A DNA stretch of 64,000 nucleotides. It comes from Favolaschia claudopus (lineage: Eukaryota > Basidiomycota > Agaricomycetes > Agaricales > Mycenaceae). Positions 1 through 64,000 of this stretch are shown here, piece by piece (the stretch's first letter is position 1; every line of letters begins with the position of its first letter). Under the pieces are notes generated by a model. That model saw nothing but the letters and a program-made list of their open reading frames with translations. It had not been told where the DNA came from and searched no databases. Location: the NCBI GenBank assembly GCA_037176885.1, contig JAWWNJ010000030.1, positions 1,364,001 to 1,428,000 on the forward strand. Direction: 5' to 3'. The position numbers were made by a program, and so were the translations under genes.

Positions 1-1346
1 TCTTGTGCTTCACGAGCACCCCCTCCAACGTGTCGTGTTAAAAGAACGGATGAGTCCTCTGGAAATCCAAGAGCTACTGAATATTTGCATCGGTCTCCTC
101 AGTGGCGGATGTACTGCCGACCTTCTTGCCTGCGCCTTAGTAGCCCGACCTTGGGTGAATGCAGCGCAAGCCAGACTTTTCAGAATTCCGATTCCACTTC
201 GCCCGGTTACCGACTTCTCCTACTTTTCAGATTCTCAGGCCTCCAAATTTATCTATAGCTTGCGCTCGAATCCAAGTCTGATTCGGTATGTGCAGGAACT
301 CGAACTCGATGTCGGTGACTCGGTCAAACACACTGTGCACGTGCAAACGTTCGAGGATCTATGCACTGTGCAATTTACGCACCTGAAGCGCTTTTCGCTC
401 GAGATCTATGGCTCTTTTGACTGGCATTCAACAGCAGTTAAGGGCATTGTGGCTCTTCCTTCGCTGGAATACCTCAGTATCAGCACACGCGACCAAACTT
501 TCGGGTCTCTGGCCCACATTTGGGAGTGTTGCTCTCCCACAATACGACATCTACAAATCGACTGCGCTGAGGGCGGGGAGCTGCCCCCTTCCACTATCCC
601 TTCGCTTAGGAGGACGATTCTGGGGCGATGGCTGTCCCTGCGAACCACGCTCGCGTCTTCTCCATCCTTTCAATCTCTCGAGGCTTAAGGCTATTGGGAT
701 TCACGAGGGGGTATCCGTCCCTTGGAATTCGATTGACATAGGGAGCATTGAAGTATTGGACGTCGATGGGATAGTGCGTCATATATTCTGAGAACCTCAT
801 ATACTCCGACTGACTGACGACTCAAGTCGGACCTTGACTTTTCTGATCCCCTGGACATTGTCCCGTTGCCAAATCTCCGGATCCTTCGTATTCATCTAAC
901 GGACAACACCATTGGTGTGTCGAACCTGGATTGTTTGGGTCCGATCATGGAGTTTTCTCCATATCTGCACACCATCATGATTGTGGTAACGCGCAGGTTC
1001 GAAGAAGACGAAGAGGATGAAAGTGGAATCCCAGCACTTGTCTCGGCGCTTCTATGTCTGGCATCGGGCTTGGTGACCCGGCCCCTCATCGAGTTGGAAT
1101 ATGATTACGAGGAGTATACGGAGGATGAGGCGAGGGCTTTAGTTCCCAATTTGACTGAGAGAGACCTGGTATGCAGCTCCTTCACTGCGTCCCACATTTC
1201 TGAATACCCATGCAGCTGCATTTTGTTGGTTCGTCATTTGAAAGGAATAGGCCTGAGATGGAACAGAGTTGGTGGCGAGTGAGTCTGTGAGCGACAACAT
1301 GCGCGTGAGCTAATTGTCATTGCAGAGCGTTATCAGTCAATTCTAA
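1..1346 (+). pseudogene. F-box/leucine-rich-repeat-like protein, 3' part, frame broken
   Basis: The reading frame is open from the window edge to about 560 and reads like the F-box plus leucine-rich fold common in Agaricomycetes: an N-terminal LLACALVARPWVNAAQARLF segment is followed by repeated L-x-x-L-x-I units (YVQELELDV, LEYLSIS, RHLQIDC). The similarity then moves to another frame (RLKAIGIHEG, about 690-790) and returns to the first at 860 (LPNLRILRIHL). One or two indels are therefore present, real or sequencing errors. Near the end, two 47-bp introns fit: 1169-1215 (GTATGC...TGCAG) and 1279-1325 (GTGAGT...TTGCAG), giving a stop at 1346. If only the second intron is used, the frame runs to 1482. 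The true start lies outside the window. Family assignment is by pattern only. Confidence 0.5.
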
Positions 1347-2517
1347 TATCTCTGTTGCTCGCATCGGAAGTCTACAACCACTCAGCGCAGCAGAGCCAAT
1401 AGTGATTCGTCTCGATCTGAATATAGTCTTTTCTGAGACAAAATACGACGGAAAGGATTTGTTGTGCCCGAATAACAAATGACGTGTACTTACATCGGTA
1501 ATCCTTTTCTTTGACACATCCTCGTTCAATTATCCCCACCGCAATTCAACATTGCAGTCCCGAAAGTTGTATCAACATACCCATAATATAGTAGAGTCCA
1601 TCGACCCCATACAACTGAGCCCAGGCTGTGAATGGCTGGTAGCCGTGACATATTTGCAACAAGAGTCTTGGCCAATTGGCGTGTCGAGGTTCGATTCCTC
1701 GCCGGTGGGTGTAGGTCGATTCAGGTTACTTTTTTATCTTCAAGTTATGTTCCCCAATGAGTTCATTAGTTACGAAGCTTTAAGAAGTTTGACCCCGTTC
1801 AATACCTACCATCCACTTCCACCTCACCGCTACCCCCCCCCTCCTCATCTCCGCGCCGCGAACTCTTCGATTTCCACATCGCACAGCAAAATCATTCATT
1901 ATAATCATAATCATCCACCAAAAACGACAGCACATACTCAGTACAATCTAAAACCTAACATCACATATTGAGTACAACAACGGCAGCAGCAAGAAATCAA
2001 AGAGACACAATAAACGAGAAGAAAGAATCGTCATGATCAAGAGTCGTCACAATAACTCAGTCTAGCTGAGACCCCCATCAGCATCACCTTCGCCCGACCA
2101 TGGATGCCGTCGAGAAAGCATCCCACTTCTTCATCTTCATCTACCGCAGCTCTCTACACCCGCCCCTCCAACGCAAATCACAAAGAAAGACACGACACAT
2201 CATGATCTCCTCCTCCTGCTCCCCCACATCAGCCCAGCCAAATCGTCCCCCGTCGGCACCATGAACGCCGCATGGCTCAGCGTAGCACCGACCACCGCAT
2301 GCACAACAACGACAACATCAAGCAGGTAGGTCGTCCATTCCCGCACGTTGGCTCCGAGGGCCGCGATCGTGGAGGCGGGGGTGGGGAACGTTGGGGAGGA
2401 GGGCTGAGAGCGCAGACGGAGGTGAGTAAGCGGGAAGAAAGAGAGGAGGGTAGTAGCAAAGACGTACCAGAAGGCTTATCTAACAAAGGCACCGACTCGC
2501 CTCCCCCGTCCCCCCCC
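1347..2517. other. No supported gene; AT-rich then C-rich spacer
   Basis: Only short ORFs without recognisable domains. From 1990 to 2330 the sequence becomes rich in CCA/ACA and CAT triplets on the plus strand, which creates spurious ORFs. A tRNA T-arm-like hairpin at 1685-1701 is listed separately. Confidence 0.4.
1685..1701 (+). other. tRNA T-arm-like hairpin (B-box match)
   Basis: A perfect 5-bp stem CGAGG/CCTCG closes the 7-nt loop TTCGATT, as in a tRNA T-arm and pol III B box. No convincing anticodon arm, D-arm or acceptor partner is found in the 75 bases upstream, so this is a tRNA 3' relic or chance, not a tRNA gene. Confidence 0.3.
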
Positions 2518-2556
2518 CTCCTCCTCCTCCTCCTCCTCCTCCTCCTCCTCCTCCTC
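2518..2556. repeat. (CTC)n microsatellite
   Basis: Thirteen uninterrupted CTC triplets. They create long Leu- or Arg-rich ORFs on both strands (2272-2700) which are not considered genes. Confidence 0.95.
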
Positions 2557-3021
2557 ACGCTGCACCTTATCATCGCCACCACCATCTCCCACCTCTCCCC
2601 TCACACCACCCCCAACAATCTGCGCCTCCACATCCCCGAGCGCCTTCTTCCCATTCTTCCTCTTCCCGCTGAAAATTCTACGGGGCGTCTGCGTCTCTGA
2701 CTGGCGGCATAGAAGAACCTAGGGCTAGAAATCCGTTATTCTCCCCCAAAAGCGCATTTTTCAGGAGGAGCGACATCGGGCAAGAACCCCGGCGCTGCTC
2801 GGCTTCTGGTAGCTTCCGAAACAAGCGGCTCAAAACAATTGCCCTACCTGAGCACTGTGCAAGGGCAATCGGAAAGGGTGAGGCGCATGGATGTCGAACT
2901 TCGTGTTGCAATGCATCCTATGAGATTGCTTTTGGCCTGCATTGGGTGTGGGGCACCGGGAAATGCCGAGAATCAGTCGCGTTGAGGGGTCGGGTGAGGG
3001 CGGAGTGAGTGTCGGGATGTA
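2557..3021. other. Spacer, nothing recognised
   Basis: C-rich and then mixed sequence. The ORFs on the minus strand (2678-2911) show no domain, signal or splice pattern. Confidence 0.4.
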
Positions 3022-3498
3022 CGGAAATCACACGATAGCCTTTTTCCGCTCCTTTTTGCTTCCTTTTTGTTCTCCTTTTTTGTTCTTTTTGGGTTTCTCT
3101 TCGTTTTTCTTCGAGTTTTTTTTTTCCCTTTTTCATTTAGAATGTCAAAAAGGGTGTATTGCCAAAAAGAACGGAGGCAAACGGTGTGTTTTAGCCAAAA
3201 CAGTAGAAAAAATGGTCCGAAAAAGGGAGTCGAAAAAGGCTATCGTGAACGCTCCGTCCGGAATGTCCTTTTTCACTCCCTTTTTCAGCTCTCTTTTGCT
3301 CCTTTTCTATATTCTACAAGTTCTTGGCTCTAAACATGTTGACATTTCCATTGGGAGGTATAAAAAGGTTCATTTGACAAAAACAACAAAGATCTACCGA
3401 GGTTTTTTGCCAAAACTGCAAAATGGGCAAAAAGGAAGACAAAAAGGAGAACAAAAAGGAAGTAAAAAGGGAGCCAAAAAGGCTATCGTGAATGATCC
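3022..3498. mobile_element. TA-flanked MITE with CTTTTTG-rich inverted repeats, copy 1
   Basis: A 477-bp element between TA dinucleotides (3020-3021 and 3499-3500). Its ends are inverted: CACGATAGCCTTTTT at the left and AAAAAGGCTATCGTG at the right. The arms hold phased CCTTTTTG / CAAAAAGG units every 11-12 bp. A further copy of the terminal motif (AAAAAGGCTATCGTGAACG) sits in the middle, so the structure is nested. A diverged second copy lies at 57600-58105. No transposase is encoded. It abuts the truncated transposase ORF on its right. Confidence 0.75.
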
Positions 3499-4316
3499 TA
3501 ATGACCCAAAGATTGCATGTCAAACATCGTGAAAAGTGTTGAGCAGATTTTGTTGTCAACGTACCGATATCCGAGTTCATTCAAATACCTCCGAGCGGTG
3601 CGAATACTAATTTTTCTGTCAAGTCCGTGTTTCTCCATGACGTCTTCCCTGCACAGATAATCGACCAGTTTATCGGCTGTAATGAATTTCCCCAATTCCT
3701 GGAGATGAGTGCGTATATCATTTGCTAAATCTTCATCAGCGAGCATTGAAGTTTTCCACTGCCCGTAGGGATTAACCGGCAGAACTTTGCGATAAGCAAT
3801 GTACTCTCGGCTAAGGGTCGCAAAAATACGGGCGCAATGAACATCACGGCCAACGGCAATGGCAGCTTGACCAGTCGAGTCGCCCCATTTTCCGTAGGTG
3901 GCCGAGTTGGGGTTGGTGTACTGTGAAAGATGGCTCCGAATTCCTTCCATTCGAACACGAACCCAAGGACTCAAGTCCGGAGCGTCGTAACCACCGCCAA
4001 AACCTCTACTTGGGCCACGGAGTACCAGTGAAATATCCGTCAGTGCAGCTTTAGCCGAAGTGACGTCCGGGGCGGCAGCAAGGATTTGTTTCCGGCCAAT
4101 GGCAGCCATTTTCTGGAGAAAGCTTTGGGACGGAGCTGGACGCGGATATCCATCACCTGCAAATTCTCCGGCCTCTGGAGCGCACAATTTATCAAATTGA
4201 GGAAGGATCTCCTCGTTGTCGGACTCAGCGAGCATGGACGGCGCGTCCCGAGTTGGGAATGTCGGGAAAACCTTGATTCGGTTACAACGGATTGAGCTGG
4301 ATGACGACCTTAGCAC
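3499..4316 (-). pseudogene. DDE transposase, N-terminal fragment
   Basis: Reads leftward. The C-terminal end of the fragment, KISIRTARRYLNELGYRY, matches the helix-turn-helix linker that precedes the DDE_3 core in Tc1/mariner-like transposases of Agaricomycetes. The roughly 190 residues before it (Pro-rich N-terminus, then KGWGDST-like and RTHLQELGKFITADKLVDYL regions) are typical of the same proteins. The expected catalytic D, D and E motifs are absent: coding similarity stops near 3540, beside the MITE at 3022-3498, so the catalytic half is lost. The family is inferred from the motif, and no inverted repeats of its own were found. Confidence 0.55.
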
Positions 4317-4801
4317 GGCTTGAGACGGCTTACAAGCCCCTCCGTATGGGCTTACAACCCGTTTTGATCCCTGGTCAGCCGTGACAATCTGACCAGCCGG
4401 AAACTTGTATTAGAACATCAATTCAAGGTCAGATAAAATGCCTATGCTTTATTTTGTGTGATTTCCGCTCACCGCGAGTCATATGCTAGCAGTTGTTGAG
4501 CTTTCGTTCAACTTGTTTGATCCCATGCCGAAGCTGCCGGGAGCGTTACAACATTTTCCCATGGACTCCACAACTTGACTTCACAAATACAGAGGGCTGC
4601 TGCGGACTGGCTCCCACGCTTCTTACACCCCAACCACCACCATAGTCATCTGCGATGCATGCCCATAGGCTCCTGCCGTCCCCTCTCGCACCTACTTTTC
4701 CACTTGGGGGCCGAGAACAGGAGCAAATCTGAAGTACTTGACTCAGCAGCAGACGCCGTTTATCAGTCAATCCGTGCGTCTAAATCCCTTTATTCAGCAC
4801 G
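4317..4801. other. Spacer with repeated GGCTTACAA motifs
   Basis: Short words such as GGCTTACAA and GGGCTTACAA recur at 4330-4365 and again at 5305-5400, suggesting decayed ends of one element. No gene is supported. Confidence 0.35.
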
Positions 4802-5185
4802 ATGTTACGCCTCGCAAGCAGAGTTCACAGACCTTTGACTCGAAGCATGTCCACCGCCACAGCCGCCCCAGCTCTTCACAAATTCTACTGCGCAAGGCGT
4901 CCCACTGACTGCTTCAAGAGTCGACCGCGGTCGACCCCCAGGTTGTTGTTGCGTTGCAGAAGGGTCTGCCCAATCCAGTGCGTTGTTCACACTATCTTCG
5001 TGGCTTGCTTTGACAGTATGGCTGTCGTAGCGGGTGGACCTTCTCAGCTCGCGCCCGGCCCCTTGCGTTCCATTTGTCTACAAGTTGTCGACTGTGCTTA
5101 CTCAACATCTTTATCTACTCTAGTAGCTACACGTTGTAAGTTGCGACTGTCATGCGGGGAACGTCTCGAGAGTAGATGGACGTAG
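4802..5185 (+). CDS. Short ORF with mitochondrial-presequence-like start
   Basis: 127 codons from ATG. The first 30 residues (MLRLASRVHRPLTRSMSTAT) are rich in Arg, Ser, Thr and Ala with no acidic residue, as in a mitochondrial matrix-targeting peptide. A second Met is at position 16. After about residue 30 the translation becomes Cys/Arg-rich and unlike a folded protein, while another frame stays open (TAQGVPLTASRVDRG). A frame break near 4880 or a missed intron is therefore likely. No domain is recognised. It could be the 5' end of a broken nuclear gene for a mitochondrial protein, or chance. Confidence 0.25.
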   Translation: MLRLASRVHRPLTRSMSTATAAPALHKFYCARRPTDCFKSRPRSTPRLLLRCRRVCPIQCVVHTIFVACFDSMAVVAGGPSQLAPGPLRSICLQVVDCAYSTSLSTLVATRCKLRLSCGERLESRWT

Positions 5186-5567
5186 TTTCAATGTTTTAGA
5201 CAGTCAACATAAGTCGTTTTCAATGCTATTGAGATCTGAATAAGCGGTAATCAAGGATAATGGCTGCTAATGGCATAATCGCTCTCAATCCAAGGCACGG
5301 ATTGGCACGGTTTATAATGGCTTACAAGGTTCACACCTATGCGTTGTAATCCCCTTATGGCTTACGGGCTTAGAACAGCTTGTATTGGCTTAAGAGCCAT
5401 TATAACCGGTTTAGGATTTTTCCGACAAATGTATGAGTTGATGCACTATCATCTGCATCTCGGTGCGCAGAGACAAAGGCAGTTGACAGTTTACCTCGGA
5501 GCCTGAAGGCCATTGGTGCAGCTGTGGGGGTATCTGGTGTGTCTCCTTGAAAGAATACACTGGTATA
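5186..5567. other. Spacer, nothing recognised
   Basis: Contains the second GGCTTACAA cluster (5305-5400). Minus-strand ORFs at 5400-5671 overlap the neighbouring MITE and have no domain. Confidence 0.35.
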
Positions 5568-5733
5568 CAGTCGAAGCTGTCGTAACACATAGGCCTCGGT
5601 CGAGCCAAAAAGGTATGGGGTATGGCAGAGTTATGGGTTTTCCCAGCCAAAAGTCGGTCAAAGTCCCCCAAAAATGTATGGGTTAAGGCCGATTATGGGT
5701 TATGAGAGCTATGGGTTATGACAGCTTCGACTG
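5568..5733. mobile_element. TA-flanked MITE, CAGTCGAAGCTGTC ends
   Basis: 166 bp with inverted ends CAGTCGAAGCTGTC / GACAGCTTCGACTG and TA on each side. Inside are several copies of ATGGGTTA/TATGGGT. A relative lies at 11566-11754 with ends CAGTCGTCACTG. TA duplication plus a CAGT start points to a Tc1/mariner/pogo-type non-autonomous element. Confidence 0.75.
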
Positions 5734-7289
5734 TAGTGGTCTGGAGGAGACGAGACGGCAGCATCTTCATCCATTGAAGTATTAAGAGACTGTGAAGCCG
5801 AGTCCTGTTTCCAATGAATTTTGTAATCAGTGGGTAATAAATGTGATAGAGCAGAGTGAGTCGGATATTACTTGACTGTCGCGACTCGCGATCGCTCTCG
5901 TCCTCATTCCGGTGCTTCTTTTGTGGACGCGTTTTGATAGGGCTCAACGCGATAGCCGCGACGCGTTTGATAGCTTTCTTTGGTGAACCGTGATGGCAAA
6001 AGACCGTGTACGCGGTTCAGCCGGTCTCGCACAGACTTCTTCAGCGGAGGCATGAGTGCGATACTGAGTGGCGTGGTATTTTAAAAATTTCAAGCGCCTA
6101 ACTGCCACAGAAACTTTGCGACGCGCCTATTAAAGTTACGCGTGTAGGCGGGGAAAATCCTCATTTTGGGAACTCTTCCTTCAATTTCAAGATTATCTCG
6201 GAATTTTAACTTGCAGCAGCAATACAGAAGCAATCTCCAGAGAACTGTTGGGCCAGATTTTTGATTTTAGCCCTCATTGCCTACATATTGCGCGTTCCGT
6301 GTCATCATATCCCAATATGGTCATGTCACGCTAAGTCACGTGGGGTAACCGAACATGTCTGTCCCCTACCTTAGAAGCTCCTTTGTGAGCGCTCGAGGTC
6401 GTTGGGGAGGTGAACGAGCCAAATTCGACACATAGCGAGGCCAGTAGAGGCCCGTGGGAACCGACTAAGAACCGCTGATGGGTGCCGATCACTAACTAAT
6501 TTAGCCATCACTAGCCAGCAGTGACGCCATCAAAAAGCCCTCTAGCACAGCTTATTGCTTTTCGGTGACGGCTCTGATAAAAGGGGGAGCAAGCTCCCCC
6601 AATAACTGGAGTGGGATTCGAGCGCTCGACCATCGGGGCATGCACTAAAATGGATCCCCGTTACTAACTGTTACACCACGGAACAGTTGCAAGACAAGGA
6701 ATGTTATCCAATATATGGGGTCCTTCACCGCACCTCCACTACACCCCCTTACTTGATCAGCTTTCAGCTTAAGCGCTTGAGCTTGACAAGTTCGACTTGA
6801 TCAAGCTTGATATGCCTTCACCACCCTAAATCACCCTTACCATTTCCTCGCACAATGGTTCGCATATCGCACTAGATGCAAGACTTTGTTGACAGATATA
6901 TACTCGTCATGACCAAAAGTGATCGACAATATTTGCTATGACCACTGAGTATGATAGCAGACGGAACTTCATATCAAGCGGGAATTTTGGCCAAAATTCT
7001 TTGAAACTTGAGATTTTGTTAAGGATTGGGCCAGTCCTCAAGAGTTCGTTTGAAATCCGTTGGCGGCAAATCCCGAGCCGAGGTAAGTAGCGCGAAGCTT
7101 TACTTACAAGATGTGACGAAGAGCAGTCGACTACGAGGCGACAGCTAGTTTCGGCACAAGGTAAGAGTTGCTGGGGTGGTCGGGACCAGCGAAGTAACTG
7201 GCGTAAGGATCAAAAGAACGTATCTACATACAAGCCAGTATATATAGTGTGTACGGGTACTGATAGAAGAAATGATCGTAGGTTTGGGT
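5734..7289. other. Spacer with a tRNA-like relic
   Basis: No coding region is supported. A possible donor site GAG|GTAAGT at 7091 faces the acidic exon at 7886 across the MITE at 7290-7870. The tRNA-like relic at 6608-6685 is listed separately. Confidence 0.35.
6608..6685 (-). other. tRNA-like relic (anticodon arm with CCA)
   Basis: On the minus strand GGTGTAACAGTTAGTAACGG resembles a D-arm. CGGGG and CCCCG then close a loop starting ATCCA, so CCA (Trp) could sit in the anticodon position with extra loop bases. TCGAATCCCAC resembles the 3' half of a T-arm, but its 5' partner is not complementary and no acceptor stem forms. This is most likely a decayed tRNA or tRNA-derived SINE head. Confidence 0.3.
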
Positions 7290-7870
7290 AGAAAACGCTA
7301 TTGACCCAACACTGTAGCGCACCACGTGACTCGGTGATGGCCGCTGTCTGCCCTTCCGCGCGAGTCAAGTCAGCAAAGTTGAGAAGAGCTGAGGTCCAGG
7401 GGGCACCACAATGGACAATTTTTGGTATACATACTACAGCATAATGATTTGGCTAGCCTGGTGATATTTCAAGGAATTCGATCGCGTCAGGCCAAAAGCA
7501 AGAATAAATAAGCAACAATTTAGCAAATTATTATGTTTCTCGGGGGAATGGGACACAGTCTACAAGCAACGCGACCTGGGTGAGGGACTTGAACCGCATT
7601 TGACGTGGCCTTCGCGCTCCGTGAAGATAGAAACTCCCCCTACGCCTCCCACCGACCTCTGACAGGCGCCCCATCACTGCTAACATGGCCGAAAGCCATA
7701 TTCTATGCTAGTTATGGACTCTGAGACAGTATCTGCAACCATAAGGGAGTTCAAGGCCATCTAGAGGGCATTCTGAGAGGGGGGACTTGGGTTTTCCGCG
7801 CACAAAGGGCAGACAGCGGCCATCACCGAGTCACATGGTGCGCTACAGTGTTGGGTCAATAGCGTTTTCT
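7290..7870. mobile_element. MULE-type MITE, copy A
   Basis: 581 bp with near-perfect terminal inverted repeats of about 66 bp starting AGAAAACGCTATTGACCC and ending in its complement. One mismatch is visible (CCACGTGAC versus CCATGTGAC). An apparently identical copy of the same length is at 16509-17089. Unlike that copy, the flanks (GGTTTGGGT / ACATATGTA) show no 9-bp duplication, so one flank may have been rearranged. No ORF of size is carried. Confidence 0.85.
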
Positions 7871-7885
7871 ACATATGTACAGTAG

Positions 7886-8107
7886 GGTAGTGATCTACCA
7901 CCTGCCAAAGCGCCAATTCCGCACAAAGCCCCTCCCGCTTCTAGCTACTCTGGTGACGACGACTACAATCTGGACTATGTTGATGAAGCAGTACCCGAGG
8001 ACCACGAGGAAGAAGAAGATCAAGACGGGCTGGTGGAGACCCAGTACTCAGGCGAGGAATGCTGCGAGCTCGTGCTGAGGGAGGGAGCAAAATGGATGAT
8101 ATATTTA
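7886..8107 (+). CDS. Terminal exon of an unknown acidic protein
   Basis: A frame beginning after an acceptor-like ACAGTAG encodes about 73 residues (GSDLPPAKAPIPHKAPPASS...), then an acidic stretch (DYVDEAVPEDHEEEEDQDG) and the end REGAKWMIYL, stopping at 8107. Composition is protein-like and unlike the flanking noise. The upstream exon is not identified. The only strong donor nearby (7091) lies beyond the MULE-type MITE, so the MITE may sit in an intron or may have severed the gene. The function is unknown. Confidence 0.3.
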
Positions 8108-8380
8108 TGATTGCGGTGACGGGTGATGTGTCCCTCGCAGCGAGCGCTCTCGGGCCGGAACCCAAAGTCGGCGCGAAGCTGCACAAAACGGACTAAAACT
8201 AAATACGATGTACATGCAATGTATATGGGAGGTGGGTGGGAGAACTAAAAACGAGAGCACGGGCGAAGGAACGCGCCCGGTGGTGGTGGTAGAGGAAAAA
8301 GACGCGATGAGTCACAGTGATGACTCCCACGTGCATTCCTCCGAGTGTATACACTCACTAAGCTGAGCCAACCGTTACGA
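8108..8380. other. Spacer, nothing recognised
   Basis: Short ORFs only. Confidence 0.4.
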
Positions 8381-8905
8381 GGGCGGCTCCACGTGGCTCG
8401 GCTCAGGCTCAAGCCGGCTTGAGCCCGGCTCAGCCGCAGCTCGGCCACAATTTTGCTCAGCCTGCGCACCCGTTGTCCAAGGGGTATAAATGCTGTTTAA
8501 ATACACATTTGCAGTCCACCAATGCCCTTCACCTTCATATTTCACGTCTGCGCTGTTCATAGTGTTTTCGTCACCATGAGAAAATGTATTTAAAAATAAA
8601 TTTAATAAAGATTTAATGAGCAACGTGGCTCGCCAGTGTCGACGGCGTCAAGAGAGCCTGTGAGTATGCTTAAAAGACTAGAAAGGCTGTCTGTATGCTA
8701 TTTCTATGTTGTGCGGTCGATATACAGTGCTGAAATTGCACCTTTTTGAAAAGCTTGCTGAGCCGTTGCGGAGCCGTGGATGAGCCGCGAGCCACGTAAG
8801 CCAGCCGTCAAAAATAGCTCGGCTCGGCTTTTTGCGGTGATGGCTTTGGAGCCATCAAAAGCCGAGCCGAGCCAGCCGAAGCCGAGCCGCGGCAACACTA
8901 CCAGT
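8381..8905. repeat. AGCCG/CGGCT-rich inverted repeat region
   Basis: The left block (8381-8460) is packed with GGCTCGGCTCAGG-type words. The right block (8757-8905) is packed with GAGCCGAGCC-type words, including the complementary GCGAGCCACGT. Together they form degenerate inverted arms around about 300 bp of AT-rich DNA. This is probably a decayed inverted-repeat element. A second GTGGCTCG word is at 8623. Confidence 0.4.
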
Positions 8906-8976
8906 GCCAACATCACTGCTATGCAAGACCGACTCATTCTTGCCATTTCTCGTCGGCGCAAATTTCCCTATCTCAT

Positions 8977-9133
8977 AATGCATAAACCAGCCTTCAACCT
9001 TATGCAATATGCAAAATGAGTAAAATGCATAAATCCCCCGCCTACCAAGTCGGTGGACCTAGGTGAACCCCAAAAGTTGATGCAAAATGAGCTTTATGCA
9101 TTATGAACGTATGCATTATGAGATGTTGAACTG
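8977..9133. mobile_element. Fragment of the CAGTTGAAC/ATGCATAATG MITE family
   Basis: Repeated ATGCATAA and CATTATG words end in GAGATGTTGAACTG followed by TA, the same terminus as the complete element at 30087-30545. Only one end is present, so it is a truncated copy. Confidence 0.6.
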
Positions 9134-10576
9134 TATTTTTAAATGTTGTTTTTCCAGCGAAAATTTGGCCATTTCCCATCAAAAAGTTCCCACGGTCCAA
9201 GAAAACGGCCGGTATTCCAAGTCGATTGGGCCGAGTTTCAGGTCAAAATTCCAAAAATTGCGGCGTGACATGAAGTCACGTCCCCCACCATACAAGAGCC
9301 TTTTTTGCTCAGTCTCACAGGCAGTGGGAATGAGATGTCACAATGCCCCTGGTCACTACCTATTAGGGACAGTCGGGCGTTCGACGCCCGAGGTCTCCCG
9401 AACCCCCACTTCATGTGGGGACAAGGGAACCAGACTCCACTACTGCACAGTGCCAGTGTTTGATGGTGGGTTCGAGGTTGGTAAGCCGTCCACGACATTC
9501 TGTGTCGAGGGTCTTGTGAGGGTGACGCCAGGAGCGAGTGTCGCGCTAGGACCAAATCTCTCCTTCTTGATGACGCGGTCAGTGTGCAGAGGGAAGGTTT
9601 TGAAATTCATGATGTTGTTCAGGACCTTGTGTTAGGTATTTCGTCGTCATTTGTGTTGAATTTCATGATCTTTTGTCTGATTTCATGACGCAACGTTATG
9701 ATCCGGGGTCCTGAAATTCCTAACGACTGTGGGCCCATGTCCCATGTCGGTTGAGAGAAAGGAGAAAAATTGAAAAAAAGGGAGAGAAAAAAGAGAGAAA
9801 AGGGAGAAAAAGAGAGAAGATTTCAATTTGTATTACAAGGGTCCCCGCGTTCGAATTTCGAATGAAACAGCTTTGTATTGCGCAAACCAAGGCTCCCGGG
9901 CTTTTGATCGCTGTCCTGTCCCATGTTGTTGCGGTGATTTCCGTGTCCCAAGTCTAAACGGGGTGTAGTCCTCATTTGGACATGGGTCAGCCAATCGTTT
10001 TCAAGATAACAGACGGGATAATCGAAAGGTGATTATCTGCCGGCAACCTCCGGCGACTTACTGTAATCCTCTCCCACGTCGCTATGACGCGTCAATTTCC
10101 ACTCTCCCGCGCCGCGGTGCACTCTGGTGCACTCCAAATTACAAAGCTTACAAGCTCAAACCTCGATAATCTGTTGCTATGCTTCACTCTCCGGGATTCT
10201 AGAACACTATTTTACACCGGAAATCCGACCTCGACAACTTTCAGAATTTTGCAGCAAAAATGAATTCCATTCTCGTCTCTCTCGACGGCAGATCCCTTCC
10301 ATTGCGAATAACCTCCCCGTCCTCCATTTGATCTGGCAACACATATGCCTACAAACTGATTGCTCGGGAGCGCCATCACTACTTCAATCAACACGACACC
10401 ATTAACTTGAAAAATACAGCCTCAAGTTTCTCATTCACTCTCTGCTGTTTCCCTTCCAATTCAAACACGCCCAGCCTTGCTCAGATCTCCCCCAACCCTT
10501 TCCTTCCCCGGATCTTCTGGTTTCGTCTCGAGAATGTCACGCTCTACCACCCTGATCAACATGAAAGCATTAAAAC
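9134..10576. other. Spacer with unsupported ORFs
   Basis: The largest ORF (9087-9635, 182 codons) begins inside a MITE fragment and has no recognisable domain or splice pattern. 9750-9830 is GAGAAA-rich. From 10260 on the sequence starts to resemble the tandem units that follow. Confidence 0.35.
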
Positions 10577-11110
10577 AAAAATCTAAATTTCTCTTTCAAT
10601 TTCCGCTCGTTTCCCTTGAACTCAAGCGTACCCGGCGTCGTTTTAGACCTCTCTAGATTTTTCTGCTGTCCGTTTGTGCGGTGCTGTCCCGGGGACGCCG
10701 CGCTCGATGACTACCATCAATATCAGCTTCAAACCAAAAATGTATGTCTCTCTTTCAATTTCCCCTCAACTAAAGCCTACCCGGCGTTGTTTTAGACCTT
10801 TCTAGCTCTTCATGCTGCTTGTTTGTGCGGCGCTGTCCCGGGAACGCCGCGCTCAATGATTGCCATCAATATTAGCATCAAAACAGAAATGTAAGTTTCT
10901 CTTTCAATTTCTACTCGTTTCCTCTGATCTCAAGCATTGCAAACATCAATTTGAAGCTGTATATTCTCTTATGGTGTTTTTTTTTCTTCGCTGTTGCCCC
11001 GGGACGTCGTGATCAATGTCAATATTAGCTTGGAAACGAAATTGTGAGTCACTCTTCTGATTTCCTCTCATTTTCCTTGGACCCAAGCATTCAAAGCAAG
11101 GTTTGAGGCT
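10577..11110 (+). repeat. Degenerate tandem repeat, about 150-165 bp units
   Basis: Three full units and a partial one begin at about 10577, 10740, 10890 and 11041. Each starts with a T-rich tract (TTTCTCTTTCAATTTC), followed by CCCGGCGTTGTTTTAGACC, a TTTGTGCGGCGCTGTCCCGG block and ATCAATATTAGC-x-TCAAA. Unit junctions look like splice donors (GTATGT, GTAAGT, GTGAGT), and each unit holds a short ATG-led peptide. A more diverged unit may precede at 10400-10570. Confidence 0.7.
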
Positions 11111-11565
11111 ATATTCAGTTATATTATTTAGCGAGAATTTCCCCAGAATGTTGTCATCGAAGTGCCAACAGTAACCAGTTACAATGAGCCCGGGCCCGTT
11201 CCTAACGTTTTTTCATGACATTTTGTCATGATCTTCGTAATGATTCGCCCGGAAGTACCACCGAAGCGCTAGCCAGCTATCCCGACGCCTTACTCCTTAT
11301 GAAACTCCATATGGAAGAGGTATAAAACAGGATATATTTCAAGTACCGGACAATACAGTTGCAGTACTACTAGTATAATAATATTCTGACCTTCAAAATC
11401 TCGCCACCATCACGATCAGCGGTACTTTAACAGCTTGCGTGGCTCGGAAACACTACGGAGAATGGAAAAGGGGTAGAAAAGGGAAGCAACTCACCGGGTT
11501 AGACAGATCATTGCATGCTCTGTCGTCGTCAAGGAGCTAAATTACCACGACAGGGAAAGGCATTA
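11111..11565. other. Spacer, nothing recognised
   Basis: AT-rich, short ORFs only. Confidence 0.4.
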
Positions 11566-11754
11566 CAGTCGTCACTGTCATAACCCATACCTGTACTTCC
11601 CCATAACCCATGATCTTGGGGGCAAATTTTCCTCGGTTTACAGTGTAAAAGTGCCCAAATTACGTGATATTTACCTGCGATAACCCATAAAACCCTCATA
11701 ACCCATACTTTTTTTTGCCCCACCGAGGGGTATGGGTTTAGGCAGTGACGACTG
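11566..11754. mobile_element. TA-flanked MITE, CAGTCGTCACTG ends
   Basis: 189 bp with inverted ends CAGTCGTCACTG / CAGTGACGACTG bounded by TA (11564-11565, 11755-11756). It carries ATAACCCATA words like the element at 5568-5733 and belongs to the same family. Confidence 0.8.
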
Positions 11755-12562
11755 TAATGAGCTGCAATGCACTCTCGCAGTATCACTCACAATAATACCC
11801 TGCCCAACCACTTCATCCCGGCTCATCCTTCGCCACCTCTTAATCCTTTGAGAGTCTTGCGCACTGCAGAGAGATCTAGCTCGTGGATTGATCTTAGAGG
11901 GCGGTGACGTGGGTAAGGAGGCGTGGTCCGTTACAGCAGAGTGTGTTGGCGAGAGCGGCGGCGGCGGCGGCGCTCTACGATGGTGACTTGGAGGTCTGGG
12001 GGGGGGGAGACAAGAGGCGTCGTGAGCGGCCGCAGTATATGTGTGCTGCGGATGTGGAGCAATGCTGTAAGTGACGTCATTGACTCGGCAGCTCGGCCGC
12101 AGGACTTGAACGAAAATTTGCTGGTTCTTCCAGGCCGAAATTCGTGATGTTTTGTCGTGAATGCAGGTTCAAGATTTTTATGTCACTTTTTGAAAGAGAA
12201 TTTGAATTAGATGCATGATCCTGTCATGTGATCCCACAGTTGAATATGAGTGCGGTATCACACCTTGTAACTTTTAAAAGTTTTGGAGCATCATGAAACC
12301 AGTCTTGGGATTGGCCTGAGCTTCACGAGAGAGAGGATTCGTATGACATATTGGGCATGAACTTCAAAACGAAGCTCGCTGCACTCCGCCCAAAGGCGAG
12401 GGAGCCAAGGCAGCCCACAACCAACAGCTCACCATGAAGCAGCCACAGGCGGGCGAAGACAGGGTGAAGCGCCACAGGCTCCACAAGAAAATGAGGGGAA
12501 TGAACAGCAACAAGGGGAGAGGAGGGGAGAGGAGGGGAGGAAGGGGGAGAGGGGCAGGGGTG
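11755..12562. other. Spacer; possible decayed 3' part of the DIRS-like element
   Basis: A tyrosine recombinase would be expected beyond the RNase H of a DIRS/Ngaro element on this side, but no such motif (H-x-x-R...Y) was seen. Short GC-rich ORFs only. Confidence 0.35.
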
Positions 12563-13200
12563 CTAGGAACGCACAATGACAATAGAGGGGGCAGTGACAG
12601 CGACACGGGCAGGGCGGGTACCGGACTTGGGGAGGGGCCAGTGGGGATACAGCTTTGCTAGCGTGAGCCACCGGAACCTGGAAAGGGCATCTGCTACGGA
12701 ATTGTCGTCTGTTGGGATCCAGACAGGGCGGAAAGTGAAGTCCTTCTGAACGGCAAGGAGAGCGAACTGGCGGAAAAGAGCTTGGGTAGGAGGATGATCA
12801 ATAGAGCCAGACTGCAGACAGGTAGAGATGGCCTCGTTATCAATACGAAATATAACCTCCAACCCAGCCCAACAGTGACCCCAGACCTCCGCTGCCCGTA
12901 GCACAGCACGCATCTCCTTCCAATGGATCGGATGGCGTTCATACTTCACCGGGACAGGTTCAGTGAAGAAAAGGTCACCACCTCCCCAGTAACCGCCCAA
13001 ACTCAGCTTACCACTAGCATCCGTGAAGATCTCGATGGTGGGACGCGGGGGTCCAATGGCGAAAATGCCATTGAAAGACGGGAGGAAGGTGTTCCACCAC
13101 GCAATATCGAGTCGAGCAGAGGAAGGGAGACGGCGGCGCTGGTGACGGGGGAGAAGTGAAAGGCGCCCACGAAGTCCCGGATTCGGCGGGTGAAGAATCG
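12563..13200 (-). pseudogene. RNase H-like domain of DIRS/Ngaro-like element
   Basis: The frame is open from about 13200 through PRPTIEIFTDASG (first catalytic Asp), IHWKEMRAVLRAAEVWG (Glu), FRIDNEAIS (second Asp) and WIPTDDNSVADALSRF (last Asp). This is the full acidic set of the RNase H-like domain that follows RT in DIRS-type elements. After about residue 190 the reading becomes Pro/Arg-rich and ends at 12563. It follows the RT in a shifted frame. Confidence 0.6.
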
Positions 13201-14372
13201 TCCAACGGGAATCACTGACTGAGCAAAGACGAGATGGCCACAGAGTTTCTCCAGGTCATGGTAGCTGGCAGTCCGACGAGACAGGCACCCATCCAGAAAG
13301 ACAAGGAGGCGAGCAAGCTTATCTTTGGGCAAACGAGCCTGCATAGCAATGGTGTCCAGCTCAATGCCAAGGAACTCAAGGCAGTGGGTCGGACCCTCCT
13401 CCTTGTCGCTGAGATTGAGAAGCCTAGCTCCTCCGCAATTGCCCGGAAGACAGCACGACCATGACGAGCATACTCCACACCCTTGGAAGCGGGGGTGACA
13501 TTGAGCCAATCATCTAGGTAGTGCTGAATAAGTGCCATGACCTCATCCCGAGAGAGGAGGACCCAGTGATGGGCCTCCGCAAAGTAATTGTAGATGCGGG
13601 GTCCCGTACGAACCCCAAAGGGCAGGAAGATGTCGAGGAATAAACGCCTCAACCACTCAAAGCCCATCAGGTGTATATGATCAAGGTGAATAAGAATATG
13701 CCTAAAAGCCGCCTCAAGGTCTGCCTTGTAAAGGAAAGACCGTTCGCCAGCCTGCCGGATGCGCTCAATCGCCCCCATGACAGCCTCATACACCAGATGG
13801 CCAAACTCCGCTGGGATAGCGTCGTTGACGGATGAGCCAGGAGGGTACGAGAGATGATGGATACGACGACGCTTCTCACTATATTTCTTGGGTACGGAGC
13901 CTAGCGGGGACAGGACAGGCTTCACAGCAGAGTCTGTGATATCGACAATACGCCCCAGAGAAATCTCGTGAGCAATGTCTTTATCTACTGTCTCGGGAAA
14001 TGCAAGTGCAGAAGGAAGAGGGACAGGGGCAGAGGAAGAGGGAGGAGGCATACGCGCAGGATCCACACCTAGAAGGACACCATGGCGGATGGCAGAGACG
14101 AGGGTCTCAGCAAACACCTGATCTGGGTAATCAATGAGGGCGTGCGCCCAAGCCGTGCAGCTTTGAGGGCGGCATTGGCTTTGAATGAGGAGTCGTGAGC
14201 GGAAAGAGGAGGTCTGTATTAGGGTGTGCTGGAGGAAGCAGTGGTGGTGGTAGCACCTCAAAAGTAGGAGCATGGTCAGATTCCACAATTTTGGCAGATG
14301 ATGATGGGGGAGACAAGACTTCCCTGCTCGATTCCGAGCGAGGAGAGCCAGAAGCATCTCCCCCTCGCTCAC
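13140..14372 (-). pseudogene. Reverse transcriptase of DIRS/Ngaro-like element
   Basis: Ordered RT motifs are visible: SPLGSVPKKYSEKRRRIHHL, SSVNDAIPAEFGHLVY, SFLYKADLEAAFRHILIH (motif A with Asp), FLPFGVRTGPRIYNYFAEA (motif B) and QHYLDDWL (catalytic LDD). The frame then shifts near 13420 and resumes as HCLEFLGIELDTIAMQARLP and KLARLLVFLDGCL, the thumb-like region of the same family. The N-terminal 60 residues are low complexity and probably not native. It is disrupted, so not expected to be active. Confidence 0.7.
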
Positions 14373-14706
14373 CCGGCTTCACTAACACGCCAGCAGGGGG
14401 ATTTTCCTGAGGCGGAATAGGCCGAGCCACATCTGGGGGCATTGACATACGACGAGGGCATGAAGGTGCGATATGGGCACGCTCTCCACAATGAGAGCAG
14501 ACATGGCGACGAGGACATCGACGTCGACCATCCCAGCAACCCCCAACGCGGTTGTGGCCCCAACAGATCTGTGTACGCACTGGAGCCCCAGCAATCATCA
14601 AGATTCTACCATCGTTTGGAGGCGTCCATGGTCCCCGGTCGGGGGTCCCCCAGCGCAAGAAACCATCAACATTGATAAGTCTGGGGAGGGGCCGAAGAGA
14701 AGGCAT
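14131..14706 (-). pseudogene. Zinc-finger (gag-like) ORF of DIRS/Ngaro-like element
   Basis: 191 codons. Residues 45-95 contain a CCCH-type pattern (C-x8-C-x6-C-x3-H, CWGHNRVGGCWDGRRRCPRR) immediately followed by a CCHC knuckle (CSHCGERAHIAPSC). The rest is Pro/Ser-rich. The ORF overlaps the RT frame at its 3' end. The combination suggests an RNA- or DNA-binding structural protein of the element. The start is uncertain. Confidence 0.55.
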
Positions 14707-15584
14707 CGAGGTCGACCAGCCGAAGGTGGGGGAGAAGACGAGAGAGCGGCGTGAGCACCCAGAAGAAAGGCGGAGAAAAACACGAGAAAAGAGGGATGAC
14801 AGCGACGGGGGGAGAAAACTAGTAGCAGGGGACGAGACTCAGGGTCATGGAGGGGGACTGGACAAGGGAAAGTCTCAAAGAGACGGAGTCGCCGCGCCAA
14901 AAGCGCAATGTGCGGAGGTGGGCGAGACGAAGAGAATGAGGAGACATGTGACTGATGAGATCACCTTTTGCCAATCCCCTTGGTCTGCCAGACCATCCAA
15001 AATCCATGACGTGTATCCTAACGAAACATCAGGAATCTTGAACAAGACGGTGATCTTGAATTTCATGACAAATACTTCTCACAGTGCATGGGACGGAATC
15101 CATTCCTACTCAGCCCATGTCCTCGACTCCAGCTCTCGCCACAGCGTTGGCTGAGAAAGACCCACCTACTCAAAATGAATGGTAGTTCCATGATTTGAGG
15201 TGTATTAAATATCGGATTTTCCAAAGCCCTTGGTATTGATGGTCAGAGTCGCTGTTTCGGAAGTCTTTTCGTTGACCCAGCACTTTGAATTGGCCGGAAA
15301 GCTGTAGCAACGGCCGAGATCGACCGAAAAACACAGCGCTAGAGACTTATTCGCACTACGAGTAATGCTAAGGTCACTTGTTCAAACACGGCTGCTCAAC
15401 AAAGCTGTAATGAACTGTACTAAGCCTACTAATGAAAATGAAGCCTTCAACAACGCAGTGGAGTCTACTACACAGTATGCAATACTCGAGAATCAAGCGG
15501 ATCGCTGTGCTATTCAAATATATTAATTGCAATGGCATGAATCAATCAACAATCAATTACCCGGCGCACCAAGCAGTCAAAGAA
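14707..15584. other. Spacer upstream of the DIRS-like element
   Basis: GA-rich in its first 250 bp, giving spurious Arg/Glu ORFs. No domain, signal peptide or splice pattern was found. Confidence 0.35.
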
Positions 15585-15914
15585 TCATACTCTCGTTGTC
15601 GAATTCGATGCGCTTTGAGTTTGAATGGGAAGACTGCGGACGGCCGTCGATATTTTGGTTTCGCAGGGCGCGCTGACGGGTTTTGTGGTCACACGCCCAC
15701 TCGAATCATCGAAAATCAGGCCCATGCCGATTACAACCTTCGCTGATTCGGCGTTGTTTGCCTCGAACCCCATCGCGACTGAAGCACAGATCAGATAGCA
15801 TCAAGCGAGCACATTCATCTCAAAGCAACACTCACCACCAACTCGATCCGGGAGGGGCAATGCTCGCACGGCCCCAAAGAATAGAAGAAACATGACAGAT
15901 ATGACTGCAATCAT
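15585..15914 (-). CDS. Small secreted protein (two exons)
   Basis: Exon 1 is 15914-15836 and exon 2 is 15778-15585. The 57-bp intron begins GTGAGT and ends TTCAG. Joined length is 273 nt, an exact 90 codons plus TGA. The N-terminus MIAVISVMFLLFFGAVRA is a clear signal peptide, with likely cleavage at AVRA/LP. The mature part (about 72 residues) starts LPLPDRVG, contains a single Cys (APCETKIST) and is Ser/Thr-rich at the end. No family is recognised. Small size, secretion and orphan status fit an effector-like protein or a cell-wall peptide, but that is inference. It stands alone between a DIRS remnant and a MITE. Confidence 0.55.
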
Positions 15915-16508
15915 TGTGAAGAAAAGGCGCTGCCTGGAGTACTTATTCTCCACGAGCTACAATGGTTTTATTCTCGAGCGGGTTACTGGGGCCCGACGAT
16001 TTCAGATAATAGAAACTTTGCGCAGAGCCACCGGGGAATACACTGAGGAATTTGAACGCGTCGCATGACGGCGACGACAATCGTGCGCGTCATGAGGGCA
16101 CAACGCGCGGAAGAACGCCGATGCCGAGGGGTGCCGTCGGCAACGCGGAGTAGGCGCTCAATACAGGGAATAGGCGTTCGGTGAGGAAAATAGGCCATCA
16201 ATAGGTGTTCGCGAGCCCCTATGCTACTAAAGTTGTCGTGCCTCGTCGGAAGTTAGCCTGTGCGAATTACTAACATGGATTTTGTGGGTCATTTCTGGCT
16301 CCTGTTAGTAGCAGGTTATTAACAGGTTGGATGCGGACCTTTCCCTCCCTAAACTTCGCGGGGTACTCAACCGCAAGAAGCCTCCTTAATGATGGACTCG
16401 TTGTCCTGCCCAGGTGTACGCAACATTCAACGCAAAATGTGGGTGTTCTGCTAAAGCAGGGCGCTCATACGCTCATAGTTGCTTTCTTTTATTGTTTTGT
16501 ACTGTTTT
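15915..16508. other. Spacer with a partial MITE end
   Basis: 16009-16034 repeats the terminus of the 37485-37922 element (ACTTTGCGCAGAGCCACCGG). Otherwise only short ORFs. TTAGTAGCAGGTTATTAAC-type words occur near 16300. Confidence 0.4.
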
Positions 16509-17089
16509 AGAAAACGCTATTGACCCAACACTGTAGCGCACCACGTGACTCGGTGATGGCCGCTGTCTGCCCTTCCGCGCGAGTCAAGTCAGCAAAGTTG
16601 AGAAGAGCTGAGGTCCAGGGGGCACCACAATGGACAATTTTTGGTATACATACTACAGCATAATGATTTGGCTAGCCTGGTGATATTTCAAGGAATTCGA
16701 TCGCGTCAGGCCAAAAGCAAGAATAAATAAGCAACAATTTAGCAAATTATTATGTTTCTCGGGGGAATGGGACACAGTCTACAAGCAACGCGACCTGGGT
16801 GAGGGACTTGAACCGCATTTGACGTGGCCTTCGCGCTCCGTGAAGATAGAAACTCCCCCTACGCCTCCCACCGACCTCTGACAGGCGCCCCATCACTGCT
16901 AACATGGCCGAAAGCCATATTCTATGCTAGTTATGGACTCTGAGACAGTATCTGCAACCATAAGGGAGTTCAAGGCCATCTAGAGGGCATTCTGAGAGGG
17001 GGGACTTGGGTTTTCCGCGCACAAAGGGCAGACAGCGGCCATCACCGAGTCACATGGTGCGCTACAGTGTTGGGTCAATAGCGTTTTCT
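16509..17089. mobile_element. MULE-type MITE, copy B, with 9-bp target duplication
   Basis: 581 bp, same length as and, by eye, identical to 7290-7870. It is flanked by the perfect 9-bp direct repeat TACTGTTTT (16500-16508 and 17090-17098). Long inverted ends (about 66 bp) and a 9-bp duplication are hallmarks of the Mutator superfamily. Identity with copy A implies recent movement by a transposase supplied elsewhere. A MULE transposase fragment lies at 59184-59490. Confidence 0.9.
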
Positions 17090-17252
17090 TACTGTTTTGA
17101 ATCGTCCGAGCTGACGAGGTATAGTACTTTAGTAGTATATACTACCTGGGCTTTATAAGCGTAGTCAGTCGTATCTATCGTATCTTCGTATCTTCGTTTG
17201 TCGACACTCGCTACTCTATTGGAACACCTCATTGAGCAACAGTCCTGTCTGG

Positions 17253-18200
17253 TCAAAGCAAGATTGGCCCAATTGATTTTTCACGCGTGAATGAATTCTC
17301 AGGCAAATCCAATGACACATTGACAGGTTCGACTGTAAGATGGGGCTCACTCATAAGCAACCTACTCCACGTGATTACTGTGACATTTCTTTCGTTTCCC
17401 ACCACAAAGTCATCCACTTTGCGACGAATTACACATACTGTAGTATTACGACCAAATGTTCAGGTGACGGGTGACAGGGACCTGTGAACTGAACACTTTT
17501 GGTTGCGGTGACGGTGACACTTGGGTTTTTTCGCCAAAAATGGACGAAAAACGTCAAAAAAAAAATCCGGGCCGGCATTCGCCGGCCTACCATATAGGGT
17601 AATTTAATGTGCTCTGAACACCTTATCCAGTGAACATTGTAGGTGACAGGTGACACCCAGTGAACACTTGGTCGAAATACGCAAAATTCTATTTGGCACC
17701 CCGGGGTGGCGGAGTACCCGGGGTGCTAAATAGCATTTTTCTATTTGACACCCGTGACGTAATTCTGTCGATCACTTCTTCGCGAGAGCCATCGCGATGC
17801 TCATTCTTCTTGCTCTATCTGGCTATTGCTTGCAATGACCACAGATTGCTATACACCTTGTCTCTAGTCAATTGAAATGCGCTCTGTCTGTAGCTTCAAG
17901 TACGAAGCCCAAGATTCAAATACTATATAAACTCGTCAAATTCCATCTTTGATCTTTGAGCATTGCAAATCCAACAAATCATGCGCAATTTGCACGGTGA
18001 ATTTCATATATACAAGCACAAGTGCTGCTTGGCTCCCCTTTCTCTTTTCCCTCTTCCCCACAATGTCCGAGTCGTATGAAGCCTGCGGGCGAGCGGAGCG
18101 AGCCCGTGCGAACAGCGAGCGAAGCGAGCTGTTGAGGTGGGTGATGTACAGGATATCTGGGTGTTTGAAACGGGGGCGGGGACCACGACGTTGTTGGGTT
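17253..18200 (-). repeat. Direct repeat (pLTR-like) of the Penelope-like element, 3' copy
   Basis: About 948 bp matching 21603-22560. I saw only single-base indels and no substitutions between them. It starts GGTCAAAGCAAGATTGG, contains a truncated CTGTAGTATT MITE (17438-17690) and a hairpin around GCACCCCGGGG (17698-17732), and ends inside the hammerhead ribozyme. Confidence 0.85.
17438..17690. mobile_element. CTGTAGTATT MITE, right end truncated
   Basis: The left end CTGTAGTATTACGACCAA follows TA. The right side keeps ACACTTGGTCGAAATAC and then loses the final bases. The complete relative is at 41200-41399. The same truncated copy appears in the other direct repeat (about 21797-22050), so the insertion predates duplication of the repeat. 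Confidence 0.7.
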
Positions 18201-18249
18201 TGTGCGCAAGAACGTTTCGTCACACTGTGACTCATCAGGTATTATCCCC
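18178..18249 (-). ncRNA. Hammerhead ribozyme (type I), GUC cleavage site
   Basis: Reading the minus strand from 18249: stem I 5' strand GGGGA-TAA-TAC, core CTGATGA (18238-18232), stem II GTCAC-AGT-GTGAC, core GAAA, stem III CGTT-C-TTG ... CAA-C-AACG, triplet GTC (18189-18187), stem I 3' strand GTG-G-TCCCC. All conserved core positions are present: C3 to A9, the G10.1-C11.1 pair, G12-A14, A15.1-U16.1, C15.2-G16.2 and C17. Stem I has an internal loop, as natural ribozymes need for fast folding. Cleavage would fall between 18187 and 18186, at the edge of the 3' direct repeat of the Penelope-like element. The partner repeat at 22560 keeps the cleavage side but lacks the CTGATGA half. Confidence 0.85.
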
Positions 18250-18657
18250 TACCATTCACCGGTGCTCGTATTGAAGCGCGCTATCAGGTCCAACGCGGAA
18301 TCTCTTTGGGGACTCGACGACGATTGGGGTTCCCGACAACCCATATTCTCGGTATTCCTGCTTGCCGACGTGCCTGTATTACACGCAGCAATTTTACGGC
18401 GGAGCTAACGAGTATCAATATAATCTTTTTCTACCTCTTCACGCAAAACATGTCTTGGGCCCGGTCAGAGGCCAGAAAGGAAGAACATGAAATACGATTC
18501 AAGGCCCACAAGGGAACGAAAAAGGTATGATTGAATTAAATGGGTGAAGAACGACAGGTACGGTATATTTTTTCGAAAATCCGAAGATGCCAGCCGCTGC
18601 AGAGCGCGACCCGTAGGGTCGCGCGCGGCGGGCATCGAGGATTGAGAAAAAACCGTC

Positions 18658-20707
18658 CTAAACGTTCGACGCTGCCGATTCGTGGTGTGCTGCAAGTGTG
18701 TCCCGGTTGTGAATATTCAGCCGGTCACCCAGCGCGACCGGTTTTTTGAAGGAGGCCATGAAGCGGTAGTCAGGGTAGCCGTTCCCCGCTGTGCTCAAGT
18801 TCTCCTCAAGGTCGTGCCAGATGGGCCGCAAATTAATGACGTCCCATACTGGATTGTGGGTGAGTTTAAGGACGTGCAGCTCAGGCCCACCATCTGGGGC
18901 AGATGCCGCAGAGGCAGTGAGCGCGCGAGGGCGCTCCACCTTGTACTGTATTTCCTCAAAGACGCGTTGAAGCCAACGTCCTGGATACCCCCGTGCACGG
19001 AGTCGACGGTCAAATTCGAGGCGAATTTGAGCAAAGTCAGATTCCTTACAACATATACGCACATAGCGTATAAGTTCCCCTTTGACCCAAGCACGCTTGG
19101 AGTCTTCGGAGTGGCAGGAGTTCCACGGGATGTACAGATAAGCGTTGAGGGCTTTCTGGTATACATCGGTTACAATCCGCTTGCGCGGGTTGAATGCTGG
19201 AAATCTCGGGTCGAGTTCCAGCCCGACGTGAACATCCAAGAAGGGAAGGCGGTATTGAGATTCCGACCATTCCATCTTCATATTAGGGTGCAGGGACCCA
19301 AAGCGGTCTTGGAAACGACGTACATCCGCCAACGTTCCTTTGATGATAGCGAAAGTATCATCAATGAATCGCCGGTAGAATAAAAGAGTCGCTGTAAATT
19401 CCTCGAGCGCGTCCGCTTCGTATCCAGCCAGGAAAAGATTAGCATACGTAGGTGCGCATGCAGTGCCCATAGCTGTGCCGATGACTTGGCGGTAAATGGT
19501 GCCAGCGAATTGGACGTAGTTGAATTTTAGAATGAGCCGCAGCAAGAGAACAGTGAGTTCCGCGCGGTTTCTAACGTTCAATCGACTAGCTTCGTCCGGA
19601 GTCTCAAACTCCATGGGCGAGCAGCCGAGTATCGAGGCAATCTGAGTAATCCCGTCATCAATAGGGATGTTGGGGTACATTGCGACGACATCGCCGGACA
19701 CCAGCCAGATGTCCTCGCCCAGAGGCAGCTCCACATTGAGAATATCGTGGCAGAAGGTTTTCGAGTCACGAAGAATCCAAGGGAACTTGTCCAGGAGAGG
19801 TTTGATCTGGTAGTCGACCCACACTGATGCGTTAGCGAGCAGCGTGCCAAAAGTAGGGACAATTGGACGGCCAGACGGAGGGGATTTGTGGATCTTGGGG
19901 ATGCCCTTGAGAACCGGGACCTTATCGAGCTCTTCAACGCAAGGTCGAATGAGCCATTCAAACTGTTGTCTCGAGACAAGGTCGCGTGATTGCTCAACGA
20001 TGGCTCGTAGGGACAATAGAAGGTTGATATGGTCCGGCTCTTCCTCCACGTAGGAGTCATTCACCAAGAGTTTCAATGCCGCGTTATGGTACCATTCAGA
20101 TGTGACCAAAACTAATCCTAGATTCTTGTCGGCAGGGACAGCGAGAACACTGTTGTCTGCCAAGAGTCCAAGGAGACCATCCAAGTCTTCCTTACGGATA
20201 TTCGGGCGTATGAACAGCGCTTGCTTACTCAGGACTTCGAGTTCGATCTGCTAAGACTTTCTGCTTGCACGCTCTACTGAGCGCGCGTTCAATCGGCCCC
20301 TCGGCATCGGGGTTTGGTATGTGGAAAGTGGGGACGTAGCGTGGTTGTCCGTTATCCAAGAACACACCGCCAAAGTGCTTGTGAAGCGTTGGCTGAACCT
20401 CTTTATCAACTCGTAAGCGGAGTCGGCGATCAAAATCGTCGAGCGCGGTAGATACGAGCGGAACCTTAGTCGCGCCTGCAGGGCGGGGCACGAACTTCGG
20501 GTTAAGGGCGAGGATCTTCTGTTGGGTTGGATTCAGTTGTAGCTCAGTCCTGTTGTGAAACGCGCGATTTCTCAAACGGGTGTCAAAATACAACGGGGAC
20601 ATTCTGCTGATAACGAATCTAGTGCGAGCGGTACTATCGGCGGCAAAGAAAGAGTCTGGGTAGGTGTCAGGTCGGTGGTGGTGAAACCGTGGACCAGGGC
20701 TACTCAC
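18658..20707 (-). CDS. Penelope-like reverse transcriptase (one frameshift)
   Basis: The N-terminal part is 20707-20225 (LNPTQQKILALNPKFVPRP then DDFDRRLRLR, the conserved Penelope RT0-like lead). The main part is 20184-18658, preceded in frame by VLSKQALFIRPNIRKEDLDG. One base indel near 20250 separates the two. Motifs in order: VPADKNLGLVLV, GIPKIHKSPPSGRPIVPTFG, WLVSGDVVAMYPNIPIDDG (motif A), IYRQVIGTAMGTACAPTYAN (motif B), FYRRFIDDTFAI (catalytic IDD, motif C), YRLPFLDVHV (motif D), VYQKALNAYLYIPWNSCHSE (E/thumb). The protein ends at ALGDRLNIHNRDTLAAHHES without a GIY-YIG nuclease. It copies element RNA, presumably primed at free 3' ends. The indel may be a sequence error. Confidence 0.85.
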
Positions 20708-20743
20708 CCAAGAAGAGGTACTAGAAGGGGGGCATGCGGGTAA

Positions 20744-21611
20744 TCAATCCGAGTCGTCGTTGTCCGACTCCCCGGTTGTCTCCGGATCCGCGGCTTTGGC
20801 TGTTGCCTTGGCCTTCCCACTCGACTTTCCCTTGGACACTGAGTCCTTCTTCGACTTTTCGCCGGCGTCGTTGCCGCTTGCGTGCTTTCCGCTGGTACCC
20901 TTCTTCTTCTCCAACACAGGTTTCTCCTTCTTCTGCAGGTCCAACTTCGTCTGCTTCAGCGGCTTCGACGAGTCCTTCGAGGACGACGCCTTGGCTGCCT
21001 TCTGCTTCGGTTTGGTATTCGTGGTCTGCTTCGAATTGGAGGCTGCGGGAGCAGGGCGCTGCTTCTTCTTCTCCGGTTCCGTCGACTCTTTCGCAAGGGA
21101 TGCTAGGAGCAGAGGGAGGGATGTGAGACAGCCTTGAGGGATATGAGCAGAGAAGCCGCGTCGTACCAAACTTGGTGACAACCGCGGTGTTAACCTTCTC
21201 TGCGATAATCTCCTCAATAGGGCGGTTCGCATCGACCATCTCAGCGTCAGCGCGTGCGGTCAGGACAGCCTGCGCGTCTGCTTCCTTGGTCGTAGCATCT
21301 CGGTCAAGACGAGCCGTAAAACTCGAAACGGGTGCCTTTCAGCTGCTCCGTGAGAGTGGCTTTGACAGCGGAGACGCACGGTTGCCAGGCCGTGGTGTCG
21401 GGGTCACACAGCAAGAGTAATGATACGCACGCAGTTCTCGGTGAGAGTTGCGGCGAACATGTCTGCATTTTTGGCTACGTCGACGCGCTCCCTCGCCTTC
21501 TCTACCTGGACCGCGTAAACGGTGGTCAAGTAGGTGCTGGTAGGACGAGTGAGCGGTGGCAAGATCTTTCTCGGCGGCAGCAAGGGCTTCCACCACACGG
21601 ACATCGGTCAA
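20744..21611 (-). CDS. Upstream ORF of Penelope-like element: coiled-coil, Lys/Ser-rich protein
   Basis: Spliced reading. An N-terminal heptad-like part (VVEALAAAEKDLATAHSS, VEKARERVDVAKNADMFAAT) is followed, after an intron near 21426, by LDRDATTKEADAQAVLTARA and EEIIAEKVNTAVVTKF. A clear 64-bp intron (21166-21103, GTACGA...CTCCTAG) then leads to a Lys/Ser/Ala-rich tail (KESTEPEKKKQRPAPAASNS...) ending in acidic ESDNDDSD. The stop at 20744 lies 37 bp before the RT ORF. The 5' end runs into the direct repeat and no clear ATG was fixed. A basic, coiled-coil nucleic-acid-binding role is inferred. Other frames here (20721-21239) are shadows. Confidence 0.55.
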
Positions 21612-22560
21612 AGCAAGATTGGCCCAATTGATTTTTCACGCGGTGAATGAATTCTCAGGCAAAATCCAATGACACATTGACAGGTTCGACTGTAAGATGG
21701 GGCTCACTCATAAGCAACCTACTCACGTGATTACTGTGACATTTCTTTCGTTTCCCACCACAAAGTCATCCACTTTGCGACGGAATTACACATACTGTAG
21801 TATTACGACCAAATGTTCAGGTGACGGGTGACAGGGACCTGTGAACTGAACACTTTTGGTTGCGGTGACGGTGACACTTGGGTTTTTTCGCCAAAAATGG
21901 ACGAAAAACGTCAAAAAAAAAAATCCGGGCCGGCATTCGCCGGCCTACCATATAGGGTAATTTAATGTGCTCTGAACACCTTATCCAGTGAACATTGTAG
22001 GTGACAGGTGACACCCAGTGAACACTTGGTCGAAATACGCAAAATTCTATTTGGCACCCCGGGGTGGCGGAGTACCCGGGGTGCTAAATAGCATTTTTCT
22101 ATTTGACACCCGTGACGTAATTCTGTCGATCACTTCTTCGCGAGAGCCATCGCGATGCTCATTCTTCTTGCTCTATCTGGCTATTGCTTGCAATGACCAC
22201 AGATTGCTATACACCTTGTCTCTAGTCAATTGAAATGCGCTCTGTCTGTAGCTTCAAGTACGAAGCCCAAGATTCAAAATACTATATAAACTCGTCAAAT
22301 TCCATCTTTGATCTTTGAGCATTGCAAATCCAACAAATCATGCGCAATTTGCACGGTGAATTTCATATATACAAGCACAAGTGCTGCTTGGCTCCCCTTT
22401 CTCTTTTCCCTCTTCCCCACAATGTCCGAGTCGTATGAAGCCTGCGGGCGAGGCGGAGCGAGCCCGTGCGAACAGCGAGCGAAGCGAGCTGTTGAGGTGG
22501 GTGATGTACAGGATATCTGGGTGTTTGAAACGGGGGCGGGGACCACGACGTTGTTGGGTT
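21603..22560 (-). repeat. Direct repeat (pLTR-like) of the Penelope-like element, 5' copy
   Basis: Matches 17253-18200. Differences seen are all one-base indels, for example 11 versus 10 A in the A-run at 21913, CGCGGTG versus CGCGTG, and GCGAGGCGGAG versus GCGAGCGGAG. It holds the start of the upstream ORF. Homology stops at 22560, about 12 bp beyond the ribozyme cleavage position. A short word (CCGAGTCGTATGAAGCCT) from inside the repeat is duplicated right after the end. Confidence 0.85.
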
Positions 22561-23763
22561 CCGAGTCGTATGAAGCCTACTCAGCTCCGCATCCCAAAAC
22601 CCGTTCTCTCCCCAGTTCATGGCCAATGTAACGCTGGGAGAGGTCGTTTGGTCTCGTTCGAGACGATCTTCTTCCGCGCATCCTCCCGATCGATGGCAGT
22701 GATTCGAAGTGGAATTGGGACCAGACCGTTCCGGGTGACCATTCCAGAGGACTATTGTGTCCTCGCGGGAGAAAATCCCCTCAATGGCCGACATGCAGCC
22801 CATTATGGCCGATGCAAAGCAAGCGTTTTACAGCCGGGAGTCAATTCTGTCTGTATCCAGTCAAAAGCGGTGGCGATTGTACGCTAAGTATCATTTTTCA
22901 AGGTTGGTCTCGCATTCAAATATCATGATATCTTGCTCATATTACTTAGCTGCGCCTCATCGTCGGCGCTAATGATAAGCGGTGGATTCGTTCACACGGG
23001 AAATGGAGGAAAAGCAAGGAAATTTTGCTAATTTCATTATCAATACGGTCGGGATGACAGATGTTGCATCAGAGGTCATTCTTGGAGTCAGGGTTGCTTG
23101 GAATCATCGTGAGGATGAGTCAAAGCAGAATGGGAAACAATTAGGCGCACCGATAAGTTGAATAGGTGGAATCAAACCGTGGGAGATTGGAAACACGATC
23201 ACGTGGGCGCGATTGAGATGACTGGTCTCCGTTGTAATTGGGTCAATAACACTGCATACACGAGTCAGAGCGAGTCATTTGGGGCTGACTCAATTAAGGA
23301 TGACTTGGGAAGATACACTGACTTGTAATGAGTCAGTCTTGGGCAAAAGAAGGTGAGGAAACGGCGAGGAAAGTGTTCGCATTGGGAGATTGAAGCAAAA
23401 TATTGGTGAAATGGGACAGATATATCGACCAATATAGTAGATGACTGTGAATGACTCTCAGAATTTGTTCAACTTGATATCTATTTGTAGTGTACAAACA
23501 ATGGGGGTATATAAGGCGAGCGAAATTGTATCGTAGGGTAGTGAATTTTGACCCCACTTGATTGCTGTCTGTCTGTCTGTTGCGATTTTACGGTTGTCTG
23601 GAACGGATTGAACGGTCTTGGAGAATTGTTTTGCGCTTGGTCTTGAACTTCATTGGATCTATCTTTACTACGAAACACATCACATTAACTATCTGAGCCT
23701 GTTACAATCTATACGAAACACCACACTATCACTATCACATATTTTGGATTCGCATTTGTCATA
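22561..23763. other. Spacer, unsupported ORFs
   Basis: An ORF-like stretch at 22610-22890 has no domain. A TATA-like GTATATAAGG at 23508 precedes no recognisable gene. A short (CTGT)n run is at 23566-23581. Confidence 0.35.
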
Positions 23764-24650
23764 CTCGGTATTGACAAAAGTAACCGTTAATCCGACGATT
23801 GCTTCGCGACCACGTGATATTTCTCCAAGACTTCGAGTTTGAAAAATACGTCGGGATATTCCTTAAACCTACACAAGTTGTTGTGGGCAACCTCTCTTCC
23901 TGAGGCTCTTCAGAGCCAGCGCAATTTTGGCAATAGCCTGAAATTCACCTGTGTCTTTCAACTTCTGCTCATTGTTCAACGGAAATCTTAGCAACTGCGG
24001 TTCCAGACCACTTTCGGCTACCTCTAGCTTGCACATGTGATCTATTCCAATGTTTTTGCACACTTCCTTTGTCTAGTAAGGTGGTAAACAAGTCTACAAT
24101 CCGGAAAACTCTTCGGCCCCTTACTTGACCAAACATGGGGAATTACGGAAGCCATGGTGGCCTACTCTGGGATAAAAGTATATTGAATGTGTAGGTGATA
24201 GGGTTCAGCACTGTCATGGATTAGAAATTAACCAAGACTGTAGCTAAATTCTTTGCTCTTAGCATCTTTGAACGGTCACGCAATGATTTGGGTCCGTGCA
24301 GGAGGGATGGTTGAAATAGAACCAGTCCAATGTTGACAAGAAATTGATGCAATCAGAGATTTGGGGCAGTGAGGGACTGAAATGAATCCCCAAGTATAAC
24401 CTACCGTCCGAGGGCATGTTCTTGAACTTCAAGAAAATTGGAAATGCAGTCATTTATTGCAACAAACAGTGCAAAAGAGCCGCAAATTACAATCCGCCGA
24501 GAAATCAGTTGTGCTTGATGGATTGGTGCAGGCCTTTGTCGGGTGCCGTTTAAAACATGCAGGAGAACATTCTGATGCATTTAAACCTATTACATACTGC
24601 AATATTCGGACCATACGAGTCGATTCACGGTTACTTTTGTCAATACCGAG
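23764..24650. mobile_element. TA-flanked element, CTCGGTATTGAC ends
   Basis: 887 bp bounded by TA, with about 28-bp inverted ends: CTCGGTATTGACAAAAGTAA at the left and its complement at 24623-24650. ORFs inside (24457-24708, 23869-24063) have no domain, so it appears non-autonomous. Confidence 0.75.
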
Positions 24651-24994
24651 TATACTTCGGCACGAACCCCACGAACTAGCGCACTTACGGAGATTAATTG
24701 AAGGTTGAACTTGACTGTCGGAATTATTGGTTGGAATTGATTTGGAATTTGGTTGCTGCTGGTCGGCGATTGTTTTGTTGTTGGTTGGGTTAGGTTTTGA
24801 CTGTTGAGTATTTCACCTTTGGTCTCACCGTACGTGCTTCACTAACAACCAGGATTACAATTTTCGTCTTATGTCAAGGCTACTGGCACGCGTTGAGCGA
24901 GAGAGTCTTCTTTCCCCGCTCTCTTCGAGAAGTTGAAGCTCAATCGCTTCTCTGAACCGCTTGCTGGTTTTAGTGTCACCCAGACTCCTCTTTA

Positions 24995-25657
24995 CAGTGG
25001 TGGCAAATAGAAATTGCCGTGGCTTTTTGGTAAAAATCTCGATGTATACTTCACCGAATGACCTCAAATAAGATGTAGAGATGGGTATGTGATACTTCTG
25101 TACCTCTTAGAACACTCAGCAATATATCATGCACTGACAATGCATCAATAATGGATGGTTTCCGTTTTTTGCCATATCCGGAAAAACACCAGCAAAGTAG
25201 TGTCATAATAGGATAAAAGTACTTGAAAAACAATGCTAGTTCTCACTTTGATTGACTGGAATTGATCGTCATTTGAGCTCACAACAGCCGCTCGAAGTAG
25301 GTCATTTTAGCTATTTTCTCTGCATTTTCAGCTATTTTGTGTGAAAATAGCCAACTCTGAGCGGTTGTTGTGAGCTCAAATGAGGGTCAATTCCATTCAA
25401 CAAAAGTGAAAACTAGGATTGTTTTTCAAGTACTTTCATCCTATTATGACACTTTTTTGCTGAGGATACATTGAGTCTTTCCAGATATGGCAATAATAAG
25501 AAACTGATGCATTGTCAGGGCATAATATATAGCTGAGTGTTCTAAGCAGTACAGAGGTATCATATATTTATCCCAACATTTTATTTCAGGTCATTCGGTG
25601 AAGTATACAGCAAGATTTTGGCCAAAAAGCCACGGCAATTTCTATTTGCCACCACTG
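24995..25657. mobile_element. Fold-back element, 663 bp palindrome
   Basis: Almost the whole element is two inverted arms of about 320 bp (diverged by roughly a tenth) meeting near 25326. The ends are CAGTGGTGGCAAATAG / complement, flanked by TA. Shared internal words such as CATAATAGGATAAAAGTACT link it to the smaller fold-back at 47194-47516. It lies directly upstream of the C48-like reading frame, whose first 20 codons would come from the element. The arm's own translation (KKPRQFLFATTV) is seen on both strands. Confidence 0.85.
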
Positions 25658-25659
25658 TA

Positions 25660-26471
25660 CAACCTAGGCTGCTTGCTCGACGAGCGCTGGATCCTCGACG
25701 ATATTATGAACGCTCGGGCCGAGTTCATCTATTTCCGACGAGCTGCTATGTTCCCGGGCGTCGAACCTTCATTCATCTTTCTGCCCACCAGCTTCGTCGA
25801 AAATGCGCGCGAGCTCCGGAAGGTCTTCGAAGGGATCGACAACGACGCCAATCTACATCGCGAAATTGTCTCTCCATATAGCCCTGAAATTATCGCCATC
25901 CGAGAGGGCATTCGCAGCGGTCAGGTTGACTCGATTGGTTTTGTGTCGTGGACGAACGATCATTACTCTGCGACTTGTAAAGTCTTATCCAATCCCTACG
26001 AGTTTGGCGACTCGCTCAATCGCTGTTATGCCTCGGATCTCCTTCCCATTCTCCGTTGGGCATTTTCTAGGCTCAATCGTTTTGCCCCTCCACTCCAGCA
26101 GCAATCAATCCAGTCTGGGCTCATGGATGTGCAGGGGTACAGTGGAGGAGGCAGCTGTGGCATCGCCGCAACGAATTTCGTCGAGCTTCGAGCGGGTCTA
26201 CCTATTCCTCGCTGGCAGGCTGAGCAATCGTCTCTATTTCGTGACTTGATTCTTCAAGATCTCCTCCTTTACCATCTTATTGCGCGCGGAAAAACCACAG
26301 TACGTATTCTTTCTTTCATTCTCGGTGCGAGACCTGACTGTTGTATCTCTAGACTTATTCTGATTGGGTGGTGCCGTGCACTCGCATATCGAATGGTGAG
26401 GTGAGTCAAATGCGACATGCGAGACCGAACGGCGCTTACCATATGCAGATGAAACCCAAACGCGTGAATGA
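25660..26471 (+). CDS. Ulp1/C48-like cysteine peptidase domain protein, 5' end lost or displaced
   Basis: Open frame from the fold-back element to 26299, intron 26300-26352 (GTACGT...TCTCTAG), exon 26353-26396, a second intron to 26448, stop at 26471. The order of candidate catalytic residues fits the C48 fold: His in SWTNDHYSATC, Asp in YEFGDSLNR, Gln in DVQGYSGGGSCG and Cys in the same motif, followed by GIAATNFVELR. Agaricomycete genomes carry many such Ulp1-like genes, often near transposons. The N-terminal exons are missing: a fold-back element ends at the first codon here. Its 3' exon overlaps the XPG-like gene on the other strand. The peptidase assignment is by motif order, not alignment. 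Confidence 0.5.
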
Positions 26472-26867
26472 AGGACTTGAAAGGGGCGCTGAGAGGATGA
26501 GGTGGTTGGAGCGCATTTGAAGCTGCAACATTCAGCCCCCGGAAGACGAAAACGAGCGCGACAGCGGGGATTTGCAGCAGTTGACATAGTCGAGCACAGA
26601 TATCATTGAGTTGGACGTTAGGATCGGAGAGCCAGGCACTGAGAATGGAGGTGAGAATACGCTGAAGAAGATAACTCGGGACTCACTCTGCATCTATGCC
26701 AATTCGGAGAGCGAGAATCCCGTTGCGATTGGGGACGAATCCCTCGGAGATGGCTAGTTCTTTCAGCGACCGACGCTCAAGTGCCGGCTCGATGATCTAT
26801 ATAATAATAATCAATGAATGTGGAGGCAGTGACCACTGGGAAAACATACCTGCCACAGTCCATCCAT
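26440..26867 (-). CDS. XPG/Rad2-family N-terminal nuclease domain, truncated
   Basis: Exons 26867-26850, 26796-26687 and 26638-26440. Introns 26849-26797 (GTATGT...TATATAG) and 26686-26639 (GTGAGT...CTCAG). The reading MDGLWQ-IIEPALERRSLKELAISEG, LRIGIDADAW, LNDICARLCQLLQIPAVALV and SAPFKSFIHAFGFHLHM follows the XPG N domain (GLW...L..., RIGIDA..W, FGFH). These proteins are structure-specific flap or Holliday-junction nucleases. In the family the next exon should read APGEAEAE... with the catalytic acidic residues. Beyond the donor GTAAGC at 26439 no such exon is found, because the opposite-strand C48-like gene lies there. The gene is probably truncated. The frame also stays open upstream of the ATG. 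Confidence 0.55.
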
Positions 26868-27558
26868 GTTCACTGACGGTGAGAGGAGAGAGAGTTCCCC
26901 TATCCGCTTGCACCATTGATCTAGTTCCCATTTCAAGACAGTCGAAAGGTATTGTGTATGGTCTTGACTGTTCCAATACTGCTGCACATGGTGCCACGGA
27001 GTGAATTTAGGTGCGCAACGAAGGCTCCCATGGCGGCAATGAGGAATGAGACATAAGACACTGAAAATCAAATTCAGCTCGTAGTTCGGGTCGCAAGCGT
27101 AGTTAAAACGCAACACAGCTGCCGCCAGCACCCAAATGCACACAATTGGTGTTGACAGTGGAAGGTGTTGAGCTTGAGGAAAGATGCACTCCGCGGGATA
27201 CTGTGAATGAATCAGCGGATGTGAAACAAATGTCAAAACAAAATTGGTGCCCGTTCCGCGCCAGCTCTTCAGCTGCTGGGTCCCGGGTTTGAGTCCTGTG
27301 CAGCGCAGACACGACGAAAGCCAAGATCGGAAGTAATGAGATAACCCACATTGATTTGGACATGTTTCGAGGGGCCCTGCTGCCCCGCAAAGAACCTGGG
27401 CCAGGGTGCCGTGTAACACTTTTGCCGACAAAGATTTTGGCTGCGCGCTGGGACTGAGTGGCCGGCGTGGCCTGCGTGGTGACATCAAGTCAATGGTGCT
27501 GGTGCATGATATTCGGTGGAAGTGGGCGAGACAAATGCCGCTGGGTTTGAGCGTGCGG
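26868..27558. other. Upstream of XPG-like gene; long minus ORF of uncertain status
   Basis: The minus frame is open from 27488 into the XPG-like start and has protein-like words (CAPKFTPWHHVQQYWN, YLSTVLKWELDQWCKRIG). This could be an upstream exon or a fused 5' gene. A B-box-like GGGTTTGAGTCC at 27288-27299 is the only RNA-gene hint. Confidence 0.3.
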
Positions 27559-27925
27559 TATCCTATACTTGAAAAGAGGGCCAGGCCATCAGTCGCGTGA
27601 CTTTTGACAGAAAATCACGGGGTCAATGTCGAGATGTTGAGATCGTTCTAGACGTCGCGAGCGGAGCGAGCGCAGCGGGGTTTGGGGCGGCCAGCCCCAA
27701 CAAGCTGTGTGACCGAACGGAGGGAGGTCGGCGAGCGCAGCGAGTCGGCCGTGCCGGAGGCAGGGAGCTAAAGCTTGTACATGAAAACACAAGGTGACGT
27801 TAGTAACGTGACTTTTGACAGAAAATCACGGGGTCCCCGGCGCCGCACTGCCGCTCGCAATCCAGCAAGAAAAAAACCCGCGGGGTTTGGGGCGGAGCCC
27901 CGACAAGCTGTGCACCAGCCGTACA
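27559..27925. repeat. Hairpin-rich repeat units (U1 complete, U2 partial)
   Basis: U1 (27559-27778) starts TATCCTATACTTGAAAAG, has GCGAGCGGAGCGAGCG and GGGGCGGCCAGCCCC hairpins and ends CTAAAGCTTGT. U2 begins at once with ACATGAAAACACAAGG, carries GGGGCGGAGCCCC and breaks off near 27925. Head-to-tail order is seen here and at 29-32 kb. No coding capacity. Confidence 0.7.
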
Positions 27926-29063
27926 CCACCGTTTGTTCCGGACCTCCGGAGGACGTTTTGACAGATGCTGTTAGCTGACATCTCCGAAACATTCCCTGGA
28001 GACCGAAACATCGATTCCCAGACAATCCGTCGGCGATGATGTCCTGGGGACATTCTGCGCTGAAGCTCTCCAGGACATTAGAGCCAGTTTGCTGACGGCG
28101 CTTGCCATAAATAATATTTGAATTGCTTCTTAAATTCGATCAAAATACAAATAAAAAAATGGTATTGCAAGCAACAAAAGTATACATTGAGTGGCTACAC
28201 AAATGATTCTAGGAGGGAGAGGAGAAGAGGAGGGAGAGGAAGTAAATGATAATTTTCCGGAAGATGGAGAGAAAGAGAGGTGGGGAGAGGGCCGAAGCGT
28301 GTTGATGAGAGAGGCTTGGGGAGGACGACGGCAAGGACTTTGATGAAGGTTTGCATGGGTTACACTCTTGAGAAGTTTTCAGCTTGCGGCCTTGGACTCT
28401 TGCGACCGTTGTCTTGCAGTCTCAGCCTTGCACAGTGAGGTTCTTGGATCTTGCGGACTTGCGACTCTTGCCTGAGGTGGAGAGATCTTCGTGCCACAAC
28501 GGACTTGAAGAGGCTTGAAGATTGAAGCTTGAAGGGATGTTGAGGAGAGATGACAGTGTCAGAGGCTTCGAGCTTCCTTCTGGGGTGTCGTGAAAGACGA
28601 GGAGTTTGGAGGGGGGATGAGGGAAGAAGACAAGAGAGTGACGTGGCAGCGGAGACCGTAATGACAAACATCACCATTGAATGATGCCACGTCATGATGC
28701 GATGTGGGGACTTCATCGTTTTCTCGAGTTCGACGCCAAATCCAGCAGCAAAAGGTTGCGTCCGCTCGAGGAACTTCATGAACTTCCTTGGAATACATTG
28801 TGCATTCAATACTAAGTCACAAGGAGTTTATTGGGGGATATAGCTACTCCAAATACAGTACTTGTTGAATCAGACGAGCTTAAGATTCCAGTATATATCT
28901 TAAGATTTGAACAACCTTCTAGGATGTCCTTCAACCATCCACAGACTGTCCCAACCACGCTTCTGAGGACATTTCGAAATTGAGAGCTGTTGGAGCTCGC
29001 AAATCATGGTTCCGAGGACATCACACCTCGGACATTATTTTGACATTTGAATAAAATGGTGGT
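27926..29063. other. Spacer, no firm gene
   Basis: A minus-strand ORF (28809-28360) has a hydrophobic run after an internal Met (MVMFVITVSAATSLSCLL) but no other support. 28200-28270 is GA-rich. Confidence 0.3.
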
Positions 29064-29647
29064 GTAGGTAGGGACGCGAGCGCAGCGAGCCGGCCCTGCC
29101 GAAGGCGGGGTGCTTAAGCTTGTAATACAAGACACTACGGGACCGCAGGTCCCGTGATAATTCACGTGAAAAAGCAGGTGACTTCTCACACGCTTTCCCC
29201 GGCGCCGCGCGCCGGCGAGTGCAGCGAGCGGCAGTGCGGCGCCGCGGGCAAGGAATCCAGCAAAGCGGGGTTTGGGGCGGAGCCCCGACAAGCTGTGTAC
29301 CCCCCCGTAGGTAGGGACGCGAGCGCAGCGAGCCGGCCCTGCCGAAGGCGGGGTGCTTAAGCTTGTCCTATACTTGAAAAGAGGGCCAGGCCATCAGTCG
29401 CGTGACTTTTGACAGAAAATCACGGGGTTTTGTCAACATCCTACAACACAACCGGCTGTCGAGATGTTGAAACTCACACGCGGTCCCCGGCGCCGCGCGC
29501 CGGCGAGTGCACGCCGCGGGCAAGGAATCCAGCAAAAAAAATCCAGGCGGGGTTTGGGGCGGAGCCCCGACAAGCTGTGTACCCCCCGTAGGTAGGGACG
29601 CGAGCGCAGCGAGCCAGCCCTGCCGAAGACGGGGTGCTTAAGCTTGT
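29064..29647. repeat. Hairpin-rich repeat units U3-U5 in tandem
   Basis: U3 is a 3' fragment (29064-29123), U4 is 29124-29366 and U5 is 29367-29647. Each ends GCAGCGAGCCGGCCCTGC (CAGCCCTGC in U5) and then GCTTAAGCTTGT. Shared parts include ATCACGGG, CGGCGAGTGCA, AATCCAGCAAA and the perfect hairpin GGGGCGGAGCCCC. Confidence 0.75.
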
Positions 29648-29649
29648 CC

Positions 29650-30069
29650 AGGCCCCCGGCTACTCCCTATAAGGTCGGTCCGCCGATTTGGGCAGATTTA
29701 CCCTATGAATTTTGGGCGTTTGGGGGCAGATTTACCCTATCCCGGACCGACATAGCCTAAAATAATCGAATTTTCGCCTATTTTTCGGTGATTTCTTCGT
29801 GTTTTCGCCCCATTTTCGCTCCAGCGGCTCTTTTTCGACCGTTTCCCGTCGTTTCTGGCCGAGGCGGTCAACATGTGTCAGTCAAATTTTCTCGACCGCC
29901 GCAATTAGGTTGAAAATTTTGACCTTGGGCCCCCAGATTTACCCTATCCCCGGACCGACCTCGCTCGATTGGAGGCAGATTTACCCTATTTCCCGGACCC
30001 AAAATCGCGATTTTTCGAGGCAGATTTACCCTATTCCGGACCGACCTAGTAGGTAGTGACCGGGGGCCT
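29650..30069. mobile_element. TIR element with 8-bp target duplication (hAT-like MITE)
   Basis: 420 bp. Ends AGGCCCCCGG...CCGGGGGCCT, with similarity for about 33 bp including GGTCGGTCCG. It is flanked by the perfect 8-bp repeat GCTTGTCC (29642-29649, 30070-30077). Inside, GCAGATTTACCCTAT occurs five times. The 8-bp duplication suggests hAT-like transposition. It split the repeat unit whose normal junction reads GCTTGTCCTATCC. Confidence 0.85.
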
Positions 30070-30732
30070 GCTTGTCCTATCCTATACAGTTGAACATCTC
30101 ATAATGCATATGCTCACAATGCATAAACCTCATTCTGCATAGTGTTTTGGGGTCCACCAACTTGGTAGGCTGGTGTTTTATGCATTTTCTCATATTGACT
30201 AATGCATAAGGTTTGGAGCAAGTTTTTAGTGCATTATGCATTATGAGATCGCAAAATTGATACAATTTGGTGACAATTTGCCCGTTTGTGTCACTCTTCT
30301 AACGCATATGGGTACTATTCACGTCAAAAACACCAGATTATAACATGTTACAGCTAAATCCAAGATTTTGACCGCTTTTACGACAACTGGTGGACAATCC
30401 GGCATCTGCGGCACTTCCGTATATAGTAAATTCGCGACATGGTCACGTATGTCACACGGTGTGACAGTATGCAGGAATGCATATTGCTCATAATGCATAG
30501 CGCTTGGGGGCCCACGGACGCTATGCATTATGAGATGTTCAACTGTACATGAAAACACAAGGATCAGTTCACGTGAAAAGTAACGTGACTTTGACACGAA
30601 ACCACGGGACCATGTCGAGATGTCGCTGCCGGCTGTCGAGATGTTGCTCCCGGTTCCCACGAACCTTCCCGACGGCGCCGCGCACCGCGAGTGCAGCGAG
30701 CGGTAGTGCGGCGCCGCGGGCAAACTGCTTGT
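30070..30732. repeat. Hairpin-rich repeat unit U6, interrupted
   Basis: Starts TATCCTATA at 30078, is interrupted by the TA-flanked MITE 30087-30545, resumes CATGAAAACACAAGG and runs to GCTTGT at 30732. 30548-30722 is repeated almost exactly in U7 (30744-30919). Confidence 0.75.
30087..30545. mobile_element. TA-flanked MITE, CAGTTGAACATCTC ends, complete
   Basis: 459 bp. Ends CAGTTGAACATCTCATAATG and complement, with TA at 30085-30086 and 30546-30547. It is rich in ATGCATTATG palindromes. The intact unit sequence CCTATACATGAAAAC (30738 onward) shows the empty site, proving a TA duplication. Other copies: 8977-9133 (partial) and 46634 onward. Confidence 0.9.
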
Positions 30733-31832
30733 CCTATCCTATACATGAAAACACAAGGATCAGTTCACGTGAAAAGTAACGTGACTTTGACACGAAACCA
30801 CGGGACCATGTCGAGATGTCGCTGCCGGCTGTCGAGATGTTGCTCCCGGTTCCCACGAACCTTCCCGACGGCGCCGCGCACCGCGAGTGCAGCGAGCGGT
30901 AGTGCGGCGCCGCGGGCAAGGAATTGTTCGAAGGAGGTGATTATGTCATCGTCACCATGTACTCAGCCCCTGTCGTCATGTACTTACCCCCTGTCGTAGT
31001 CGCATCTGATTCATTCCTTTCTTGCCTTCTACCACCATCTCAACAGGTTATGGGCCCTCAGCTTCCTTTTATTTGCTTCTGCTGCTGAACCCCAACTCAT
31101 TTATCGTTCTTTTCCATTCCATAAACCCGAATTCGACACATGACGACGACCGAGAGACCTTGGGGAGACAGCCCCTGAAGGACGACCACTCTCAGACGGA
31201 GAGACCTGCGGGAGACGACCCACCCGCGGGACGACCACTCTCAGACCGGGAGGACCTACGAGAGATGACCCCCTCGAGGACGACCACCTTCCAAACCGAA
31301 GGACCGGTGGGAGACGACCCCCTCACTGGACGACCACCTTCACGCCCGAGAAGGACCGGCGGGAAACGATGCCCTTGCTGGACGACCACCTTCTGTCCTA
31401 ATGCGAATATCGAAAACAGTTTATGTTATCCTCGACATCGTTCACTCTTTCATCCGAGCCATCCCGTCACGCCGATTTCGATGGTGTATATTGCCGATGA
31501 AGATATGCGACGACTCCAGGGGGAGCTTAATTTGGTTTTGGTTCTACATTTTGGCTTCGTACTCGGTGCGATGAGGGGGAGTGTTGGAAGGAGGTGATTA
31601 TGTCATCGTCACCATGTACTCAGCCCCTGTCGTCATGTACTTACCCCCTGTCGTAGTCGCATCTGATTCATTCCTTTCTTGCCTTCTACCACCATCTCAA
31701 CAGGAATCCAGCAAAAAAAAATCCAGGCGGGGTTTGGGGCGGAGCCCCGACAAGCTGTGTACCCCCCCCCCCGTAGGTAGGGACGCGAGCGCAGCGAGCC
31801 GGCCCTGCCGAAGGCGGGGTGCTTCAGCTTGT
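30733..31832. repeat. Hairpin-rich repeat unit U7, interrupted by a TRIM
   Basis: Unit sequence 30733-30924 continues at 31703-31832 across the LTR element. The join CAAG-GGAAT-CCAGCAAA matches U4/U5. It ends GCTTCAGCTTGT at 31832. Confidence 0.8.
30925..31702 (+). mobile_element. TRIM: terminal-repeat retrotransposon in miniature
   Basis: Two 121-bp LTRs (30925-31045 and 31582-31702) begin TGTT[C/G]GAAGGAGG and end CATCTCAACA. One substitution was noticed between them. The 5-bp target duplication GGAAT flanks the element. The primer site GGTTATGGGCCC (31046-31057) follows the 5' LTR directly and is complementary to the anticodon arm of initiator tRNA-Met, the half-tRNA priming used by many copia elements. 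A purine tract GATGAGGGGGAG precedes the 3' LTR. The 536-bp interior has no gag or pol. It contains about five degenerate 55-60-bp GGACGACCACCTTC minisatellite units (31150-31395). Confidence 0.95.
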
Positions 31833-32232
31833 GGAACAGAATTCCCATTTTTGGACATCACATGCCTTTCAACGTGTTGGCGCGTTGACGCGTCTTGTTG
31901 ACGCGACTGAACGCGTTTCTGCCGTGTCCCACCATGGAATCTTCAACGGTCCAGGGCCTCGCTTGACTGGTATATAGTCAACTAGTTTAGTAACTAGGAA
32001 GCTCCGAATGCGTCGGAAGACACCTTGCTTGAGATAAAAAAAAATGATTTATTGTATCAAGGTACATGCTTTCGGCATATATTAAAGAAAGTTCTCTGCT
32101 TTCTGCTAGTAAAACTGGTACTAGTAGTGCTAGCCTTAGACTGTAGAAACAGGACTTGTATCTCGAATTAGGGTTGAGCCTCGGCCGTTGTGTACCGTAC
32201 TTGCTATAGTCTGCGTGAATTCGATTGGTGTA
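31833..32232. other. Spacer, nothing recognised
   Basis: AT-rich with a GTTGACGCG cluster at 31880-31905. Confidence 0.4.
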
Positions 32233-33770
32233 AGATAGAGAGCGTGGGATCCCCGCACCTTACTTAAGCACGTTATGTAACGCTTATTAATCGTTCCCAC
32301 GGCCAAATCCCCAGTCGCACAAAAAATTTCGTGCTCTTTCCGGCCTGCGGAAGGGCTGACCTACAGACTTAGAAGACATTCTCGCTGTTTCGGCTCTGAA
32401 ATTTTGGTTTTTGGTTTGAAAAGCACCTTCCACACTGCAACGAGGTTCTGTCACTCATTGCGCCGCAAAGGTTTGACAGGTCCCACCCTTAAGCGAGCTG
32501 CCGAAGCATGCCGAGATGACTATCATGTGGCTGTGCTGGCCAAATTTTCCTCCGAATTTTTTGAAAAGTGTCCCATTTGGTGAGAAAACCACATAGAAAC
32601 ACTCAGAAAAAAAGTGGTCTGAATTTTTTGTGGGTCAACTCTGCCCAATAGGAACCCTTCTATGACGTTCCGGACGTTGCATAAATCAAACTGCAAAAAA
32701 AAATTGAGGCGCGAAAAAAAAACTTTTGAAAGTCTCCTGATTAGCCCAGGACTGAAGCCACATAATCTGGTGGTCTATGGGAGGTCCCTCCTTGCTGGAA
32801 TTGACCCAATTCGCAGCGGAACATGTTCATCGGGGCCGGGGGACCCGATCTGATCAATGATCATCATCGGATTTAAGGGACCTATTGTCGGCGGTCGAAC
32901 AACGTTGAACTTGCTCAGTTGCTGCAAGCTGCTTGAGATGAGATGGAGGCTGCATCCTGGCTACCTTCTGCAGGCTAACTGTCACTTTGAATCAGTTTCT
33001 CCCCTACAACTCCACTTTTCCGGATGCACAGATTTAAATTTTCTTGCAGATTTCAAATTTCAAGTACTCTGAGGATGGGCATTTAATCTGCTGTTGCCTG
33101 CTTACTTGCTTGAGTGTGTTGGAGTCTAGTTCAGCCGTCCCATACACTACCGATCGATTTTGAGTACCTTTCGGACGTGTTCTGTCCATTGTGGACAATT
33201 TTTGTCGCGTGATGTCACGGACCTCGTGCCGTGACAGCTGGTGATGCTAATCAGCTCAGCATTTTTTTTAAAACTTAAATTAAACGCACTCCACATGCAG
33301 TGCACAAGGTGTGAACCAAGGCAATAAGAGTCAACAAAAGCTAACGTTCTAGCCAATACAACAAAGAAACCATGGTGCACTCAAATGTGACCCGGACACA
33401 GCTCCGTTAAATCCGATGATGATCATTGATCAGATCGGGTCCCCCGGCCCCGATGAACATGTTCCGCTGCGAATTGGGTCAATTCCAGCAAGGAGGGACC
33501 TCCCATAGACCACCAGATTATGTGGCTTCAGTCCTGGGCTAATCAGGAGACTTTCAAAAGTTTTTTTTTGCGCCTCAATTTTTTTTTTACAGTTTGATTT
33601 ATGCAACGTCCGGAACGTCATACCCTTCATTGAACCTCTATCTAAGACTTGTATTGGGCAAAATTCCCAATCTGGACCTTAGCATCGTGCTATAAGCCCT
33701 CGACGTCGAGCGTGACAATGTCACAGTGTGATGCTGACATAAGGGTGCGGGGATCCCACGCTCTCTATCT
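32233..33770. mobile_element. Large TIR/fold-back element
   Basis: 1538 bp between TA dinucleotides. The outer ends AGATAGAGAGCGTGGGATCC / complement are exact over about 27 bp. An inner pair of inverted arms, about 225 bp each (32650-32876 and 33412-33640), is nearly identical, including GACGTTCCGGACGTTGC and GATCGGGTCCCCCGGCC. The centre (32877-33411) has no recognised ORF. Confidence 0.8.
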
Positions 33771-34494
33771 TAGAAAGAGGAATTCGCGAACTAGAACAGG
33801 CGCGGGCTGAAAACAATGTAAAACATATCAGTGTTAGAGCCACATAGAAAATTCCTAGAGTCCAGGACCTAGACAGCTGAAAATATTTGAAAAGGAACTA
33901 GGTGCCGGCAGTTCTCCATCTTGTCTGGAAATTTACCTTCTCAGTCACCGAATTTTCGCATCCTTAATATTGAATTTGCAATCGCAAACTTGGTATGGGG
34001 TCCAAGAGTACATCCCAGCTCTGGTTTAGTTTCTCATAAACAATATGAGCTTTCTCACATCTTTGCATTGAGATAATTCACTTAGCTGACTCGACGCGGA
34101 GAATACTACGAAATGTAACGACCAAGGGGGCTAAAACCCTTCCAGCCACGAGGGGCGCAGGTGCGCAGAATGACGGGATTCATTCACATTGTCTGTATCA
34201 TCATTGGGTAGTCTGCGAGGGATGGAGGGTCTTCCCTGGAAGTAAAAAGATTGGCCAATGAACCAAGTCAGTTGTATCGTTAGCCAGGCCAGTTTAATTC
34301 CTGCAACACAGATGTGCTGCCTATTTTGAGTCTGGGGCCCTGATATCAGCGCTTTTTGACAGCGAGTTCCAAGTTCCACAAGAAAATCGAGTCGATGCAT
34401 TCAACCACGAGCGGACCCGGAAATTTTCAGCACAGCGACCAGCCGACTGCCGTTGACAGCAGATCCAATATGTGCGTTGAAAGTTGATATATTA
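33771..34494. other. Spacer, nothing recognised
   Basis: Short ORFs only. Confidence 0.4.
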
Positions 34495-34694
34495 GAGAGT
34501 TTGTGCGAGCGACCCAGGTCGCTTTTCGATCGCTCAGATCTCCGCAACAACAGATACCAGGTGTGAACTCTAAGCGACCTGGAAGAGTATTGCCCTAGGG
34601 CACTCCTAGGTCGCTGAGACTTCACGCCTGAGACTGCTCGTTGTGTAGATCTGCGGGGTTCCAAATCGACCTGGGTCGCTTTGCACAAACCCGC
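34495..34694. mobile_element. TA-flanked MITE, AGCGACCCAGGTCG arms
   Basis: 200 bp. The left end GAGAGTTTGTGCGAGCGACC matches the complement of the right end GGTCGCTTTGCACAAACCCG. It is bounded by TA, and AGCGACCT words recur inside. It creates the spurious minus ORF 34401-34817. Confidence 0.75.
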
Positions 34695-35532
34695 TAATGA
34701 GAATACTGATTCGAGATTGAGACTAAGTGGAATGCAACCGCTTGCGGAGATTCGCCGACTCGGGAAACGTGGATTTCCGAAGGATTTTCTCTTTGAATTG
34801 TTGTTGATACAGAGCACAGACTGTACTTAGACGCGGATGTAGCAGTGCTAGTGCAAGATAATGCTATGTTAGGTGAAAATATTCCCTCCACTGGCACTGG
34901 AGAACTTGAAAGTTGACGGTGATGCGATGGTTGGGTGCCAGGTGGTGAAGTTCGTTGGAAGTTCGAGTGTCGATGGCATCAATGTTTGGGAGCCTTTGAA
35001 AAGCTGTGCTCCGGGAGAAAACGGGCATCAATGGGTTGCATCCGATGTGCTGCTTAGCTAATTATGAGGTTGTCAAGCAAGGTAATCACTAATAGTAACG
35101 CCGGCGGCTTTAGTTAGCCGACTAATTGTTCCCACGACTGCCCTCGCTCATCGCTAGCCGCCACACCGTCCCAAGCTGGGCAGCCCAGCGCTGCGCCTAG
35201 GGACGCGTCGTTCGCGTTGAAAGGTTGTAGAGGGCATAAAAACATCTCATCAGTACTCCAGAGACGTCCGGAGCAGTCGGCACGGCTGCCGAAGTGCTTC
35301 CCAAAAAGGAAATAAAAGCCATGGCTTTCTGGCTTAGCCCTGGCTTCGAAAATTCGCAAGCCGGGCGAAAGGCCAACGAAAGCCAAAGTTTTGGCCTGGC
35401 TTTGGCCCTGGTACCAAAGTCAAAGCCAGAGAAACACTACTTTTACTCTGTTTCCGTGAGCAAATGACGCAAAATAGCGTCCGGAATGGGAAAACTACCC
35501 GAATTCGAATTGAGCAATCTTTAACACAATTA
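34695..35532. other. Spacer with one unassigned ORF
   Basis: 34873-35061 (+) encodes 62 residues (LALENLKVDGDAMVGCQVVK...) that read like an F-box/LRR tail but are too short to assign. TTTGGCCTGGCTTTGG repeats lie near 35390. Confidence 0.3.
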
Positions 35533-35717
35533 GGGGCGCTCAATTCTCAGCTCGTCAGCTCGTCTCGTCCAGAAAATAATTAATTACCTGATGAGCTGAT
35601 GAGACGATGATCCCACTCCGCGTCTCGCTCCACTCCTCGTCATATTTTGATCAATCCATCAGCAAATTAATTATTTTCCCTACGAGACGAACCGACGAGC
35701 TGAGAATTGAGCGCCCC
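35533..35717. mobile_element. TA-flanked MITE, GGGGCGCTCAATTCTC ends, copy 1
   Basis: 185 bp, the same length as the copy at 40208-40392. Ends GGGGCGCTCAATTCTCAGCT and complement, with TA on both sides. An additional TCGTCAGCTCGTCTCGTC inverted core is present. A third copy keeps one end only (44776-44825). Confidence 0.85.
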
Positions 35718-35921
35718 TATTTAATGTACCTCATTAGGCCGAAAAAAATTTAAGGAAAAAAAAAAACCATTTTTGCCCAATTTTCGCCGATTTTGTGACA
35801 ATTTTAAGACATTCGAAAATCCCTGGGGTGACCCGTGACAGGCAAGAAAAAATTCGTAAATTTCGGCCGTTGTGACGCGTGACATACGAAACTCTACAGT
35901 ATCAAAGAAAGCTGCGCCGTG
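35718..35921. repeat. MITE remnant ending CTCTACAGTA
   Basis: The sequence up to 35901 resembles the right part of the CTGTAG-ended MITEs (GTGACGCGTGACATACG, then CTCTACAGTA). The left end is missing, probably cut by the insertion at 35533. Confidence 0.4.
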
Positions 35922-36123
35922 TATCCTAAACTTGAAAACAGCACCGGGCCATAAGAATTGATGGATCACATGCTTTTTCATGTGACTTTGACACCAAACC
36001 ACGGGACCACACGAGACGTCGCGAGCGGAGCGAGCGTAGCGGGGTTTGGGGCGGCCAGCCCCAACAAGCTGTGTGACCGAATGCGCTCGCCGGCCGTGCC
36101 GGAGGCAGGGAGCTAAAGCTTGT
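35922..36123. repeat. Hairpin-rich repeat unit U8
   Basis: Starts TATCCTAAACTTGAAAAC and ends GGGAGCTAAAGCTTGT. It is closest to U1 and contains GCGAGCGGAGCGAGCG and GGGGCGGCCAGCCCC. Its end lies 90 bp upstream of the AT-hook gene ATG, so it may contribute to the promoter region. Confidence 0.75.
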
Positions 36124-36213
36124 CCCACAGAAGAGAAAAAAAGAAGAAAAACACGTGATCTCCTTACTTCATGACACGTCACGCGAACGTCAGTGGTCAC
36201 CGCTCCCATTACA

Positions 36214-36641
36214 ATGACTTCCCGTGGGCTCTCCAAAGCTTCCGCAGGGGGAAGAGCTAAGGTAAGTTTCATTCATGCCAACACATGCTTATATACCACG
36301 ATAAGCAGCTTGCGGAGAGACCCAATTCCGCCGGGAAGCGTGGGCGTCCTTCCAAGGCCTCCGTTGCTGAAGACAAAGAGGTAACGCTGATCTTGACTTC
36401 GCTCTGCGCGTTGCTCACGACCGAAGCAGGAAGAGCCTGCGGTGGTGCGCAAGCGCGGGCGTCCCTCCAAGGCCTCTGGTGCTGAAGACAAAGAGGTAAC
36501 GCGGATCTTGACTTCTCTATGCGCGGTGCTCAACGACCGAAGCAGGAGGCTGAACAGCCGGTGCGCAAGCGCGGCCGTCCCTCCAAGGCCTCTTTCGCTG
36601 CAACTGAGAATGTCAATGAAGAGGCGACGACTACAGAATGA
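36214..36641 (+). CDS. AT-hook protein with three hooks on tandemly duplicated exons
   Basis: Four exons (36214-36261, 36309-36380, 36430-36495, 36546-36641) joined by introns of 47, 49 and 50 bp, each starting GTAA and ending GCAG. The joined length is 282 nt: 93 codons plus TGA, all splices in phase 0. Exons 2, 3 and 4 each encode one AT-hook with the GRP core (KRGRPSKAS). AT-hooks bind the minor groove of AT-rich DNA, so a chromatin or transcription-related nuclear role is likely. Exons 2/3 and introns 2/3 are near copies (both introns start GTAACGC and end ACCGAAGCAG), showing duplication of an exon-plus-intron cassette. The tail EEATTTE is acidic. An E-box CACGTG is at 36152. The gene lies just downstream of repeat unit U8. 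Confidence 0.75.
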
Positions 36642-37484
36642 AAGAGCACCTAGATGGAGCGGGAAACATAAATGATTGAATATACTGGTTTGTGTGAAGC
36701 GACTAGGCCGCTTGACAGGCATGTGAGGCATGAGCTGGAATTTCGGTGTGGTCAGAGTAGGAGTCTTGAAGCGATGCAGAGGTCATGAAGGCCTGAATTC
36801 ATGAAGCAGGGCCAGGTGCGTTGAATGCGCCAGACTCGGAGTGCGAGAAGAAAGTGAGTGAGAGAGTATAGTGCACTTTGTTTGCGCAAGCGTGCCCAAA
36901 CGGCAATCACAATACAGCCAGACCACGATTCGGACGCTTTCCGCAGGATTTTAAGCTAGAAGTTGATGGAGGACGCTTTCTGTGGTGGTTGTAGACATTC
37001 TGAAAGCATTTCATAGCCAGGCTGGCGGAATTGAGCGAGAAACAGACACCTCGCTTTGTTTGTGCAAGCTTGGACAAACGTCAAACCGAGGCTGATGTCG
37101 ATATTTCACGACAGCTAAGAGGATTGAAGACTTGAGATTCCACAGGAATAATGACATTATGTTATACTACATGCCTACACAATCTTAGACCCATGAGAGC
37201 AAAACTGAAAGCGCTAGAGGCTTTCATTTCGCCAGCAGACGGATACCGATTACGTATACCATTGTCCTTTGTATGAGATAGACGTCACCCCAATCCGGCA
37301 CCTTATATAAGCATTACGTTTGCACAGCCACCCGCCAAATCCTGAAGGTTTGAAAAATCAACTTACTCTGTTTGCGATTTTGAGGTCTTGGGAACTTTTT
37401 TTAAAAAAAATTAGAGAGGTTCACAGCTTAAGTAAGAAACTGGAGGCTCTCGGGCCACCGGCCGCCCCACCCATTAAGTAAATA
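36642..37484. other. Spacer, short duplicated words
   Basis: CTTTGTTTGCGCAAGC (36888) and CTTTGTTTGTGCAAGC (37054) are copies of one another. No gene is supported. Confidence 0.35.
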
Positions 37485-37922
37485 GAGACTTTGCGCAGAG
37501 CCACCGGGAGCCATCCGGTGGCTCTCACGGCATGCGCTGTGGAGCGGCTACGCGCTATGGTGGCTCATTCGGTGGCTGGAAGAACAACTTGAAATTCATT
37601 TTCTTCGGCATTTTTTCATCCCCCTGGATGACCTCGAAGCGCTAGGCTCCCAAACCCCCGGGAAGCACACCAAGGTTCCACGCCAACCGTCGGTTTTGCA
37701 AGAACCGGCCAAAAACGCACCAAATAAAGCGGGAAACTGGTAATCTAACCACGACACCTCACTACATTGAGGTATAGTCACAGAGGTACCATGTAGATAC
37801 TTGAAGCCCCACCTGCAACGCGGGCGACGAGCCACCAAACGAGCCACCATATGCCGTAGCCGCTCCACAGCGCATGCCGTGAGAGCCACTGGGTGGCTAC
37901 CGGTGGCTCTGCGCAAAGTCTC
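37485..37922. mobile_element. TA-flanked MITE with 100-bp inverted ends
   Basis: 438 bp. Ends GAGACTTTGCGCAGAGCC and complement, arms about 100 bp and GGTGGCTC-rich, TA on both sides. A solo end is at 16009-16034. Confidence 0.85.
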
Positions 37923-37942
37923 TAATACATATGCGTTGCACA

Positions 37943-38192
37943 CTGTAGTATTTCCTTCAATTCGTTTTGTCACTTGTCACAAGCCCGAAAATTTTGGCGA
38001 CTCACAGTGTCACGAGGGTCTCAGACGAATGGTCCCCCAAAGTCACACGGATTTTCGCCTGTTTTCGGCCAAAATGGGGTATAAAACGAAAATTTTCGCA
38101 AGTCACACCGGTCCGGACTTCCATACGAAAGGTCAGGTTCGTATGAAATGTCACACCTCAAATCGGCTTACGAATTGAACAAAATACTACAG
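37943..38192. mobile_element. CTGTAGTATTT MITE variant
   Basis: 250 bp. Left CTGTAGTATTTCCTTCAATT, right AATTGAACAAAATACTACAG followed by TA (left flank CA). GTCACA/TGTCAC words are phased inside. Confidence 0.75.
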
Positions 38193-38982
38193 TATGTCTT
38201 CTAAGTTTGAATCCTAGTTAAATCCGCACTCTGACCTCTGTTGGGGGGAAGGTACACAGAGGATACAGTGGATGACTAAGTCCTGGTGCTGGTCTAGCAT
38301 ATCTGAGAGGGAGGGCCGAGTCATACTTTCCTCACACTAAACAGTGTATTCCAAAGCTTACATGGCGCGTCGCGTCGCGTCTATGATCGCGGATATATCA
38401 CGTGTACTGTGTATGTAAGCTTATGTAATCCGCCAAATGTTGGAAGGATTTTTCGCAAGATGGGCCCAAACACGTCGAAAATGAGTTTGGAAGTTTTTTA
38501 GAATGGGTTGCCTTTTTTGGAAAGATCACCTTATAACTTTTCAACAAGGAATTATTGGCTGAATACGTTCCATCAAATCGTAGATAGACCTCCTAGCTAC
38601 AGTTTGGTGGTCTTAGAATTATCAATATGTTGTTGTGCCCAGAGTTATAAGGACTTTGTTGACATGATGTTTCGGCTTACATAACCACGTGCCGGATCCG
38701 GGTGACGTCTATCTTAAGTAGAAGATGTTACGCGTCACAGGGCCTAAATTTTACGTACCCGTCACGGGTCACCGACCACTTTTTCGACCAAGCCACAAAC
38801 GGGGCAAAAAACCTTAGTCTCGTTCTGTTGAAGTTAGATCCGTCGGTCAATTTCAGCGACGGAACGAGTGGAGCCGCTACTGAAAGCCGTGAAATTGACG
38901 TCACTTCTGTGTGTTGGAAAAGTTTGCGAGCGCTCTACAGTATGGTCTTGCAGTTAGCTGTAACTTTAACAATCTAGATATA
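38193..38982. other. Spacer with GCTTACAT inverted words
   Basis: AGCTTACATGGCGCGTCG (38355) and CGGCTTACATAACCACGTG (38673) hint at a further decayed element. No gene. Confidence 0.35.
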
Positions 38983-40207
38983 CTGTAGAATTACGGTCAA
39001 ATCGAAGGGGGGAGTGATGCGTGACGCGCCGCAACCAGCTCGACATTTCGGCAGAGCCGGCGGCTGGGCGTGACGGACCCAAAAAAATTCGATAACCGCC
39101 CAAAGCTAACCCAGGCCCCGGGAAGCTCCACCAAAAGATGGTCCGAAAAAAGTGGTTTTTGAGGCCAAAATTCTGCCATTTCCTTGTCCGAAAAAGTGGT
39201 TTTTCAGGCGGAAAATGGCGCAGAAAAGTGGTTTTTGAGGACCTCCCAGTGGCCTCCCAGCAACAGTTCTGCTCTTATGCGTCCGTTGACTCGACGACCG
39301 CGGAAACATGCCAGGACATGAAGTCGTAGAATTGACCAGTTAGATGGCTAATTTTGGGTGTATTTTGAGAAAATTTCCTCAAATTGTGTGACATTTTCGC
39401 TGTGAGTAACGCCTGTGACATGTCACGACCCTTGTCCGAAAAGTGGTTTTTCAGGCCCAGAAAAAGTGGTTTTTGAGGCCAAATCTGGGATTTTCCCGGA
39501 CCATCCTTTGGTGGAGCTTCCCGGGGCCTGCTAACCCATGCCATCTGCCAGTGATGCTCACACAATTCCTGAATGTTAGAGAGCATTTTCGAGCACACGA
39601 GGCTATTTTTTGTTGTCCTTCAATTGTCTGCAAAAAAAAAATTGTTCGAAAGCCGCACATAGAATTTTTCGGGGCGGCAATTGAAATCTTCAACTTTTAC
39701 TAGTAGAATGCAAAGACTTCAAATTGTCATCATTCAAACAAATTTCAGTATTTTATGTAGCAAATGGACTGTTTCATATGGCGGTCAATGTGTCGTTTTA
39801 AACAAATCGGGTGATTTTGATATGAACCACACAAATATGTAAAAGGGTACATTTTTTCAGGCTATTACAACATATTCTGTTGGTGTCTCCCTCACTTTTC
39901 TTAGAAAGAAGTGGTCGAGAGTTTTAATTTGTTGGAAGATAAAAAAATATTTTGTGAGAGTAACACGATCAATTTACGCCACAAGTAAGAAACTTTTTCA
40001 GCGACTTCGGCATCTCTCAGGAAGTGCCGGGCCGGCATGTTAACCCGATGATGCGATCACAGTGCATCTATGGCGGAAATTGAGCATTTTCCGCAGGCGA
40101 GGGTGGCCGGTTTCCATACCTCTTCTGTCCGACTTCCCAGTATCACCATATCAGGCAATCATGATGTCATCAGGCTTCAGCAATGTTGCAATATGCCAGT
40201 GCGAATA

Positions 40208-40392
40208 GGGGTGCTCAATTCTTAGCTCGTCAGCTCGTCTCGTCCAGAAATTATTTAATTTCCTGATGAGTTGATGAGACGATGATATCACTCCGCGTGT
40301 CGCTCCACTCCGCGTCATATTTTGATCAATCCATCACCGAATTAATTATTTTGTGGACGAGACGAGCTGACGAGCTAAGAATTGAGCACCCC
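40208..40392. mobile_element. TA-flanked MITE, GGGGTGCTCAATTCTT ends, copy 2
   Basis: 185 bp, same family and length as 35533-35717, TA on both sides. Confidence 0.85.
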
Positions 40393-41199
40393 TAATCGCC
40401 TAAACACCACCAAATAAGTCCCATCATTGATGCCATCAGTGATGTCTCAAATTGCTCGAAGAAAAAATTTCCAATTTTATATGCCCATTTTGAGCCCAAG
40501 AGCAGTTCTCATACACTTGAGCTGCTCTTGTAAGAGCTTTGTAGTAGCCTGATCATTGCTTTCTACCTGTTCCGACGCTAGAATCTGAAATATCTGAGAT
40601 TGTCACTGACCCAAAATGGAAAATGTCATAAGTGCACATGACTGATCAATGATTGCATCAGTGATGTCTCAAATTGCCTCGGAGAAAAATATTTTTTGTG
40701 GGTTTTCATCCAATCAAAAATCCCTCTAGGGAGATTAGTCTACTATCTAATCGGAGTGTTTTGGCTAGAGGATCAGTCGTGGGAAGGTCCTGATGTTGTG
40801 CAATAACTTTCGTTCTTGTTTGGTGGTGTTTAGGTGATTCGCACCATAGGAGATTCTGTTCTATGGTGTGTTGCTATAGCATTGATGACATTGATTACTC
40901 AGACCCTACAGGGCCGCCCACAGGGGATGATTAGCCTTAAGGATCCCTTGGCACTGCCGAGCAATGCCGAACTTGAAACATACCGAAAGCCGGCCGGATT
41001 GAAAGAAATGTTATCTGATTCTTTTACTATTTTATAGTACTCGGAATTACATGAGAGAAGTTCCATGTCGAGCTCTGTGGAAGATTGTTTCTGACTGAAA
41101 AAGTGGTACTGTAGGTACGAAAAAAGTTGTGGTGCATCAACAAATATATTGTACTCTAGAAATCATTTTCTAATGATTTTTGTCAAACCCTTTAAAATA

Positions 41200-41399
41200 C
41201 TGTAGTATTTCGACCAAGTGTTCACTGGGTGTCACCTGTCACCTACGGTGTTCACTGAATAAGGTGTTCACAGCACAGCAAATTATTTTTCGTCCATTTT
41301 GGGCGAAAAACCCCCAGCGTCACCGTCACCGGTACCAAAAGTGTTCAGTTCACAGGTGCCTGTCACCCGTCACCTGAACACTTGGTCGAAATACTACAG
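41200..41399. mobile_element. CTGTAGTATTTCGACC MITE, complete
   Basis: 200 bp. Ends CTGTAGTATTTCGACCAAG / complement, TA on both sides, with GGTGACAGGTGAC-like inverted words inside. It is the full version of the truncated copies in the Penelope direct repeats. Confidence 0.85.
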
Positions 41400-41821
41400 T
41401 ACCCCGATTTGATTAAAACGACACATTGACCGCCATAGTTTCAGAGATTCAGAGCAATTTTTCACTGATTTTGAGGCACTTTAAGCAATTTTCCCGAACT
41501 AATGGGCCTTTTCGACATTGGGTCCTGTGATGCGTGACAGGGGGTCAAATTTCGTTTCGACAAGGGGGGCTGTGATGCGTGATTATCGAATTGACCGTAA
41601 TTCTACAGTAATCTGTAGTATAAATACTGGCCTGCTTTCAGCCAATTACATTATTCTTCCATTTACTTACTTTCTCAATAGGTCATGGGCCCCGGCCCTA
41701 ACTGAACTTCTCTCGAATAACTCGTTCTCGCGCCAGCTTAATCAGCTCAAACCGATTCGTATCAGCCTAATCCGCAGCTACTCCCGCGCATCAGCCTTAT
41801 CAGCTCAAACAGATCACCATC

Positions 41822-42220
41822 ATGTCCACCGACGCCAACACCTCAGCTTACCGCATCGAGCACCTCCGTGGCGAGGACAACTACCAGACTTGGGCCGTCA
41901 AGATTACTGACATCTTGACCGACCAGTCTCGACGACTATCCTAAGGGCAGGATCGTAAAGCCCATTGCCGACGCCAACGCCATCTCTTCCTGGGAACGGA
42001 AAGATCGGCAGGCGCTCTCGGCCATTCGGCTTCGTGTAGCCGACGGGCCGCTGGTTTATATCAGCGGCGCCACTGACTCGCGCCATTGCTATCGTCCTTC
42101 TTCGCCGTAAAATCACGCGGCACACTTGTCCCGCCATCGAGGAGCATATTCGCACTCTTGTCGGACTCCGCCAACAACTCGCATCACTAAATTTGCCCAT
42201 TGCCGAGCCCGAATTCCGCA
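41822..42220 (+). pseudogene. copia Gag fragment
   Basis: Starts MSTDANTSAYRIEHLRGEDN, then YQTWAVKITDILTDQ, the N-terminal Gag motif of copia elements (L.G.NY..W). Frame breaks follow at about 41935 and 42060. The frames then give WERKDRQALSAIRLRVADG and EEHIRTLVGLRQQLASLNLP...EFRITLL, the usual UBN2-type Gag progression. The zinc knuckle is not present. Confidence 0.65.
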
Positions 42221-42392
42221 TCACTCTGCTTGTAAAAACCCACGGGAAGTGAGCGTGTAACACCAGACGAAAACTCCGAACACATTGCTCAAAAGAAAAA
42301 CCCCAGATCTTTGGCACCACTTGCACAAACTCACACACAGGAGACACGCGAACCACCACCGCGTCGTGGCGAGCGCCGGAGGAAACCGGCTA

Positions 42393-42899
42393 GGGTCTTG
42401 TTTACTATTCAAGTTTGTAAACATGTTTATAAACAGGTGTTTATAAACCCAGTTTTTAATTGGTTGGGGGAAAAGCCCAGTTTTTAATTCGTCGGAGCCA
42501 GTGATCCGCCGCAGTGAACAGCAAGTTTTGAGTCACATTGAAGTGGCTGGCAATGGAATTAACATCAATCTCCTACCATAAAGACTCAACACACCTGTTC
42601 AAGCCTAGCACAACCCCCTAGCCTGCTCGCAAACCGAGGGACCAGACATCAATTATTGCTTTTTATGGTAATTAGTTTGGAGGTAGGCCATTGCGCGGTC
42701 CCGTGATGCCAGGAAAACATTGGAAAAGGTTTGTGCGCACGACAGAGGTAGGGAGGAGAAAATTTGGGCAAAAATGAGCCCAAACGGCAATTTGGGGCAA
42801 ATTTGCACGGCTGTTTATAAACTGGTTTATAAACACCTTGTTTACAAACAAAAATAAAAAAACCGTTTATAAATGCCCGGGGAATTATAAACAAGACCC
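42393..42899. mobile_element. TA-flanked MITE with GTTTATAAAC palindromes
   Basis: 507 bp. Ends GGGTCTTGTTTA / TAAACAAGACCC, TA on both sides. The palindrome GTTTATAAAC or close variants occur about seven times in the two subterminal blocks (42413-42450, 42810-42895). Confidence 0.8.
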
Positions 42900-43178
42900 T
42901 AAGTTTAACCTTTAACCGGCTGAACGAAACCGAGACCTCATTGAAAAATCGGACGCTCCTCAACAGCTTCACAAGCCCAAGCAACAAGTCCCACCAGTCT
43001 CACTGTCTCAGAGCCGCCGCCACCGTGTGACGGATCGGCGTTCGCATCCGCTCACGGCGAGATCTGCCCGTGTCGTCCCCATGACTCCACGCACACAGCC
43101 TCGATCTTCCTGTATAAGTAGTTTAGTTCTTGTCGTAGTAGCTTTTCCCTTGGTCAATTTAGTACTTACACCAGTTCT

Positions 43179-43760
43179 TTGTTGATCCCCTTGTGCCGGA
43201 ACTCGACTCCCTCTCGCTTCCGTCACACACCGGCTCCTCAGTGGTCCGGACGCCCTAGAGCCGCACTGGCGGAGGAAATGGCGAACTTGGCAGAAAACGA
43301 TGTGTATGAAGTTGTTCCCACACCAGCTGGGGTGAAGCCAATCAGCACAAAGCCTGTCATGCGAATAAAGCTGGATAGCAAAGGGAACATTGAGGGTTAC
43401 AAGCTCCGCATTGTCGCCCGAGATTTTGGCCAGCAAGGGGGGAATCTAAAAGAAACCTTTGCCCCCGTTGCAAACCTTGAATCCATCCGCATCATATGTC
43501 TCCTTGCCGCCAAGTACGACCTTGAGCTCGACCAAATGGATGTTTCCACAGCATACTTGAATGGTGTCCTCGAAGACCCGGTCTACGTCTCCCCACCAGA
43601 GGGCACGGACATCCCAGGAGGCTTCTGCTGGAGGGCTATTTAGTGGTCTAAGTTGACGATCTACTCCTTGCAGCATCCTGTCGTTCATACATGGATGAGA
43701 TCAAAGGCATTCTAGCATCAACCTTCAAGATGCGCGACCTTGGAGCAGCTTCCTTTAAGT
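43179..43760 (+). pseudogene. copia reverse transcriptase, catalytic Tyr codon now stop
   Basis: EEMANLAENDVYEVVPTPAG, KPVMRIKLDSKGNIEGYKLR, FAPVANLESIRIICLLAAKY and LDQMDVSTAYLNGVLEDPVY are the copia RT signature up to motif A (Asp in QMDVSTAYLNG). About 100 residues are then deleted. The catalytic YVDD reads stop-V-D-D (TAA GTT GAC GAT, 43649-43660), followed by LLLAASCRSYMDEIKGILAS. It is a dead copy. Confidence 0.75.
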
Positions 43761-44561
43761 ATACTGGGTATCGAGATCAAACGGAATCGACAACGCCGCA
43801 CCATTTCCCTTTCCCAAACAAAGTACATTGATGCCGTCCTAAAACGCTGTGGGATGGCAAACTGCAACCCTTCCAAAACTCCAATGGCGACTACCTCACG
43901 ACTGACCACTGAGGACCCCATCGACAACACCACGCTATTCCAGATAACCATCAATGGGGAAACAGTCACATACCCTGGTGTTGTTGGCTCAATCCAGTAT
44001 GCAGTCCAGGGAACGTTAGCCTACCTCGCTGGTGTCCTTGGTCGCTACAGTGCGAGTCCTAAAGCGTGCCACTGGGAAGCAGTGAAGCACGGCCTACACT
44101 ACATGCACTACACCCGCGACCTAGAGCTCTGCTTGGATGGGTCAGACATCTCGGGAGACCTCGACTTCCACGGGTTTTCCGACGCTAGCTGGTCAGGCGA
44201 TGAGGACACTTCACGGTCTACGTCTGGTTACGCGTTCATATCCGGTCGAGGGGCACTGGGCTGGTCGAGCAAAAGGCAGAACATGGTGGCTCTTTCTTCC
44301 ACCGAATCAGGGTACATCGGGCTCTCAAACGCTGGACAGCATTTGGCCTGGCTTGAGACATTTTTTGCTGAAGTCGGACACGAGCAAACCGGCCCTACGG
44401 AGTAACTTATTCTGTGAGAACCAAGCAGCTATCGTCCTCTGTCGTGATCCTCAATTCCGTGCACGCACCAAGCACATCAAGCGCAAATACCACTTCATCC
44501 GCGACGACATTGTTGCCAAAGCGTTATCCGCTATGTCTCCACTCATGACATGGTCGCAGAC
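43740..44561 (+). pseudogene. copia RNase H region
   Basis: LGIEIKRNRQRRTISLSQTK, YIDAVLKRCGMANCNPSKTP, FHGFSDASWSGDEDTSRSTS (RNase H first Asp) and ALGWSSKRQNMVALSSTESG are classical for copia. After 44405 a frameshift leads to NLFCENQAAIVLCRDPQFRA and RTKHIKRKYHFIRDDIVAK, the RNase H C-terminus. It ends at a MITE-like element (44562). Confidence 0.75.
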
Positions 44562-44785
44562 CAAGGGGGCACCGGCATTCTAACCGGCGACTAAGGGCCG
44601 GTTATTTGGTCCGGCCGCGAGAGCGTCTGGTAGTCTTTTCGAGTGAGAAGCACTATGTTTTAGGTCTACAGGTGGCGTCAGGGGACTTCGCTGGTCAGTG
44701 TCAATGTGGTTTTGTTTGGCGAAGCAGTCAAAGTAATGTTGCTCTGTTTTTGCCTTCCAAAGAAGGTTGGAAACTAAATAATTTC
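44562..44785. mobile_element. CAAGGGGGCACCGGC element, right part lost
   Basis: The left end CAAGGGGGCACCGGCATTCT and about 220 bp match the reverse complement of 58225-58739. The right end is replaced by a GGGGCGCTC MITE end (44776-44825). Confidence 0.6.
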
Positions 44786-44843
44786 TGGGACGAGACGAGC
44801 CGCCGAGCTAAGAATTGAGCGCCCCTAAGCGTATTCAGACATA

Positions 44844-45380
44844 CTGTAGAATTACGGTCAATTCGTGAATCACGCGTCACAGCCCCCCCTGTCGAAGCGA
44901 AATTTAACCCCCTGTCACGCATCACAGGGCCCAATGTCGAAAAGGTCTATCGATTCGCAAAAATTGCTTAAAGTGCCTCATGCATATGGTCAGTGAAAAA
45001 TTTCTCTGAGTCTTGAAGACAGTTCATTTGCTCACAAAATACTGAAATTTGTTCGAATAATAACCCATTTGGAGTCTTTGCACACTAACAGTTGAAGATT
45101 TCAATTGTTGCCACAAAAAAATCCTACGGCATACAGCTCTCTAACATTTTTTTTTGCAGACAATTGAAGGAGAGGACAAAAATGGCCCCATGTTCCCGGA
45201 ACATGCTCTCGAACATGTAGGATTTGTGTCGGCATCATTGGAAGACGGCATGGGCCGGCTTTGGGCGATTATCGATTTTTTTGGGTTCGTCACGCCCACC
45301 CGCCGTCTTTGCCGAAATGTCGAACTGGTTGCGGCGCGTCACACGTCACTCCCCCCTTCGATTTGACCGTAATTCTACAG
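44844..45380. mobile_element. CTGTAGAATTACGG MITE, complete
   Basis: 537 bp. Ends CTGTAGAATTACGGTCAA / complement, TA on both sides. Inverted relative to 38983-41608, so the two could pair over long arms 6 kb apart. Confidence 0.85.
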
Positions 45381-45601
45381 TATGTACTGTACCATTTCGA
45401 TCAGTTCGCCTGTCACGCGTCACACCCGATTTTCGGGGACCCCGCCAATAATTTTCTTTCGATTTTAGCGGAAATTGGAGATTTGTCGGAAAAAATAAAA
45501 AGTCACGTGCTTGGCGAATTGAATACGGATGCCGTGCAGCCGAAGCTTGATTTAACAGGTTGCCGACCCATGCCGGACGCCCTAGCTGCCTGCATCAACC
45601 A

Positions 45602-46577
45602 TCAATCACAGCCAGGAACTGATTTTAGCCCCACCCTGCTTCTCAACTGCTTTTGCTCATGGATGTCCAAGAGTTGCGCGACCTCTGGATTATGATAGTG
45701 GATATCGATCAAGTCATGTGAGCTGTCATTTACGACAACGGCAGCTGGCGGCATCAAATTGGCATCAAACGGCTTCCGTACACAGAGAAATACTAAAACT
45801 TCGTCCTTGCTTGATTCTCGGGATACACAGTTGTAGAAATCAATTATGCATTCATTCTGGGGGGTGTGTGTGTGTGTGTGTGGTCCTGTGACGATATCCA
45901 GCATCTTTGATCCACGCACCTCTTGTGGATGTCTAAGAGTTGAGCGATCTCTGGATCGTGGAATTTGATGTGCTCACGTTATGCGCCACTGATTGACTGC
46001 GGCACGCATCCGCATCAGCTTTCATCATTCTCGGCCTCTTGGCGATCAGAATTGACAAAGAATTGATGTGGAGATCTTTCTTCGTCAATCGCGAGAACCA
46101 CAGACACACAGAACCAGAACGCGAACACAGGTAAAACCCAATGTATTTCCAGTGAGTTTGTAGGCAAAGAGGGCACCGGACCGGTACGTTAGTGCAAGGT
46201 TTTGAGATGCTGAGCTTGGATGCCGCCGCAATCTGAAACTCGTAAACTTCGGAACAAGACGAGTTGGCTTTCCCGCTTCGAATCGAGAGGGTACATCCTC
46301 CGTTTGAGGTGCTCTTGCCACAAAATCCACAAGGATACGAACTAGACACCTGAGCAATTGTAAGTATCTGCTAGGACCACTGAAAGTTGGATACCTAGGT
46401 GAGCAGTCCTTTCTCTTCGACATTGCGCAGGTAGCAAAGAATGTGTTTCCCCATATGATTCTGTCGATCCGTACCGGCAACGTCCACGCCGCAAATTTGG
46501 CATTTGCGACGCCCATCTTTGGTGCTCAATGCAGCCACGGTAGCCACCGATGGTAAAAGATGTGAAGCATGTATCAC
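45602..46577 (-). pseudogene. Cys/His-rich zinc-finger protein remnant
   Basis: On the minus strand a C2H2-like unit (KCQICGVDVAG then RQNHMGKHILCYLRN) at 46516-46400 is followed, after a likely intron (46378 to 46338), by SSYPCGFCGKSTSNGGCTLS, NSSCSEVYEF and PCTNVPVRCPLCLQTHWKY. The latter spacing (CGFCG...C...SSC...PCTNVP.CPLC...WKY) recurs in Agaricomycete proteins of unknown function. An in-frame TAG just before the donor and broken frames downstream suggest decay. A short stretch (HNPEVAQLLDIHE / HDPEIAQLLDIHK) is duplicated at 45640-45700 and 45925-45985 around a GT microsatellite. Confidence 0.45.
45863..45882. repeat. (GT)n microsatellite
   Basis: An uninterrupted GT run of about nine units, between two copies of a short coding-like repeat. 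Confidence 0.95.
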
Positions 46578-46747
46578 ATTCCCTGATCGTGAGTGTCAAT
46601 GTCCAGGCAGAAATACCTTCATAAGTATAAGTACAGTTGAACATCTCATAATGCATAGCGTCCGTGGACCCCTAAGGACTATGCATTATGAGCAATATGC
46701 ATTCATGCATACCGTCACATAATGTGACATATGTGACATTTACTATA

Positions 46748-47002
46748 CTGTACCGTCCTGTATGGAGGCGACGGTCACGGTAACGGAGGCCCTGTCGCGT
46801 CGCCGACATCCGCAAAAGTCACGGTCACGGCAAGGTTTTTGACGGATTTTGATCCATCAAAACTGACAAAAACGCCCCAAAATTGCCAAATATGGCAATT
46901 TTTCGGCGACGGTCACGCCAAAATTCAGTCGCGTCGCGTCGCCCCCGTCGATTACAACATGTCACGGTCGCCAGGTCGTCGCCTCCATACAGGGCGGTAC
47001 AG
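46748..47002. mobile_element. CTGTACCG MITE
   Basis: 255 bp. Ends CTGTACCGTCCTGTATGGAG / complement with one mismatch, TA on both sides. GTCACGGTCACGG words inside. Relatives at 51875 and 52846. Confidence 0.85.
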
Positions 47003-47193
47003 TATATGGAAGTGCGGCCTACAGTGGCTGCAGAAAACAATGCAACAAGGCGTTTCGAGTCATTGACGTGGTCTCTGGGCTCAAACAAAGTGCAGGACAT
47101 GAAATCTGAGTGAAATGAAAATTTTTGAGCCAACGACCCAATTACCATATATGGTAATCGAGCCACAGTGAATTTTTTCATGTGTTTTTTTAC

Positions 47194-47516
47194 ACCGCAC
47201 TTTTCAGCGGTGAACCCTACAGGAAAATAAGCATCATAGGATGAAAGTACTCCTAAAGACGATCTCAGTCATATCTGACTTTACTTAGTTTGCTGCCGAT
47301 TTGAGCCCGTAATAGTTGCTGTAAGATGGCCATTTTGGCCTAAAAATGCCAGATTTATTCAAAAAATGACCAAAATGACCATCTTCAAGCAGCCATTGCG
47401 GGTCCAAAACTGTAGGAATCTAGGTAAAGTAACATATGACTGAGGTCGTATTTGCGAGTACTTTCGACCTATGAAGACCGTTTCTCGGTGCGGTGTAGCA
47501 CTGAAAAGTGCCCTGT
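47194..47516. mobile_element. Small fold-back element
   Basis: 323 bp, two imperfect inverted arms of about 150 bp meeting near 47355 (AAGATGGCCATTTTGG / complement). Shared words CATAGGATGAAAGTACTC and CACTTTTCAG link it to 24995-25657. Confidence 0.7.
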
Positions 47517-47820
47517 TAATAAATCCCTTAAAAAATTCATTACACTCGAATTACTATATATGGTCATGGGGTAAGTTGCCTAAAAAAGTCATTTCACCCG
47601 TATTCCATGTCCAGAACTTTGTTTGAGTCAAAAGACACACTGAATGCCCCAGAACCGCTTGGTGCAGTTTTAATGGCGGCCACTGTAGATGCCGGACTGT
47701 TCACCAGTTGTCGTAAAAGCGGTCAAAATCTTGGATTTGGCTGTAACTTGACTGTAACAGGTCACAAACTTGTGAACAACGCTTATCCGACCGTGTGAAC
47801 GGGCACGTGTGTCACAAAAT

Positions 47821-48607
47821 CCGAGGTCTTGGATGACAGGCGCCATCAAGTTCAGACTCTATATAATAAATTTATCGACTATCATAAATCTTGTACTTAG
47901 AGTCTGACTTGGTGAGACTAATTCTGCAGCAACTTATCGAGAAATCTCACGCAAGCTCCCCCTTTTAGTGTTGCCGTCGAGGTGAGGTCAATCTGATTTG
48001 CAGCTCGCCTCGGAGTCCGAGTTGATGAACTCGGTCAGTTGAGTTCTGCATCGATTTGAGTCGAGTTGTTTGACGGCATGTCCTAATGCGTACAATTCCA
48101 TCCATGTACGACGCGTTGCGTCTAATTAACACGAAAAAGCGCGTTAGTCCTTCCGCAATGTATCTGAAAGTCCTTGCATTCAGTCAGCAAAAGATTATGG
48201 CACGCTTTCGGCAGACTCGCGTGACCGATCACGGTCATGGTCGCTTGTTTTTTGACGTCTTTTCCTCCACACGACGCGCGTCCCGTCCATCGCAAACGAT
48301 GAGCGGGCTCTGCGCGTGCCTCACCGCCGAGCACTGTCGCTGCACAAACTCATACTGGGCCGCTACCCCTTCCAGCTCACAGTCTTACTCCTCACCAACC
48401 CCGCAATTCCCTCCCAGTCTCGGACTTCCACTTCCTGGCTATTATGGCGGGAACGCGACTCCTGCACCCGTTCTCTACCAATTTGTGGCTCAACAGCCGG
48501 CAGGGAATAACTCTCCTGCATCGTCTGGCCCCTTTACACCCCTGATGCAGTCGTTTCTCCGCCAAAATAGTACCATCCCATTCCCGCTGCTAGACACGAC
48601 AAATACA
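47821..48607. other. Upstream region of the Helitron helicase
   Basis: An ORF at 48086-48661 reads Pro/Ser/Gln-rich (PSLGLPLPGYYGGNATPAPV, QQPAGNNSPASSGPFTPLMQ) and may be a low-complexity protein part. No Rep motif (HUH) was found, so the helicase fragment lacks its N-terminal domains. Confidence 0.35.
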
Positions 48608-48703
48608 CCGGACTGGTTATACGACAAATGTCTGATCGCGTCTTGGAGGCTGAGATTTTAGGCGGGGAGCACAATGGCGAATTAGCTTTTGTCCCCCGAA
48701 TTA

Positions 48704-50497
48704 TGTTGAAGTGTGTTGTCGTCCAGCCGAGACGGTCCGTAGATCCGCGTTCAACACGCGATACTGTAACCTCATGTAAATTAGTGATACAGATCATCGA
48801 TTCTTTTGCTTTTGCTCTCATCCCGCCTCTGCGCGTCGCTGCCCCGGAGTCGATATCCAACAGGTTATGGGCCTATAGCTCGCTACCTCTTGAAGATCTA
48901 TCTAGGACTTCTTGTTAATTGCTCGCTGTCACGATCAGCACCAGGTTTTTGCACCAATCTCTTTGTCTATCTTTCACTGCATCTCGGATTCGCGTCGACC
49001 ATGGTTAAACCATCGGATATCTTGAAGGAGCGGAGAATTTTTGGACTTGGAAGGCTGATGCCTCGTCTTTGTTGTTGACTGAAGGTCTTTGGGATGCGGT
49101 CGATCCCCTGGTTAATGTTCCAAACGGTGCCGTACAGTTGCGCACTTGGTCCCAAAACAATGCTAAAGCTCATGGGATGCTCTATCTCACCCTGAGCCAG
49201 AGCGTGAAGGAAAAGATCAATAATGCCAGCCTTGGTGTTAACGGTCGTTTGCTTTGGGCCACTTTGGATTCGTACTACACCACCGCCGATCCCGCTACTC
49301 GCTCCACCTTGATGTCCAAGTTCCATGGGGTCTCCCACAATGTCATGCAGCCCGCCGATACGTTTCTCCAGGCCGTCGTCACTGCAGAGAACCGTCTCAC
49401 CGCCATTGCTGCGACCCTGCCGGCTCACATGGTTCAGGATAAAATCCTGAGCGGTCTTTCCTCCGCGTATTCACCCATCATCACTATCCTGCAGCATTAG
49501 TCCCCCCAGCATGATGTCCAGTCCATGATCAATGCCATCAATGCTTGGGAACGCTCTGATCTTCAGCATTCTGATTCGCTTATCCAGGCTGCTCGGAACA
49601 CCTTCGCAGCCTATAATCCGAATCACGGGGGTGAAGATATTGTTGCTGAAGCTCATCTCGCTCGCAATCGGACCCAACGTACCTCATCCAAAAAACCCTA
49701 TTCCCACTCCCACTCGCATTCTACCTCTAACGACAAATTTGACTGGACCAACACGAAGAATCGCACCGCCGTCTGCTATAGATGCGGTCTTCCCGGCCAT
49801 TTTGCCCAATTCTGCATTTCGATCATGCCCGACGATGTCCGCCGTCGTATTCTTCGTAATCGCGAGGACAACGCCCAGGTTGCTTCGGATGCTCGGGAAT
49901 CGGACTCGGAAACTGTTGCCTTTGCCGCCACTGGCGAACATGCTTTCTCTGCCATGCTTGACCTCCCCAATGAGATCAACATGGATACCTTGTCCCCGGA
50001 AGTCACTGAGGCCTTTGCCGCTGCCTACTGCTAACCCCATCCGCCTCCAGCTCTCGTTGCTAGCCTTGCTTTTCGTGAGGAGCAAGCTGCTCTTGCACAC
50101 GCACAGAACTCCCCTGCCGTTTCCACCAACTCTAGCCCTGCGTCCAGCCCGACTAAGAAGAAGAAGAAAAAGAAGAAGAAGTCGGCCTCGACTGGTGTGT
50201 CGGTCACTCATACAGTCGAAGAAATCGAGGCGGCGTTGGAAAGTGTCTCTCTTGCCGAAGATCCCGCGAACGTCTCAGATGCCGGAACGGACTACACGAT
50301 TTAGGATTTTTCAGACTACGGGGGTGTCTCGTCTGCGGGGGTGTGTTGAAGTGTGTTGTCGTCCAGCCGAGACGGTCCGTAGATCCGCGTTCAACACGCG
50401 ATAACCTCATGTAAATTAGTGATACAGATCATCGATTCTTTTGCTTTTGCTCTCATCCCGCCTCTGCGCGTCGCTGCCCCGGAGTCGATATCCAACA
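48704..50497 (+). mobile_element. Gag-only LTR retrotransposon (TR-GAG-like)
   Basis: LTRs 48704-48862 and 50344-50497 (TGTTGAAGTG...ATATCCAACA), identical by eye except for a 5-bp gap (CTGTA present only in the 5' LTR). Target duplication AATTA on both sides. Primer site GGTTATGGGCCTATA at 48863 is the initiator tRNA-Met half site. The only ORF is gag. The gag stop is 40 bp before the 3' LTR, so there is no room for pol. It must have been mobilised by a copia element in trans. Confidence 0.95.
49001..50304 (+). CDS. Gag protein of the gag-only LTR element (inactivated)
   Basis: Starts MVKPSDILK, shifts frame by one base near 49030, then reads NFWTWKADASSLLLTEGLWD, a copia Gag N-terminus (.W...). 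SRSTLMSKFHGVSHN and ATLPAHMVQDKILSGLSSAY follow. A CCHC knuckle CYRCGLPGHFAQFC lies at about 49774-49815. The C-terminus is Lys-rich (nine-Lys run) and then acidic, ending at TAG 50304. Two in-frame stops, TAG 49498 and TAA 50032, interrupt it. Gag would package element RNA. Its length (about 430 codons) is longer than copia Gag alone. Confidence 0.7.
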
Positions 50498-50780
50498 AAT
50501 TATGCTGACACCCTCTGGAGGTACAAATGATTTCTTCTTTACCCTTTCGCGTCTCCAGTTCCCTGTGCGCCTTGCTTTCGCAATGTCCATCAACAAGGCC
50601 CAGGGACAATCCGTTAAATATGTTGGCCTTGATCTTCAGATGCCAGTCTTCACTCACGGACAACTCTACGTTGCTCTCTCGAGAGCAACATCTCGGCATC
50701 GTATCAAGGCCCTGCTACCACAGCGCTCGCTCTCCAATTGTACTCCAAACATTGTACCTCCTCAGGTTTTTGCGCAGTGA

Positions 50781-51620
50781 TGTACTTAATTTGAAATAAA
50801 TTGTATCCTCTCTCCAACATGGGGCGCTTCGTGAAAATCTCTGAATTTTTTTGCACTGGTAGAGTTTGTTGGCTTCTCTCTGTGAGCGACAGTTTTGCAA
50901 ACCGGACAAGTCGAGGTTTTTCGTCGTCGTTTCAAACAGAGGGAATACAAGCACAGCCAAATATATCATTTAATTCATTTTTACATTCTGACCTCGTACC
51001 AACGCCGAATTTTTCGGTTTCGTTGGCGTCGAGACCTTGATTGATGTCCATTTGAAGGTTCAAAGATCAAGGAAATATGCCCCAGATCCCGGCGCTTGAA
51101 AGTTCGAGTCGGCTCGACCAGTGATAATATCTGCTTATAAAAATTACACGCAGCAACAAACACAAAAGGAATGCATACCATTTCTCCTTCGGCTGCCGAC
51201 TCTATCCCTTCATCTTCTGGCTGTCTGGCTGTGTCCATGTCTACCTTGCTCACCTTCGTCAGAGAATTTGGAGACTGACAGACTTCGCAATCACCTTTCG
51301 GATACTGGCGTTCATCGTTGTTTAATTCTCCGTCTTTGGTGATCCTCAGGGTGCTCTGTACGCGTCGTTTAAAGGCGGCCAGTGCGCCCACCGCCAAACC
51401 TGCGTCATGTCAAGTTGTGGATCATTCGTCATGGCGCCACTCAACTCCACTCCGCTCCGACTGTGCAGTGCTCGGTTCTGGTTGTTCCACCGTCAGTGAC
51501 GCAAAACGATAACATGACTGGCCTGGACGCGCTGGATGGTGAGAACTTTCACCGTCGCGTCCTCCTTCGGCCGTTTTTCGTGTCTCCACCAGACTCCACT
51601 GTCATATTGCTCTCTCTAGC
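50781..51620. other. Spacer inside the Helitron
   Basis: A minus ORF (51397-50981) with CEVCQSPNSLTK is protein-like but unassigned. Confidence 0.3.
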
Positions 51621-51628
51621 ATATAAAA
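51621..51628 (+). promoter_or_regulatory. TATA box
   Basis: ATATAAAA lies 73 bp before the ATG at 51694, the usual spacing for fungal promoters, followed by a pyrimidine-rich leader. Confidence 0.55.
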
Positions 51629-51693
51629 ACCTCAGCTACTTCCGTCGAAAAGTTATCCAATTCAACTACTTTAAATTTCTACTCTCTATCACC

Positions 51694-52840
51694 ATGCCTT
51701 CTTCAGCTACTATCTCGGGTGTCGCCGTCCTCGAAAACCCTCGGGCCATCCCAAACACAAACACCATCTTATTCGACTCTCAGATGTACCTTGCGCGTTG
51801 GTTCCTTACGATACTTCAACGAAAACAAACTCGAGTTTGCGCCAGTTTCCTGCTGTAGCGTGGTGATTCATGTACTGTACCGATATGTATGGTAGCAACA
51901 TAACGCATAATGCAGAGCCATTTTTGCTTACAAATCGTCCCATATATGGTAAATTTGCACTGCTTTTGCACAGCAAATTACCATAAAAGGCTAGCAACGG
52001 CGCGTAACGCACCTCAGTTGCCTCCATACAGATCGGTACAGTATGTGTTTATTGCTGAATGTTAAAGTTGTACTGATTTAATCTACAGGCCGCCCGTATC
52101 TCGCCTGACATCGAAGTTTTCTCTGACAAACTGGCCGCCGTGGACTACCACCTCTTTGGGGACATCATATCTGTGAGTTTCACTTACCGTTTGGCCTGTA
52201 TTTTCAATACGCTCAAACTAACAATCGTTTCCAGTTGATAATTTCACCCCCAAATATCACCCATTTGTCAGTGTATGCGGCGCTGCTTCCAATGTCGACA
52301 AGCAGAACTCATCTTTCGACATTACCGCTGAGCAATATCTCTCCGCCAACAAGGCTTACAACAACCAATTCCCGGTTCACTGTGTTTTCCCTGATACCCC
52401 GCGCTGGCAGAACAAAAAACCCCTTCCTGGGCCAGGCAAGCCGGTATGTAGTAGTTGATGGTTTCTTAACTGGTGTTGAGCGCAACCCGGATCGTGCTGT
52501 CAAGCATTTCATCATCGATATCGAGAAGGTCACCTTTGTTGGCCAAGGGACATCTGCACCAAAAGCGGAGCCAAGTCCTGTTAAATTGAGTATGTGCTTT
52601 CTACATTTCTTTACCCCCATTCATCGCCAACTCTGTCGCCCTCAGAATCCAACTCCGGTGCCTCCTCCGCGCTGATGTTCACTGGCTTTGACGAGGTCAC
52701 GGAACAACCCGCTCCCAAAAAGCGAAAAATCACGTTAGTCACCAGCGATGATCAACCTACCGAGCAGCCAAACAACAGCGACGACGATAAAGGCGAAGGT
52801 AGTTCCACTGGTAATAGTCGTCGCCGTCAGCGCCAGTAGA
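51694..52840 (+). pseudogene. Helitron-internal gene of unknown function, MITE in intron, two frame breaks
   Basis: Starts MPSSATISGVAVLENPRAIP and continues, after a one-base frame break near 51795, as SLRYFNENKLEFAPVSC. An intron from about 51862 to 52089 carries the MITE 51875-52041. It is followed by ARISPDIEVFSDKLAAVDYH, a 62-bp intron (52172-52233, GTGAGT...TTCCAG), then NFTPKYHPFVSVCGAASNVD and FPVHCVFPDTPRWQNKKPLP. A second break follows near 52440, then YVVVDGFLTGVERNPDRAVK. The tail carries an NLS-like APKKRKI and is acidic. It sits downstream of the helicase, before the Helitron 3' end. A small beta-rich, single-strand-DNA-binding protein is one possibility, but this is a guess. 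Confidence 0.55.
51875..52041. mobile_element. CTGTACCGAT MITE inside an intron
   Basis: 167 bp. Ends CTGTACCGATATGTATGG / complement, TA on both sides, ACCATATATGG-like palindrome inside. It lies in the proposed intron of the 51694 gene. Confidence 0.85.
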
Positions 52841-52845
52841 ATATA

Positions 52846-53015
52846 CTGTAGCCTTCTGTATGACTGAAACGTAACGCGTAACGGAGGCCTGTTTCTGCTG
52901 ACAAATCACCCATATATGGCAAGTCACTTTCCTTAAAAGGGTGATTTGTAAGCTGTTTCAGCCGTTTCAGCCTGTAACGGTCCAAAATTGGTTTCAGCCA
53001 TACAGAGCGCTACAG
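52846..53015. mobile_element. CTGTAGCCTTCTGTATG MITE
   Basis: 170 bp. Ends CTGTAGCCTTCTGTATG / complement, TA on both sides, directly after the stop of the 51694 gene. Confidence 0.85.
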
Positions 53016-53087
53016 TATTTGCACTTTGTATTTCAAATTCAAATTTTGTCCTTAAACACTCTTCGCGTACCCTATATTGAGATTTAA

Positions 53088-53116
53088 CCCGTGGCGAAGC
53101 ACGGGCTCACTGCTAG
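53088..53116 (+). mobile_element. Helitron 3' terminus
   Basis: A perfect 6-bp hairpin CCCGTG-GCGAAG-CACGGG is followed by CTCACTGCTAG, with CTAG 11 bases after the hairpin and T next. This is the diagnostic Helitron 3' end and fits the helicase upstream. Confidence 0.9.
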
Positions 53117-53154
53117 TCTATATCTATATAAGAACCAAAGACTTCGTGTCTGAC
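53117..53154 (+). mobile_element. Possible 5' terminus of a second Helitron
   Basis: TCTATATCTATATAAG follows the first Helitron's CTAG directly. Helitrons begin with TC and AT-rich starts of this kind are common. If true, two Helitrons abut head to tail and the second ends at 60744. Confidence 0.4.
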
Positions 53155-53305
53155 AAGACAAACGAAAGGGACATTCGTATTGGCTGACCGCTAACAAAAT
53201 GCCATGAACCGCCCCACTGGTGCGTCATTTTGTCGAGATGTTAAGTTCGTGGTCGCATGCTCTACCCGTCTCTCTGCACGATGTCGATTCACTCGTTGCT
53301 CAACC

Positions 53306-53676
53306 ATGCCCGCCACAACGAGCCGTCTTCGCCCACTGCTGCCCAAGACGCCCTCTATGACTCAGCCCGAGCCCTTTTCGCTTAGCAGAAGAATGGAGCG
53401 CGAGGGGAATCTCGGCGAGCTGAGTGCAGTAAATGGTGCACCTGTGGAGATCAGAGCGAGTCCTGTTTCAAGGAAGAGTCGGAATCAGGTCAGCCATTCA
53501 ACAAGATGTCGTGCCGGACCCGTTCAAAAGTAATTTTTTCTTAGTCCGAGTCTGAACGGCGTTCGGCGGGCCAAAGAAGACGAAGGAAGAGAGAAGCAAA
53601 GGAAAAAGAGAACGATGGTCGTTTGGTACGCGAGACTTGCGATCTGAGCTACATGGTGGACTTCACACTGATCTGA
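53306..53676 (+). CDS. Small basic nuclear-like protein (two exons)
   Basis: Exon 1 53306-53488, intron 53489-53544 (GTCAGC...TTCTTAG), exon 2 53545-53676. 315 nt, 104 codons plus TGA, phase 0. It reads MPATTSRLRPLLPKTPSMTQ..., then a basic block QRRRRKREAKEKE that looks like a nuclear localisation signal, ending SYMVDFTLI. The donor GTCAGC is uncommon, which lowers confidence. No family recognised. It lies within the proposed second Helitron. Confidence 0.35.
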
Positions 53677-55030
53677 GGGGCACAGTCAGGCATTGTAAGG
53701 CCTAAACTTGCCACGATCATTGGCTCAACGAGTACGCCGGCAACGAGAGCTTGCTGGTGAAATTGAGGATCTATTAGACATGGAGGGATATACAGGTTGT
53801 CATAGGTCTCGAGCGCAAACGCTACGGCGGAAAGTTGAACAAGGGGAGCAAAGGTTAAAGTTATCTCCTGAATGCGGTACGCGTCCACCCAATTGGAGCT
53901 GTATTGTATAGCTTACTGTTTTGTTCGTCACAGATCCAACTCAGTGCTTAGATTAAGCCCTCGACCGCGAATACGATGTCAATCAGTCTCGCCGCAATGA
54001 CCGGTAGACTGGCTGCCAAGAGTTCAAGTAATATCTCAAGCGAACTGGTACAGGTTCAAGAATCATCACCTGTGAATTAAATTTCCTGGGATGTGATGGA
54101 TACGTCCTTCTTCAAGAATATCGCGAAGGCTGTGACCATTGAAGTTGCGGTAAAATGACCAGGCAGACTCAATAGAGATATTACTGATGGCGCTCTGGTC
54201 CAGGCGGCTTCAAAAATCACGATTTCTTTCTGGAAATGCGTGCAAACGCTTAGTTTAGAGGAGCTGCGTCGCCCTATCCAGTCAAAACCTCAGTCAGATG
54301 GCTGGTTCGCGAAATACACCTCTCAGATTCGACCTTGTTTTACTCTATGGACGTGACGAACCTATATGTCAGTGACCGGGGGGCCTGGTCCGCGCATCGA
54401 AAATGACAGTCAAGAAACTCATCTTACGGCTTCGCGGAGTTCCAGGGATCAAGCCCAACAGTCAGCTCAAAGTCAAGGCCGACAAGCAGGTAGCCTTGGA
54501 GGAGGCACTGAAGGTCTTCTTGTTGACACCAGAGGCATACCCCACCCCTCTGATTCCTTCGATTGAGCCCGAGGTTGTTATCCAAGAGGATTGGTGAGGA
54601 GGAGCATGAGATGGAGGAATAATAGGGGGGCATGATGGAGGAGTGGTCCATCATGCGGCGTTTCAACCCGTCAGCTGCTGGCGGAGTTTTTGGGCAGTAG
54701 TTCGAACCCCCCACCCCCGCATTGCCTGCGAGCAGCATGTTGGCGACATTTGGGTTGTCCATTTCTGCTGGGTCGTTCCAGATGTAAAGTCGTTAGGATA
54801 GAAAGAAAACACACAGATATTAAAGCGAGATAAAGAAAGAGCTAAACGATTCGCACATCAATACACTTGCGAGTCAATGAAGCACAGAACTCACTGAGGT
54901 GTATTTTTGTGTGTCTGTGAGTCAGCAGTCGAAAAGAGTGGGCAAGAGACAGACACTGGTATTAAATTTGAGTCGCCAGTATATATATCACTGTGAAAAC
55001 ATCGGCGCATGATTTTCATGTACCTAGACG
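53677..55030. other. Spacer with unassigned ORFs
   Basis: 53708-53911 (RELAGEIEDLLDMEGYTG, a coiled-coil-like piece) and 54403-54597 (VKKLILRLRGVPGIKPNSQL) look protein-like but are too short to call. Confidence 0.3.
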
Positions 55031-55829
55031 ATGAATCAATTATTTCATGGAAATGTCCATGATTTTTCTCTTTCATGTATCCCAGAGAAATCAGGTCCCA
55101 TTCAACGAATTTCACCCGATGCTCACCTCCTCAAAAAAATCATGGAATATGACATTAAAATCGGAGGGTGGTGCTGCGCAGAAATCGAAAGTGTTGAAGT
55201 CCAAATGCCGAAAGGCCGAGAAGTGACGTCAGAGCTCCACATCCGCAGCACTACTGCGGACGACCTCGCACGTCCCTTGCCTCCCACCACCACCACCACA
55301 TCGCCAGGATCAACCTCGACGCCGTCGCCGTCGTTGTCGTCACGTACCACCACTCTCGCCGTTGTCGTCGCCGTCGCCGTCGCCGTCGCCTTCCTTCAAT
55401 CCTTCAATGTGACTGTCAATGACTCGAGAACTCTGGCAGCGCCTCCCACGGGCCACATACACCTTTTCCCCGCCCGCCGCCGTGGTTTCTTCTCCCGCAA
55501 ATGCCCCGCAACTCGTGCAGAGATCTACTGGTCGAAGACTGAAGTGGGCGAGAAGATAAAAAGTGCGTCGTAGTACTACCCACCCCCTCACACTTTGCAC
55601 TAACAACTTCCCTTACTAACTGTAGCGGCTACCCCTTTGCTATTTGCCTCGCCGTTGTCGTTGAGTAAACTCTACGAACAAGTCAGCGAGCGTCGATTCA
55701 AAGGTGTGTTTTGTTTATCTATTGTTCGTACCATACTTATCAACAATGTCCCCAGGTAGTCCGCCCGTGAACTGGAGATCTTGTAGCAGGATCGGAGTTC
55801 CATCGCGCGCGGTGTTCACACGTAGATAA
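55031..55829 (+). CDS. Three-exon gene for a predicted single-pass membrane protein
   Basis: Exons 55031-55562, 55626-55703 and 55756-55829. Introns 55563-55625 (GTGCGT...CTGTAG, branch CTAAC) and 55704-55755 (GTGTGT...CCCCAG). The frame is kept across both splices, giving 227 codons plus TAA. A hydrophobic segment LAVVVAVAVAVAFLQSF (about residues 109-125) follows a Thr/Ser/Pro-rich stretch. NVT just after it is a possible N-glycosylation site. The first 58 codons overlap a dispersed repeat also seen at 56160-56360, so Met59 (55205) may be the true start. (GCCGTC)n codes the membrane stretch. Function unknown. Confidence 0.4.
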
Positions 55830-55904
55830 CAAATGTATTGGTATATAGACCTTAATATCATCTCATTTCATCCTGAATTTTGCTCCGTAACCCATTATTT
55901 TCAT

Positions 55905-56360
55905 TGTCTCGTTCCATGATTTCGTGCTTGTTGAGAGAGCAATTTGGACTTGTCATGGAATCGGTATATTAAAAAGGCACATGAAAACGTAGAAAAAGAG
56001 TATGATTTTGTTCACGCGCTGGGACATGAATTTTAGGGAATGCTCGATAATTTTCAGTGTAAGAGGACATGAATTTCGGGGTACCAAGGTACATGATTTT
56101 CAGGTCCCCCGATCTTCACAATCATGTACCTATGCCCCCATAAGAATATCAGTCACTGGCCCCGGATTTTCATGTACCTAGCGCCGAAATAAAATCATAC
56201 TCTTTTTTGACGTTTTCATGTGCCAAATTCATGTGCCGATCCAATGAAAATCAGGCTCAAATCCCAAAGCCTCCCTACACATGCGTGAAATCATGGAATG
56301 AGACCATTAAAATAATGCGATGCGGAGCGAAATTCGGGTACAAATGTCCAAGATCTCGCG
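55905..56360. repeat. ATTTTCATGTACCTAG repeat, inverted and direct copies
   Basis: 56160-56360 is a diverged direct copy of 55010-55210. The block 55975-56010 (GGCACATGAAAACGT) is inverted relative to 56203-56225 (ACGTTTTCATGTGCC). Probably overlapping remnants of one inverted-repeat element. Confidence 0.5.
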
Positions 56361-57599
56361 CCTCTCTGCGTTCAGCTAAACGATCCAATATACTCGGGAA
56401 CTACTATATAACACTATTTAACAACCTATAGACAATCTCTATACTACAAGAATTAATTTGAATTATTCCTCCATTTATTTTTTTTAGAATCCACTTTTAT
56501 TTCTTGTTGTGCCTACGGCATATGGTAGAAATGAAGCTATCTAATATTTTTACTAACTCATATTCCATATTCTGTCCCATGATGTAAGCAGACTCGACAC
56601 AATGACTGAGTGATTGCAACCCAGTCCTGTGGCAATGCCACAATGAAGTAGTGGGTAATTCCCAGGTACTGTAAATCATTCCATCTTTGATGGATGCGTA
56701 ATCTGGCTTCCTGCCAGCCAACGCCGCAGCACACAACCCTTGTTCCCCATCATCTGATCCGTACCCAGACTGATGGAATTCCCTTTTTCGGCACAGTGCA
56801 GTGATGTGTCGGTTCTCTTTGGTGGCCCCCATTAAAACTCCCAGGCAACCTCCACTGGGATAAACCGCGGCCCGGGTGGGCAAAGTCCGAGCAGGTTTGA
56901 GTATGACCGCAAATACTGTGAAACTGGAATGTGCTGGCCGCCGGGTGATTGCCTGCTGTGATCCGAGGCCCGGATGATGGTGGGAAGTGAGACTGTGAGC
57001 AGTGACAAAGTCGGACCAACGATCACCAATGCCGGAAAATCGGTGGTGGGGAAGCCGGTGAGTGTCAAAAGTGTTTTCTCGCCGGGGCAAGGCATCACCA
57101 CAACAACATCGAAGTCGGCTGTCGTATCTGAAGTTCAGCACTCTGTCTTACTTACTTCAAGTTGACAAGCCCTGGAAGATTGTAGGTAACTCAGACGAAG
57201 TTTTGTCGCTTAATACCACACCTTTTGGTTGTTTGTCTCGGCTCTTGGGTGCTTATTCTCGGCTACTCGACTCGCTTATCCACAAGGCCAAAAAAGGGTG
57301 TCTTTTGGCTCGGCAAACAGAATGTCGCTTCACACTAACATAAGCCTGTATCTCATCCGAAAATTAATGGAGGCAAAAAAGGGAGTTCTGAGTGGAGGGT
57401 TCACACCTCCCTTTTTGCAGCCCATCTTTCTACCGTTTCGGCCAAAACTGCGCATTTGACCCCCAATTTTTCTATAGGTCTTCCCAATCTGATTCGGAAA
57501 GGCTAAAAAACAACAGAAGAAAAACGAAGAATACAAAAAACGACGAAAAAGGAAGCAAAAAAGGAGCGGAAAAAGGGATGTGTGAACGACCCTTTAATA
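56361..57599. other. Spacer; one long minus ORF without support
   Basis: ORF 57141-56497 (214 codons) shows no domain, signal or splice pattern. 57360-57595 contains further CTCCCTTTTTG words of the MITE that follows, including an inverted GTGTGAACGACCC / GGGTCGTTCACAC pair. Confidence 0.35.
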
Positions 57600-58105
57600 G
57601 GGTCATTCACGATAGCCTGAGGGTCGTTCACACCTCCCTTTTTGCGCTCCTTTTTGCGCTCCTTTTTGCTTCCTTTTTGTTCTCCTTTTCGCGGATTTTC
57701 GGATTCTGTTCGTTTTTCTTCGGGGTTTTTTGACCTTTTCGATTCAGAATGTCAAAAAGGGTGTATTGCAAAAAGAAATGGAGTGAAACGGCCAGTTTGA
57801 GCCAAAACAGTAGAAAAAATGGTGCGAAAAAGGGGGTTGAAAAAGGCTATCGTGAACGCTCCGTCCGGAACGTCCTTTTTCACTCCCTTTTTCACCTCTA
57901 TCTTTCTACTTTTCTGTATTCCTTCAACTCCTCACCCAAACCAAGTTGACCTTTTCATTGAGAGGTATGAAAAGGTTGACTTGACAAAAACAACCAAGTT
58001 CTACGGAGGTTTTTTGCCAAAACTGCAAAGTGGGCAAAAAGGGAGAGAAAAAGGAGAACAAAAAGGAAGTAAAAAGGGAGCCAAAAAGGCTATCGTGAAT
58101 GACCC
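57600..58105. mobile_element. TA-flanked MITE with CTTTTTG-rich inverted repeats, copy 2
   Basis: 506 bp. Ends GGGTCATTCACGATAGCC / complement, TA on both sides. Relative of 3022-3498, with the same internal copy of the terminal motif. Confidence 0.8.
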
Positions 58106-58224
58106 TAATCACTCTTAGGGTTGCCGTCCTGAGGTGCTACAATGTAGCCAGTAAGTAAATACAGCTGTTTTACGGTTTTTGTCCGGTTTTTGATGGAGTG
58201 GGGCATTTCGTTTCTTGTTTACAC

Positions 58225-58739
58225 CAAGGGGGCACCGGCATTCTAAAAAAATAGGGCCGTTTTTTTTTTCTCTTTTCCGACCTCTAGGCTGGAGAAACTA
58301 ACTACGTAAGCACTAATATACGGCAATATATTCCCACGGTTAAGTCGCCGGACTGCGTCGACCTGAAGTTCATCACACAAATAAATTTATTGAAGGGCCA
58401 GTTACTGTTCTACTGTCTTGAGAAGAGTACTCGTATCCAGACCACACTGGATGCTTACATCCTTCTTTAGAAGGCAAAACATGGCAACATCAGGTTGACA
58501 GCTGGGCGGCCCCCTGGGCCAAACAAAGCCACATTGACATTGAGTACAGTGGAGCGGCACTACATCTTCTGGAGAGCCAGATGTAGACCTGGCACCTGTG
58601 TTTCTCACTCAAATTGAAATAGACTACCAGAAGCTCATTCCCGCTCAGATTTTGGGGGGTCAAACTTTTTTTTTCCGGCCTGGCGGCCGGACTAACTAAC
58701 TAGCCCTTAGTCACCGGTTAGATTGCCGGTGCCCCCTTG
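58225..58739. mobile_element. CAAGGGGGCACCGGC element, complete
   Basis: 515 bp. Ends CAAGGGGGCACCGGCATTC / complement with one mismatch in 21 bp. No clear target duplication. Its right half, inverted, matches 44562-44785. Confidence 0.7.
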
Positions 58740-58794
58740 ATCATACCTCAAACGTAAGCGCCTCAACTGCTCTATGTTGCGCTCTTGAGGGTCC

Positions 58795-59183
58795 GTGTGG
58801 ATCGCCCCCAAGGGGGGTCAACGGGCAAGGTCAACGGTCAAAGGTCAACCACCCAGAGGTTGACCGGACCTTGACCCCGGGGGCAAGTGGGGGCAAGTTT
58901 GTTTGGTTATGTTGTGAGCCTCACCGAAAAGGGAAAGATGATTGAGTCCCATCTTCCAAATTCCACCATCTATAGCTTCAGCTGCTGGACTGTCGTGAAA
59001 TCCACAGATTCCCTTACGCAGACAGCGTCAAGATAGCGTGGTTGAATCAATTTCAACAGTGATTCTGGCGATTATGTGATATACTTGACCCCCTCAGAGG
59101 TCAAGCACCGAGTTGACCCGACCTTGACTCGCCCCTTGCCCCCGGAGTCAGGGTCAAGAGGTTGACCTGACCCCCGTAACACT
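58795..59183. repeat. GGTCAA-rich inverted-repeat element
   Basis: The left block (GGGGGTCAACGGGCAAGGTC, AAAGGTCAACC) and right block (GACCTTGACTCG, GGTTGACCTGACCCCC) are dense in GTCAA or its complement, in roughly inverted order. It lies directly before the MULE transposase fragment. Confidence 0.45.
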
Positions 59184-59490
59184 ACTATTGACCCTTCCGA
59201 TCGCCGTCGTGGCAAAACAATCAAGACGAATTGCATGGCTCACGTTAACTTCCGGCGCTCAGCTAAAGACGGAACATGGCATGTAACTTTCACCGACTGG
59301 CAGCATAACCACCCCCCTACGCTCCCGGTTGGAGCATCTATCCCCCGTCCTGCTACAGAGTCCCAACGCGAATTGGTCGCCAAGCTTGCTACTAGCTCAA
59401 CTAGCAACTTCTCCCGGAGCCAGATATCGAAAGTTCTAAACGAACAATTCCCGGAGCATCGTCTCGAGTATGGTTGCGGCCAAAACTTCA
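59184..59490 (+). pseudogene. MULE transposase N-terminal (FAR1-type zinc-finger) fragment
   Basis: DPSDRRRGKTIKTNCMAHVN, FRRSAKDGTWHVTFTDWQHN-H, then TESQRELVAKLATSSTSNFS and SRSQISKVLNEQFPEHRLE. The C...H-N-H pattern after a W-x-VT strand is the WRKY/GCM1-like DNA-binding domain at the N-terminus of Mutator-like transposases, followed by the usual helical region. The catalytic part is missing: a TIR element begins at 59472. It may once have belonged to the source of the MULE-type MITEs at 7.3 and 16.5 kb, but no sequence link was seen. Confidence 0.65.
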
Positions 59491-59974
59491 TGACCAGTCC
59501 CAATTTTGCTCAAAATCCTTCGGGATTCGAGATTTAGCAGGAACTAGGGTATGGTTTATTGGTGAAATTTCTATTTTAGAGGAATCGGAGGTACTCCTAA
59601 CTTAGGGTTACAAAACGCGAAATTTGAACAGCGAAAAACCAAAATTGTGTGTACTAAACTCGCGAGTTTGAGGCAGGTAATCAAGTCTGTCTCTGCCATT
59701 CTGCCTCTGCAACCCCGGACTCACCCCACAGTGAGAGTGAAATACAAGAAATCGGCAATGGACAGCCACCGGTCCGAGTGATCCGCAATCAAAAGCGCGA
59801 AATTGCCGTGCAAAACACGAAAACCGATTTTTCGAAGTTTTGCTCCAGTACGTTTGAAGATTACCTTCTTACAATGCTATTTACACAATCCCAGGATGTC
59901 TCAATGAAAACTGACGTGACAGTATCAATTACCAAATTGGGACTGCGACTTGTCACGAAGTTCGGTCCGCAACC
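59472..59974. mobile_element. TIR element inserted in the MULE fragment
   Basis: 503 bp. Left GGTTGCGGCCAAAACTTC, right GAAGTTCGGTCCGCAACC, with similarity continuing through CCAATTTTG / AAATTGGG. It ends the transposase reading frame. The downstream transposase part was not recovered. Confidence 0.65.
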
Positions 59975-60717
59975 ATCCCACACTGGTATTAATCGTGCGT
60001 AATGCATTTCCTCCCGGACAAATTCCCCGGCATTTTCTGGTCCACAGCCAGTAACCAAAGCGGACGACTCGGAATGCTTCTGCAGACTGATAATCGTTAC
60101 TCAAACGCTCCAAAAAAAGAAAAAAAAAAAAAAAAAGAGCGATCAGTTACCGGTCTAGCCTCGTCATGCCGTTCCACGGCCGTAGAGGAAGTAGACGGCC
60201 CTCGGCCGCCAAATTGTGAGATGGCCGGCAAAGGCCGAGTCTAGACGCAACTACCCGGCTCCGTGGACCTCCGCAGGCCTCGGCGATCACCTCAGCGCGC
60301 CTCGCCACCGGCCGTTTTAGGGACTGTTTGAACGCAGTGGTTCTTGCATACATAGGCCTACTCCCAGGCGATAGCTACACAATGTTGCCCGAACATTGAT
60401 TTGGACCCAAAGACTGGATTGGCGCCCTCAGAATTCATAAAAATCATGTCATTTTTGGGTAAATGTCGACAAAAGATTTGATCGTCCCATTACCAGGTAC
60501 AAGACTGTATTATTTTCCTAGCGGCCGGTAGTTGCTCACAGTTACTCACAGGCCTGTCTTTCCCAAGGTCCTGGCTCGGCGAGTCGGACGAGTTATTAAC
60601 TGTTATTAACTGATGCTACTAACATAGCAGGTATTCCCCGGATTATTCCTGTCAACGGAATCGCGAAACTTCAACACTTAGGATGCATTGAAAAAACAGG
60701 ATCGTTGTTCAAATCAT
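59975..60717. other. Spacer, nothing recognised
   Basis: An A-run at 60120-60136 and short ORFs only. Confidence 0.4.
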
Positions 60718-60744
60718 TGAAGCGAAGCACGGGCTCACTGCTAG
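60718..60744 (+). mobile_element. Second Helitron 3' terminus (hairpin partly lost)
   Basis: GCGAAGCACGGGCTCACTGCTAG is identical to the first terminus, but the CCCGTG arm is missing (TTGAA instead). A related Helitron ended here. Confidence 0.7.
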
Positions 60745-61096
60745 TCGTTCCATAATCGCCGCCCCTGAATCGGCTACTCTCACTGCGAAACCATAAGACG
60801 CGCCGAAACACGCGAAAACTTCACAAAGAATTGGAGAAGATAAAATTTCGTTATTGCCAAGGTTAGGAAGATGCTAATTTTTTTTTTTTTTTTTTTTTTT
60901 ATTTTTTTTATTTTTTATTTTTTTGGAGTGTTTGGTCTTTGAAACCTAACGATTCTCAGTCTGCAGAAGCATTCCAAGGTCGTCCACTTTGTTTACTAGT
61001 TTTTCGAAACCAGTGAGAGCCGGGGAGAAGTTGTCCGGGAGGAAATGCCGTTACGCACAATCAAACTTAGTGTGGGGCTCCAGCCGAAAGCTTGCT

Positions 61097-63640
61097 TTAA
61101 CCAATTCCAGTACGACCAGGCTGCATACCCACTAAAACCCCCCTTAAGGTAGTCCAGTCATCCGGCAGGGAATCTTCATCTACTAGTAAACCTGACCAAG
61201 TCCTCAGGACACTCTTTCTACTGAACGCAAGTGTCCCAAATTTTGCTTTGTTTGTAAGGATGCGATCACGCGAGAGTGCGGCATTAATATCTCTTAACCA
61301 CATTACCGCAATTTCGGCATCGGAGGCTATTCTTTCAGGATTACTGATAACACGGCTGACCCGGAGATTCCAGATCAATCTCCATGCCACAGAGACAAGG
61401 ATAGCAAAAAGTCTCCCCTTATGAGGTAAGATTTTACCCTTCTCAGACTTGAATTTCACGCAGTTACACCCGAGAATCAGGCCCCAGTTCATGGAGGGCC
61501 AATCTTTGAATTTTCGCGACCATAGTTCTCTTGTCAGTTCCCATATCAATTTCTGACCCGGTGCGTCGCACTCTAAGGCTATGTGTTCCAGCGATTCCGT
61601 AACCTTGCAAGACGGGCAATCACCCAACACACTCAGGGTATTATGGTGATACCAAAAATCACCCACACGAAAATGATTGTGAATGCATTTCCAATAAAAT
61701 TCTCGATTCACGCGAAGTAAATTTGCCGACCTAATGGACTTCCAAATCACCTGGTCGGATGGAGTGTATTCACACACCTCTGCAACGGAGCATCGAATCC
61801 GATCCAGGTTAACAAATGTTGATTTTCTAATCGTTTTATCCCCGAGTGATTTTATAACTTTATAAAACGAGCGCTGCGAACCTTCGCACAAGGCCACACC
61901 TGGTAACGTGAACATGATGTCACACTCTGTGTCTATTACCGTTTCGACCGAGTGTACAGCGGGGAAGCCATTCCCCCCTTTTGTGCTATCTAGTACGAAA
62001 CTTGTTCGCCCAACCCTTTCACACAGTCCACTAACTGTTGCCTTGAGCAAGGGCCAACTTGGATTCAGCCGATCATTTTCAAATTTGCTGCGCTCACACA
62101 CTAACGCCCGAAGCAAGAAGTCCGAAGAGGAGTAGAATATGATTGGGGTGAGTTTTGAAATATTCTGGACGCAATATAATACTCCGCCCAATAGGGCATT
62201 ACAACAGGTAAGTTTGATGCCGGGATTATCAAATGACAATAACAGTGTGATCTCTTCAACCGTGTCAGCGCATACTAACTTCATTTCCAGGCTAATTTTT
62301 GGTTCAAATTCCCCCGCATTTGATACACGGGGATATAGGTATATCACTGTTTCCGGTCCAGCCATACCGAGATTCCGTCTTCTTGCAGGGATCTCATTTG
62401 AGCAGTCCTCAAAAGCGAAAATCCGGAACCCCCGAGTCCAATCTGTGAGTTCATAATCGGGGTCAAAAAACATACGACGATCAGCCTCAGGGGCAAGTTC
62501 GTTTGAGGCCCGTTCTTCGGGGGTTAGCCGCAGCTCCTCACACATGTCATGGTTATTCATCGTTGGGTTCCATTTTGGATGGATTGTGTTCAGCACAATC
62601 TGTGCCATTTCCACACACTTACCCGGGTTTTCACAGCCAATCTCTACGCGATCATGTTGGCATGCAGGGCAACCGCAGTTTTTTCGGCCAGTTCCAGAAG
62701 GATTTATTGTGTGTGGCCTACGAGGCACAACGGTCGATCGCTGGGCAATGGCACACAGTTCCCGCACAGACCTTACTTCGTGGTCAAGCCGGAGACATCT
62801 CGCAGGCTTGGTGCGGCAAGCCAAGTTGTAGGCATTAGAAGCCGCTGAAGGATGTTTCCAGATCGGCATTTCCTTTCGGATCTCCGTATTGAACGACAGC
62901 GCGGTAAATTTCACACCGTACTTTTCAGCCGTTTTAATCATGCACTTCAGTTGATCAGGCAATTTGGTTTTCTTGGAAATGGGAACATGAATCCCCTGCA
63001 GAAAGATGTTCTTGATTTGCCCTGGGTAATAGTGGAGATAACTCTTCTCCAAAAAGTCAGACAGTATGAAATCCACGAAGTAGCACCATCTTGCTCGTTC
63101 CTTTCCATGAACCAAATACGTTTGAAGATTCACCAGATCAATCGCCTCGTTTCGGGCCATCAAATCGAGGACCTGTTTTCCGCCCTCAAGGACATCTAGA
63201 GACATTGTTTGCTTCCCAATGCGCGCTTTTTTGCCATCCCACAGGAAGCTGTTCTGTAGTTCAACCAGTTCTTGCTCCACTTCTTCGGGCATACCTTGCA
63301 CTCGGGCCAGGTATTGTGTTCTTCCACCCACTACCATGTTAATAATGTGTCGTTTGCCTTCGAATCCTGGGTTGGACAAGCTCCACCTTTCCAGGTCATT
63401 TCTCACTTTGGAGACTACGGTAGGCCACGGTGTTCTGTACTCAATTCCGTTTCCGATCCAGGCGCCGAGAATTCGGCAACAATCGCCGTCTGCGATAATT
63501 CTGACACTGTCATTCAATTTACCGCAAGAATCAGCTGCATTAATCATTCTTGTTTCGACAATTCGAGACCGATAGTCTACACGTCCGTACGGAAGGATTA
63601 CCGTCTTGCTTTCGTTGAATTTTGCTGTTGAAGCGGCACA
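61097..63640 (-). CDS. LINE ORF2, thumb, RNase H-like and zinc-ribbon region
   Basis: About 816 codons from the first Met (63547), with the frame open upstream into the RT frame break. CRILGAWIGNGIEYRTPWPT and GKRHIINMVVGGRTQYLARV are the post-RT thumb of L1/Tad-like elements. NALLGGVLYCVQN and IIFYSSSDFLLRALV resemble a decayed RNase H (Glu replaced in the first). WKCIHNHFRVGDFWYHHNTL then GDCPSCKVTESLEHIALECD is the zf-RVT zinc ribbon (C-x2-C...H-x4-C). The protein ends GMQPGRTGIG. Confidence 0.75.
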   Translation of the reverse strand, partial: CAASTAKFNESKTVILPYGRVDYRSRIVETRMINAADSCGKLNDSVRIIADGDCCRILGAWIGNGIEYRTPWPTVVSKVRNDLERWSLSNPGFEGKRHIINMVVGGRTQYLARVQGMPEEVEQELVELQNSFLWDGKKARIGKQTMSLDVLEGGKQVLDLMARNEAIDLVNLQTYLVHGKERARWCYFVDFILSDFLEKSYLHYYPGQIKNIFLQGIHVPISKKTKLPDQLKCMIKTAEKYGVKFTALSFNTEIRKEMPIWKHPSAASNAYNLACRTKPARCLRLDHEVRSVRELCAIAQRSTVVPRRPHTINPSGTGRKNCGCPACQHDRVEIGCENPGKCVEMAQIVLNTIHPKWNPTMNNHDMCEELRLTPEERASNELAPEADRRMFFDPDYELTDWTRGFRIFAFEDCSNEIPARRRNLGMAGPETVIYLYPRVSNAGEFEPKISLEMKLVCADTVEEITLLLSFDNPGIKLTCCNALLGGVLYCVQNISKLTPIIFYSSSDFLLRALVCERSKFENDRLNPSWPLLKATVSGLCERVGRTSFVLDSTKGGNGFPAVHSVETVIDTECDIMFTLPGVALCEGSQRSFYKVIKSLGDKTIRKSTFVNLDRIRCSVAEVCEYTPSDQVIWKSIRSANLLRVNREFYWKCIHNHFRVGDFWYHHNTLSVLGDCPSCKVTESLEHIALECDAPGQKLIWELTRELWSRKFKDWPSMNWGLILGCNCVKFKSEKGKILPHKGRLFAILVSVAWRLIWNLRVSRVISNPERIASDAEIAVMWLRDINAALSRDRILTNKAKFGTLAFSRKSVLRTWSGLLVDEDSLPDDWTTLRGVLVGMQPGRTGIG

Positions 63641-63976
63641 TCAAAGGTCAAGTACCGCCCATAGCTCGGCCATCGAGTTTTCACAGGAAAGAAAGATGGT
63701 TGTGTCATCCGCAAAAAGCGAGATGATCAGCTCGTGGTCTGAATCTAACCCGGAGATTTTTATTCCTTTCAACTCAGACGCACGGATCAAGCATGCGAGT
63801 GGTTCGATCGCTAAATTGAAAAGCAAGCATGAAAGCGGGTCGCCTTGTCTGACACCCCGCGTTACTATATAAGGTTCGCCGAATTCACCATTTATTAAGA
63901 CCATCGTTTTGGCCTTGGAATAAAGCTCTTGAACAATTTTTTGGAAGCTCGGAGGAAAGCGCATGTGTTCAAGCAC
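63641..63976 (-). CDS. LINE reverse transcriptase palm (partial)
   Basis: LINGEFGEPYIVTRGVRQGD (RT motif B region RGVRQGDPLS), LLFNLAIEPLACLIRASELK, and the catalytic SLFADDTTIFL (FADD box). It is continuous with the downstream ORF after a one-base frame change at about 63640. The N-terminal endonuclease lies outside the window. Confidence 0.8.
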   Translation of the reverse strand: MLEHMRFPPSFQKIVQELYSKAKTMVLINGEFGEPYIVTRGVRQGDPLSCLLFNLAIEPLACLIRASELKGIKISGLDSDHELIISLFADDTTIFLSCENSMAELWAVLDL

Positions 63977-64000
63977 CCTCAGTAAATAATCATGATTAAT

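Follow-up and report, generated by a model that had tools for sequence, protein, structure and literature searches.

Hammerhead ribozymes in Penelope-like elements were reportedly described by Cervera and De la Pena in 2014 and by Luense et al. in 2017. One group of such elements, the telomere-linked Athena, Coprina and Terminons, is endonuclease-deficient. As far as the available parts of the respective papers go, the hammerheads of Penelope-like elements are called minimal (PMC6155905, PMC7761336, PMC7229834), usually without helix III or tertiary-loop interactions (PMC6155905, PMC7761336), and their role is called unknown (PMC7761336), while the elements themselves are suggested as helpers of animal retrozymes (PMC7761336, PMC7229834). 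According to the accessible portion of the study of a lizard element, the hammerhead is located at the start of the ORF and cuts solely when the protein is present, and reverse transcription begins at two adjacent internal sites (PMC11167929). Five Hammerhead_3 matches are given for Pleurotus ostreatus, with no element context in the available part of that paper (PMC5040776). None of the papers listed in our searches of the literature deals with fungal retrozymes or with helix-III hammerheads in fungal Penelope-like elements; an earlier description may exist in Cervera 2014, Luense 2017 or a 2021 paper on Penelope-like elements.

The locus considered here lies in a 64-kb stretch of DNA (the window) from a genome of 264.6 Mb in 460 contigs. 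All evidence comes from searches of this one genome, the fungal comparison beyond it being at the level of proteins only. The features resembling published Penelope-like elements are the type I hammerhead, the Penelope-type reverse transcriptase (RT), tandem or partly tandem units, and a tail downstream of the hammerhead. The fungal set is distinguished by a helix III of 4-6 bp, accompanied by an internal loop in stem I, in contrast to the published hammerheads as they appear in the available texts, by the absence of a recognised endonuclease, and by the presence of non-autonomous kin. Moreover, its hammerhead follows the stop codon of the RT ORF by about 0.4 kb, whereas in the lizard element, in the available part of its description, the hammerhead contains the ORF start (PMC11167929). 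As in Athena, Coprina and Terminons, no endonuclease has been found and the hammerhead is near the 3' end, but the fungal copies are inside contigs, and some of them have target duplications; no telomere repeats were seen by eye in the 70 nt following the tails or in the other copy flanks inspected.

The hammerhead motif of the window

The minus strand of the window at positions 18249-18178 (72 nt) contains all core positions of a type I hammerhead ribozyme and three stems. The sequences that define the core, CUGANGA, GAAA and NUH, are read here as CUGAUGA, GAAA and, at the cleavage position, C17. The outer part of stem I, GGGGAU/GUCCCC, consists of 6 bp, the last pair being U-G, and is followed by an AA bulge and the inner part, UAC/GUG (3 bp including one U-G). 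Stem II, GUCAC-AGU-GUGAC, is a perfect 5-bp helix preceded by CUGAUGA and followed by GAA, and stem III, ACGUU/AACGU, has 5 bp and an 18-nt loop, after which comes C17. According to the core geometry, the predicted cut separates C17 (18187) from G1.1 (18186). The core, the three stems with the perfect stem II and the internal loop of stem I, and the position of the cut all agree with the original prediction.

Rfam covariance models gave no hammerhead at E<=5 over the whole 64-kb window. On a 251-nt stretch, Hammerhead_3 (RF00008), the sole Rfam hammerhead family matching the motif, scored 18.9 bits (E 0.13) compared with the gathering score of 48.5, with the catalytic half only being aligned, although the Rfam families have the same core. 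At eight further loci all matches were below the threshold, with a sub-threshold Hammerhead_3 match in five of them. The original prediction had named the lack of an above-threshold Rfam match as a result that would speak against it, and formally this is the result obtained. We set it aside because the stems covary (see below) and because a home-built covariance model finds the motif as its single match in 64 kb, with 39 bits and E 6.4e-8, the E-values being rough. The nine sequences behind this model, two of which are near-identical, belong to other families of this genome and do not include the family of the window element. Model R1 gave a further match at 8292-8390 (11.7 bits, E 0.26), which was rejected as a hammerhead, the core being absent.

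The minimum free energy fold of the 72-mer contains the outer part of stem I, stem II and stem III, while its folding energy has no advantage over shuffled sequences (z 0.01). In a 221-nt context a different fold is preferred (energy z 0.10). RNAalifold, applied de novo to the alignment described below, proposes another structure or helix, not the hammerhead.

The covariation analysis was based on an alignment of 16 sequences, from which L008, L016 and copies without the substrate side had been excluded beforehand. Five pairs in this alignment are changed on both sides, yielding 12 such cells compared with 4.2 in shuffles, and none of 500 shuffles reached 12. Pairing amounts to 85% in register versus 23-54% when slid, and the number of pair types is below most shuffles, 488 of 500 being at least as high. 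As expected for a hammerhead, paired changes are found in all three stems. In stem III, pair 4 changes from U-A to C-G, and pair 6 is A-U, G-C or C-G; in stem I, A-U is replaced by G-C in pair 2; in stem II, A-U is replaced by U-A in the fourth pair, the support here being weaker because the first three pairs are invariant. Twelve of twelve family variants, chosen and cut by hand, can form all three stems with every pair made, and have identical unpaired core positions.

The Rfam scores below the threshold and the energy z-score of 0 are what one would see if the resemblance to a hammerhead had arisen by chance. Against this, apart from the covariation and the fact that the other-family model gives one low-E match and no other, the short core pattern has 154 matches in the genome compared with 0 for the reversed-pattern control, and we regard chance resemblance as extremely improbable. 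Judged from its sequence, the motif looks like a genuine hammerhead ribozyme.

The element copy and its repeats

The hammerhead is part of a 5'-truncated element copy at 18085-21611 (body, hammerhead and tail; minus strand, as are the parts of the copy and its repeats given below), delimited by alignments to other copies and by empty sites. In the order of transcription, the copy comprises upstream coding remnants in other frames at 20225-21239 (in related copies the open frame covers about 1000-1230 aa), the RT ORF of 508 aa at 18658-20184, a hairpin-forming stretch in the 3' UTR at 18580-18645, identified by reading, the hammerhead, and the 3' tail at 18085-18186, defined by copy ends and empty sites.

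It had been proposed that the hammerhead marks the boundary of terminal repeats of the element. The direct repeats in question, 17251-18200 and 21606-22560 (950 bp, 0 substitutions and 7 gap columns), were considered as element pLTRs and ruled out by two empty sites in contigs C52 (L070) and C145 (L071), where the flanking DNA is found together with a single copy of some 835 bp of the repeat, and with no element. Hence the long repeats consist of a 117-nt element tail and about 835 bp of duplicated host DNA. The 3' copy of this target duplication is located at 17251-18084, and the 5' copy, for which the comparison of the repeats was also used, at 21606-22443. Positions 22560 and 18200 are not element boundaries; rather, 22560 is the 5' truncation, inside loop III, of a 117-nt tail copy (22444-22560, from the sequence and tail alignments), which begins at ACCCAACAACG. 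Because of this truncation the left copy has the substrate side alone, and the original prediction rightly saw it as lacking the catalytic half. The tail copy is preceded by a 19-bp target duplication AGGCTTCATACGACTCGGA at 22561-22579, recurring at 22425-22443 and 18065-18083. In the simplest order of events, the 117-nt 5'-truncated insertion with the 19-bp duplication would have come first, and a second insertion at the same junction, truncated at about 21606-21611 and accompanied by the large duplication, would have followed. Since the window copy has a single hammerhead, it cannot make unit RNA alone; the unit-length or circular RNA suggested for it earlier is not expected from this copy, but may be produced by kin with hammerheads flanking the ORF.

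Other parts of the window contain three ORFs which, by reading, we take to be retroelement-like with an RT on the minus strand (13003-14372), copia-like with an RT (43179-44405), and LINE-like (61097-63547). Large imperfect inverted repeats are present at 24993-25659 and 57481-57757, parts of which match microRNA-type or small-RNA models below the threshold, probably due to the hairpin shape.

Reverse transcriptase and distribution of the motif

The assignment to Penelope-like elements, made in the original prediction, is consistent with protein homology. The RT of locus L050 is 28% identical over 94% to P0117, an RT carrying GIY-YIG (the Penelope type), and by this homology the RT of the element can be assigned to the same type. 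Named protein relatives include Armillaria, Mycena and Puccinia. Pfam searches with the RT yielded only matches below the cut-off (RVT_1, and stray HAM1_C and FAM92), and the PDB search gave no match. The GIY-YIG endonuclease was found neither in the window ORFs nor in four longer open frames (E<=1); in the available part of one source the endonuclease-deficient branch of Penelope-like elements is described as lacking it (PMC3846280). Distant relatives of the RT, with 26-28% identity, are located at C125:657749, C235:194042, C15:23653 and C235:198092.

The DNA search with the window element identified at least 30 places in the genome, and the RT protein search gave 85 matches (85 scored of 101 candidates). 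Among 30 RT loci (L036-L065), several of which are near-identical copies and thus not independent, the full motif is present 3' of the ORF in 22, and the catalytic half only in four (L039, L040, L047, L048). For L041, L045, L046 and L053 no motif was found 3' of the ORF within the flank examined; in three of these loci the RT match is followed after 1.8-2.0 kb, outside that flank, by a same-strand core (C14:793909, C27:1836542, C3:2320934).

Families with 62-72% RT identity retain C3, U4, G5, A6, G8, A9, G12, A13 and A14, while varying at positions where the core tolerates it: N7 is U or C, and H17 is C, or A in L060. As the search words contained the hammerhead core, this conservation is partly built in, and core loss would appear as missing loci. 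Deviations are seen in L008, where the core has changed from G12 to A, in L016, where the substrate side is cut off, and in one lineage (L026-L030, L039, L040, L047, L048), which has retained the catalytic half and lost the substrate half.

That this lineage still has several copies would be understandable if a once-active hammerhead were now retained as an RNA structure for RT binding or start, with cutting no longer important. The ends of copies, described below, also place the hammerhead near the likely RT start region, and in the lizard element insertion in vitro went on when the hammerhead was mutated, as stated in the accessible portion of that study (PMC11167929). However, complete motifs vary exactly where catalysis tolerates variation (N7, H17, loops), and the unpaired core is constant in the 12 drawn variants, L008 being a departure, which makes retention as a mere structure improbable in our opinion.

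Ends of copies, tandem arrays and target duplications

The 3' ends were analyzed in 23 loci (L001-L020, L023-L025) excluding L005, L007 and L009, in which the tail runs into another unit; the 3' ends of the window copy and of the C165 copy were judged from the empty site. All 5' and 3' ends are derived from local alignments and are good to a few bases. In the 20 tail loci bordering other DNA, the 3' end corresponds to 18081-18085 in 11 cases, to 18115 in six, and to other positions in three. The predicted cut is 72-102 nt ahead of the usual 3' ends. The 5' ends, on the other hand, are scattered, with no clustering at the cleavage site: in five loci (two of them near-identical) the 5' end falls within the 3'-UTR hairpin (18603-18634), and a start close to the predicted cut, at a distance of about 2 nt, is seen solely in the C134 tail copies. 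The 1.5-kb tandem repeat in C134 was considered as an element array and rejected, being merely a duplication that contains a tail copy.

Kin of the window element (C2, C30) have tandem units of the pLTR kind; the window copy has none, its repeats being for the most part target DNA. The tandem arrays, as well as the large duplications, rest on the assembly. The array C2:1612178-1624305 (L066-L068, in C2:1611696-1624784) is made up of 4184-nt units, 2.9 of them head to tail, which differ at a single position in 7944 aligned bases. It is flanked by a 482-bp target duplication, and contigs C177 and C6 represent the flanks joined with a single copy of the 482 bp. In C30:1665114-1669766, one unit and 531 nt are found within about 3.6 kb of duplicated sequence (L032, L069; C30:1661090-1673408), the 5' copy of the duplication having 378 nt more. 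Copies of the C30 flanking repeat elsewhere pass through both junction points, though the two were not seen together at any one locus.

Of 15 other copies with both ends, three have a duplication, which is 153 nt long in L003, 55 nt in L012 (one mismatch) and 11 nt in L008, the last being weak, while no junction duplication was found at the remaining 12 within flanks of 188-1500 nt. With just these three cases, target duplications as a general rule were dropped. Their size ranges widely, from 11 nt to about 3.6 kb, and for most copies none has been found.

Two-hammerhead units and a retrozyme-like family

In at least seven loci (C1, C2, C3, C15, C30, C57, C72; some of them may be alleles), an RT match is enclosed by two same-strand hammerhead cores with a spacing of 4042-4262 nt, the pairs being taken among the core matches listed of the 154. 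Almost half of all cores (75 of 154) have one identical core sequence. Eight same-strand pairs of this sequence are separated by 2513-3077 nt, six of them by 2513-2525 nt, and there is no RT match between any of the eight among the matches listed.

One such unit, L072 (C74:934300-937500), was read. It has 286-bp direct repeats with a full hammerhead in each (75.1 and 72.8 bits), no frame over 154 aa, and no convincing match to the RT (best tblastn E 0.002 over 25 residues). Two of its parts are common to the autonomous families, including that of the window: the 3'-UTR hairpin, for which the identity reaches 89% over 111 nt (L043), and the hammerhead plus tail (75%). The L072 interior has at least 43 genomic matches (40 of 106 candidates scored); because 13 of these, including L072 itself, are 99-100% identical over 1530 nt or more, the family has moved recently. 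By the sequence of the one unit read, L072 represents a retrozyme-like non-autonomous family in a fungus, about 2.5 kb long. The absence of autonomy and the hammerhead in each direct repeat are features of animal and plant retrozymes as well, but the length differs (150-400 in animals and about 700 bp in plants, in the available parts of PMC7761336 and PMC7229834), as does the 3' end, which is visibly common to autonomous elements of the same genome.

Possible role of the hammerhead

We consider it quite probable that the window motif is a selected-for hammerhead in the 3' UTR of a fungal Penelope-like element without a recognised endonuclease, and that flanking pairs of such hammerheads in full-length kin would yield unit RNAs that could be closed into circles. 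This explanation is based on the observed fold, conservation, covariation, positions, unit spacing and 3' ends, from which we infer cleavage, ligation and the form of the template. Against it count the Rfam scores below the gathering value, the folding energies and alternative folds, the low number of pair types, the deviating copies, the 5' ends that do not gather at the cut and, in the lizard element, insertion in vitro despite hammerhead mutations. Full-length relatives have one hammerhead before the ORF and another after it, at a distance of one unit, and cleavage of their long transcripts would release unit-length RNAs bearing 5'-OH and 2',3'-cyclic phosphate termini, which a tRNA ligase could close into circles. 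Reverse transcription would then begin in the tail, at 72 or 102 nt past the cut, as suggested by the 3' ends of the copies. As the tail would constitute the first 100 nt of a cut linear unit, a long copy would require a template that is either circularised or multimeric and uncut.

The hammerhead could also cut just to trim the 5' ends of read-through unit RNAs, with no circles formed, tandems being produced from uncut multimers or by unequal exchange. This is not exclusive of the preferred explanation, being its circle-free branch. A tandem transcript accounts equally well for the multi-unit insertions in C2 and C30, and the start of the C134 tail copies next to the cut is what trimming would leave; on the other hand, a cut linear unit, in which the RT would start within the first 102 nt, is expected to give only tail-sized inserts. 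Trimming without circles is a possibility that we take seriously, though we hold it less likely than not.

Returning to circular templates, a broader picture may be tentatively suggested, in which we place limited confidence: a two-tier hammerhead economy in a fungal genome, comprising autonomous endonuclease-less Penelope-like elements and a 2.5-kb retrozyme-like family that has only the 3'-UTR hairpin, the hammerhead and the tail in common with them. Both would be copied from hammerhead-made RNA circles, sometimes more than once round, which would give multi-unit arrays, and joined to broken DNA ends, which would give target duplications from about ten bases to kilobases.

With its complete helix III, the motif may be capable of monomeric cleavage and easy to assay. 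From the large number of copies, the probable start of reverse transcription can be located with respect to the cut. Moreover, a young non-autonomous family coexisting with an autonomous one that has the same 3' end provides sequence evidence, in a fungus, that retrozymes are linked to Penelope-like elements, as has been suspected. With the ribozyme recurring both in related elements and in a short family devoid of the RT, its part in making RNA templates becomes testable.
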